Part shown: positions 1 to 37,864 of the stretch, one piece after another
Layout: each line of letters begins with the position of its first letter
Numbering within the stretch: the stretch's first letter is position 1
IMG/VR virus record: IMGVR_UViG_3300035126_000621
Coordinates: 1-37,864 of that record
Reading direction: 5' to 3' (one strand)
DNA from: a virus
Length of the DNA stretch: 37,864 bases
Program-made: the position numbers and the translations under genes
Notes under the pieces: model-generated
Databases searched by the model: none
What the model was told of the DNA's origin: nothing
Seen by the model: only the letters and a program-made list of their open reading frames with translations

Positions 1-143
1 GTCCGGGGAAAGCGTATTGACTACTTGCTCCGCGCTTAAAACCCCTTCCTGCTTGGCCACGAATTCGCCGTTTTCATAGGCAACAAACGTCGGGAATCTT
101 TCAATCAATCCTTGTGTAATCGAATCAGGCGCGGCGCCTAACT
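1..143. repeat. Left copy of the 143-bp terminal overlap
   Basis: Bases 1-143 are repeated at 37722-37864 in the same orientation. The only difference is position 127 (a) against 37848 (g). The difference is silent (a proline codon on the minus strand). The thioredoxin-like reading frame continues unbroken through the joint, so this is the seam of a circular or circularly permuted genome, not two genes. Confidence 0.93.
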
Positions 144-300
144 CATACTGCGCTTTAACAAATCCGCTTTCTTCCAACTCTTCAAACACCGGCTTCATTT
201 TATCGCAAAACGAGCACCCTTTTTCGCGGTAAAACATTACGATTACTTTTTTATGCTCCGCGATTGCTTGCCGAAAATTCGATTCTGTCAGTTTAATCAC
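1..300 (-). CDS. Thioredoxin-like protein, N-terminal 100 residues (continues at 37721)
   Basis: The frame starts at a GTG at 300, preceded 8 nt upstream by AGGAG, and runs to base 1 without a stop. It continues in frame at 37721 down to 37575, giving 148 residues. It shows a thioredoxin fold: a beta strand (VIVMFY), the redox motif CSFC at residues 29-32, and the cis-proline strand FPTF at about 69-72. The last 45 or so residues are a charged helical tail not typical of thioredoxins. There is no signal peptide, so it should act in the cytoplasm as a dithiol/disulfide oxidoreductase. It begins 12 bp after the stop of the cysteine-rich fibre gene and is followed by a cysteine-rich small protein, which suggests (inference) a role in handling the thiols of those neighbours. 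It could equally serve a nucleotide-metabolism or host-takeover role. Confidence 0.85.
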   Translation of the reverse strand, partial: MIKLTESNFRQAIAEHKKVIVMFYREKGCSFCDKMKPVFEELEESGFVKAQYELGAAPDSITQGLIERFPTFVAYENGEFVAKQEGVLSAEQVVNTLSPD

Positions 301-311
301 CGCGTTTACTC

Positions 312-2216
312 CTACGTTACTAATTTATACCAGACTTTGCTTGCGACATACGTTCCGCCGCATGATCCGACCGGCCCCGAATAAGTACCTTCACAAGTCG
401 AAAGCTCTGAATTCCAACTGCATCCATATCCAATATCCGCGTTGCACGCACTCTCATCTACGTTGCTTCCGCAACTTTTTGGCGTCCAGGAACAACCGCT
501 AGGAGTGCAAGTGCCCTCAATGATGAACGTAGAGCATGGCGCCGTTATGGTATGATGATGGACTGCAACTTTCTGATACTGCGTCGTTAGGGAAATGGCG
601 CTTTCCAGAGTATCGCCGGCGCTCGCAACAACGGTGATTGTCCCGGTTGCCCCAATGTTTTTGATCCAATAAATCCGGGAAGTATTCCCGCGATTGGCAA
701 CCGAGGACGGCGGCAAAATGTAGGTTGCTCCGCTTGTCCAGGTGCAACCCGCTTCCGCATTACAAGCGGCGGAACCGTCATCCGTAAGATTGGAACAGTT
801 TGCCGTCCCTTGACAGGCCGCACCGTAAGTACCGGAGCAACCGCCGGTGTAATAGTTGCCGGTGCATAAATCGCCGGTGCAAGAGCTAAAATAATTCCCG
901 TTGCACGCCGTGAAATAATAGCCGCTGCAAACGCCGGTCCCGGAATCATAGGAGCATTCGGGTTGCGTAGCGCACGCGGTTCCATCCCCGCCGCCATCGC
1001 TGAATGTGTTACAATCGCCATCAACAACGGCAACGCATGGGGTTTGGGCATTACAGGACGCGGTGTCCGTAAATACGGAACAGGAGTTGCCTTCATTTGC
1101 CGTACATCCGGCAATGGCAATACAGGCCGCCGTGGTCGTTTGGGCCGGACAGGATGTTGTGTCATAGGCGCAACTTCCGCCATAAGCGTCGTCTAACGCT
1201 TCGCAAGTTGAGGAATCAGTATTGTTGGCGGACGAACAGGAGGTTTGATCCCAAGTGCAACCGGCGTGGCTGCTTTCACAGGTTGAAAAATCCGTTCCGC
1301 TAAACTCGCTGCAACTGGAACCCGAAAACCAGGTGCATCCGACTAACGTATGGCTATTGCAAGTCCCTTCAGTTGTGTAGGTATTACATGCCGTTGGCGT
1401 TCCAGAGCAAATGTTCGCGCCTGAGGCATCGCCATAGACGACCGTTTCCGATGCTATGTTATAGCTAGACGCCGTGACTAGCGTTCCCTTGGCTGCGAAA
1501 CTTCCGTAGGTTGAAAGGGTTGTCGTCGTGCCAGTATCGGCGCTTCCAGCGGTAACATTAGAACCATTATGGATAGCGCCGTAATTATATATTCCGCCGC
1601 CATAGATTTGAATAACTTGACTCGGCGCGCCGATAGTGCTTCCAACGGCAAACCAATGCGACGAACCAGCGCCAACCGAATAATAATATTGGGCGCCGTC
1701 ATGGTTTGAAATTCCGCCCTTAATCGTGGAACCAAACTTAAAGCTAATATGAATCCGCGTGCCCGCTGGATTCAACAGTTCCAGGTTAGAAAGGGTATCA
1801 ATCGTGGCGCTGTTGGCCGCCGATAAAGTAGCAAGGCCGTTAACGGTTAGCTTTGGAATTGCAAGGCCGTCCTGAGCGTTGGTCAGGTATTGCAAACCCT
1901 CGGACCACGCGCCCTCATTGATGCGGTATTGCAATTTCCATTCGGCGGAAGGGTTATTGACGCCTTGGATTGGCAAGGCCCACGACCTAAAGTCAACGGC
2001 CTGAGAGGCCGGACCGTTAGTTTTCCAACCGAACCCGCGCCATCGGACAGCCGGCGAGGATTGTTGCACGCCAGCCAGGGCCGTGGTTGCCGTTTCAATT
2101 CGTATAAAATCGGTTGGCGCCAGTAATTGATTTACGGCCTTAAAGGTATTTATGCCGGTCCATTCGTTACTTCTTGTTAGAAGATTTTTAACTGTAGGAC
2201 TAATGGCGCCAAACAT
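312..2216 (-). CDS. Cysteine-rich tail fibre / receptor-binding protein
   Basis: This 634-residue protein has three parts. Residues 1-265 resemble phage fibre shafts: an aromatic, glycine-rich part (WRGFGWKT, QGVNNPSAEW) then beta-rich sequence. Residues 270-491 hold 28 cysteines in irregular repeats of the types C-x(5-8)-GCTW-x(3-5)-C and CxGxYxxxC. Residues 498-556 are a typical fibre-tip beta segment (LPPSSVANRG, IYWIKN, TITVVASAGDTLE, TTQYQKV), which is the same kind of end as in the 1033-residue fibre at 17351-20452. Residues 561-619 carry eight more cysteines before the final strand (VASKVWYKLV). The cysteine blocks therefore look like loops inserted into a standard fibre tip. Probable role is host recognition with disulfide-stabilised tips. 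It overlaps the upstream gene by 1 bp and lies directly upstream of the thioredoxin gene. Function is inferred from layout; no enzyme motif is seen. Confidence 0.8.
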   Translation of the reverse strand: MFGAISPTVKNLLTRSNEWTGINTFKAVNQLLAPTDFIRIETATTALAGVQQSSPAVRWRGFGWKTNGPASQAVDFRSWALPIQGVNNPSAEWKLQYRINEGAWSEGLQYLTNAQDGLAIPKLTVNGLATLSAANSATIDTLSNLELLNPAGTRIHISFKFGSTIKGGISNHDGAQYYYSVGAGSSHWFAVGSTIGAPSQVIQIYGGGIYNYGAIHNGSNVTAGSADTGTTTTLSTYGSFAAKGTLVTASSYNIASETVVYGDASGANICSGTPTACNTYTTEGTCNSHTLVGCTWFSGSSCSEFSGTDFSTCESSHAGCTWDQTSCSSANNTDSSTCEALDDAYGGSCAYDTTSCPAQTTTAACIAIAGCTANEGNSCSVFTDTASCNAQTPCVAVVDGDCNTFSDGGGDGTACATQPECSYDSGTGVCSGYYFTACNGNYFSSCTGDLCTGNYYTGGCSGTYGAACQGTANCSNLTDDGSAACNAEAGCTWTSGATYILPPSSVANRGNTSRIYWIKNIGATGTITVVASAGDTLESAISLTTQYQKVAVHHHTITAPCSTFIIEGTCTPSGCSWTPKSCGSNVDESACNADIGYGCSWNSELSTCEGTYSGPVGSCGGTYVASKVWYKLVT

Positions 2217-2638
2217 TAGAAGTTTCCACCTTGGGCAATAAGGGAAATAACTCTTGTGGCCGTGACAGTAGCAATTGATTTAACTCTTAAAACCGCGCCG
2301 GTTGCCAAGAACAGGCACCTGTTTCCGTTGTTGTCCACGTTCAACGCATTAAAAAGCTGAGGATGGGCCAAAGCATTTAGCGTTACTGTTGAATTAGTAT
2401 TGCCAGTATTTGCCGGAACGGTAAACGTACCGACGATATAATCAACAGCGGAAATCGTGACAACCAGTTGCAAATCCTTTGCGCCTGTATCTGTAGACGT
2501 AACAAGGATGTTATCAATTTTTGAACCGTTAGCGCCCGCTGTAAAAAGAGTTTTCAAGGTTGTAGTATCAGCGGGTAAAATTTGCGTTACGCCGGTTGTA
2601 ATGGTTTGGGGAAAAATTGGCGTTGCTGTTACTGGCAT
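2216..2638 (-). CDS. Small beta-rich structural protein upstream of the fibre
   Basis: The 140-residue protein is rich in Thr, Val, Ala and Asn with almost no charged residues, and reads as alternating beta strands (ITTGVTQILPADTTTLKTLF, NILVTSTDTGAKDLQLVVTI). This composition is usual for phage tail or head decoration proteins. Its start follows the previous gene with no gap and its stop overlaps the fibre start, so the three genes 3121-312 are translated as a unit. I do not recognise a specific family. Likely a virion component near the fibre, possibly an adhesin or fibre-attachment protein. Confidence 0.6.
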   Translation of the reverse strand: MPVTATPIFPQTITTGVTQILPADTTTLKTLFTAGANGSKIDNILVTSTDTGAKDLQLVVTISAVDYIVGTFTVPANTGNTNSTVTLNALAHPQLFNALNVDNNGNRCLFLATGAVLRVKSIATVTATRVISLIAQGGNF

Positions 2639-3121
2639 TTAGAAACCTCCAAATTGAGTGTAGGACACAAGGTCAACAGGGGCCTTGGCCGCCGCGTTAG
2701 TAGCCGCAACAATAACGCTTTGATTGTTTGGAAATCCGGTTGTCCCGGTGCCGGCGCTAGAATCCAAGGTGACTGGAATCGTCCAATAATCGGCGCCCGA
2801 ATGAATCGGTGCGGCCGAAACTATCCAAATTTGATAGTTGTCCGGTTGGTTTTTATCTTGAACGACGAACACGCTTCCGGCCAGGATAAGCGGAATAAAC
2901 GGGTCCACGTTGATTCCGTTTTCGGTAATATGGTCAACCGTGATGTTGAGCGCGGCGGTTTGAGTCGCGTTGTCATAACGGATATAACCGGCGGGCGGAT
3001 TGCCTCCAACCGTTGTGTCAACTTGATACTCGCCAATGATCGAAGAGGTAAAGACGTTGGTTGTTGAACCCGCGCCTACCAGGTCAAGCGTGCCGGTTAA
3101 CGGGTTAAACTTGAAACCCAT
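2639..3121 (-). CDS. Structural protein with fibre-type N-terminus
   Basis: 160 residues. The N-terminus (MGFKFNPLTGTLDLVG) is a short motif frequently seen at the start of phage tail-fibre-associated proteins. The centre (GNPPAGYIRYDNATQTAALNI, with repeated beta strands) fits a small trimeric or jelly-roll type virion protein. The gene sits 3 bp from its upstream neighbour and abuts the next gene. The assignment to the fibre/tail module rests on context and composition only; no catalytic motif is visible. Confidence 0.6.
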   Translation of the reverse strand: MGFKFNPLTGTLDLVGAGSTTNVFTSSIIGEYQVDTTVGGNPPAGYIRYDNATQTAALNITVDHITENGINVDPFIPLILAGSVFVVQDKNQPDNYQIWIVSAAPIHSGADYWTIPVTLDSSAGTGTTGFPNNQSVIVAATNAAAKAPVDLVSYTQFGGF

Positions 3122-3124
3122 TGG

Positions 3125-3385
3125 TTAAGTCCTCACCGCCGAAACAAAAACGTCTTTCGTGGCGTCGGTATAAGTAACCGTTACCGTGGCAACCGTAGCT
3201 AGGCCCAACTTGTAGGTATAAATTTCAGTTGTGGCGGTAGGGTAGGCGGCAAAAATGCCGTCATACTTTTCCGACACAAGGTTGGCCAAGTTTTTGACAT
3301 GAAGCGCGCGCCGGCCGGTGCCGTCGTCGGAGTTGCCGAGCGGTTCGGCGCGATCCATTTTAAGCGTTGAAATCACTTCAGCCAT
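3125..3385 (-). CDS. Small tail-module protein
   Basis: 86 residues. The N-terminal half is polar (MDRAEPLGNSDDGTGRRALHVKN), followed by hydrophobic beta-type sequence (ATTEIYTYKLGLATVATVTVTYTD). Small proteins of this pattern often sit immediately before fibre genes in phages of this kind, but the role is unknown. Its start overlaps the 3' end of the zinc-ribbon gene at 3378-3638 by 8 bp. The fibre module is therefore co-transcribed with the replication/recombination genes rather than with the main late operon, which is unusual. Confidence 0.6.
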   Translation of the reverse strand: MAEVISTLKMDRAEPLGNSDDGTGRRALHVKNLANLVSEKYDGIFAAYPTATTEIYTYKLGLATVATVTVTYTDATKDVFVSAVRT

Positions 3386-3638
3386 AGCCGAATCCTCGCG
3401 CGGTTCTTTTGATTTTTTTGCACCTGCTACATAAGGTAGCCCGAATTCCGCCGCTTAGGTAGTCCTGCAACGTATAGACGGCTTGGCATCCCTGACAGGT
3501 AAACGTCCGGTGGGTTTGGCAAACGCCGGACTTGTGCTGAGTGTATTCGGCGCAATTCGTCATCGTGCAACGGCTTGCGTTTCTTGGCGCCTTGGAGGTC
3601 ACGCTTTTATTATTGGCTTGTGCTCCGGGATAATTCAA
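3378..3638 (-). CDS. Small zinc-binding (multi-cysteine) protein
   Basis: 86 residues with cysteine pairs CxxxxC (CTMTNC), then CQTH, CQGC and CSRC, a pattern that can bind one or two zinc ions in a finger or ribbon. The C-terminus is basic (KKIKRTARGFGYG), which suggests nucleic-acid contact. It overlaps VRR-NUC upstream by 4 bp and the next gene by 8 bp. The position beside a nuclease suggests an accessory role in DNA handling, but no specific family is recognised. Confidence 0.6.
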   Translation of the reverse strand: MNYPGAQANNKSVTSKAPRNASRCTMTNCAEYTQHKSGVCQTHRTFTCQGCQAVYTLQDYLSGGIRATLCSRCKKIKRTARGFGYG

Positions 3639-4012
3639 CCGGGTCCGCCCTTCAATTTTTTGACGGCGGCAACCCCTTCCAAGGCAACCAACTGGCGCTG
3701 TAATTCAGTCCGGCAATCCTCAACGCTCCGCGCCACGAAACCAACCCCGCCGGCGGCGCGCCAAAATGACAGGAATTCCCGTTGGTGTTCCGTGAGTCGG
3801 CCCGTTTTGCTTTTTACCTCGATAGCCAAAGGACGGCCGCCAATAATACCGAGTATATCAGAAACACCGCGCACGCGGTACGGGCTCCGATTAGTCCTAA
3901 AGCAACCGCGCTTAACGTCGAAAATCCCGACGCTATCGTGAAGAAAAACAAAGCCGCCCAAAGACCGGAGAAAGGCGCAAATCTCATTTTGTATAGCCCT
4001 TTCTGGCGTCAC
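3635..4012 (-). CDS. VRR-NUC domain nuclease
   Basis: 125 residues matching the VRR-NUC branch of the PD-(D/E)XK nucleases. The N-terminal helix carries a conserved Glu (TPERAIQNEI), the active-site aspartate is in GVSD (D52), and ExK is in AIEVKSK (E65, K67), followed by the family's typical TEHQREF and a C-terminal GGVGFVARS strand. The family acts on structured DNA such as junctions and flaps. The expected role is in phage recombination or genome maturation, in line with the ERF and SSB genes of the same operon. Start and stop both overlap neighbours by 4 bp, a sign of coupled translation. Confidence 0.9.
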   Translation of the reverse strand: MTPERAIQNEICAFLRSLGGFVFLHDSVGIFDVKRGCFRTNRSPYRVRGVSDILGIIGGRPLAIEVKSKTGRLTEHQREFLSFWRAAGGVGFVARSVEDCRTELQRQLVALEGVAAVKKLKGGPG

Positions 4013-4221
4013 TCGACTGGCCTCACGCGATTGGATCGAACCACTTTCTCAATCACGATTCCGGGCCTCATCTCCACGGCCAGGCGCACGCGTTCGGCGT
4101 ACTCTAGGAGCACCGTAGCCGGCCGCTGGCGAATGGCGTCATATTGGCGACCCTGTGCTGGCATGATGTAGATAACTCGCTGGCCTTGCCGAAACTTTTT
4201 AAATTCTACTTTACCCTTCAT
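4009..4221 (-). CDS. Small basic protein upstream of VRR-NUC
   Basis: 70 residues, basic and beta-like (KVEFKKFRQGQRVIYIMPAQ, RPATVLLEYAERVRLAVEM). The VRR-NUC stop-start overlap at 4009-4012 and a 4-bp overlap at its own start show it is a genuine operon member. The sequence has the feel of a small SH3-like or single-sheet fold, but I do not recognise a family and assign no function. Confidence 0.65.
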   Translation of the reverse strand: MKGKVEFKKFRQGQRVIYIMPAQGRQYDAIRQRPATVLLEYAERVRLAVEMRPGIVIEKVVRSNRVRPVE

Positions 4222-4487
4222 TGCTGTTGGTGCGCCCTTCCGATTTCATACCCGGCGCTCTCCGTTCCAGGTAGGCCGGCAACCTGCACCGGCAAGGAAG
4301 AAACCAACACGCTAGGCATGGGGTATTCGTTTCTAATGATGACGCCATCTGCCAAATCATGATCCAAACCCTTCAAAAATTCAATCGTCCGGCGCAGTCT
4401 CCGGTTTTCTTCAACCAATGCTTCAACTCTTGCTTCCATGTAATCCACCCACGCCAACGGAATATCGGTCCACTTTGCACGAATCAT
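4218..4487 (-). CDS. Small coiled-coil protein
   Basis: The start at 4487 is chosen because GAGGA lies 10 nt upstream and the ATG overlaps the stop of the tiny membrane ORF (ATGA). The longer frame to 4538 would need a TTG without a ribosome site. The 89-residue product has a helical coiled-coil stretch (MEARVEALVEENRRLRRTIEFL, residues 17-38), then a loop with hydrophobic segments. No known family is recognised. It lies in a run of small genes of unknown role between SSB and VRR-NUC. Confidence 0.6.
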   Translation of the reverse strand: MIRAKWTDIPLAWVDYMEARVEALVEENRRLRRTIEFLKGLDHDLADGVIIRNEYPMPSVLVSSLPVQVAGLPGTESAGYEIGRAHQQQ

Positions 4488-4567
4488 TTGACGATTTTCC
4501 TCAAAACAATTTCCCAAAGCACCAGGGCCAAAATCCAAACAATCACGCCAACGGTAAACCTATCCAC
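4484..4567 (-). CDS. Possible 27-residue single-span membrane peptide
   Basis: A GTG start at 4567 gives 27 residues with one hydrophobic span (VGVIVWILALVLWEIVL) flanked by DRFT and a basic RKIVK tail. Its TGA overlaps the ATG of the next gene, as in genuinely coupled phage genes, and the preceding gene ends inside its start. There is no clear Shine-Dalgarno site, so translation would have to be coupled. The ideal transmembrane composition and the stop/start overlap argue for it; the very short length argues against. Confidence 0.4.
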   Translation of the reverse strand: MDRFTVGVIVWILALVLWEIVLRKIVK

Positions 4568-4760
4568 GCGCCAAAACCTGTTCGGCAATAATGTTTTCAA
4601 CGTGCTTTTGGCCGCCGTAGGTAATGCTGGCAATGCGTTCCAGGCCGATCCGGTAACGCTCATTTTGCTCCATTAGCCGCGTATTTTCATCGTACAGGGC
4701 CGCGACTACGCCAAGAGAATAGGCGCCTTGGTCAAGTTGTGCTTTTCGTTCCGGTTCCAT
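4560..4760 (-). CDS. Small helical hypothetical protein
   Basis: A start at 4760 is preferred because GGGGGAG lies 6 nt upstream. Starts at 4763 (ATG) and 4775 (GTG) are also in frame. The 66-residue protein is charged and helical (YDENTRLMEQNERYRIGLERIA), likely a short coiled coil. It overlaps the gene before it by 29 bp. No family is recognised. Confidence 0.55.
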   Translation of the reverse strand: MEPERKAQLDQGAYSLGVVAALYDENTRLMEQNERYRIGLERIASITYGGQKHVENIIAEQVLARG

Positions 4761-4959
4761 CATCTTCTCCCCCACTCTTCACGATCAATTGCGCCGCCTT
4801 GTAAAAGGTAAAAGCATCAATACTGCCGCCCACCTTTTGAACCCATTTCCAAGCGGCGCTTTCCGGTGCGCCCATAATGCACAACTTAAAAAGGTGATTA
4901 GCACCGCCGTCCAAATCGTTTTGATAATTTTCGATAAACCATTTTTCAAAAGCGGCCAT
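4732..4959 (-). CDS. Small hypothetical protein, first of a gene run
   Basis: 75 residues (MAAFEKWFIENYQNDLDGG...), with conserved-looking aromatic residues (WFIENYQ, AAWKWVQKV) and a flexible Gly/Thr-rich C-terminus. A GGGGGT ribosome site lies just before the ATG at 4959. It is the first gene after the 275-bp gap at 4960-5234, so a new transcript may begin here. The pattern KWF...AAWKWVQ resembles small phage proteins of unknown role; no function is assigned. Confidence 0.6.
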   Translation of the reverse strand: MAAFEKWFIENYQNDLDGGANHLFKLCIMGAPESAAWKWVQKVGGSIDAFTFYKAAQLIVKSGGEDDGTGTKSTT

Positions 4960-5234
4960 TTTACCCCCAAATATAAAATTTTACATAAAATATGTAATCG
5001 GATGCAGGGCGCGAATCCTGCCGTTATTTTGTAATGTTACGCCAATTGGATTTGTTTCACGGTGTTACCGCTTATTCCCGCAACATTACACAGTGGCCTC
5101 TGCCTTCCGGCTGTACCCTCTGTTTGCGTGTCTCCAGTGGGTTAGGGTTCGACTAGTTCCCACTTCTAACCTGCGTCTTACAGGCCCACAGCTTCCCACG
5201 CCGATCCGATATCTTTACAATCCTTTACAACTCT
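4960..5234. other. Intergenic stretch with inverted repeats, possible regulatory or replication region
   Basis: No supported gene lies here. It contains a 7-bp palindrome with a 3-nt loop at 4981-4997 (TTACATA-AAA-TATGTAA). It also has a separated inverted repeat TGTAATGTTACG (5030-5041) with CGCAACATTACA (5079-5090), 11 of 12 bases paired. A GC-rich central part can form alternative hairpins (for example GTGGG/CCCAC and GGTTAG/CTAACC around 5140-5171). It lies between SSB-proximal genes and the small-gene run. A regulatory leader, an RNA, or an origin are all possible; none is proved. Confidence 0.5.
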
Positions 5235-5239
5235 TTACA
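5213..5239 (-). repeat. Three copies of TGTAAAG at exact 10-bp spacing
   Basis: On the minus strand TGTAAAG occurs at 5239-5233, 5229-5223 and 5219-5213, exactly 10 bp apart (TGTAAAG plus 3 nt). The first copy overlaps the stop codon of the 95-residue gene. Spacing of one helical turn places all copies on the same DNA face, as for a cooperative binding protein. Confidence 0.75.
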
Positions 5240-5522
5240 CTTCCAACGCTTGACGCGCCAAATCCGCGCACGCTTGCCGGTCCAAGTTGAATGTGCCATC
5301 CGGACGCATAGGTCCGGCGATCAACGTCAACGCGCGGTGCATTTTCTCATGCTCATCCGCTAGGGCCGCCATCAATTCGTTTTGTGCGTGGCGGCCGGAG
5401 ATATGGCCGGCAATATACATTTCCACCTCTGGCACTGTCGGGCCTTTGGCCGTGGGCCAGAATTTGGAGAACTTATCCTGCCAATGGGCCACGGCCTCGC
5501 GTCCAATTTCGTCACGTTCCAT
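5235..5522 (-). CDS. Hypothetical helical protein downstream of SSB
   Basis: 95 residues, largely alpha-helical and charged (MERDEIGREAVAHWQDKFSKFW; HAQNELMAALADEHEKMHRALTLIAG). A good ribosome site (GAGGTAACAA before the ATG) supports the start. It lies 8 bp after SSB in the same direction, so it is probably co-transcribed with ERF and SSB. No family is recognised; a small accessory of recombination is a guess from position only. Confidence 0.65.
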   Translation of the reverse strand: MERDEIGREAVAHWQDKFSKFWPTAKGPTVPEVEMYIAGHISGRHAQNELMAALADEHEKMHRALTLIAGPMRPDGTFNLDRQACADLARQALEV

Positions 5523-5530
5523 TTGTTACC

Positions 5531-5911
5531 TCAAAACGGAATATCATCGTCTGTAAACTTCGACTCAACCGCCGGTGCGGATGACTGAAACACAGGGGAG
5601 TGGGCCATGGATTGCGGCAGAACCGTAACGGAATAGGCAATCATTTCTAGGACGCCAAGAATTTTGCCTTGGTTGTTTTGATACCCGCGCGCCTGCGGGT
5701 CGCCGGAAAGCGCCACCAAGGCGCCAACATTTAGATTACTGGCACTCAATTCCTGTGCGCGAGTGCCAAAAACGGTAACGCCAACCCGCTTGGGCCATTT
5801 GCCGGCACCTTGTGGGATTTCCACTTGAAACTTGCAATAGGCTAGGCCCTTGGTGCTCGTGGCGTGCTTCACTTCCTTTGATACAATCCCGCAACAATTT
5901 AGCGTCAACAT
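5531..5911 (-). CDS. ssb: Single-stranded DNA-binding protein
   Basis: 126 residues with an OB-fold layout: an N-terminal strand (LTLNCCGIVSKEVKHATS), a second strand with the typical CKFQVEIPQG, and a VGVTVFG strand. The low-complexity tail ends in the acidic DDDIPF, the classical SSB C-terminal tip that docks host replication and repair proteins. It coats single-stranded phage DNA during replication and recombination. Its start overlaps the ERF stop (TAATG), and GGGAG precedes it. Confidence 0.93.
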   Translation of the reverse strand: MLTLNCCGIVSKEVKHATSTKGLAYCKFQVEIPQGAGKWPKRVGVTVFGTRAQELSASNLNVGALVALSGDPQARGYQNNQGKILGVLEMIAYSVTVLPQSMAHSPVFQSSAPAVESKFTDDDIPF

Positions 5912-6696
5912 TACTTGCTCCCTTGATTCTTCAATTCAACGTACTCAACCAATGCGTAATAAATGTCGCGGCCCTGTCCTCGGAGTGTCGAGGCCGGACG
6001 ATTCAGAGCCTTTAGTTCGCCCTCAATCCAACCCAGGGCGGCCACGGCTTCCTCGCCGCTCAAATCCTGAATTTGCTTCCCGGCGTGCGGCCCCTTGGAA
6101 AGCACCAAATCAAACGGTGCTCCAAGGCTTCCGGTGCCCTTGGATAATTCCGAATCAATGATTCCGGCAATCTCAGCTTGCGGTTGAGTTTCTGAGGTCA
6201 GTCTAACTTTCGTGCCCGGTGCTGCAATCGTATATTTATTCGATACGGTCGCCTCAGCCTGTTGAGCCTGTGGTCTCGCTACAGCGGCCCTTGACGGGGC
6301 CGCAGTGCGGGCCACGGCCTGTTCACCGTCGTCATCAACTTGATACACTCCCACGACACTAGCGAGGCTATACCGGCGGGCATAACTCACGGCACTGCCA
6401 ACGCTTTGGCTGTCCATCTTAGCAGCAAGGATAGGGAACCGAGAGTCAATCCATTCCCCGCTAGAATGAGCCAAGGTCGTAATCAATTCCAGTTGTCCGG
6501 CGGCATTGGTTTCGGTCGTTTGAATGACGGCAAGGTTGTTACTCGACAGTGGTTCGCGGATAGCATCCCAAACGCTTTGCAGGTCCGCGTAGGACGATTT
6601 GAAGAATGGGTTAGCCGAATCCTTGACGGCGCCCTTGATTTTGGCTTGGGCCTTGGCCAAAGCGGCGGCCAGTTCCTTGATTGATTCGCTTTTCAT
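5911..6696 (-). CDS. erf: ERF-family single-strand annealing recombinase
   Basis: 261 residues. The N-terminal 130 residues match the ERF superfamily: helical start (IKELAAALAKAQAKIKGAVKDSANPFFKS), then YADLQSVWDAIREPLSSNNLAVIQ, a THSSGEW-like strand, and the signature GSAVSYARRYSLASVVGV with the acidic DDDGEQA after it. Such proteins anneal complementary single strands in phage recombination, and SSB is its usual partner. The C-terminal half (about 175-261) is a separate region with GAPFDLVLSKGPHAGKQIQDL, a pattern also seen in other ERF proteins. A GAGAGG site precedes the ATG, which overlaps the previous stop (ATGA). Confidence 0.93.
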   Translation of the reverse strand: MKSESIKELAAALAKAQAKIKGAVKDSANPFFKSSYADLQSVWDAIREPLSSNNLAVIQTTETNAAGQLELITTLAHSSGEWIDSRFPILAAKMDSQSVGSAVSYARRYSLASVVGVYQVDDDGEQAVARTAAPSRAAVARPQAQQAEATVSNKYTIAAPGTKVRLTSETQPQAEIAGIIDSELSKGTGSLGAPFDLVLSKGPHAGKQIQDLSGEEAVAALGWIEGELKALNRPASTLRGQGRDIYYALVEYVELKNQGSK

Positions 6697-6908
6697 TTTT
6701 TACCTCTCAGCGTTTCGATTGCGTTGATTGCCAGTTCGATTGGATCGGCAATGGGCCGCACGCGGGGTTGGTCGGCCAAGGCGGTAACAAAACCAAAGCC
6801 ACCGCACGATAAGCACGATTCGACGTGGTACTCGCCAGTTTCTTGATTCGTAACTGTAGTGAGGTCGCCAGTGCCGCCGCAGTGCTGGCACCGAAAGAGG
6901 TCGGCCAT
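6693..6908 (-). CDS. Small DnaJ-type zinc-finger protein
   Basis: 71 residues. It has CQHCGGTG (about residues 6-13) and CLSCGGFG (about 33-40), a CxxCxGxG pair as in the zinc-binding region of DnaJ. The ATG at 6908 is chosen because GGAG lies 6 nt upstream; a TTG at 6920 has no support. It is the first gene of the leftward operon, translated just before ERF and overlapping it by 4 bp. The protein could be a zinc-dependent adaptor; only the zinc motif is evident, and the function is unknown. Confidence 0.75.
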   Translation of the reverse strand: MADLFRCQHCGGTGDLTTVTNQETGEYHVESCLSCGGFGFVTALADQPRVRPIADPIELAINAIETLRGKK

Positions 6909-6962
6909 TGCTTGCTCCAATCAAGGCTCGACTAAAACGGAAACGCGGGAGTGTCAAAATAT

Positions 6963-7014
6963 AAATAAAAAAACCCCGGACGTTTGGCGCTTGATTGCCT
7001 CTGCATCCGGGGTT
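6963..7014 (-). terminator. Rho-independent terminator/attenuator before the leftward operon
   Basis: On the minus strand AACCCCGGA (7014-7006) pairs perfectly with TCCGGGGTT (6980-6972) across a 25-nt loop with an inner GGC/GCC pair, followed by a run of seven T then ATTTAT. It lies between the promoter at 7051-7079 and the first leftward gene at 6908. Confidence 0.8.
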
Positions 7015-7034
7015 ATATCTGTTTTTGCAACAAA

Positions 7035-7076
7035 ACGAGAATGAGTCTGGTTTATATCTAACCGATTCATTCTCGT
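7035..7076. promoter_or_regulatory. Nested inverted repeat, likely operator
   Basis: ACGAGAATGA (7035-7044) and TCATTCTCGT (7067-7076) are a perfect 10-bp inverted repeat, and inside it GGTT and AACC also pair. The repeat overlaps the -35 edge and flanks the -10 element of the leftward promoter, the usual place for a repressor site. No repressor gene is recognised in the window, so the binding protein may be a small gene of unknown type or a host protein. Confidence 0.7.
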
Positions 7077-7079
7077 CAA
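7051..7079 (-). promoter_or_regulatory. Leftward sigma70-type promoter
   Basis: On the minus strand TTGACG (7079-7074) is followed after exactly 17 nt by TATAAA (7056-7051). The predicted start near 7044 leaves a leader of about 135 nt before the first gene at 6908. A perfect inverted repeat overlies the promoter. A second -35-like TTGACA (6957-6952) downstream of the terminator has only a poor -10. Confidence 0.6.
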
Positions 7080-7551
7080 TTATTATCGCCAAGGATTTGG
7101 CCCTCAACTTGTAAAAAAGGGCCAGGGGATAACCGCCAAGGATAACTTGGTGGAGGGAATGGCAACCCGATTAAAAACGCCAGAATATATTTAACCGCGC
7201 CAAGGTAAAGGCTGATCGGGCATAAAGCCCCTTGGGCCGACTACTTGCCGCCTGTGAAGAACGGACGCTTAAAAACACAGGCAAGGGATAACACGGCAAA
7301 CCGGCGGTTAGGTGTATGGGGAAAGCGGCTGCGAGGGGCAGTGCGCGACCTGCGTTGAAAGGGTGATGTTGGAGGCCAGGAGATAACGGCGCCTGTCCGC
7401 ATCAGGGGATTTACAAAGGAAACAACGCGCGTTGTTTTGTTTTTTTTGTAAAGCCTCTGATCCAACCCGACAACGTAAAGGAACCCGATCCGCTTCCAGG
7501 GCCCAAATCCTGTAGGTAGGGAAATGCCGTTTCTTTTGTCCAAAGGTCAAA
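7080..7551 (+). other. Repeat-bearing intergenic stretch between divergent operons
   Basis: I find no convincing gene here. The rightward strand holds four copies of GATAAC (7128, 7141, 7287, 7382) and three of CGCCAAGG (7087, 7134, 7198). It has an imperfect inverted repeat CCGCCAAG/CTTGGTGG at 7133-7153. It ends in the nested palindrome at 7410-7452. It may encode a non-coding RNA, hold binding sites for an early regulator, or serve as a replication region. Short open frames exist but lack usable ribosome sites. Confidence 0.45.
7410..7452 (+). terminator. Nested palindrome, terminator-like on the plus strand
   Basis: AAACAACGCGCGTTGTTT (7420-7437) is a perfect 18-bp palindrome. A run of eight T (7440-7447) follows it, as in a rho-independent terminator for rightward transcription. 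Outside it, TTTACAAA (7410-7417) and TTTGTAAA (7445-7452) form a second inverted repeat. The hairpin would have a very small loop, so a DNA-level site is an alternative. Confidence 0.55.
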
Positions 7552-8079
7552 ATGCAATCCGTTATAGCTAATCAAACTCCAAGCGTCCGAACCGTTATAT
7601 TGAATCAGGCGGAAATGAAGTTGGCCCGGTACATAGCCGAGAGTCGGCAACGCACCAACAGGGCCAGCGAAACGGTTAATCAACTACGCGCCAATGCTGA
7701 TCCGGTGGAAAAGGAAATGCTAGGGGTTGCTGGCGAGTTGGCATTCTGTCGTCTGTTCAACTGCTACCCCGATTTAACAACCACGAATCGGTCGAAACAA
7801 TGCGGCGAGGATAGCGGGGACTGTTACGTTGCCGGCGTTGGTTGGGTTGATGTTAAGACGAAAAGCCAACCAGGGGATTTGTTGATTGTTACCCCAACCG
7901 CGCCCAGCGGCCATTGGTTCGCCGTCATGATCGGCACGCCGCCCACGTTTTATTTTGCCGGCGCCATTCCGCAGGTTCGCGCCCTTAACCAAAAATATCT
8001 CAAGCAAATTCGCACCGGCCTGCATTACATTATTCCGCCATCCGATTGGCTGCCCGACTTCAAACTGCCCAAGGTTTAG
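7552..8079 (+). CDS. PD-(D/E)XK nuclease-like protein
   Basis: 175 residues, first gene of the rightward operon. It has a plausible PD-(D/E)XK core: GVAGELAF with E62, a strand with D90 (SGDCYVAG), then D100-V-K102 in VDVKTK, and a further strand LLIVTPTAP. The layout resembles small phage nuclease-like proteins of unknown substrate. AAAGG stands 5 nt before the ATG. The stop codon lies inside the 27-bp repeat that begins the duplicated cassette. Nuclease activity is inferred from motif spacing and is less certain than for VRR-NUC. Confidence 0.7.
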   Translation: MQSVIANQTPSVRTVILNQAEMKLARYIAESRQRTNRASETVNQLRANADPVEKEMLGVAGELAFCRLFNCYPDLTTTNRSKQCGEDSGDCYVAGVGWVDVKTKSQPGDLLIVTPTAPSGHWFAVMIGTPPTFYFAGAIPQVRALNQKYLKQIRTGLHYIIPPSDWLPDFKLPKV

Positions 8080-8101
8080 ACAACTGTCTAAAAGTTCTAC
8101 A
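8075..8101 (+). repeat. Cassette-start repeat, copy 1
   Basis: This 27-bp block matches 8567-8593 at 24 of 27 positions. It begins with TTTAG, which supplies the stop of the upstream gene, and contains TTTAGAC-aact-GTCTAAA, a 7-bp inverted repeat with a 4-nt centre that may be an operator. Confidence 0.85.
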
Positions 8102-8135
8102 CAGTAGCAAACTGACACCTGTTGAAATCATTGGG

Positions 8136-8151
8136 AAATTCTCGAGAATTT
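8136..8151. promoter_or_regulatory. Perfect 16-bp palindrome
   Basis: AAATTCTCGAGAATTT reads the same on both strands and lies between the cassette-start repeat and the gene at 8199. Such a loop-free palindrome suits a dimeric regulator. It has no counterpart in the second cassette, which instead holds a CCCC/GGGG hairpin near 8616-8631. Confidence 0.5.
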
Positions 8152-8179
8152 TAGCGGCATGACGCGTGCAGCACCTCAT

Positions 8180-8202
8180 GGCATACGAGGTAACGAATAT
8201 GA
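8180..8202 (+). repeat. Translation-start repeat, copy 1
   Basis: These 23 bases are identical to 8659-8681. They contain GAGGT as ribosome site and the ATG of the following gene, so two unrelated small proteins have the same translation-start region. Confidence 0.9.
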
Positions 8203-8501
8203 AAACAGCTTGTTCAGGTTGCAGTCTTGGTTTTCTGTCTCATTGGTTGAAGGACGGCAAGTGTAACGCGTGCCGTGGAAATGCTGTTGTTGTCGAAATT
8301 GATCCACGCGGCCCAACCCGTAAAATTGAGGCCGTACATATTGATACTAACGGCGGTAACACCACGGTTGACTTGTCGTGCGGACATTCCGAGGAACGCG
8401 TGTCTCACTTTTCTTACCGCGTTGGAGAGTATGACCGATGCTATTCCTGTTTGAAGCAGCACCAAAACGCGGTTTCGGAATCAACCAAACAGGGCGGTTG
8501 A
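8199..8501 (+). CDS. Small zinc-finger-like protein (cassette 1)
   Basis: The start at 8199 is set by GAGGTAACGAAT before the ATG. The 100-residue protein has CSGC (residues 4-7) and CNAC (about 24-27), a likely zinc ribbon, and later CGH and CYSC motifs that could form a second site. No family is recognised. It is the first gene of cassette 1, following the 27-bp repeat. The homologous slot in cassette 2 holds a different protein, also with a CxxC pair. Confidence 0.65.
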   Translation: MKTACSGCSLGFLSHWLKDGKCNACRGNAVVVEIDPRGPTRKIEAVHIDTNGGNTTVDLSCGHSEERVSHFSYRVGEYDRCYSCLKQHQNAVSESTKQGG

Positions 8502-8502
8502 T

Positions 8503-8571
8503 ATGACCCAAAAACAATTTGGTTCCGTTACGGTTGGGAATTCCTCCATTCAGAAAGTGTCTAACTTTTAG
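8503..8571 (+). pseudogene. Truncated copy of the 8931 gene
   Basis: This 22-residue frame begins MTQKQFGSVTVG, closely matching the MTQKQIGSVTVG start of the full gene at 8931, including the bases before the ATG. After residue 12 the match ends and a stop follows at the 27-bp repeat. It looks like a relic created when the cassette was duplicated or recombined. It could still be a small expressed peptide. Confidence 0.65.
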
Positions 8572-8593
8572 GCAACTGTCTGAAACTTCTACA
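8567..8593 (+). repeat. Cassette-start repeat, copy 2
   Basis: Second copy of the 8075-8101 block, 24 of 27 bases the same. As in copy 1, its TTTAG supplies the stop codon of the upstream frame. Confidence 0.85.
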
Positions 8594-8658
8594 GCGTTTC
8601 GCCGTGGTTGCCCCTTTTAACGGGGTTTCAACGTGGCACAACGGATGCACTATGTCAG

Positions 8659-8681
8659 GGCATACGAGGTAACGAATATGA
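8659..8681 (+). repeat. Translation-start repeat, copy 2
   Basis: Identical over 23 bases to 8180-8202, covering the ribosome site and ATG of the gene at 8678. Confidence 0.9.
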
Positions 8682-8920
8682 CGAAAGCACAAAAGGCCGC
8701 CGAAACCAGAAAACAAAACGCAGCATTCAAGGCGCGGATGGCCTTGATTCATTCCCAAGTTGCCGCCGTGGTCGCATCGGGCAAGTGTCCTGATTGTGGT
8801 TCGGCATTGCGCCGCAACCTGTCGCTGGCCGGTTGGTATCAGTGCGAACAATACGGCGCCGAAACTCACCGCGCTAGGGCCTCTGATCCTACCTGCAACT
8901 GGCAGGGATTCACGGAATAA
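8678..8920 (+). CDS. Small zinc-ribbon-like protein (cassette 2)
   Basis: The 80-residue protein starts at the ATG in the repeated start block. After a basic helix (MTKAQKAAETRKQNAAFKARM) it has CPDC (about residues 37-40), a WYQC strand and a later DPTCNW, so one zinc could be held by four cysteines. The pattern recalls short ribbon proteins that bind nucleic acid. It is not evidently related to the cassette-1 protein beyond the shared upstream region. Confidence 0.6.
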   Translation: MTKAQKAAETRKQNAAFKARMALIHSQVAAVVASGKCPDCGSALRRNLSLAGWYQCEQYGAETHRARASDPTCNWQGFTE

Positions 8921-8930
8921 GGCGGCCGAT

Positions 8931-9185
8931 ATGACACAAAAACAAATTGGATCGGTAACGGTCGGCGTTTGCGAAACGGCAATGGTTACGGAAGTCCTTG
9001 CCAATGGTTCGGCCATCATTACAAGCGAAACTGGCCGAGTGTTAAACTTACAGCCCATCTCATTGACTGCGCCGGACTGGCAGGTTGGCCAGGTTGGAAA
9101 AATTACCTTTTACAGCACCGGCACGCGCGGTTGGTATGATTGGGAATTTATCGCAAATCTTGGCGCGGCGTTACCTCGTAAATAA
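8931..9185 (+). CDS. Small beta-rich protein (cassette 2, full-length copy)
   Basis: 84 residues (MTQKQIGSVTVG...), mostly beta strands (TAMVTEVLANGSAIITSE, QVGQVGKITFYSTGTRGWYDWEFI), as in a small OB- or SH3-like barrel. The truncated copy at 8503 shares its first 12 residues. It is unrecognised as a family. The start at 8931 is confirmed by the matched sequence in both copies; a longer frame from 8760 would overlap the gene before it completely. Confidence 0.65.
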   Translation: MTQKQIGSVTVGVCETAMVTEVLANGSAIITSETGRVLNLQPISLTAPDWQVGQVGKITFYSTGTRGWYDWEFIANLGAALPRK

Positions 9186-9207
9186 CACTCGTGCCCAGGA
9201 CGGCCTT

Positions 9208-9486
9208 ATGCGGGAAACTGCTTGGGGCCGTTTCCTTTTCGTTGCCATGCAGCATTCTTTCGCTTATTTGCAACCAATGAAATTCCTTCACGACAATAAC
9301 ACCGGCGTTGATTTGACGCCAAGGCAATGGGCTAAACGGGCCGTGGGCCGCATCGCGCGGCGCCACTGCGTTGAGCTACAAGCGGAAATCGAGCAACTTT
9401 CAGAGGAGGACCGGCAGTTAGTCGCGGATGAGTTTAGCCGCATGGTTAAACTCTTAGAGACTAGACGCGGGTTTATTCTAGCCTAA
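9208..9486 (+). CDS. Hypothetical helical protein
   Basis: A start at 9208 has AGGA 7 nt upstream; the frame is open further back to 9085 but that part overlaps the previous gene. The 92-residue product is helical and basic (WAKRAVGRIARRHCVELQAEIEQLSEEDRQLVADEFSRMVKLLETRR). Its stop overlaps the ATG of the methyltransferase-like gene (TAATG), so the two are coupled. It could be a partner of that protein. No family is recognised. Confidence 0.6.
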   Translation: MRETAWGRFLFVAMQHSFAYLQPMKFLHDNNTGVDLTPRQWAKRAVGRIARRHCVELQAEIEQLSEEDRQLVADEFSRMVKLLETRRGFILA

Positions 9487-10088
9487 TGCGTGTTTTGGTT
9501 GCCTGTGAATACAGCGGTACAGTGCGCGATGCGTTTGCGGCGCTAGGCCATGACGCATGGTCATGTGATTTGCTGCCGACCGATGCGCCAGGTAATCATT
9601 TCCAGGGCAACGTCCTTGAAGTCCTCAACAACGGTTGGGATTTGATGATTGCCCATCCGCCTTGCACGCATCTCGCCGTTTCCGGCGCTAGGTATTTTGC
9701 CCAAAAAAAGGTGCAACAGGCCGAGGCTTTGGAATTTGTCGCCGTTCTACTCAACGCGCCCATTCCCAAGATTGCGCTAGAAAACCCCGTTTCCATCATC
9801 TCGTCCAAAATCCGGCGGCCCGATCAAATCATTCAACCGTGGCAGTTTGGCCATCCCGAATCAAAAGCAACTTGTCTCTGGTTGAAGGGCCTTCCACTAC
9901 TGGAACCAACCAAGATTTTACCCAAGCCGGCCAGCGGCCGATGGGAGAATCAAACGCCAAGCGGTCAAAACAAACTTGGCCCTTCTGCTGATCGGTGGAA
10001 AATTAGAAGCAAAACCTATAGCGGCATTGCGGCCGCGATGGCCGCGCAATGGGGTAACACCGCCCAACTCGATTTGTTTAGCCAATAA
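9486..10088 (+). CDS. Short DNA cytosine-methyltransferase-like protein
   Basis: 200 residues. The start MRVLVACEYSGTVRDAFAALGHDAWSCD gives a Rossmann-type SAM-binding loop with acidic ends, then HPPCTHLAVSG at 57-66, whose PPC fits the catalytic motif IV of C5-cytosine methyltransferases. ENP at 99-101 resembles the ENV motif. The length is about half of typical C5 enzymes, and I see no target-recognition region. Related short proteins are common in phage genomes as putative DNA methylases. Possible role: marking phage DNA to escape host restriction. Activity on DNA is not proved. It ends 11 bp inside the convergent gene at 10078. Confidence 0.7.
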   Translation: MRVLVACEYSGTVRDAFAALGHDAWSCDLLPTDAPGNHFQGNVLEVLNNGWDLMIAHPPCTHLAVSGARYFAQKKVQQAEALEFVAVLLNAPIPKIALENPVSIISSKIRRPDQIIQPWQFGHPESKATCLWLKGLPLLEPTKILPKPASGRWENQTPSGQNKLGPSADRWKIRSKTYSGIAAAMAAQWGNTAQLDLFSQ

Positions 10089-10362
10089 ACCCGTTGAGTT
10101 TCAGCACGCGGAAAATACCCTCTTCTAGGGTGTAAACGATTCGGTGCGGTATCGGTGTTTGATACTCCGCTTCAAGCGCATGGATCATTTCATGGATAAA
10201 GGTTTTGATAACCTCGCTTTCCGCCTGATTCAGCTTCAAGAAAATCGTTCGCGTGCCAGGATCGCATAACCCCAAACACTCCGCGTCGTCGGCAATCGTT
10301 TCCTGCCAAACGATGTTGTAAAACACCTTGGATTTGATGCGCACGCGGCTAGGGATTTTCAT
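10078..10362 (-). CDS. Small zinc metalloprotease-like protein (HExxH)
   Basis: 94 residues with HEMIH (about residues 57-61) in a helix (VIKTFIHEMIHALEAEY), the zinc-binding HExxH signature also found in SprT- and ImmA-type proteins. It is short and lacks other recognisable domains. The ATG overlaps the stop of the metallophosphoesterase (ATGA). It is the last gene of the late operon, so it may be a small accessory of lysis or host takeover, but no substrate can be named. Confidence 0.7.
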   Translation of the reverse strand: MKIPSRVRIKSKVFYNIVWQETIADDAECLGLCDPGTRTIFLKLNQAESEVIKTFIHEMIHALEAEYQTPIPHRIVYTLEEGIFRVLKLNGFIG

Positions 10363-11303
10363 AAGCTAATGAACCTTGGCCCGTATTGGTCAATAACGCC
10401 AAGTCCTAACGTCCAATCGTGCTGTTTTACTGGCGAATAGGACAGGGGTTTGGCGCGCTCATCTCCCAAGTACCCGCAGTTCAATTCCCACAAAATTTGG
10501 CCCTTAACGGTTTGGTAAAAGAATACCCCGCCCTTATGTGTGTGTCCGCAAACCACGTTGCGTTGATACCGCTGCGCGTGCTGGCCCAAGCGTAGGTAGT
10601 GCCCATGCGTGAACGAAACCCCATCAATTTCCAGCCAGGCGCGCGGGTCGTGAATCGTAGACACGCCGGGAAATTCAAACCATTTCCGCAACTCGATAAA
10701 AACTTCCGCTTCCGGCGCCAGTTCCGCCACCTTTTTTAGAGGTCGTATGTCGTGGTTTCCGAGCAACTGCCAGCATTTCGCGCGCGGTAAAATGTTTTGA
10801 AGTTTCTTCCAAAAGTCCTCAGCCATGCGGCGGCCCAGGGTGATTTCCTCATCTGGCCGGATAACCAAATGGCTGCGCGGAAACTTTGCCCAACTATACA
10901 TATCAAACAGGTCGCCCACTTGAACTATGTCGGTAATGTCGGGATTGCATTCCGCGAACTGTAGGACGGCGGACAAGGCTCCCAGGTTGGCAAACGGAAA
11001 ATGCAAATCCCCAAGCGCCAAGATTTTCCGGCCGCTCGTTCCGCCCACCGGCCGTTTGATGGCGCTATCAAATTCAATTTTTGTCAGGTCGGCAACAAAG
11101 GCCGCGTCAGTGTCTTTTTTATCGGCATAGGTTTTTAGGCCGGCCGCCATTACCAATGGCGTGTATCCTCCAAACTCGGCCCGGTATGCTTTTTCGCCTA
11201 ATTTGGAATGTTGCCGAAACTCATCACGGTTTGGAGTGTGTCCTAGTTCGGACGCTATTCGGCGGACTTCCGCGATCAGGTCGGCCTGAAGTTTTTTTGA
11301 CAC
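10359..11303 (-). CDS. Calcineurin-like metallophosphoesterase
   Basis: 314 residues. The metal-binding motifs appear in the right order: GDLH at 98-101, GDLFD at 130-134, GNHD at 182-185, HGH at 233-235 and GHTH at 253-256. Before the domain is a short N-terminal region (RIASELGHTPNRDEFRQHSKLGEKAY), which resembles the small helical repeats found in homing endonuclease tails. Family members hydrolyse phosphoesters, from protein phosphate to nucleic acids. A phage role could be DNA or RNA end-processing or nucleotide cleanup. A GTG start at 11303 without a clear ribosome site is used. Confidence 0.88.
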   Translation of the reverse strand: MSKKLQADLIAEVRRIASELGHTPNRDEFRQHSKLGEKAYRAEFGGYTPLVMAAGLKTYADKKDTDAAFVADLTKIEFDSAIKRPVGGTSGRKILALGDLHFPFANLGALSAVLQFAECNPDITDIVQVGDLFDMYSWAKFPRSHLVIRPDEEITLGRRMAEDFWKKLQNILPRAKCWQLLGNHDIRPLKKVAELAPEAEVFIELRKWFEFPGVSTIHDPRAWLEIDGVSFTHGHYLRLGQHAQRYQRNVVCGHTHKGGVFFYQTVKGQILWELNCGYLGDERAKPLSYSPVKQHDWTLGLGVIDQYGPRFISL

Positions 11304-11347
11304 GCCATAAAATCGTGACGGGTTTTTAGATTATTGCAAATCGTGAT

Positions 11348-11554
11348 TCATGATTCCGAATCAGGATCAAAAAGGTCGGGCGCCTTATCGGCGGCGCGTT
11401 GAATGTCGAGGTCGGTTGGAAAGTGTTTTAAAATGGCGCGTGCTTGGCGGCGCATTTCAAGCGGCACGCGTGGCGTTTCTTTTGGCCACAACAAGGATTG
11501 CAGGAATTTACGCGCCCATGCGACGGCGCGGCGTCGTTCATCTGGAAGCGTCAT
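11348..11554 (-). CDS. BPSL0761-like small protein
   Basis: 68 residues with an N-terminus MTLPDERRRAVAWARKFL, then TPRVPLEMRRQARAILKHFP and a DLDIQ segment. This matches the small family called BPSL0761 in Burkholderia-type genomes, whose function is unknown. It often lies near lysis or tail-end genes of prophages and phages. It overlaps the membrane-protein gene upstream by 17 bp. Confidence 0.6.
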   Translation of the reverse strand: MTLPDERRRAVAWARKFLQSLLWPKETPRVPLEMRRQARAILKHFPTDLDIQRAADKAPDLFDPDSES

Positions 11555-11717
11555 TTTTGCGGATAAGGTATTTTAGCATTTCCTCGATTTGCTCAAGTCG
11601 GTGGTCAATGTGCTGGTAATTGTCGCGCGCGGATTCTTTGGTTTGAAATGTCGAGTAGGACCAAACAGCAACCCCGGCCACAAACCCAACGGCGGTTGTA
11701 ATCAGTTCGGCAATCAT
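11538..11717 (-). CDS. Small membrane protein with coiled coil, spanin/holin-like
   Basis: 59 residues. One transmembrane span near the N-terminus (ELITTAVGFVAGVAVWSYS) is followed by a charged coiled coil (YQHIDHRLEQIEEMLKYLIRK). The single N-terminal span with an external helix is the layout of inner-membrane spanins. The ATG overlaps the stop of the lipoprotein gene (ATGA). A holin is a possible alternative. The lysis role is inferred from position beside the lipoprotein and the lytic enzyme. Confidence 0.55.
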   Translation of the reverse strand: MIAELITTAVGFVAGVAVWSYSTFQTKESARDNYQHIDHRLEQIEEMLKYLIRKNDASR

Positions 11718-11980
11718 GGCCGGCGCTCCAGGCAGGACCGGACGAAATTTACCGTGGTGTCAAAATCTTCTTTGCTCATGCACCGAAAGCCCTCTGCGTC
11801 ACGGAATGGGATTAGTTCATTGTCCTGCCGGCGGATCAGGCCACCGTCATCATTGGACAGGTAATAAACCTTCACCGACAGGCCGCCAGTGCGACAACCG
11901 GACGCCATAAGGGCTAGGGCGCCAGCGACAAGCAAAAATGCAATGGTGAACCGGCTAGCGGCCTTTAAGCAAATCCTCAT
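11714..11980 (-). CDS. Small lipoprotein, possible outer-membrane spanin
   Basis: The ATG at 11980 gives 88 residues with a classical secretion signal: positive N-terminus (MRICLKAASR), hydrophobic core (FTIAFLLVAGALALM), and lipobox-like ASGC at 26-29. The mature part is short (about 60 residues) with two further cysteines. In a Gram-negative phage, a lipoprotein between a membrane protein and a lytic enzyme is a usual o-spanin candidate. Longer frames to 12094 lack any ribosome site and would lose the signal. The gene overlaps the upstream membrane-protein gene. Confidence 0.6.
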   Translation of the reverse strand: MRICLKAASRFTIAFLLVAGALALMASGCRTGGLSVKVYYLSNDDGGLIRRQDNELIPFRDAEGFRCMSKEDFDTTVNFVRSCLERRP

Positions 11981-12164
11981 AACTTGAAGTGTCACCCTTG
12001 GTTGCATCGGCCTTAGTTGACGCGGCGCGTATGGCGGATAGCAGGTCGGCCTGCTTCTCGGCTGGCGTGGCTTGAAGTGTCCGCAGGAATTCAATCACAA
12101 GCGGCAAGGACTTGAGCGCCACCGTCAATAAACCGACGATTTCAAGCAAACCGGCAACCGCCAT
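11955..12164 (-). CDS. Small membrane protein of the lysis cluster, possible holin
   Basis: 69 residues: a hydrophobic N-terminal half (MAVAGLLEIVGLLTVALKSLPLVIEFL) and a polar C-terminal half with many K, D, S. One or two spans could be formed. It lies between the 53-residue membrane protein and the lipoprotein. This is the usual place for a holin or a related membrane lysis protein, but the sequence does not prove it. Confidence 0.55.
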   Translation of the reverse strand: MAVAGLLEIVGLLTVALKSLPLVIEFLRTLQATPAEKQADLLSAIRAASTKADATKGDTSSYEDLLKGR

Positions 12165-12167
12165 GCG

Positions 12168-12329
12168 TTACTTTCTGGAAATTTTGCGGATAAGGTCCAC
12201 AACCTTTTGCAAGGTCTTTTCCGGTTGCTCGCCAGGGATGAGCACAAAGAGTGCAATCAAGGCCGCCGAAATGGCGCCAATTGCTTCAATGATTTGCAAC
12301 CAAGGCAAGGAAATAATCGTTTGCAGCAT
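12168..12329 (-). CDS. 53-residue single-span membrane protein, possible holin
   Basis: A strong site GGAGGG precedes the ATG at 12329. The product has a short N-terminus and a hydrophobic span (IIEAIGAISAALIALFVLI), then a charged amphipathic tail (EKTLQKVVDLIRKISRK). This layout fits a small holin or antiholin. It is the first of four small membrane/lipoprotein genes after the lytic enzyme. A stable stem-loop lies 9 nt upstream of the ribosome site, which may limit its expression. Confidence 0.6.
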   Translation of the reverse strand: MLQTIISLPWLQIIEAIGAISAALIALFVLIPGEQPEKTLQKVVDLIRKISRK

Positions 12330-12345
12330 ATACCCTCCAAATGAT

Positions 12346-12379
12346 GACCGGGCCGCCCTTCCTTGGGCTGCGCCCGGTC
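12346..12379 (-). promoter_or_regulatory. Stable stem-loop before the lysis cluster
   Basis: GACCGGGC (12346-12353) pairs perfectly with GCCCGGTC (12372-12379), with a further GCCC/GGGC pair inside. No T-run follows on the minus strand, so it is not a terminator. It stands just before the GGAGGG site of the 53-residue membrane protein and may set translation or mRNA stability. Confidence 0.6.
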
Positions 12380-12435
12380 GTGGTCGTGGGCGGAATGTGA
12401 ACCCAAAAAAAAGGTATAGGCGCGACGGCGATAAA

Positions 12436-12918
12436 TCAAACCAAGGGGCGCAGTTTCCGCAATTCGCGGTCCACCTTGTCTACATACTGTTGATTGCGGA
12501 ATAACCCGCCGGCCGTCTTTCGAGCGGCGCCGGCATTATAGGCGGCCGCTACCTCTGCTTCCGTTCCGTACTTCCATTGGAATTTCCGCAAATGCATCGC
12601 CCCGTATTTGAGCGCCAAGCCTGGATCGGCAAACAACTTCCCAAGCGGCCCCTGATAACCATGCTCGCGCGCGACGCTTCCCATGATTTGCGGCAGGCCA
12701 TAGCTAAAACGCTGCATCTGCGTTTCAGTTTCGTCCGTAATGTTTAGCCGGCTTGCGTGCTCGCGCGGAAAATAAAGGTAGTTCCAGGCGCGCTCATAAC
12801 GAATGGCAAACGGGTCCAAACTGCTTTCCACAGTGCAAATCGCCTGATAAAAAATCGGGTCAATTTTATGCTCATGCGCGACATAGTGAATCAGCGCAAT
12901 GATTTGGGCGCGGTCCAT
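12436..12918 (-). CDS. Lytic transglycosylase (SLT-type), endolysin or tail-associated
   Basis: 160 residues with the SLT-domain pattern: catalytic glutamate E31 in ICTVESSLDPFAIR, then YGLPQIM (73-79) and AAAYNAGA (125-132). Enzymes of this fold cleave the glycan strand of peptidoglycan without water. The product has no signal peptide and is short, like a phage endolysin of the transglycosylase class or a virion-associated enzyme. It is the only cell-wall hydrolase seen. Its stop precedes the small membrane genes and its ATG overlaps the upstream stop (TAATG), so it is co-expressed with tail proteins. Confidence 0.88.
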   Translation of the reverse strand: MDRAQIIALIHYVAHEHKIDPIFYQAICTVESSLDPFAIRYERAWNYLYFPREHASRLNITDETETQMQRFSYGLPQIMGSVAREHGYQGPLGKLFADPGLALKYGAMHLRKFQWKYGTEAEVAAAYNAGAARKTAGGLFRNQQYVDKVDRELRKLRPLV

Positions 12919-13193
12919 TAGGAGTTGGCCAGAATTACGCCGCTTGCAAAGGTATAAGTTGCAGTAAACGCGGTGTTCACGCTTCCGCTTGTGGCCGTAA
13001 AGGTCGCCAAAACGGTTGCGCCGGCCGGATACATACGCGTTACAACCGAATTAACCCCGTATGCGGTGCTGTTACTAGCCGTCGCCGTGGTTGCCGTACA
13101 CGTGTACGTTACAACGGCGAAACTGTTGGCCGGAACGACGCCACCGGATGTTGCCGCCGCTGAATACCTAATTCCATTTCCATAAGTTGCCAT
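12918..13193 (-). CDS. Small tail protein
   Basis: 91 residues, Ala/Thr/Val-rich and nearly uncharged (ATYGNGIRYSAAATSGGVVPAN, then beta strands). Its composition fits a small virion protein. It lies between a larger tail protein and the lytic enzyme. No family is recognised. Confidence 0.55.
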   Translation of the reverse strand: MATYGNGIRYSAAATSGGVVPANSFAVVTYTCTATTATASNSTAYGVNSVVTRMYPAGATVLATFTATSGSVNTAFTATYTFASGVILANS

Positions 13194-13216
13194 TTATTAT
13201 CCCTTATTGAAGTTTA

Positions 13217-13792
13217 TTACCTTGGAACGTAGTGAACCAACAGGCCGCAATTTTCGCCACCAACTTGCGCCGAAATCAGGTCCAACCGCAGTGCCGAGTA
13301 TTTGTTGACGTTGAGCGTCTGCCCGCCGCCAGTCAAAACTGGCTTGGTGCATCCGCTAGGCGGGGTATAGGTTGAATCAACAACCGGCAACCCACTCGTC
13401 CAAATTGATGGATTGCCAACCCAACGGTTAGCGCCGGCGGCGGATGTAATCTTTGGCGTCGTGCTGAAAATGGAAGTAAACGCACCGCCCGGCGTCGTGG
13501 CCATCTTTATATCAAGTTCGGTCGTGCCGCTTGTTCCGGCAACCAGGTTAAACATCCAAACATCAATGATAGTAGCGTCAAACTCGAAAATGGTCAGGCC
13601 ATCGGCGCCCGTTTGTGGCGTTGCGGTGAATGAATAGGGGCCATTCAAAAAAAACTGTTTTTCCGAATGCTGATAAAGGCCGATAAAATTCTGCAATCCC
13701 GAAATGCGCTGAATTAAATCTTCCGAAACAGCCGCCCGATACTGCGCGCCGGCATTGTAAATAAGAACCTTTTGCGGTGTTACAAGCGACAT
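13217..13792 (-). CDS. Tail-tip-associated protein
   Basis: 191 residues, beta-rich with hydrophobic strands (TIFEFDATIIDVWMFNLVAGTSGTTELDIK; YSALRLDLISAQVGGENCGLLVHYV). AGGGG precedes the ATG. It is translated 10 bp after the large tail-tip protein. Role inferred from position: part of the tip or adsorption apparatus. Confidence 0.6.
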   Translation of the reverse strand: MSLVTPQKVLIYNAGAQYRAAVSEDLIQRISGLQNFIGLYQHSEKQFFLNGPYSFTATPQTGADGLTIFEFDATIIDVWMFNLVAGTSGTTELDIKMATTPGGAFTSIFSTTPKITSAAGANRWVGNPSIWTSGLPVVDSTYTPPSGCTKPVLTGGGQTLNVNKYSALRLDLISAQVGGENCGLLVHYVPR

Positions 13793-13801
13793 GATTACCC
13801 C

Positions 13802-16800
13802 TTAACTAAACATATAACCGGCCTGCCCATCTGGAAAGCCAATCAATTCAACAAAATCGCCCGATTGCGGAACAAAGTTTAGCGTTGCCCTCACTACTAT
13901 CCGGCCGGTCAAGGTATTCACCGACTTTACCTGTACGGTTGGGCTGCGCCGCGTGTAATCGACATTGTGCAAATAAATATAAGCGTTCTCCAAAAACTTG
14001 GACGCGTCTACTAACGCAACGTCAAACGTGGTTTCATTTACGCCATTGGTGACAGTAACCGTTGGGTCCAAAAACACGTTTGCTTGTTTGCTGTACGCGT
14101 TTACGGCCGGATTGGTGTTTGTGGAATAGTTGTCCAAACTAATGGTGTAGTTGGTTCCAGGGGTAAAGGCCAAGGCCGGTGACAACGTGATTTTACCGCC
14201 AGGGTAATTTATCGTCGGGATATCAACCGCCGCAATCGTGCTAGTGCCGGAAACTGTCCAATCTTGACTGTAAACGATAACACTTTGCCCAACGTAGCTT
14301 GTCCATTTGCGCCACTCATCTGCGCCATACAGCGAACCAAACGACGGCAATATGCCAAAGGTTGACGTGGTTGGCGCCGTTGATGCGCCAGAATTGTCCA
14401 CAAGGCTACTCGGTGAGATTACCCCGAAACGGTCGGACGCCAAAAACCCCACGTTGGATAGTAGCGTGAGGTTACAGTAACCGCCCTTCATGTCTAAGGT
14501 TCGGTCGATTACCTCAAATAGCACCACTCCCAAATCGCGCGTGCCGGTTGCCAGGTTGGTAATCCCTAGCGTGCCGTCATCCGCAACTTGCACAATATCG
14601 CCGGCCTCAATCCGCGATCCTGCTTCCAGATTCACAGTCATGCGGATTTCAAACGCTACGTTTCCAAACCTGTTTAGAAACGCCTGCGCCACCGATTCGA
14701 TAACGCTTTCCGATCCGGTTAGGGCGCCGTTAATACTGCTTTTGACGCCAGTAGAATTGATTGGAAGGATATTCATTAACCCGATTCGGTTTAGTGAATC
14801 GGTATCAATCGCGCGGTAAACGGAAAAATAACGGCCGGTATCCGATTGGTTGTATTGATATTGGACTTGGTTGAAAAACCGCCGGTTGTTGAGGCCGCGC
14901 GTAACAGTAATGTTTTGAGGGTTAATGATGTTAGACGAATTCAACTCGACAAGCGAACCGCCGGCCAGTGGTGGCTTTGTCAGGCTAACGCTTAGTCGTC
15001 CGAATTTCGTCACCGCATAACAACCAAACGGTAGGTAACACTGGCTTTCGATAAACTCTTTGCCGGCTTGTTGCTGTTGAATTAGTGGCGCGATTCGATA
15101 ACCCGCATCCGTTAAATAAACATCACGCAACAATTCGTGCGCTTCAACGTCAACAAACTTTGGCGATAGCTTTAGGCCATACTCTTTTGGAAGGCGGTCG
15201 TATTTGGACCGGAACGCCAAGCGGATACCGGAAAACGTGTCGAGCGTCATTCCAGGGCTAGCGCCATACGCATAGGCCACAGTCAAAACCTGATTGTCAT
15301 TGTCAGGGCCGGCACTAATGTTGGTGATGATCCAATCAGTGTTATTGGTTGATGGATAAACGGAACCTGTCACCGTTACCATGTCGCCAAGTTTGCAAAC
15401 GTCTGTTGATGATGCCAGGCCGGCGGTTAGGCCGTAGTCTCGTTTGGCGTCTACGCCAGGTGGCAACAAAATGCTGTACGGACTAGAGGTTGTTCCGTTT
15501 GCGGTGCCAAGGCCGGTACACCGCTGATCCGTAATAAACGGCCCCCCCCAACCCGAAAGCATGATGGAGCACGCAATATTCATCGGATGATCGGTAAACT
15601 CCAACATGAACGCAATATCTTCACCGGACGATTGCTTGAAGTTGTCGGCCGCGTAAATGTTGGCGCCTGTATTGTCGGAGTTAATGAACCCTAGTACGTC
15701 ACGCATACTGCGCGATGCGTTTGGACCACTAAACCAACGCAATTCGAGCGGATAACCAACCCCGCCCAAAAAGCTATCCTTGGTGCTGAACACAAACTTG
15801 TATTCATTCGGATTGCCGTTGGTGCAGGTCATTGCGTAGGTTGTTAGGCCATCCGGGTCCGTATATTGCGAATAAAACAACTGTAGCGTGATGACGTTGG
15901 GTCCGCCTGCCGCAACCGACGCCAGGTTAGAGTTGAGCGTAACCGTTCCGCAAATGTCATACGGGTCCGTAAATTGCGGAAACAACATATTGGGCGCCTG
16001 AAACGCAAAGTATTCTAGGCGCGGAATGGGCACGCTAAAAGTATATGGCGTGCCGCCAACGGTTATCCGGTAGTCAATCCAAAGCAGGTTAATTGCGCCA
16101 CTGCCAGTGGTAAAGGCCAGCGCCGCACCGCCATACTGATCGGAAATTTGAAAGGTGTTTGCGGTCACTGTTCGCACAAAATATGCGGTATTAGTGCTAA
16201 TGCCTGTCGTGGTCGTAATCGACGAAAACGAAACAACCATTCCGTTTTTGAATGGGTGGCCGGTCCAATTAACCAGGTTAGTGCCGCCTGTAAATGTTAC
16301 AGGGTATTGTTGGCCATCAAATGTAATTGTTCCATAAGACTTGGCCACAGTGCCGCGCGCACCGCGCGAGTTGGTTTGGATATATCGCCAATCGGGAAAG
16401 GTGGCATAAAACGGCCACTGCCTTGGAAAGTTGATAAACTCGTCCGCAATTTTTAGATAATACTTTAACGCCGAATCATACGCGTTGTTTAGGTTTACAA
16501 CATCCGTTGGAAGGTCATTGTAGGTTGAGACAAACGCAACGTCATAATCATACCGCATTGGCAGGTACACGCTGCCGCGATACTGCGAAAACACCCCTTG
16601 CCGTTTCTTCTGCGTTGCATCCGAAATGGTTAGGCGGATTTTTCCGGCCTGCGCAATGGTGTTTGTGATGTACCCACGAAACACGACAAAATAATCATCT
16701 GGGTAATTGGTGTTTTGATACCCGAAATAAATTAAACACTCTCGGCCGAGAATTTCCTCAACCGTTACCCCAGGCGAAATCAGTTCCGAAATTTCGCGGT

Positions 16801-17104
16801 TTTTGTCGATTAGAACAATCGTTAGCTCGGTTGTTGATCCGCGCCCTTGTTCCGGCTCAATCTTTTGGCCAATAATCAAACTTGATTCGTCGGATATATA
16901 CGGTTTGGCGTTCCCCACGACATACGGTTGGCCGTAAAAAAGCCCGGTGTCACCGTAGTCAATGGGGTCGCCGTAAACCGGATAGTCTCGAAATGTTTTC
17001 GACAACGTAAAAACCGTCGATACGCCATCAATAACGAAAACGACATTTGGCGTTTTTGCCTTTGATTGATTGGCGGAAAGAAAATCGGCCGGATACGTTG
17101 CCAC
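13802..17104 (-). CDS. Large tail-tip hub protein (central tail fibre base)
   Basis: 1100 residues. Residues 1-200 contain a typical tail-protein core (ISELISPGVTVEEILGRECLIYFGY; FRGYITNTIAQAGKIRLTISDATQKKRQGVFS), as in proteins that form the tip hub in siphoviruses. Residues about 270-340 look like an inserted beta domain of FCCH type (GHPFKNGMVVSFSS ... NTAYFVRTVTANTFQIS ... GSG). The middle to C-terminal part has strand-rich hub sequence (FVDVEAHELLRDVYL; RFFNQVQYQYNQSD). Its large size and place after the tape measure region suggest it carries the fibre and contacts the host. A GTG start is used. Function by position and general pattern. Confidence 0.75.
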   Translation of the reverse strand: MATYPADFLSANQSKAKTPNVVFVIDGVSTVFTLSKTFRDYPVYGDPIDYGDTGLFYGQPYVVGNAKPYISDESSLIIGQKIEPEQGRGSTTELTIVLIDKNREISELISPGVTVEEILGRECLIYFGYQNTNYPDDYFVVFRGYITNTIAQAGKIRLTISDATQKKRQGVFSQYRGSVYLPMRYDYDVAFVSTYNDLPTDVVNLNNAYDSALKYYLKIADEFINFPRQWPFYATFPDWRYIQTNSRGARGTVAKSYGTITFDGQQYPVTFTGGTNLVNWTGHPFKNGMVVSFSSITTTTGISTNTAYFVRTVTANTFQISDQYGGAALAFTTGSGAINLLWIDYRITVGGTPYTFSVPIPRLEYFAFQAPNMLFPQFTDPYDICGTVTLNSNLASVAAGGPNVITLQLFYSQYTDPDGLTTYAMTCTNGNPNEYKFVFSTKDSFLGGVGYPLELRWFSGPNASRSMRDVLGFINSDNTGANIYAADNFKQSSGEDIAFMLEFTDHPMNIACSIMLSGWGGPFITDQRCTGLGTANGTTSSPYSILLPPGVDAKRDYGLTAGLASSTDVCKLGDMVTVTGSVYPSTNNTDWIITNISAGPDNDNQVLTVAYAYGASPGMTLDTFSGIRLAFRSKYDRLPKEYGLKLSPKFVDVEAHELLRDVYLTDAGYRIAPLIQQQQAGKEFIESQCYLPFGCYAVTKFGRLSVSLTKPPLAGGSLVELNSSNIINPQNITVTRGLNNRRFFNQVQYQYNQSDTGRYFSVYRAIDTDSLNRIGLMNILPINSTGVKSSINGALTGSESVIESVAQAFLNRFGNVAFEIRMTVNLEAGSRIEAGDIVQVADDGTLGITNLATGTRDLGVVLFEVIDRTLDMKGGYCNLTLLSNVGFLASDRFGVISPSSLVDNSGASTAPTTSTFGILPSFGSLYGADEWRKWTSYVGQSVIVYSQDWTVSGTSTIAAVDIPTINYPGGKITLSPALAFTPGTNYTISLDNYSTNTNPAVNAYSKQANVFLDPTVTVTNGVNETTFDVALVDASKFLENAYIYLHNVDYTRRSPTVQVKSVNTLTGRIVVRATLNFVPQSGDFVELIGFPDGQAGYMFS

Positions 17105-17108
17105 GCGT

Positions 17109-17267
17109 TTACTCTTCCTTCACTTCAACAACAGGGACGGATTCTTTGATTTGGCTTTCGGCCTGCTTCTGCAAATCTCCCACAAGCTGATAAACAACCT
17201 CAAACGGCATTTTGGCCAAGGCTTGAAGGATCAGGTTTGCCTGTTCAATCGTGACATCAAATTTCAT
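17109..17267 (-). CDS. Small tail-region protein
   Basis: 52 residues (MKFDVTIEQANLILQALAKMPFEVVYQLVGDLQKQAE...). The start at 17267 has AAGGAG 7 nt upstream, and the longer frame to 17342 has none. It is one helix-rich domain, a type of small protein often found among phage tail genes; the TIEQANLILQALAKMP part is a pattern I have seen in such genes. The role is unknown. Confidence 0.7.
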   Translation of the reverse strand: MKFDVTIEQANLILQALAKMPFEVVYQLVGDLQKQAESQIKESVPVVEVKEE

Positions 17268-17350
17268 GTTATACACTCCTTTTGGTTGTTGGCCCACGCG
17301 GCCTATGCGTCGGACTTTTACTCGGCGCCCGGTGCGGTACAAGTCCTTTT

Positions 17351-20300
17351 TTAGTTTCCGGCCATAACAATCCAGTTGGTGCCATCACTCTGAAGCATTG
17401 CCCACTGGCCGGCAGTCGCACTAAGGATTGCCGTTCCGGCGGTGTTACTGTTCCTTGGAATGACGTTAGACGCGTTGCTAATCACAGTGTTTGCCGTTCT
17501 GTTTTTAATCCAAAGAATGCGCCCTGTATTTGTCGAGGCCGTGGGAAGGGTTACGGTACAGTTGGTTGTGTGGAAAATCATGGTCACGGTAGTTGCCGCA
17601 ACCGTATGCGTTGCCGCATTGACCTGGACCGGCGCCGTGGTCGCAATGTTTCCAAGAATTTTTAGTTGATTGGAAACTTCAACGTCTTTTGACGACGTAA
17701 TTCGGAAGGCCAAATCCGCCGCCAAGGGGCTGTTGATATAAAAATCCATACCGCCGCCATCGGCCCGAAATCCAAGGCTTGTGCCGGTGGCCCCGATTGA
17801 TCCTGTGTGTCCGATCCATGCTTCACCGCTGCCGCCCTTCCGAAAGCGGATTACCCCGCCGCCGGTGCTACTAAAGCCCGATGATCCATCAAGAAACAGC
17901 GTTGCGTCTGGTTGGGTTACAGTAGAACCAAGCACCGTGAGATATCCTGGCGTGCTCATCACAACGCTTTTCTGCGTTAGGCTGCCGCCATCGGAAGTGT
18001 AAAATTCCAAATTACCGGCAGAACCGCCGGAAAGGTTGGTTGTTGCCTTTGCCTCGATTGATGCCACTTCCACCATGTTGGTGTTGTTTGCGCCAATAAA
18101 CGAAATGCGGCCCAAAATGTCGTCAAGCTGGCTTTCCGTATAGGTGCCAATGGTCGCCCCGCGTGAGGCGCCGATTTGAAAGATTGCCGGCGCCCCTGCC
18201 GAGTTGAACCGGATTTGAGACTTGCCCGAACTGGCATCCGTAATGCCAAGGTTTTGAAGGTGCGTCGCAATCCCGTTGATTGTTTGGGCCGTAAAGTTGC
18301 CCAACAAAAAGCGGCCTTCACGGTCAATGGTTGCCCTAGCAACTGGAACCGCCCCGCCTGCCGGCGTGGTCGAAAACACAATTCGGCCCGGTACAATGTT
18401 GTTTGCAACTGTACCGTCAACAAAGGCGGCAATGCTCGCGCCGTTTTGTCCCATGTCGGTACCATCGGCACCTGCGAATTCAATTCGGCCCAATTCGTCG
18501 TTTAGGGTAACGGCCGTCATAGTTCCAACGGCCGCACCACGCGATTTTGCTAAAACCAGATATGGTGGCGACGCATCGGCACTAAACCTGGCCGTTGCCG
18601 CCGCTGAAGTGTTAAAATCCGTTCCAGTAATTTGAAGTCGTGCCGTTACCCCGCCCGTTGTGTAGGCGGTTTGCGTGCTTCCAATTAAAAACCTACCGGC
18701 CGAATCAAAATTTCCGCGCAGCGTTCCGCTTGTCGTCGTGGTGTTTGCGGCGGTGTAAAACTGAACGCTAGTTGCGGCGTTCATTAAGCCAGAGCCGCCA
18801 CCAATGGTTATATTACTGGCAGTTAATGTTGACTCTGCTAATACCACTGAAATTGGCTCTTCCGTATTGGTGTAATGATAACCTCCAATACGTCCTAGTT
18901 TCGCCGTGGCGTTAGTTCGTGCATTTGAGTTGTTTTCCGCACCAATCACAAGCGACAATCCACCCGACGCAATGTCGAGGCCGCCGGAGGATGAGGTTGG
19001 CAAAATTGTTGAAATGCCAACCAAGCCGGATGATGTAATGCGCATCCGTTCACCGAGCGAACCGCCACTAGACATTGTTCTAAATGCTAGATACCCGCCC
19101 GGTGCGGTGGCCGAATCAGCCACCGCGTCGAATGCTGCTATATTGGCATAAACACTAGAATTAGTATTTGCGCCCATCGCAAAGGTAACGCCCGTTGAAA
19201 CAGTTGTTCCAGAATTGACTAATCTTAACGCCGTCCCTGCCGTTCCGGGGCTTGATAATGTAATGGCAGTTCGCTCGCCTGAAACTACGGACGTTGATCC
19301 AATCGCAACATTGCCCGATGAGTCGATTGTCATTCGGTCATTAGCGCCAGCCGTCTGAAACAACAAAGATGATCCGGCCTGGTTGCTGCGGATGTAACCT
19401 GCCGTCGAATTAAACTCGACAATTCCAACGGCGGCCGTCGAATTCAATCTCAGTACATTTGTGGACAATCCAAACGCGCCCTCACCGTTGACCTGTAACG
19501 GGTATGCGGGGCTGGTAATTTTTATTCCTACGTTGCCGTCAAAAAAACTGTTTGCCGGGTCATCAATATACAACGCGTAATTATTTGTAACAGTTGTGGT
19601 TGATCCGAACGTCGATAAATGCAATCCGTAACTGTTAGTGATTGTGCCGGCGCCTGCGTGCAACTTTTGAAGTCGCAAAACAAAGTTGGACGTTGTTGTT
19701 GCCGATGCGCCAACGCCAGAATTGTGTCCGGCCTGGATATAGGCGCCATAGAGTTGCAGCAATGTCCCCAAATCTCCGGCATTATTGCGAATGCCGCCCA
19801 AGTATGCGCCGCCATAAACACCGGAATTAGTAATCCCTGTTGATATAATGGTAGTGCCGCCAGTAATCCCGGCGTTTAGGCTCCATGCGTTGTAAGTTCC
19901 GCTTGACGTTACCGACAAAATTGCACGCAAATCATTAGCGTTGTAACTAGAGTTTGTGGAACTAACGGTGCTCAAAAGCGTGGCAGTGCTGTTTTGAATG
20001 CCGGTAAAATACCCATAACCGCCGGCCATTCCATATCCGCGCCACCGCTGGCTTGTCGCATCATAAATCAGGATGGCGCTTTGATTATTCTGCAAAATAA
20101 CGGCGGTGCCGTTAGGAAAGTTGAACCGATTGGCGGCCGTGGCGCTTGCGCTTTCATGCGTCAACGTAACGGTACCGCTTCCCTTGGCGTTGGTAATCAT
20201 CATGATTGCGCCATCCGAGTAGGTGGCCGGAACCGTGGCGCCGTTGATTGTCGTTACCGTTGCACCAATCCTAATGTTGGCAACCGTGGTGTCTAGTGCG

Positions 20301-20452
20301 TTAATGGTTGCGGTGCTTGATTCTGTCCGCATGGCGGCCGAGAGTGTGGCCGTTAGGGACAATGGGAATGGCATTTGGTCCGCGTTGTTTTTGTTGATAA
20401 ACGCGACGTTTGTTACGCTTGCCCGTACTGCCTGGCCGTCAAGAACACCCAT
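17351..20452 (-). CDS. Long tail fibre protein
   Basis: 1033 residues, almost wholly beta-type with repeated motifs. The N-terminus (MGVLDGQAVRASVTNVAFINKNNADQ) is a virion-attachment type start. The centre holds repeated fibre units of the form RMTIDSSGNVAIGST and RMRITSSGLVGIST. The C-terminus is a standard fibre tip (VTLPTASTNTGRILWIKNR ... GTNWIVMAGN). It has no intramolecular chaperone at the end. It probably forms a trimer that binds a surface receptor. A second fibre at 312-2216 shares the same tip type. Confidence 0.85.
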   Translation of the reverse strand: MGVLDGQAVRASVTNVAFINKNNADQMPFPLSLTATLSAAMRTESSTATINALDTTVANIRIGATVTTINGATVPATYSDGAIMMITNAKGSGTVTLTHESASATAANRFNFPNGTAVILQNNQSAILIYDATSQRWRGYGMAGGYGYFTGIQNSTATLLSTVSSTNSSYNANDLRAILSVTSSGTYNAWSLNAGITGGTTIISTGITNSGVYGGAYLGGIRNNAGDLGTLLQLYGAYIQAGHNSGVGASATTTSNFVLRLQKLHAGAGTITNSYGLHLSTFGSTTTVTNNYALYIDDPANSFFDGNVGIKITSPAYPLQVNGEGAFGLSTNVLRLNSTAAVGIVEFNSTAGYIRSNQAGSSLLFQTAGANDRMTIDSSGNVAIGSTSVVSGERTAITLSSPGTAGTALRLVNSGTTVSTGVTFAMGANTNSSVYANIAAFDAVADSATAPGGYLAFRTMSSGGSLGERMRITSSGLVGISTILPTSSSGGLDIASGGLSLVIGAENNSNARTNATAKLGRIGGYHYTNTEEPISVVLAESTLTASNITIGGGSGLMNAATSVQFYTAANTTTTSGTLRGNFDSAGRFLIGSTQTAYTTGGVTARLQITGTDFNTSAAATARFSADASPPYLVLAKSRGAAVGTMTAVTLNDELGRIEFAGADGTDMGQNGASIAAFVDGTVANNIVPGRIVFSTTPAGGAVPVARATIDREGRFLLGNFTAQTINGIATHLQNLGITDASSGKSQIRFNSAGAPAIFQIGASRGATIGTYTESQLDDILGRISFIGANNTNMVEVASIEAKATTNLSGGSAGNLEFYTSDGGSLTQKSVVMSTPGYLTVLGSTVTQPDATLFLDGSSGFSSTGGGVIRFRKGGSGEAWIGHTGSIGATGTSLGFRADGGGMDFYINSPLAADLAFRITSSKDVEVSNQLKILGNIATTAPVQVNAATHTVAATTVTMIFHTTNCTVTLPTASTNTGRILWIKNRTANTVISNASNVIPRNSNTAGTAILSATAGQWAMLQSDGTNWIVMAGN

Positions 20453-20464
20453 TTTTAACCCCTT

Positions 20465-21232
20465 TTAGGTAACAACTTTTCTAAACTGCAAAATTCCGGT
20501 TCGATAAAAAAACGGAAAGTCGGGCAACATTTCGCGCATTGTCCAACCTAAACCCTTGCCGTCAACGTCCGTTTTCTCAAGTGTAACCCGAACGAAATCC
20601 GTTGGGGCTGCAATGTCCTTAAAAAATTCCACTTCCGCTTGGCTAATAGCCCACGACATAAACGCTTGCCACTCAACTACCGCCTTGGCCTCTGGCTCAT
20701 ACTTAAACTCAACCTGGAAAAACTCATTGACGCTAAAGGTTAAAACTTCCTTGGCGCCGGAACTGGAAATGTTTACAACCCCTTGGGCACGCTTGAAAGT
20801 TTCAATAGGCTGGTAGGTGTATCCAATGTTGGTTGGATACATATAAGTACCTGTCGAGGCTGTTCCGGTATAGGTGAGGCTTCCGGTCCTGTCGGTTGCA
20901 GCAAACCCCAAAAGGCTTGCGGCGCTTTGCAGCGCATTCGTTCCAGTGCCAAACAGTATATCAAAATACGTTGCGGTGCTTGTCGCAATGGTGATGCGGT
21001 TTTGCGTGCCACCGGCAACCGTTCTGTCCACCGTCACAACAAACGAATTGAGCGGGTCAGCCGCTTCTAGTGCGTCCTCAATTTGCTGCAACAATTCCGA
21101 CAATCCATATTTTCCAAGGCGCAAGGTTGCCGTGATTTGTGGGCCGCCGGACGTTGTTTTGAAATCAATATAACGGTTATCGCTTGAGACTGTGTAACCG
21201 TATAGAAAACCGCTTTTAGTTCTTAATGCCAT
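20465..21232 (-). CDS. Tail protein, likely tip or distal tail
   Basis: 255 residues with beta-rich sequence and a pattern (SGFLYGYTVSSDNRYIDFKTTSGGPQITATLRLGKYGLSELLQQIEDAL) suited to a distal tail protein or fibre-attachment protein. Its start overlaps the tape-measure stop (TAATG), the place where the distal tail protein commonly lies. No specific family match is claimed. Confidence 0.65.
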   Translation of the reverse strand: MALRTKSGFLYGYTVSSDNRYIDFKTTSGGPQITATLRLGKYGLSELLQQIEDALEAADPLNSFVVTVDRTVAGGTQNRITIATSTATYFDILFGTGTNALQSAASLLGFAATDRTGSLTYTGTASTGTYMYPTNIGYTYQPIETFKRAQGVVNISSSGAKEVLTFSVNEFFQVEFKYEPEAKAVVEWQAFMSWAISQAEVEFFKDIAAPTDFVRVTLEKTDVDGKGLGWTMREMLPDFPFFYRTGILQFRKVVT

Positions 21233-23133
21233 TAGACGGCCCCTTGACTGATTTGGACATATTGAAACGAGGTTGCGTCCGTTTCAGCCCTAATCATTTC
21301 CAACAGCGCGCGGCGCGTCTGTTCCGTTTCAAAGTAATTGCCTTGGATCGCCACGGTTACGGACTTGCCCTTTTTGTCCTCGGTAACGTCCGGCCGCCTG
21401 AATTCTTCCGGGTCCGTTCGCGGCCCTTCACTCACCGCAGCAGCCCGGTCGGCTGCGCCAATACTGCCGCCCTCACCGCCACCGGCTGCCGAACGCAAAA
21501 TGCCACCAAGGGCCAGCAAGGCCGCGCCGGACGCGAGCATTCCGGGGTTGGGCGGAAACAGGCCGGACGCAATCTTCAACTGGCCTTCACCCTCTGCGCG
21601 GTCGGCCAGCATATTTAAGAATGCTGCCTTCATTGCCTTGGCCGCTTCCTTGCCGCCCTTGGCCAAGGACTTAAAGCCGGCCACCAATCCAACCGTTAAG
21701 GCCGCGTGGCCCGACTTCATGGACAGAACCAACTCACCGTATGTTTTGCCCTGGGCCTTAGTAGAAACTTTGGTCAACTCCTGAACCTTGGCCTCAGTTT
21801 GTTTGCGAATAAGTAATTCCTGTTCGGCAAGGTTTTTAACCTTGCTTGGCCCCTGCGCATTCAAGGCATCAATCTTAGCCTGCGATTCTTGGCGGATGGC
21901 GTAAATATATGCGGCCCGTTCCTCTTCCTCGCGTTTCGTGCCCTCTGCGGCCTCAAACTCGATTTGGCGCATTTGGGTAATAAGGGCGGTGCGGTGTTCG
22001 GCTAGTTCGGTTGCCTGTTCCTTTGTCATTCCGCCAAGAGTCGGTGACGTTGCTACCTTTGCTTCCTTTTCCGCTTCCGGCTCCAAGCGTTTTGCGCCGC
22101 CGGCCTGGGTAATTTCAGTGGTGAGGCCGGCAATGGATTTGCGCAGTCTCTCAATCTCCGCTGCACGCTGTTTGGCTAGGTATGGATCACCCTGGCCGAA
22201 TTTAACTTGGGCCTCTTCCAGTTCCTTTAGCTTTTCTTTTAGACTGTCATGGCGCCGAATTAACCGTTCCAAATGTGCGCTTGCTGCATCTGCGCCACTG
22301 CCGAGCTTTTCTTTCAAAAATAAATGCGTGTCCTGCGCTAAGTTTTTTAGCCCAACTGCTACGGACGCAAAGAATTTGCCAAAGGCTTTTTCGGTTACTA
22401 ATTGGATCACTTCCACAATTTCGTGGAACATGATTTTTAATTGCTTGAGTGCAATTGTCAGTGGCTTAACGCCACTCGGCATATTGGCAAATTTGTCTTT
22501 TCCTTGCTCCAGCGCCGCATTCAAAATGGCCTGGCGTCGTTGTTGCTCGGTAATCATGTCGGTTGTTACACCGATGGATTGCGCATAATTTTTGATTGCG
22601 CGATCCGCGTCAACAATGATTCCGATTTGCCTCAGTGCCCTAGTATTACCTGCGGCAAGCGCCGTTGAGAGGGTTTCAACCCTGTCGGTAATCTCACCGC
22701 CAAACACTTTTACAGCGTTGCGCGCTAACTTGAAAATTTCCGGCAGGCGGTTTGCGTTCTCACCAAGCGCCACAATGCCGCCGGCGGCCGAGCGTAGTGC
22801 TTCCGTTTCTTCTACAAGGCCGCCAGTAGCCGCTAAAATGTGTTCTTTTAGTTCTTCCGATGCAAGGCCAACGCTTTTTGCCAGTGCTTCAAATTGGAGG
22901 TTTACAGCCTTTACCTTTTCGGCCTCTAGGGTAAAATCAATCGCCTTTTTGACTGCGAAAATTGCGGCGGCAACGGCGGCCAGTTGTGGCAACATGACGC
23001 GAAATGCGTTGGCAACTTGCTTGAGGCTTTCAACGCTGCCAATTTCCTTGATGGCATCGGCCGCGTGCTTGGCCTTTGTCAAAAAATCAGCATTATCCAA
23101 GTCAATTTTGAATGTTTGTTTTTCGACTGCCAT
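21232..23133 (-). CDS. Tape measure protein
   Basis: 633 residues, with long alpha-helical, Lys/Ala/Glu-rich stretches (about 300-460), hydrophobic helices near the N-terminus (LPQLAAVAAAIFAVKKAIDF) and near the end (GLFPPNPGMLASGAALLALGG). This is the usual design of a siphovirus tape measure. It follows the frameshifted chaperone pair, which is diagnostic. By the rule of about 1.5 angstrom per residue the tail would be near 95 nm, an estimate from family knowledge. Confidence 0.9.
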   Translation of the reverse strand: MAVEKQTFKIDLDNADFLTKAKHAADAIKEIGSVESLKQVANAFRVMLPQLAAVAAAIFAVKKAIDFTLEAEKVKAVNLQFEALAKSVGLASEELKEHILAATGGLVEETEALRSAAGGIVALGENANRLPEIFKLARNAVKVFGGEITDRVETLSTALAAGNTRALRQIGIIVDADRAIKNYAQSIGVTTDMITEQQRRQAILNAALEQGKDKFANMPSGVKPLTIALKQLKIMFHEIVEVIQLVTEKAFGKFFASVAVGLKNLAQDTHLFLKEKLGSGADAASAHLERLIRRHDSLKEKLKELEEAQVKFGQGDPYLAKQRAAEIERLRKSIAGLTTEITQAGGAKRLEPEAEKEAKVATSPTLGGMTKEQATELAEHRTALITQMRQIEFEAAEGTKREEEERAAYIYAIRQESQAKIDALNAQGPSKVKNLAEQELLIRKQTEAKVQELTKVSTKAQGKTYGELVLSMKSGHAALTVGLVAGFKSLAKGGKEAAKAMKAAFLNMLADRAEGEGQLKIASGLFPPNPGMLASGAALLALGGILRSAAGGGEGGSIGAADRAAAVSEGPRTDPEEFRRPDVTEDKKGKSVTVAIQGNYFETEQTRRALLEMIRAETDATSFQYVQISQGAV

Positions 23134-23899
23134 TAGGTGAACCTCTGCGCTTGCTCAAAAATGCTGGAAACCAATGTTTTTGCCGCTTCAGAAGTAGGAT
23201 CAAGGGCGCGTTTCTTCGCTTGTTCGGTCGTTACCTCTGCGCCCAAGGCCGAATTCATGTAGAATTGCCGCATTTTCTCGTAATACTTGGCGTCACCAAT
23301 GGCCACGCTGGCCGCATCGCACTGAAATACTGTCCGCCATGCCTCATGTTTGGCATGAATTTTTCGGCCTGAATTTAACAATGCAAAAAATCGGACGGCC
23401 GGCATGGATAAAATATAATCTGGCCGCCAACTAAACAAAAGACACGCCTCTGCAATAATGTCGGCCGCACTGATTTTTAGCTGCGACAGACTTTCGTTAA
23501 GGCTTTGCCCTGGCTCAACTACTTTTTTTTTTCGTCCTCGGAAACGTGCGCGCGCCCGGTAATGTGCTCAATAATCAAGTTGAGCAACGCGGTGGCCTGC
23601 GCGTGCGTGAGGTTTTTTACGTCGTCTTTGGTGATGCTAGTGCAAACGCTTTGAATCAACTTGGCGTATAAGTCTACAATCTCTTCATCCGACAAATCGG
23701 ACTTGGATTGCAGCGTTTGAATGGAAAGCAACGCATTGGAATATGCAAAAAACTCTTTCACCGTTACCGGGTTTAGGTGATGCACCTTGCCATGCAAACG
23801 AAAGGCAATGGGATTGGCAACCATAGCGTCCAAATCGGACACTATGGTTGCTTCCGGTCCATCAACAGGCTTGCCCGTTCTCAGGTTAAACAATCCCAT
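23133..23899 (-). CDS. Tail assembly chaperone, extended GT form made by -1 frameshift
   Basis: The 126-residue G protein (23519-23899) ends in GAA AAA AAA AAG TAG, within a run of ten A. A slip of -1 in this run leads into an open frame that continues to 23133 with no stop and joins the frame read as FSWRPDYILSMPAVRF. The product has 255 residues. This matches the programmed frameshift known for phage tail chaperones (G and GT), with the gene order G, GT, tape measure. GT holds the tape measure during tail assembly. Confidence 0.85.
23519..23899 (-). CDS. Tail assembly chaperone, short G form
   Basis: 126 residues, helical (LSIQTLQSKSDLSDEEIVDLYAKLIQSVCTSI, LNLIIEHITGRAHV), ending at the A-run at 23523-23532. 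It is the product made without slipping and is expected in excess over the GT form. It lies just after the tail tube gene in transcription order. Confidence 0.85.
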   Translation of the reverse strand: MGLFNLRTGKPVDGPEATIVSDLDAMVANPIAFRLHGKVHHLNPVTVKEFFAYSNALLSIQTLQSKSDLSDEEIVDLYAKLIQSVCTSITKDDVKNLTHAQATALLNLIIEHITGRAHVSEDEKKK

Positions 23900-23921
23900 G
23901 CGTTGCTTTCCTTCAGTTCAA

Positions 23922-24764
23922 TTAAACGGCGGCGGTCGTGGCAACTGTCCATTGATCGTTTAGCGCCCAATCCGTTGCGCCGTCCGTAATCGTAAAGCTA
24001 ATGACGGGCGAAACGAATGGCGTGCCAACCGTGGCAAGGCCGAGCGGCCCGGACACCGAACCGGAAACATAGAAAACACCGCCGTTGAGCGCCGTCGTAA
24101 CGCACTTAGCGGTGATAGTTTCGGTTTTGGTGAACGCGTTGTAAACGGTAACGCTCGTCATCGTGCCGTTGCCAGTGCCAGTCTTAACTGGCGAACCTGC
24201 CGTGGCGGCCGTCTGAATGATTGCCGGATCACCATAACGGAAAAACTTGTTTGGCACTGCGGTATCATCCGGCAGGATATTCCAAACAATCTTGAGTCTA
24301 GCCTGGTCATTTGGGCCGTAGGTAATCGAGGATTCTGCCGACGCCACTGCCTTGAAAAAGGTATAGTCCGACGATTTGTCCGCATCAACTTTACTGAGCG
24401 GATGCAGGATAAGCTGTTGAGCGTTTGCAAGGTCGCCGTCGCCCATGTTGTCGTCAAAACGGATGGCTGCCAGCGAACCAACGCCGGTACCAATCTTGGT
24501 GGCGTGCGGAAATACAACCTTCCAAACGTCCTTGTTCTGAATTTCAGCCAGTTCCGTGGTTACGGTAACTTCCATGCCGGCAACGCGCCTGTCGCGGACA
24601 GTTGAGCCCGACTGATCGGCCATAATGTTGGCCTTTTTATACGCGGCCGAAATGACCACGTTTGCCATCGTGCCGCCCAAATCAACTTCGGAACCGGCTG
24701 GCCCAAAGCTAACCCGCATTGGGCTAAGTTCCATATTGCTAGTTGTAACGACTGCCGTACTCAT
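23922..24764 (-). CDS. Tail tube (major tail) protein
   Basis: 280 residues. The N-terminal 200 residues resemble siphovirus tube proteins (SFGPAGSEVDLGGTMANVVIS, DRRVAGMEVTVTTELAEIQ, beta rich). The C-terminal 80 residues (GTGNGTMTSVTVYNAFTKTETITAKC...) look like an added beta domain on the outside of the tube. It precedes the chaperones and tape measure, as usual. AAGGAG stands before the ATG. Confidence 0.85.
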   Translation of the reverse strand: MSTAVVTTSNMELSPMRVSFGPAGSEVDLGGTMANVVISAAYKKANIMADQSGSTVRDRRVAGMEVTVTTELAEIQNKDVWKVVFPHATKIGTGVGSLAAIRFDDNMGDGDLANAQQLILHPLSKVDADKSSDYTFFKAVASAESSITYGPNDQARLKIVWNILPDDTAVPNKFFRYGDPAIIQTAATAGSPVKTGTGNGTMTSVTVYNAFTKTETITAKCVTTALNGGVFYVSGSVSGPLGLATVGTPFVSPVISFTITDGATDWALNDQWTVATTAAV

Positions 24765-24779
24765 GTTTTCAATCTCCTT

Positions 24780-25298
24780 TTACAGTTGTTCAAAGTCGTA
24801 AACGTCTAACTCCAAAGCTATTTCCTGTCGAAAAACCGCGTTTGGATTGCCGGCCTCCAAATTTGAATACAGCGCGGAAAAACTAGCATTCTGGACGACA
24901 AGCGTTAGTCTAGCCTGATTGTCCAGCGTCATCAATGCCGCCTGATCCAATACTTGATGCATGGCCGCCTGGTAACGGTAGGATTTCCGCATCAAGCGTT
25001 CGGCGTCCTTGTCCTCAACCAATACTGTGACATTGACGCGTATTGCCGCGTTGACATGGTTGGCTCCATGCTGCGCTTTCATGAAGTCGATTCGGTCGCC
25101 AATGACGAACACCGCCGGCGTGCGATAGCCCTGCGCCTTGGGGTAAACATAATAATCCCTGGGCGGCTCCATCGTCACCAAGTTGTCCGCCCGGTTTGCT
25201 CGAATATCGGACAAAGCCAACGGCAAATCCGTTTGCAACTTGGCGATAATCGCATCACAGGCGGATTCGACTAGATGGCGGACAACCGGGCTAGGCAT
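24780..25298 (-). CDS. Tail terminator protein
   Basis: 172 residues. The pattern (VRHLVESACDAIIAKLQTDLPLALSDI; YVYPKAQGYRTPAVFVIGD; NAAIRVNVTVLVED) fits tail terminator proteins, which cap the tail and join it to the head. It overlaps the tail-completion gene upstream and precedes the tube gene, as usual in siphovirus order. The identity rests on order and general fold. Confidence 0.7.
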   Translation of the reverse strand: MPSPVVRHLVESACDAIIAKLQTDLPLALSDIRANRADNLVTMEPPRDYYVYPKAQGYRTPAVFVIGDRIDFMKAQHGANHVNAAIRVNVTVLVEDKDAERLMRKSYRYQAAMHQVLDQAALMTLDNQARLTLVVQNASFSALYSNLEAGNPNAVFRQEIALELDVYDFEQL

Positions 25299-25767
25299 TG
25301 GTAAACACCTTTATTTTGTTCTTAAAAATAAAGTCACCAATCATGGCATAAAACTCGCGCATGGTTTCAGGGCTATATTTTGAAAAGGTGCGCGCCTTGT
25401 CCGCGTGTTCCGCATACTGAATCGTGGTCGCAATGGTGAGGCTGCGCGGGGTTACAATTTTGCGGAAACCCTCGCCTGGGCCAATGACCGATTTGCGCAA
25501 TGTGTCGGTTGCAATCATCATTTTAGTACCGCGTCCTGGCGAACTTGCGTACTTCACAACCTTCCATTTTTTATAGGTCGAATTTAATTCGGGCCATGCC
25601 GGCGTTCCAGCTTCCGATTGGTTTTCGGTCATCCATCGCTTGCGCTGTACGTTTTGATATTGAGCGTAGACGTTTTTATTGAAAAATGGGGCCATTGAAC
25701 TGGCGCGGTTAATCATCTCCTGCAAATTCTTTTCAATACCGCGCCGCTTGGCCTCAATCGTAATCAT
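25291..25767 (-). CDS. Tail completion / virion morphogenesis protein
   Basis: 158 residues. It resembles the gpG-like/HK97 gp10-like morphogenesis group: helical N-terminus, a WPELNSTYKKWK motif, TDTLRKSVIGPG, and IQYAEHADKARTFSKYSPE. The last is the usual YA.xHxxG-type segment of that group. It lies between the connector and the terminator. Expected to join tail and head. Confidence 0.75.
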   Translation of the reverse strand: MITIEAKRRGIEKNLQEMINRASSMAPFFNKNVYAQYQNVQRKRWMTENQSEAGTPAWPELNSTYKKWKVVKYASSPGRGTKMMIATDTLRKSVIGPGEGFRKIVTPRSLTIATTIQYAEHADKARTFSKYSPETMREFYAMIGDFIFKNKIKVFTNA

Positions 25768-26426
25768 CTATTTGGCCCAACATCCCGAATGGCGCCCAAA
25801 GCTGATCCAAACAAGGGCGCAAGGTGCTGGCCTTGGCGCGTGTAATACTCGTTCCGAAAGTTTTTGGCCTCTTCACGCGACTGCACTGCCAGTTGCTTGT
25901 ACTGTTCTACGATTTGGAACCTATCGGCGCTTGGCGCGTCCTCTAGTCGATAAGTTTCCGAAATGTGCTCGGCAAACCGCATGGCCAGCTTTTGATATGC
26001 TTCACCGATGGCCCACTGCAACGCGGCCGGCCTTAGTCCGTTGCCAATTTGGGTGAAATCATCCCCAAGGCCAAGCCAGTTTGCGGAAATCCGCAAAAAA
26101 CCGTCTAACTCAGCGTCGTAAAAAAATTGGATATAGTAGCTAGCCTCAACAACATCGTTTACGGTTGGTGCCGCAACCAATGTGAAATAGCCGGTAGTCA
26201 AATCGTCCGTTGCAATGCCGGCGGCCGCCAATCGAACCTGGTTAATATAAATGCCAAGCGGTGCGGCTGCGCTGGTAAAGTCTGTTACGCGCCGGAATTC
26301 AAATGTCTTAAATACCTTGTTGGTGCCGTCAATCTGGCCGAAAACTCGCTTGAACGCGCGCAACTTGTCATTGGGATTATCTGACAACTTTAGGCGCAAG
26401 TCTGCTTTGGCGGTTGTCCAACTCAT
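25764..26426 (-). CDS. Head-tail connector protein
   Basis: 220 residues with helical N-terminus (LRLKLSDNPNDKLRAFKRVFGQID), a beta centre and a long C-terminal helix (QIVEQYKQLAVQSREEAKNFRNEYYTR). It lies after the capsid gene and before the tail-completion gene. Its start overlaps the upstream stop (ATGA) with AGGAG. It probably binds the portal ring on the outside. Confidence 0.65.
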   Translation of the reverse strand: MSWTTAKADLRLKLSDNPNDKLRAFKRVFGQIDGTNKVFKTFEFRRVTDFTSAAAPLGIYINQVRLAAAGIATDDLTTGYFTLVAAPTVNDVVEASYYIQFFYDAELDGFLRISANWLGLGDDFTQIGNGLRPAALQWAIGEAYQKLAMRFAEHISETYRLEDAPSADRFQIVEQYKQLAVQSREEAKNFRNEYYTRQGQHLAPLFGSALGAIRDVGPNR

Positions 26427-26848
26427 ACGGCTCCTAATTGTTCAAGCACGTCGAATAATGTCGAGTCGCTTTCAATGATGGCATACTTGTAACCAAGGCT
26501 GCGCAAAATTGGCGCCTTTTGATAACAAATTTCCAAATCTGTTTCCGTTTTTGGCTCATCAAAAAACACCATGCATGGCGCGGCGGTGTCATTCAATTTG
26601 GCATATGGGAATGCGCGATCAATTCGCTTCATGCGGTCAAAGGTTCGGTACCGTTCGCGCATCTCATCAACGTACCAATTTTTGAAACAAATGGTTGACC
26701 TTGCGGCCTGTTCGGCAAGTGTTTTGAATTCGTCCGTTTTGGTAACGGTATCCCGTTGGCGAATAAACCGCGTTTTCTCTTCAGGCAATGCCGGAAGAAC
26801 TGGCGGCAAGGTCGCGGCAATCGTCTTTTTCTCGCTGCGTTGTTTCAT
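26423..26848 (-). CDS. Hypothetical head-module protein
   Basis: The start at 26848 has GAGGG 8 nt upstream; an ATG at 26863 is also in frame. The product has 141 residues, with a charged helix (RSEKKTIAATLPPVLPALPEEKTRF), CFKNWYVDEMRERYRTFDRM, and a strand-rich end (APCMVFFDEPKTETDLEICYQ). It lies between capsid and connector. No family is recognised, but it is positioned like small connector or head accessory proteins. Confidence 0.6.
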   Translation of the reverse strand: MKQRSEKKTIAATLPPVLPALPEEKTRFIRQRDTVTKTDEFKTLAEQAARSTICFKNWYVDEMRERYRTFDRMKRIDRAFPYAKLNDTAAPCMVFFDEPKTETDLEICYQKAPILRSLGYKYAIIESDSTLFDVLEQLGAV

Positions 26849-26920
26849 TTGTTCAACCCTCATAGGGGCCAGCCTAGTTTCCTAAGCCAGCCCCCACAAG
26901 GATTTTATGCGGCTAGGCGA

Positions 26921-28093
26921 TTAAACCGAACCGTTGCTTCCCTGCCATGCGAAACGCGGATCAATGAAATCGGCGTTTGCGACGACGCGGAGCTTGAAGC
27001 GGACGATATCGCGGTCAAACGACTGACCGGACGCCGGATTTTCAAGCTGCACCTCTGCCGGGGTATGAACCTGGCAAACAAAGAACGGCTTGGAGTCGTC
27101 CACGATATACCATGCCTTAGACGACGCGTTGACCGATCCAGACTGATCGAACATGAAACGCGACGACGTGAGGTCAAGGATACCCTGCAACGGGTTGATG
27201 GCTCCAACGGAACCGGTCGTGCCCGATGCTGCGCCGGTCGGATACCAACCGGAATTGAGCAGAACCGCCGCGTCGAAACGATAGTGCGGCGAAATCAGCA
27301 AACGCTTGGGGTTGACGCTCATTTTGAGGCCGAGCAGGTTCAATTGGTTCATAAGGGCAATAATGCCGTTCTGAATGTTGCCCTGGTTCAATGCACCATA
27401 AGCAACCGGACGGGTTTTACCGCCGCCAATCAAGGCAGTGCTCCAAGGATAGGTGGCCTCATCTGCCGGCTTGGTTTCCGAAACTGGAACCGTAATGCCA
27501 GCATATTTAGCACCGGCAACCGACGCCAGCTTGCCGTAGCAATACACTTCCAGCACCTGCTTGGCGTATTCACCGAGCAGGCCGGCCTGCTTCTGGAACT
27601 GGCCAGTCTGGTCGAAGTCCATCAACTCACGGTTGACGGCAAACATCGTTCCAAACTTGCGGTTGCGCAGTTTCAGGTCAAGGCCAGCGGCGCCAACTTC
27701 CGGGTAAACTTCCGCTTCACCAATCTGCGAGGGAAAGCCAATGCCCTGAATAGGTGCGTACAGTTCTTCAAGTTTCGTCGAGGTAACAGCGTGCGCCCAA
27801 TCCGAAAAGGTCACAGGCACCGATTCATAGATGGAGTTGACGATAGACTGCACGCCAGCGCGCAGCACGCCTGGAAATGCCGTCACCGAATCAGACTCGC
27901 GCAGTTTCTTCTGCGCTTCCTTGAAGAATCCCGGCTTCATGACCGGAAAGGCTTTTTCGTCGCGGATATCCACGCCGAATTTCGACTGCATTTCGTCAAT
28001 GCAGGCTTTTTCGCCTTCCGAGCGCCACAGGGATTCTTTAAGGACGGCCTCGTTCTGTTCCTTGGTATTCTTGCCAATCAGTTTATGACTCAT
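26921..28093 (-). CDS. Major capsid protein
   Basis: 390 residues, with an order typical of HK97-fold capsid proteins: a charged N-terminal arm (residues 1-79), then helix and strand sequence (FGTMFAVNRELMDFDQTGQFQKQAGLLGEYAKQVLE). The segment at residues 66-79 (ESDSVTA, then LRA) has a near copy in the protease at 29400-30827. It may mark the place where the N-terminal arm is removed. It follows the scaffold and decoration genes with an AAGGA ribosome site. Confidence 0.88.
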   Translation of the reverse strand: MSHKLIGKNTKEQNEAVLKESLWRSEGEKACIDEMQSKFGVDIRDEKAFPVMKPGFFKEAQKKLRESDSVTAFPGVLRAGVQSIVNSIYESVPVTFSDWAHAVTSTKLEELYAPIQGIGFPSQIGEAEVYPEVGAAGLDLKLRNRKFGTMFAVNRELMDFDQTGQFQKQAGLLGEYAKQVLEVYCYGKLASVAGAKYAGITVPVSETKPADEATYPWSTALIGGGKTRPVAYGALNQGNIQNGIIALMNQLNLLGLKMSVNPKRLLISPHYRFDAAVLLNSGWYPTGAASGTTGSVGAINPLQGILDLTSSRFMFDQSGSVNASSKAWYIVDDSKPFFVCQVHTPAEVQLENPASGQSFDRDIVRFKLRVVANADFIDPRFAWQGSNGSV

Positions 28094-28112
28094 TGTGTTA
28101 GTTCCTTTTTAA

Positions 28113-28604
28113 TTAGAGGCCGGCGCGATACTGCACGAGCATGATATTACCCTCGGACGTTGCTCCAGCGGTAACGCCGGCGTCCTGGTAAATTCCAACA
28201 ACATTGACGTTGGTAGGCGATCCAACGGACGAAACGGTTTGTGCATCGCCACCGTAGTAAACAGCCTGGCCCGGAACGAAAGCGTCACCGGACTTCAGCT
28301 TGAGCTTGGCAACCACGCCAGCCTGCGGTCCTGCGACTGCTTCAATTGCAACAGCGGCGTCAACCTGCGTCCCCTGGTAAACCGGGGCGAGTTTGCCACT
28401 GATAATCGTCTGTCGTGCAATACCGCAAATGGTTGCGGCATTGGCGTCAGAACCAACCGGCTTGAGCAGGTTAGCAACAGTGTCGAGGTAAAGCAGGTCG
28501 CCCTGGTTCCACGAAACAGCGGACGAAATCAGTGCGCTTGCATCTTCAAACAGGGAGATGGGTGCAACCTGTTGAACAATTCGATTCTTCGGATAAGTAG
28601 GCAT
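28113..28604 (-). CDS. Capsid decoration protein
   Basis: 163 residues, starting at 28604 where AAGGA is 9 nt upstream (a TTG at 28610 is less fit). Beta-rich with GDLLYLDTVANLLKPVGSDANAATICGIA and GDAFVPGQAVYYGGD, resembling DUF2190-like head-decoration proteins. It lies just before the major capsid gene. Confidence 0.7.
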   Translation of the reverse strand: MPTYPKNRIVQQVAPISLFEDASALISSAVSWNQGDLLYLDTVANLLKPVGSDANAATICGIARQTIISGKLAPVYQGTQVDAAVAIEAVAGPQAGVVAKLKLKSGDAFVPGQAVYYGGDAQTVSSVGSPTNVNVVGIYQDAGVTAGATSEGNIMLVQYRAGL

Positions 28605-28630
28605 TGTCAATTTTCCTTTGTGTTAGAGGC

Positions 28631-29407
28631 TTAAAGGTCGGAAAAGTTAATCTTTCCAATTTTCTTTGCCGGTGCTTCAGCCCGTTCCATAGAAACAAAA
28701 AAGTCACCCTTTTTCGCCGGGGCCTCACCGCCACGAACGCTAAAGGCTTCCTTAAAAATTTTGATAGTGTCCAAAATCTGCGACTCAGATTTAGGCGCAC
28801 CGATCAAATCACGAATCTTATCAGTTTCCGCGCGTCCAAGGCCGGATTCTTTCAGTTTCTTATCAAGCATCTCCGACAGTTCACGCTTTTTCAACTCACG
28901 CTCCAGCATGGCCACCTTGGCCGTCAGGCGGATTTCCGATTCCTTGGCGCCAACATATTTTTTCGGGTCGGCCTTGGGATTCTGCGGAACGGCCTCTTTC
29001 TTTTCTTCGGATTCTTTTTCGCCTTTTCCGGCTTCAGCGTGCTTTTTGGACGCCATATGCTTGGCCAGCTTCATGGTATGCGCTGCGCACTTCATGGCCT
29101 CTTCCTTTTCATATCCCATCTCGGAATATGCCTGATACGCCTCATGCGCGCGTTCCATTGCAGCTTCCGGCTCGTCCTCATCGCCCATGTACTTTTTAAT
29201 CATGGAAAGGATCAGTTCCTTATCCTTGGCAATGTCCGCGTGGTCCTCGTCCGCTTCCGGCTCGTCCTGTTCAGCCTGTTCGGCCTTGGCCTCTTCAGCG
29301 CCGGCCATTTCCTTTTCCTCGCCCTCGGCCTGCTTCATTTCCTGGCCTTCATTTTCGGCGTGTTTCATTTTCGACTCTTCCTCGGCCTGCTTCATTTTCT
29401 TAATCAT
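28631..29407 (-). CDS. Capsid scaffold protein
   Basis: Very acidic and Lys/Glu/Ala-rich, almost wholly helical (MKQAEEESKMKHAENEGQEM; AKVAMLERELKKRELSEMLDKK), with a basic C-terminal part (APAKKIGKINFSDL). The profile and position (after the protease, before the decoration and capsid genes) are typical of a scaffold. The start at 29407 has AGGAG 10 nt upstream; a second ATG at 29416 sits only 1 nt after AGGAG. The product has 258 residues. Confidence 0.85.
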   Translation of the reverse strand: MIKKMKQAEEESKMKHAENEGQEMKQAEGEEKEMAGAEEAKAEQAEQDEPEADEDHADIAKDKELILSMIKKYMGDEDEPEAAMERAHEAYQAYSEMGYEKEEAMKCAAHTMKLAKHMASKKHAEAGKGEKESEEKKEAVPQNPKADPKKYVGAKESEIRLTAKVAMLERELKKRELSEMLDKKLKESGLGRAETDKIRDLIGAPKSESQILDTIKIFKEAFSVRGGEAPAKKGDFFVSMERAEAPAKKIGKINFSDL

Positions 29408-30827
29408 TTGAATCATTCTCCTTTTCCGATTCGATAAACTCCAGAATTTTACCCCGCGCGCCTGGTTCCGTAACTAGGTCCACGCTAACCGCATCTTTGA
29501 TATTTGAAACCACGCGAACCTGCTTCACGCCGGCTTCCATTGCTTTTAGCAACTTCGGCTTGACGCTATCGGGCACGCGCGACGCCTTTGAAAATTCCTC
29601 AATCCCCACTGGCTTTGCATCGCCACTGGCGTTAATTGAAAGGCCGACTAACTCCCTGTCAGGATACTTTTTGGCAAAGTTGATTGCCGACGCCACAAGC
29701 GTCCGCGCCCATTCAAAATGTTGGGTATGCGGAATGATTAAATCAGCCACAAGCATTGCCGTTGTGTCCGCGCCCTCTTCAATGTGTACGTTTTCAAAAT
29801 GACCTATAATGTCACGCACCGAGCGTTCCGGCCGATCCTGTTCCTCAGTCATGCTCGGATGATCGGCAAAGCACTTGCGGCCCTCGAATGCTGCCGTGGC
29901 AACTGCCGACTCTAAACACTCGCGCGTGTAAAAATAACAATCCCTAAGATTGCCCAAACCCTCTTGGATTAGCGCCACCTTGAATTTGGTCGGGCCGATT
30001 CCATCATCACGCGATGCTTCTAAAAACCGTGAATCGACCACGGTATAGGACGCGGCCTTGGCCGTTTCCTTGGCTGCCTTGCTCTTTTTCTTGGCAGGCT
30101 TGGCCCTCAGAGTGGCCGGCAAAGCGGTAACGCTATCCGACTCAACCGGCGCTTCGGCGGCCTTTGCTTCCGCCTTGGCCGGCTTCACCTTGATTTGAGC
30201 GGCATTCAGGGCCGCCATCATGGATTGACCTGAAATGTCAGGAGACTTTAGTAAAATGTCCTGAATTTGTTGTTCAACGCTAGGCGAGTTTGGGTCCGGT
30301 TTGCCAATGGCGGCCTTTAGGTCAATAAATTGCACGCTCATTGCTTTGAGCGTTTGAATCAAGGCCGCGCCAGTCATTGCCGGATTTTCAACAATCAACT
30401 TTTGAATGGCATCAAGTTTGGTTGGTTGTTGTTCTGCGGCCGAAACGTCCGGCGCCGGTGCTGGCGTACTAATTTTCTTCGGCACTGCGCTTGGCGTGTA
30501 GCTTTCCTCGCCATAAAACTTTTGTGGCGCGGTTGGCTTAGGTTCCGGCTTGGCTGGTTTGTCGCCTTGGTATGCGTGAACGCCAAAGAATTCTGGCGGG
30601 GTAATAGGTGCCGTTTTCTCGGCGACAGGCGCAGGCCTGTACGCGTCTAGGCCATAGAATTCCGGCGCAATAGCTTTTGGTTCCGGCTTGTCCTGGTAAA
30701 CGTCTAGGCCATAGAATGAAAATTGCGAATCAATGCCGCTCGTTTCCTTGGCGGCGTCTGATTCGTAAAATTCAATATCCTCGCCAAGCAAAGCGGAAAC
30801 GAACCGCTCAAGAAAAGTTAGCGCCAT
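29400..30827 (-). CDS. Prohead maturation protease with repeat-bearing N-terminus
   Basis: 475 residues. The C-terminal 215 residues resemble DUF2213-type prohead proteases: KFKVALIQEG, FEGRKCFADHPS with H323, VRDIIGHFENVHIEEG, LVADLIIPH and ELVGLSINASGD with S397 as a candidate His-Ser pair. Before this are four degenerate units around F-Y/F-G-x-x-x-Y (residues 38-110), a Lys/Pro/Ala linker (about 110-260), and at 229-242 a motif shared with the capsid protein. The protein acts inside the prohead and would be removed or cleaved on maturation. Protease identity rests on motif order. Confidence 0.75.
   Translation of the reverse strand: MALTFLERFVSALLGEDIEFYESDAAKETSGIDSQFSFYGLDVYQDKPEPKAIAPEFYGLDAYRPAPVAEKTAPITPPEFFGVHAYQGDKPAKPEPKPTAPQKFYGEESYTPSAVPKKISTPAPAPDVSAAEQQPTKLDAIQKLIVENPAMTGAALIQTLKAMSVQFIDLKAAIGKPDPNSPSVEQQIQDILLKSPDISGQSMMAALNAAQIKVKPAKAEAKAAEAPVESDSVTALPATLRAKPAKKKSKAAKETAKAASYTVVDSRFLEASRDDGIGPTKFKVALIQEGLGNLRDCYFYTRECLESAVATAAFEGRKCFADHPSMTEEQDRPERSVRDIIGHFENVHIEEGADTTAMLVADLIIPHTQHFEWARTLVASAINFAKKYPDRELVGLSINASGDAKPVGIEEFSKASRVPDSVKPKLLKAMEAGVKQVRVVSNIKDAVSVDLVTEPGARGKILEFIESEKENDSND
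30102..30143 (-). other. Capsid-like motif in the prohead protease
   Basis: Codes for ESDSVTALPATLRA, which is identical at 11 of 14 positions to the capsid segment ESDSVTAFPGVLRA encoded at 27857-27898. Likely a shared cleavage or docking site. Confidence 0.6.
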
Positions 30828-31201
30828 TTGTTTCGTCTTTCTCGTTCTGATTTTGAAACAAACCGCACAACCAAGTCAAACTTGCCCGCCCCGGCTTGAA
30901 GGACTTGGGGCCGGTAATCCAACTCACGCAACGGAATGCCCTGGTTTGCTGCGATCCGTTCAACCTCTTCCAAGGACTTGCAACGGTAGCCTTCAATTTC
31001 ATAAACGTGCCGTGACACGTTGCGGCGCATGGTTTGAGAACCCCGGTCAACCTCGATTAGCCGGTCATCTTCGCGGCCCATGTACTTTTCGCGGTTACGG
31101 CAAAACTCATCAAACGACGGCATTCCGTATTCTTCGGGATTGTCGAAAATTTCGCCGGTGTCTTTTGCTTCCGCAATTTTTTGTAGATGGGTTTTACTCA
31201 T
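30818..31201 (-). CDS. Small head-module protein
   Basis: The start at 31201 overlaps the portal stop by 8 bp. Longer starts at 31222 and 31273 lie inside the portal gene. The 127-residue product is polar and basic (MSKTHLQKIAEAKDTGEIFDN; KFDLVVRFVSKSERERRNKW). It lies between portal and protease genes. No family is recognised. Confidence 0.65.
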   Translation of the reverse strand: MSKTHLQKIAEAKDTGEIFDNPEEYGMPSFDEFCRNREKYMGREDDRLIEVDRGSQTMRRNVSRHVYEIEGYRCKSLEEVERIAANQGIPLRELDYRPQVLQAGAGKFDLVVRFVSKSERERRNKWR

Positions 31202-32915
31202 GCCCTTGATCCTTGATTTCATTTCGTTCGGTGCCCGACAGGCCAGCATCCGAATGGGTATCAGGTGAATCAAACAAAAAGTCTAAGGTAGCTTCAGGCG
31301 GTGCAATACCTGGCGGGTCGGAAAGCGGCGCGGATAACTCTTGGCCTTTTCGTTCCTCTGCGATTACCCGCTTTTCCACCTCAAAATCAAACTCGGTGAT
31401 ATTCAATTCCTTGGCGGCCATATTCGCGGCGCGTTCGTGCGAAATGAATCCTTCCACCTTGGCAAATGCAATGTCTTTAAGTTTTTGAGACTTATCGGCC
31501 GTGATGATTTCAGGGAATGTTACTTCACATTCAACAGCGCCAAGGCCGGCCCATTCCATGCAATATGCCCAAAGGTCTTTAATCATCCGCTCGTAAACCT
31601 GTTGGCGCATTTCAAACCGCTTGGCTACTGGCTCCGTTGCCACGATAGCTGAACCGCGCGTCTGGCCGCCGGAAAGGTGCGTTCCGAAATAGCTAATGGG
31701 AATGCCAAGGCCGGAAGCGACCATTGACAGACACCACTGGAACGCCTCGGACATTCCACCGCGTCCGCCTTCCACGCCAACGTAACGGCGCTCGATTGCA
31801 TCGGTATGCACGAATTCGGAACCGGCTGGCGCAATCGTGCCAAGGGCCTGTTGATCCGAAATGTAGTTATCAATGTCCGCCTGGCTGCCACGAATGGTTG
31901 TGTCAATGCAGTAGGCCGACTGCTTCTGTAGTGCGACGATTTGATAATTGACCGAATCCGTTAGCCGCTTGAGAAACCCTAGCACGCTAAACAGGTCCGA
32001 CCGGCCACGCTTCTCATTGCTGAAACAATTGACGCGGTAATGGTTAACCTGATCCGCCGGAATGGATTGAAAGATAAACTTAGTGGTTGGGACAGTGCTG
32101 CCGGCCTGCATTCCGGTGAATACCTGCCACTGTGTCGGCGCCAACCAAACGTAATAGAGTACGGACGTAATGTCCTCTGGTTCGGTGACGATATCCCAAA
32201 ATACAGTGGTATCGACTACACGCACGCGCGGAATAAGCGCCTTTGGAACCTTTTGCCCTGGGTAGGGCCGCTGCACTATCTTTGCTTCATTGCCCGGCAG
32301 TTTCCAGAATGCCGTTTCACCATTGATGGCCAGTTCCACGGCCGCTTGCTGTAATTGCTCCTGTAGCTTATTGGCGTCCTCGAACGCGCGCCAAATGGCC
32401 AACGCTTCCTTGTCCTGGCAGTCCACGCGATAGCCGCGCCCAAGGGTAAAATCTTTGATGATGTTAACGGCCTGATGCGCGATAGGGTGATGATTGAACG
32501 CATAAAAGGCCGCGTTCGCCTGTTGAATAAAGTCTCGCTGATACAGGTTTTTGAAGAATGGGCCGCCCATTAACGGAACGAAAGAATCCCCAACCAGCGC
32601 ACCGCCACCGGAAATGTCATTCCCATCCGTTGCAAATGCGTCCATACCCTCGCGCAACTTGCCAGCCTTCATGCCCTGTTTGGCCGCTTCAAGGAATTCC
32701 TGGCGGTCCATTGTCCTATAATGTCCGCCGCCCGTGGTAGCATCACGCACAAACAGCCGGGCCTCAACCACTGCGTTTGGGTCCGATTCGATTAGCTTGA
32801 TAAGGTGTTCAGCCGAAACGATGTTTGGCACGCCATCGGCAACGTCTGAAAAAATGCCGGCCTTAGTATCGTATGCGTCAAAATCTTTTGGTTTCTTAAT
32901 TAGCTGTTGAGCCAT
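31194..32915 (-). CDS. Portal protein
   Basis: 573 residues with a portal-type pattern: N-terminal helices, HHPIAHQAVNIIKDFTLGRGYRVDC, RPYPGQKVPKALIPRVRVVDTTVFWDI, then QSIPADQVNHYRVNCFSNEKRGRSDLFSVLGFLKRL, and GLGIPISYFGTHLSGGQTRG. This is the twelve-subunit ring at the head vertex through which DNA is packed and leaves. It follows the MuF-type gene, which is the reverse of the usual order. Start and stop overlap neighbours. Confidence 0.9.
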   Translation of the reverse strand: MAQQLIKKPKDFDAYDTKAGIFSDVADGVPNIVSAEHLIKLIESDPNAVVEARLFVRDATTGGGHYRTMDRQEFLEAAKQGMKAGKLREGMDAFATDGNDISGGGALVGDSFVPLMGGPFFKNLYQRDFIQQANAAFYAFNHHPIAHQAVNIIKDFTLGRGYRVDCQDKEALAIWRAFEDANKLQEQLQQAAVELAINGETAFWKLPGNEAKIVQRPYPGQKVPKALIPRVRVVDTTVFWDIVTEPEDITSVLYYVWLAPTQWQVFTGMQAGSTVPTTKFIFQSIPADQVNHYRVNCFSNEKRGRSDLFSVLGFLKRLTDSVNYQIVALQKQSAYCIDTTIRGSQADIDNYISDQQALGTIAPAGSEFVHTDAIERRYVGVEGGRGGMSEAFQWCLSMVASGLGIPISYFGTHLSGGQTRGSAIVATEPVAKRFEMRQQVYERMIKDLWAYCMEWAGLGAVECEVTFPEIITADKSQKLKDIAFAKVEGFISHERAANMAAKELNITEFDFEVEKRVIAEERKGQELSAPLSDPPGIAPPEATLDFLFDSPDTHSDAGLSGTERNEIKDQGHE

Positions 32916-34015
32916 TCGTCAAATTCCTCTGCATTACTAGCTGGCGCCTCTGGCATGGTATCAAGTAGCGGCGCAATCGTACACCGGCAGTTAATATGAG
33001 CAGGCGGAACCGACACCTCACCGCCTGTTAGTTCTTCAATTTCGCGGGTTGATTTACCATCAAAATCAACGCAACCATAATCATCACAACAATCCTCGCA
33101 GGTCCGGTCATCAACAACCGCGATCCATTGAAAATCAGTGATACCGTTTTGCCTTGCGGCCTCGTTCTGGCCAGCGCGCACCGATGCCACAAATTCGTGG
33201 GTTATGTCGCGCTCCATCTCCCAATCCTTGTAAAAGTAATCCGAATCAGATTCGGGTCCGCGATACCGATAAGTTGGGACATATTCGGTCAGGTAAAAAT
33301 CAACCATTTCGGACCATGCGTCATCATCAACAAAGCCAAAGGACAGGGATACTTTTTCAGGGCCATCATCCGGCACGTTGAGGTTAAACCCTGGCGGGGT
33401 TTGGGCCGCTTCCTTGATTTGCTTCAGTACAGGCTTGGGCCGTTTGATAAAGGCGCCGCCTGGTAGTGCCCGATCAACCTTGGCCATCATTTCGGCCACC
33501 GATGCCCGTTGAACGCGTGCCAACTGTACCGCGTCAAGAATGCGCCGGCGCAAACGGTCGAACGCCAGTTGAATCCTAGCGCCAATGTTTTCGCCACGGC
33601 TATTGCTGATTGCGTTTTCCAACGCGTCATTGCGGGTAATGTTGTATTTGGTCGCCTTGTTTCTAGCTTGGCCAATGGCTTCTGCCTCGGCAGTAGAGGC
33701 CAAAACGTATGAAAACATTTTAAGCCGAATGAAAATGCCGCCGAGCAGGGCCGCCGTTTTGCCAAACTCTTTTTTGATAATGTCATCAATGGCCGTCAAG
33801 AATTGTGACGAATCAAAGGACATGGATTCAGGCGCGGCCGTGGAATACCGATAGGCTATTTTTTCTTTAATAGCTTGGAACGCGCCGCGCAGGTTGTCGT
33901 GCATTTGGGCGCGAGACTTATTCAAAATGACTTCCAGTGCTTTATCGCGTTCGGAAATAAAGGTGCGATAGCGCGCGGACTTGCTAGCGGCAATTTTGAT
34001 TCGTCGTTTTCCCAC
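32900..34015 (-). CDS. MuF-type head morphogenesis protein
   Basis: 371 residues. The C-terminus carries the MuF signature: DFQWIAVVDDRTCEDCCDDYG, then VSVPPAHINCRCTIAP, a Cys/His pattern. The N-terminal half is helical. Proteins of this type are minor head proteins bound near the portal. In many phages this gene follows the portal; here it precedes it, between a tRNA-like element and the portal gene. Confidence 0.85.
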   Translation of the reverse strand: MGKRRIKIAASKSARYRTFISERDKALEVILNKSRAQMHDNLRGAFQAIKEKIAYRYSTAAPESMSFDSSQFLTAIDDIIKKEFGKTAALLGGIFIRLKMFSYVLASTAEAEAIGQARNKATKYNITRNDALENAISNSRGENIGARIQLAFDRLRRRILDAVQLARVQRASVAEMMAKVDRALPGGAFIKRPKPVLKQIKEAAQTPPGFNLNVPDDGPEKVSLSFGFVDDDAWSEMVDFYLTEYVPTYRYRGPESDSDYFYKDWEMERDITHEFVASVRAGQNEAARQNGITDFQWIAVVDDRTCEDCCDDYGCVDFDGKSTREIEELTGGEVSVPPAHINCRCTIAPLLDTMPEAPASNAEEFDEWLNS

Positions 34016-34052
34016 GTTGCCTAACCCTACCTGTCCAAATCACTCATGTAAA

Positions 34053-34138
34053 TGGCGGCCCCGGCCGGAGTCGAACCGGCGACCACTTCGGCCAGCGTCC
34101 TGGCTTTTCGGAGTATTCTACCTCTGAACTACGGGGCC
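34053..34138 (-). tRNA. tRNA-like element with hairpin in place of a normal anticodon loop
   Basis: The acceptor stem GGCCCCG/CGGGGCC is perfect, and the CCA end is encoded after a G discriminator. The D arm (GTTC, loop AGAGGTA, GAAT) has the usual GG. The T arm is perfect (GCCGG, loop TTCGACT, CCGGC). The anticodon stem (CTCCG/CGAAG) has a C-A mismatch. Its loop is 18 nt rather than 7, and holds the hairpin GCCAG-GACG-CTGGC, with no U33-anticodon pattern. It therefore does not look able to decode. The place between terL and the MuF gene, in the sense direction of the late transcript, suggests a processing signal as an alternative role. Confidence 0.75.
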
Positions 34139-34146
34139 GGCGGAAA

Positions 34147-35454
34147 TCATCTCCGAATAACTCGAATTCCTCCAACCGCCGGCTGCCAAATTCGTGAGGT
34201 TGCGGCAATGGCGTAGCCCATCGCGTCGGAAATATGTGTCAGTTCGGGGTTAGTGGTTTGGTCAAGAATGAATGAGCCACCTTGTTTCCAAACGACGCGT
34301 TGCAGGTCGCGCACTAACTTTGGGCACGTTTTGGGATTGATAAACAAATGGCGCGTGCCGGTGGCGCTTTTCAGCTTGGCGTTAACGATGTTGATTCGGT
34401 CCTTGATATGCGGATTGGCCTCTGGCGTGCGGTTTTCAAACCGAATGCCGGCGTCTGTCAGTAGCTCGCAAATGATGGAGTAATCGGACTTGCCAGCCGC
34501 CGCACGCTGGCCTGCCTTGGCCGTGGCATCGCCGGCAAGGATAACCTGGGTTGGCGCCTTTAGGTCCATGCGCTTGAGCCTGTCCACCAACTCTAGGGCG
34601 GCCTCTTGGGTATGAGACTTTTTCAAAAATATCTCATCAAAAAAGTAGTAATCGCCGTTCCGCTCTTGGCCCAAGGTCCATGCCATTGGCGACAGGTTAA
34701 AGTCCATTCCGACGATTACCGGAAGTAGTGGGGTAAATAGGCCGCCGTTAATAAACGGACACTCGGCTTTTAGGTTGTCGTCCGAGAATGAAACGTAAAC
34801 GGAACCGCTGTGCAGGTCGCGGAAATTGGCGTTTATCTCCTGATCGAATTCCGCGTCTGACAGTTCCTTTCGAGCGGCCTCGTACTCCTCACGGGTGAAT
34901 AATGGGTTGCAAGTCGAGGGCGCCTTAATCAAGGACCAATCAGGATCAGTTTTGGCCCGTTCCGCTAGGTCGTAAAACGCGTCAAACCCGTTTGGAGTCG
35001 AAACGAATGCGGCCCAACCCTTTGTCGTGGTGAGCATTGGGCGGATAACTTGCGGCCACAGTTCCGGGTGCTGATCGCGCACCTCATCAATCACGGCACC
35101 ATGCAAAGTTTCGCCTCGCAGGTTGTCGAAATTCTCGCCGGACTTGAAGCTAATTTCGGAGTTGTTAACTAGCTTGACGCGTAGTTCGGTTTGATTCTTT
35201 TTCAGCATGACTTCAGGACAAGCCCAAAGCATTCCGACTAATCGGCGGTATTGGATTCTGGCCTGGGGATAGGTAGGCGAAACGAACCAATACCGCGTAT
35301 TTGGGACTTCCCACGCGCGCTTGACCAATTCGTTCAAACTCATTGTGGACTTGCCAGCCTGGCGGCCAAGCGACGCCACGCGGTATCGGGTTTTGGCGGT
35401 ATGGAATTCGAGTTGCTTGGCGTGCGGCTTGTATAGCTTTAACTTAATTCGCAT
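34147..35454 (-). CDS. terL: Terminase large subunit
   Basis: 435 residues from the ATG at 35454. ATPase: Walker A GRQAGKST at 30-37, Walker B AVIDEV with DE at 123-124, a coupling segment FVSTPNG at 150-156. Nuclease: acidic residues D251 (VGMDFNLSP), D309 (ILAGDAT) and D410 (HISDAMGYA). It packs DNA into the prohead by ATP hydrolysis and cuts it. The ATG overlaps the TerS stop. The frame is open to 35499 by a TTG, which I reject as start. Confidence 0.95.
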   Translation of the reverse strand: MRIKLKLYKPHAKQLEFHTAKTRYRVASLGRQAGKSTMSLNELVKRAWEVPNTRYWFVSPTYPQARIQYRRLVGMLWACPEVMLKKNQTELRVKLVNNSEISFKSGENFDNLRGETLHGAVIDEVRDQHPELWPQVIRPMLTTTKGWAAFVSTPNGFDAFYDLAERAKTDPDWSLIKAPSTCNPLFTREEYEAARKELSDAEFDQEINANFRDLHSGSVYVSFSDDNLKAECPFINGGLFTPLLPVIVGMDFNLSPMAWTLGQERNGDYYFFDEIFLKKSHTQEAALELVDRLKRMDLKAPTQVILAGDATAKAGQRAAAGKSDYSIICELLTDAGIRFENRTPEANPHIKDRINIVNAKLKSATGTRHLFINPKTCPKLVRDLQRVVWKQGGSFILDQTTNPELTHISDAMGYAIAATSRIWQPAVGGIRVIRR

Positions 35455-35806
35455 CGGAAGAGGGTGACGCGGGCTCCTGGGTGCCGCCCCACTCGGCAAC
35501 GTAGGTTATTTCGGCCTTGGCCTCAACCTTGGCGTCCACTTGCTGTTCCACCTTTTCGGATTGGTCAAGGTACTGTTTGCCAAGCCAAATAAGCATCACG
35601 ACGTTGCCCTTTTGGGCCGCTTGGATTTGCAGGCGCCTAAGCGAAATTCTCAGGTTATCTTTGCCTTTTGCCAATTCAGCCGCAAAACGACGCTGCAACG
35701 TGTCAGGCGAAACGTCTAAAGCCGACGCAATTTCGGTGACTTTACAACCAAGGGCCGCCAGTTCTTGAACTAGCTTCCCACTAACTTCCTTTTTTGGCCT
35801 GGCCAT
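35444..35806 (-). CDS. Terminase small subunit (likely)
   Basis: The ATG at 35806 gives 120 residues starting MARPKKEVSGKLVQELAALG; a TTG at 35827 is also in frame. A helix-turn-helix segment (VTEIASALDVSPDTLQRRFAAEL, residues 22-44) would bind the packaging site, and a second helical part may form the ring. The gene lies directly before terL and overlaps it. Identity is inferred from order and helix-turn-helix. Confidence 0.8.
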   Translation of the reverse strand: MARPKKEVSGKLVQELAALGCKVTEIASALDVSPDTLQRRFAAELAKGKDNLRISLRRLQIQAAQKGNVVMLIWLGKQYLDQSEKVEQQVDAKVEAKAEITYVAEWGGTQEPASPSSDAN

Positions 35807-35848
35807 TCTCTTCCATGATTGCTGCAAAACGCAACAGGGCGCAAGAAA

Positions 35849-36862
35849 TTAAAGGGTACCGGGCCGGAAGTAGCTTGCTCGCAGGTCGGCGTAGTTAACG
35901 CCGGACGATACTGACACCACGCGCGCCTTGGGAGTGTTTGAATAGGTTGAGTTGGTTTCGTAAATGACGCTGCCAAGCGGCGTAAATTCGGCAAACGGCA
36001 GGCCGGTGAATCCCTGTAACTCCAGTCCGACGTTTGCCCTGGCGTCGCTTTTATTGGCGTATTCCGCAACCCCTAGAATCCCGACGACAGGAAAATCAAT
36101 GTCATTGGTGGCAAGGACATGAATCAAAGCAAATTTATTTTCTGCAACCTCTTGAAGCGACCACGTTCCGCCGGTGTTTAAGTTGTATGGGATTCTGGTT
36201 CCGGTGTAACCGGCGGTGCCGTTGTAAATCAGTGGAAAAGAATCAGCGGCCTTTCGGCGCCAGTTGGCACCGCTGCGGTAATAGATAGGGAACTGGGTTT
36301 GGGCGGGTATTGAGTAGCGGATATCCTCATCCCAAATGACACCGGCTGCGCTTGTGAATTGAGCATCGGCGGCTGCGCTTCCGGTGCCATCGGCTTGGAA
36401 GTTGAGTAGGGAAAGGCCGTTATCCCACTGCGCCCCGCGCGTATTGTGCAAATATAAATGGGTTGAGGTGCCCATGTAGACGCCATGCCGCTCGTTACCC
36501 CAATAGATATGGGCCGAGTTAGTGGCGTCCCAATACAGCAAGGAAACGAAACAAAACTTGGTGATAATATCCGGCGTGAATGTGGTCGTGCTTTGCAGGT
36601 TGCCGGCGGTGTCAAAATAGAAAAAATGCAACCCTTCGGCCGTGGTCCAAGTTGTTGTTTTGGCGCCTTGAAGCACAAATTTATTGCCGCCGGAATAGAT
36701 GGTAAAGTTGGCTCCGGTTGGCGTGACAGTTAAGGTCCGCGAACCGTCATTGATGGAAAGGCTAACTTGACTAGCATCAAGAAACCCCACCATTGATTCG
36801 GCCATATAACCGACAGTTGATCCGGTTAACCATGATCCGGCGCCAAGGCCAACGCCACTCAT
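35849..36862 (-). CDS. Hypothetical virion protein upstream of terminase
   Basis: 337 residues. Strand-rich, with aromatic residues (FLDASQVSLSINDGSRTLTVTPTGANFTIYSGGNKF), GTSTHLYLHNTRGAQWDNG and a C-terminal RASYFRPGTL. The first 60 residues resemble a carbohydrate-binding or fibre-type beta domain. The ATG overlaps the upstream stop (ATGA). A virion or adsorption role is likely but the family is not recognised. Confidence 0.6.
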   Translation of the reverse strand: MSGVGLGAGSWLTGSTVGYMAESMVGFLDASQVSLSINDGSRTLTVTPTGANFTIYSGGNKFVLQGAKTTTWTTAEGLHFFYFDTAGNLQSTTTFTPDIITKFCFVSLLYWDATNSAHIYWGNERHGVYMGTSTHLYLHNTRGAQWDNGLSLLNFQADGTGSAAADAQFTSAAGVIWDEDIRYSIPAQTQFPIYYRSGANWRRKAADSFPLIYNGTAGYTGTRIPYNLNTGGTWSLQEVAENKFALIHVLATNDIDFPVVGILGVAEYANKSDARANVGLELQGFTGLPFAEFTPLGSVIYETNSTYSNTPKARVVSVSSGVNYADLRASYFRPGTL

Positions 36863-37191
36863 TCGGTGCCGCCTTCAGTGATGTAGAGTTTTCCGGTTGA
36901 AGCGTTGGACGAAATAACGGCGAGGGTTTCGCCCTCTTCTCGTTCAAAGTATTCCACGACGCCGCCCGGCAAAAATATTGATGCGACACCCTCAACAACG
37001 GCGGTTGGGGTAGCGCCAAAGGCAATGAAACAATCGGTCGTGGCAAATAGGCGCAGAATGGTAACACCGGCGGTAGGTTGCGCCAGGGCAACGGAAGCGG
37101 CACCAATGGCCGCAACCGAAGAGGCTCCGGGGCTAATCACCTGAAACATATCAGCAACAAATCCGTCGGCGCGTGCGGCTATTGAGGGCAT
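36859..37191 (-). CDS. Small virion-type protein, first gene of the late operon
   Basis: 110 residues (MPSIAARADGFVADMFQVISPGASS...VVEYFEREEGETLAVISSNASTGKLYITEGGTE). Small proteins of this pattern recur in phages near the head and tail genes. It is the first gene after the terminator-like hairpin at 37208-37247. No clear ribosome site stands before the ATG. Confidence 0.65.
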   Translation of the reverse strand: MPSIAARADGFVADMFQVISPGASSVAAIGAASVALAQPTAGVTILRLFATTDCFIAFGATPTAVVEGVASIFLPGGVVEYFEREEGETLAVISSNASTGKLYITEGGTE

Positions 37192-37207
37192 GGAATAAGA
37201 CTAGCTA

Positions 37208-37247
37208 ATAAAAAAAGGGAATACAACTAGCGGTCAGTTGTATCCCC
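37208..37247 (-). terminator. Rho-independent terminator before the late operon
   Basis: GGGGATACAACT and AGTTGTATTCCC pair with one mismatch over 12 bp, loop 7 nt, then seven T. It ends leftward transcripts that come from the thioredoxin and small-cysteine genes, only 17 nt before the first late ATG. Confidence 0.85.
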
Positions 37248-37279
37248 TTCCATTTGCCTTGATTGATTGGAGCAAAGCA

Positions 37280-37308
37280 AAATTAGGCTTGGTTTAAGTG
37301 TTACCCAA
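37280..37308 (-). promoter_or_regulatory. Possible late promoter upstream of the hairpin
   Basis: TTGGGT (37308-37303) and TAATTT (37285-37280) are 17 nt apart on the minus strand. It is the only visible promoter-like pair near the start of the late operon. The hairpin lies between it and the first gene. The -10 fit is modest. Confidence 0.35.
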
Positions 37309-37327
37309 CTCAAAAGCCATTAGTTTT

Positions 37328-37582
37328 TTAGGGCCATTTCCCTTTCGGACAGGTTTCTGTTACCAGCATTGTTTTTGCTTCCACGAAACATCCGCACGCC
37401 AAGCACCGCAACCCGCTTTTGAATTCGCATCCCTCGCAAATCGCTTTTCTGGCCTTAATAATTGCGTCATCCGCAATTACAAAACCTTCCTGTACGAAAT
37501 GCTTTGCGGCGCTAGTCGCGGCCTTGGCCGCGTTCTTCGCCAGGTCGGCCCATGAACAGGCGCCACAATCCGAATCAGACAT
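37328..37582 (-). CDS. Cysteine-rich small protein
   Basis: 84 residues with a cluster at the C-terminal end: CEGC, CLACGC and a late TCPKGKW, plus CGAC near the start. The C-terminal cluster (CxxC, CxxCxC, C) is a zinc-ribbon-like pattern found in many phages. The first 40 residues are helical (LAKNAAKAATSAAKHFV). The ATG overlaps the thioredoxin stop by 8 bp, so the two are coupled. A metal-binding role is likely; function unknown. Confidence 0.7.
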   Translation of the reverse strand: MSDSDCGACSWADLAKNAAKAATSAAKHFVQEGFVIADDAIIKARKAICEGCEFKSGLRCLACGCFVEAKTMLVTETCPKGKWP

Positions 37583-37864
37583 TTCGGCGCCTTTCGATTT
37601 CGGCCCTGATTTTGGTTAGGTGATCCTTCAAGGGATAGATTTGGTCAATCAACGCCGCCTCATCCGCCATAAGTTGCAGCATTGTGGCCTTTTCCAAGGG
37701 AATGGCCTTTTTAGGCAACTTGTCCGGGGAAAGCGTATTGACTACTTGCTCCGCGCTTAAAACCCCTTCCTGCTTGGCCACGAATTCGCCGTTTTCATAG
37801 GCAACAAACGTCGGGAATCTTTCAATCAATCCTTGTGTAATCGAATCGGGCGCGGCGCCTAACT
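37575..37864 (-). CDS. Thioredoxin-like protein, C-terminal part across the joint
   Basis: Bases 37575-37721 code for the last 48 residues and stop of the protein that begins at 300. Bases 37722-37864 repeat the part already counted at 1-143. This part has the charged helical tail (MLQLMADEAALIDQIYPLKDHLTKIRAEIERRRNV). The entry is incomplete at its 5' side in this window only because of the chosen break in the circle. Confidence 0.85.
   Translation of the reverse strand, partial: LGAAPDSITQGLIERFPTFVAYENGEFVAKQEGVLSAEQVVNTLSPDKLPKKAIPLEKATMLQLMADEAALIDQIYPLKDHLTKIRAEIERRRNV
37722..37864. repeat. Right copy of the 143-bp terminal overlap
   Basis: Same as 1-143 with one silent base difference at 37848 (g against a). 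The overlap joins the ends of the assembly. Confidence 0.93.

Follow-up and report, generated by a model that had tools for sequence, protein, structure and literature searches.

How a tailed phage could build a fibre tip crowded with cysteines is the question raised by the locus described here. Because the cytoplasm in which tailed phages assemble is reducing, receptor-binding tips with many disulfide bonds are unexpected in them. An earlier note on this DNA had voiced that worry for a fibre with 36 cysteines; the worry itself points to what the note had missed, a thioredoxin-fold gene adjacent to that of the fibre. We consider it probable that the fibre has a disulfide-rich tip, that the adjacent thioredoxin-fold oxidoreductase acts on its cysteines, and that the two move as a cassette.

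The window, by which we mean the whole stretch of DNA analysed, is a virus record 37,864 bases long. Its ends overlap directly (positions 1-143 and 37722-37864, 142 of 143 identical) and are joined in a near-identical contig, L051, so that it most likely represents an entire, circularly permuted genome of about 37.7 kb (37,721 bp). The record is classed as linear without end repeats. Structural genes are present alongside the fibre, as in a phage genome, with matches to terminase, capsid, portal-like and head-protease genes, and the same is true of related contigs. Elsewhere in the window, a tRNA-Leu (anticodon aag) lies at 34053-34138, just downstream of the terminase gene and between the terminase and portal-region genes, and a single gene at 10359-11303 combines a homing-endonuclease-associated HNH repeat with a calcineurin-like phosphoesterase domain. 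The fibre and its neighbours are listed in Table 1.

Table 1. Coordinates of the fibre gene, its parts and the neighbouring genes in the window
Feature	Position	Strand	Basis
Gene of the Cys-rich tail fibre (634 aa with 36 Cys)	312..2216	minus	ORF and homologues
N-terminal part and shaft rich in beta structure, residues 1-242, free of Cys and least conserved	1491..2216	minus	mean pairwise identity 0.33-0.35
Beta-domain strands preceding block 1, residues 243-269	1410..1490	minus	alignment, AlphaFold2, solved-structure matches
First Cys block, residues 270-493, with 28 Cys in three-Cys repeats of ~25 aa and then CxGxY units	738..1409	minus	alignment and model
Beta segment separating blocks 1 and 2, residues 494-560, which forms the core of the beta domain at the tip	537..737	minus	Foldseek and solved-structure matches
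Second Cys block, residues 561-621, with 8 Cys, each invariant across 12/12 fibres	354..536	minus	alignment
Final beta-domain strand, residues 622-634	315..353	minus	AlphaFold2 and solved-structure matches
Thioredoxin-fold gene, codons 1-100 of 148, with the CSFC active site	1..300	minus	PF00085, E=1.4e-11; full gene read in near-identical L002
Remainder of the thioredoxin-fold gene, C-terminal helical extension, across the circular junction	37575..37721	minus	end overlap; L051 joins the ends
140-aa gene just upstream of the fibre	2216..2638	minus	45-64% identity; accompanies fibres of this type in phages that are otherwise unrelated

The fibre gene and its relatives

The reading frame that had been proposed at 312-2216 is real and codes for a single protein of 634 residues, but on the minus strand (2216 to 312); the plus strand has stop codons throughout this interval. 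The 36 cysteines fall into two blocks as had been described, 28 at residues 270-491 and 8 at 561-619. They make up 5.7% of the fibre versus 0.5% of the other large proteins of the window (30 cysteines in 6087 residues), so their clustering is not due to chance. The protein has no match in Pfam, PHROG, NCBIfam or PDB sequences, and a profile of the tip has none in PDB. The N-terminus (residues 1-51) of one homologue, L057, matches annotated cyanophage tail-fibre/mtd genes, as the window protein itself does not; the N- and C-terminal modules of L057 both match phage tail genes. In look, the repeats are similar to the Cys-rich extracellular repeats of Paramecium surface antigens (PF01508), but only one of 12 fibre members matches that domain, below significance (best E=0.018).

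Twelve further Cys-rich homologues were found, all in uncultivated phages. A first degenerate DNA pattern, built on three CxGxY units, hit 46 viral contigs and yielded one true relative, L024, whose fibre is 54% identical to that of the window from end to end; the remaining contigs were chance-like or of other low complexity. Profile and pattern searches added L050, L055, L061, G002 (the record of L064), L084, L085 and L130/L146, the last pair being the new true relatives among the 61 stretches hit by a third DNA pattern. A thioredoxin search added L052, L053, L054, L056 and L057. Searches of 84,980 species genomes of bacteria and archaea with fibre or thioredoxin patterns gave no relatives, by a method that needs exact words of 7-8 residues and may miss some. 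Comparison of the terminases gave generic Caudoviricetes only. A Bdellovibrio host, suggested by the N-terminus of the L061 fibre, was dropped for want of evidence.

The repeats noticed earlier are genuine and of two kinds, three-cysteine units of about 25 residues (C-x7..11-C-x5..7-[G]C-[TS]-[WY]-x4..6-) and one-cysteine units of 8-10 residues (CxG[x][YF]xxx). Of the window's 36 cysteines, 28 are invariant in all 12 aligned fibres and three more are present in 11. Conserved, even numbers of cysteines, as expected of a disulfide-rich domain, are found in block 1 of 11 of the 12 fibres (24, 28, 32 or 36; L053 has 25, and the count for L052 is taken from the repeat alignment) and in block 2 of all 12 (8, or 10 in L055). 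Four fibres (L050, L053, L055 and L061) are without one three-cysteine unit and also without one cysteine of the CxGxY array, the position of the latter in L061 differing from that in the other three. A lone cysteine occurs in the strand preceding block 1 in a few fibres. Totals that stay even despite gain and loss of repeats are what intrachain pairing would predict, although the count is no formal test, the sequences being related. Together with the conserved cysteines and the confidently predicted fold, the even numbers fit the disulfide-rich reading of the earlier note.

Fold of the tip

The tip was modelled as a single chain with AlphaFold2 using 12 sequences (mean pLDDT 81.3; mostly 65-90 in block 1). 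The full-length model has a pTM of only 0.33, its N-terminal half is poorly predicted, and Foldseek found nothing significant for it in PDB. Solved structures that match the tip model are T4 gp9, CBA120 TSP4 and the tailspike of Acinetobacter phage Solidus (Z 9.3-11.5, rmsd 1.6-2.5 A). These matches align just 84-92 residues, which are spread across residues 1-392 of the model, and the beta domain is therefore split by both insertions. Against viral models, Foldseek finds the beta segment to resemble many predicted phage tail proteins (prob 1.00, rmsd 2-3 A). The fibre thus carries the beta-domain fold common to known phage tail proteins.

In the model, a single phage beta domain of the ordinary kind is made up of the strands preceding block 1, the beta segment and the final strand, and the two Cys-rich blocks are inserted in its loops. 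This agrees with the proposals that the blocks are loops inserted in a standard fibre end and that the domain is taken up again by a final strand beyond block 2. The likeness to T4 gp9, CBA120 TSP4 and the Solidus tailspike is confined to the core of about 90 residues; the window fibre differs in having Cys-rich insertions of 224 and 61 residues in place of two loops, and none of the three matches covers them. The C-terminal, receptor-facing beta domain would then bear two large disulfide-rich loops, and disulfides, not a large hydrophobic core, would hold the tip together.

The thioredoxin-fold neighbour and its linkage to the fibre

The neighbouring gene starts 11 nt downstream of the fibre stop. 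Its product scores 44.7 bits with PF00085 against a cut-off of 23.5 and has the CSFC and FPT (cis-Pro) motifs; the C-terminal helical extension of enzymes of this type is conserved. It is not a classical thioredoxin by the equivalog model TIGR01068 (38 bits versus 96.8). In a full Pfam scan, neither the CSFC enzymes nor the CPHC enzyme of G002 matched the DsbA family (PF01323), thioredoxin families being listed instead. Among the fibre neighbours the active sites are CSFC, CSHC, CPKC and CPHC. The enzymes of L085 (20.5 bits with PF00085, below cut-off) and G002 are just 22-25% identical to the main group. The presence of different thioredoxins at one place argues for function over common descent.

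A thioredoxin-fold gene adjoins the Cys-rich fibre, or is one gene away from it, in 12 of 13 cases. The association was also seen from either side. A search that used just the thioredoxin profile gave nine contigs. In eight of these a Cys-rich fibre lies immediately upstream or one gene away; the ninth is cut, with the end of the fibre visible. Conversely, among the nine fibres known or found without use of thioredoxin (window, L024, L050, L055, L061, G002, L084, L085 and L130/L146), eight have a thioredoxin-fold gene, in counts that are not phylogenetically independent. No match to Thioredoxin, Thioredoxin_2 or DSBA occurred in five records whose fibre modules are related at the N- or C-terminus but have no Cys blocks (L062, L086, S-LBS1, S-CBS3 and SilentRX). 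Outside the cassette the phages have few genes in common, chiefly the 140-aa gene that precedes the fibre or a distantly related terminase, the exceptions being the close relatives L085/L146/L053 and L061/L084.

The best reading of these sequences is that the disulfide-rich fibre tip and a dedicated thiol-disulfide oxidoreductase form a mobile cassette. The two, joined in one fibre type by the 140-aa gene, would be transferred among otherwise unrelated phages. No description of such a fibre/thioredoxin cassette was found in the open-access literature.

Several other features were seen around the cassette. The window encodes an 84-aa Cys-rich CxxC protein (CEGC..RCLACGCF..CPKGKWP; 37328-37582) directly after the thioredoxin gene, and this protein also follows the enzyme in L084. 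The thioredoxins of L054 (10001-10525) and L055 (9998-10522) have Cys-rich C-terminal tails (SCCESCSDGGSCSGGH and DCCDGCAEGNGCGGGH), which may be a site for electron shuttling or for metal. The proteins encoded two genes before the fibre in the window (2639-3121) and in L024 (2696-3229) are otherwise different but have a common end peptide, VDLVSYTQFGGF; the window protein begins with the FNPLTG.LD module that starts other fibres.

Signal-peptide variants

A simple rule for signal peptides, which asks for a charged start, then a hydrophobic stretch and AxA, was applied to all fibres and enzymes; only the fibre and enzyme of G002 and the fibre of L061 qualify, and the window fibre has none. In G002 (L073), the fibre (7119-11225) and the enzyme (11242-11838) both have an apparent signal peptide, and the enzyme has a Cys-containing C-terminal tail and a CPHC active site of the DsbA type. 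With its signal peptide and CPHC site the G002 enzyme resembles the DsbA-type oxidases of E. coli, but differs in that it matches Pfam Thioredoxin/Thioredoxin_2, with no match to PF01323 reported. In this lineage it is as if the job had shifted to the periplasm. The Cys-rich fibre of L061 (7569-9836), with its apparent signal peptide, starts at an ATG that overlaps the previous stop. No thioredoxin-fold gene is present in the 39-kb record of L061, the only Cys-rich fibre phage without the enzyme; its downstream gene order is common to L084, which has a thioredoxin where L061 is without one.

The signal peptides of L061 and G002 also recall the mosaic adhesive trimer (MAT) fibres of Bdellovibrio, which are phage-fibre-like and have a signal peptide but are bacterial and not phage-borne (PMC10769870). 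The main text of that paper mentions neither cysteine nor disulfide (PMC10769870). Having no signal peptide, the window fibre does not belong to the MAT superfamily, which is defined by a signal peptide followed by a conserved MAT N-terminal domain of about 130 aa.

The two signal-peptide cases, few as they are, fit the idea that the task of the enzyme is the disulfides of the fibre. It is conceivable, although we regard it as doubtful, that these phages run their own oxidative folding of the fibre tip in two versions. One would be cytoplasmic, with a CSFC, CSHC or CPKC enzyme. The other would be exported, both proteins carrying a signal peptide in G002 and the fibre alone carrying one in L061; here the fibre would mature in the periplasm and join the virion at or after lysis.

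Role of the enzyme

Most likely, the enzyme helps the cysteines of the fibre to pair correctly. As an oxidase, isomerase or redox chaperone working on them, it would allow about 18 disulfides per chain to form correctly despite synthesis in the reducing cytoplasm. The CSFC site alone does not reveal the direction in which the enzyme works, and classical thioredoxin is a reductase. The enzyme might be a reductase or holdase that keeps the 36 cysteines reduced in the cytoplasm, the disulfides forming only after lysis, in oxidising surroundings, and locking the tip. The CSFC enzymes, being without a signal peptide, would work in the reducing cytoplasm, they match TIGR01068 weakly, below the cut-off, and no phage-encoded DsbB or DsbB-like oxidase was found in the records (a search for Erv1/Alr gave no information, its controls being silent). 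We nevertheless think this alternative unlikely, since it leaves the CPHC site and the signal peptides on both proteins of G002 unexplained.

Less likely still is that the thioredoxin gene is a passenger, serving as a host redox helper or in nucleotide metabolism or replication, and lies beside the fibre by accident. Thioredoxin serves the DNA polymerase of T7, the usual classification of thioredoxins from phages is nucleotide metabolism (phrog_22), and a related phage, G007, has a ribonucleotide reductase, the usual client of phage thioredoxin, about 12 kb away. The genome of the window has no ribonucleotide reductase. An accidental neighbour is also hard to reconcile with the association in eight of nine blind cases versus none of five with Cys-free fibres, with different thioredoxin groups occurring at one place, and with the paucity of other genes common to these phages.

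Variation among the fibres

The earlier note had suggested that the blocks are perhaps a variable receptor-binding surface and had proposed to look for variation confined to them. Their placement at the fibre tip is as that proposal would have it, and repeat number, which is how the blocks vary, does differ between phages. However, among 12 fibres block 1 is the most conserved part, with a mean pairwise identity of 0.52 (0.45 without Cys), versus 0.33 for the N-terminus, 0.35 for the shaft and 0.36 for the beta segment; block 2 is at 0.43. In near-identical pairs, codon differences number 22 synonymous and three amino-acid (L130 versus L146) and three synonymous and one amino-acid (window versus L002), and all four amino-acid changes fall in the beta segment. 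These patterns indicate that the Cys blocks are under purifying selection, and on both counts the hypervariable-loop proposal was rejected as very improbable. Weakest of all is the proposal that the cysteines bind metal (zinc or iron) and form no disulfides: clustered cysteines in a cytoplasmically made protein could suggest it, and other phage fibres bind metals, but we judged it most improbable in view of single cysteines 4-12 residues apart with no zinc-ribbon-type CxxC pairs, Gly/Ser/Thr/Asp-rich repeats of the secreted type, signal peptides on two homologues and a thiol enzyme as partner.

Comparison with known systems

Disulfides are known in phage tails, from Agrobacterium phage Milano (PMC10811340) and a crassvirus (PMC10172136). 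Milano is, like the phage of the window, a tailed phage, and its extensive network of tail disulfides includes the spike and short fibre, but these disulfides mainly cross-link subunits (PMC10811340). Those of the window fibre would be internal to a Cys-rich domain of the tip, and the gene of an enzyme adjoins that of the fibre. Thioredoxin is not mentioned in the main text of the Milano paper (PMC10811340).

The signal-peptide variants raise the question of whether a tail part can mature outside the cytoplasm, and the fibre-partner enzymes could help in making disulfide-rich proteins in E. coli. A further comparison is with vaccinia virus, in which E10R-A2.5L-G4L constitutes a virus-encoded cytoplasmic disulfide pathway (PMC1318495). 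G4L, its last step, is a virus-encoded, thioredoxin-like protein thought to pass disulfides from the cytoplasm to virion surface proteins, as the window enzyme might do for the fibre; no homology between the two is claimed past the thioredoxin fold. Vaccinia differs in being a poxvirus with a known Erv-type oxidase (PMC1318495), of which none was identified for the window phage. If the proposed role is true, the 36-cysteine tip and its dedicated thiol oxidoreductase would be a phage counterpart of the poxvirus disulfide pathway.
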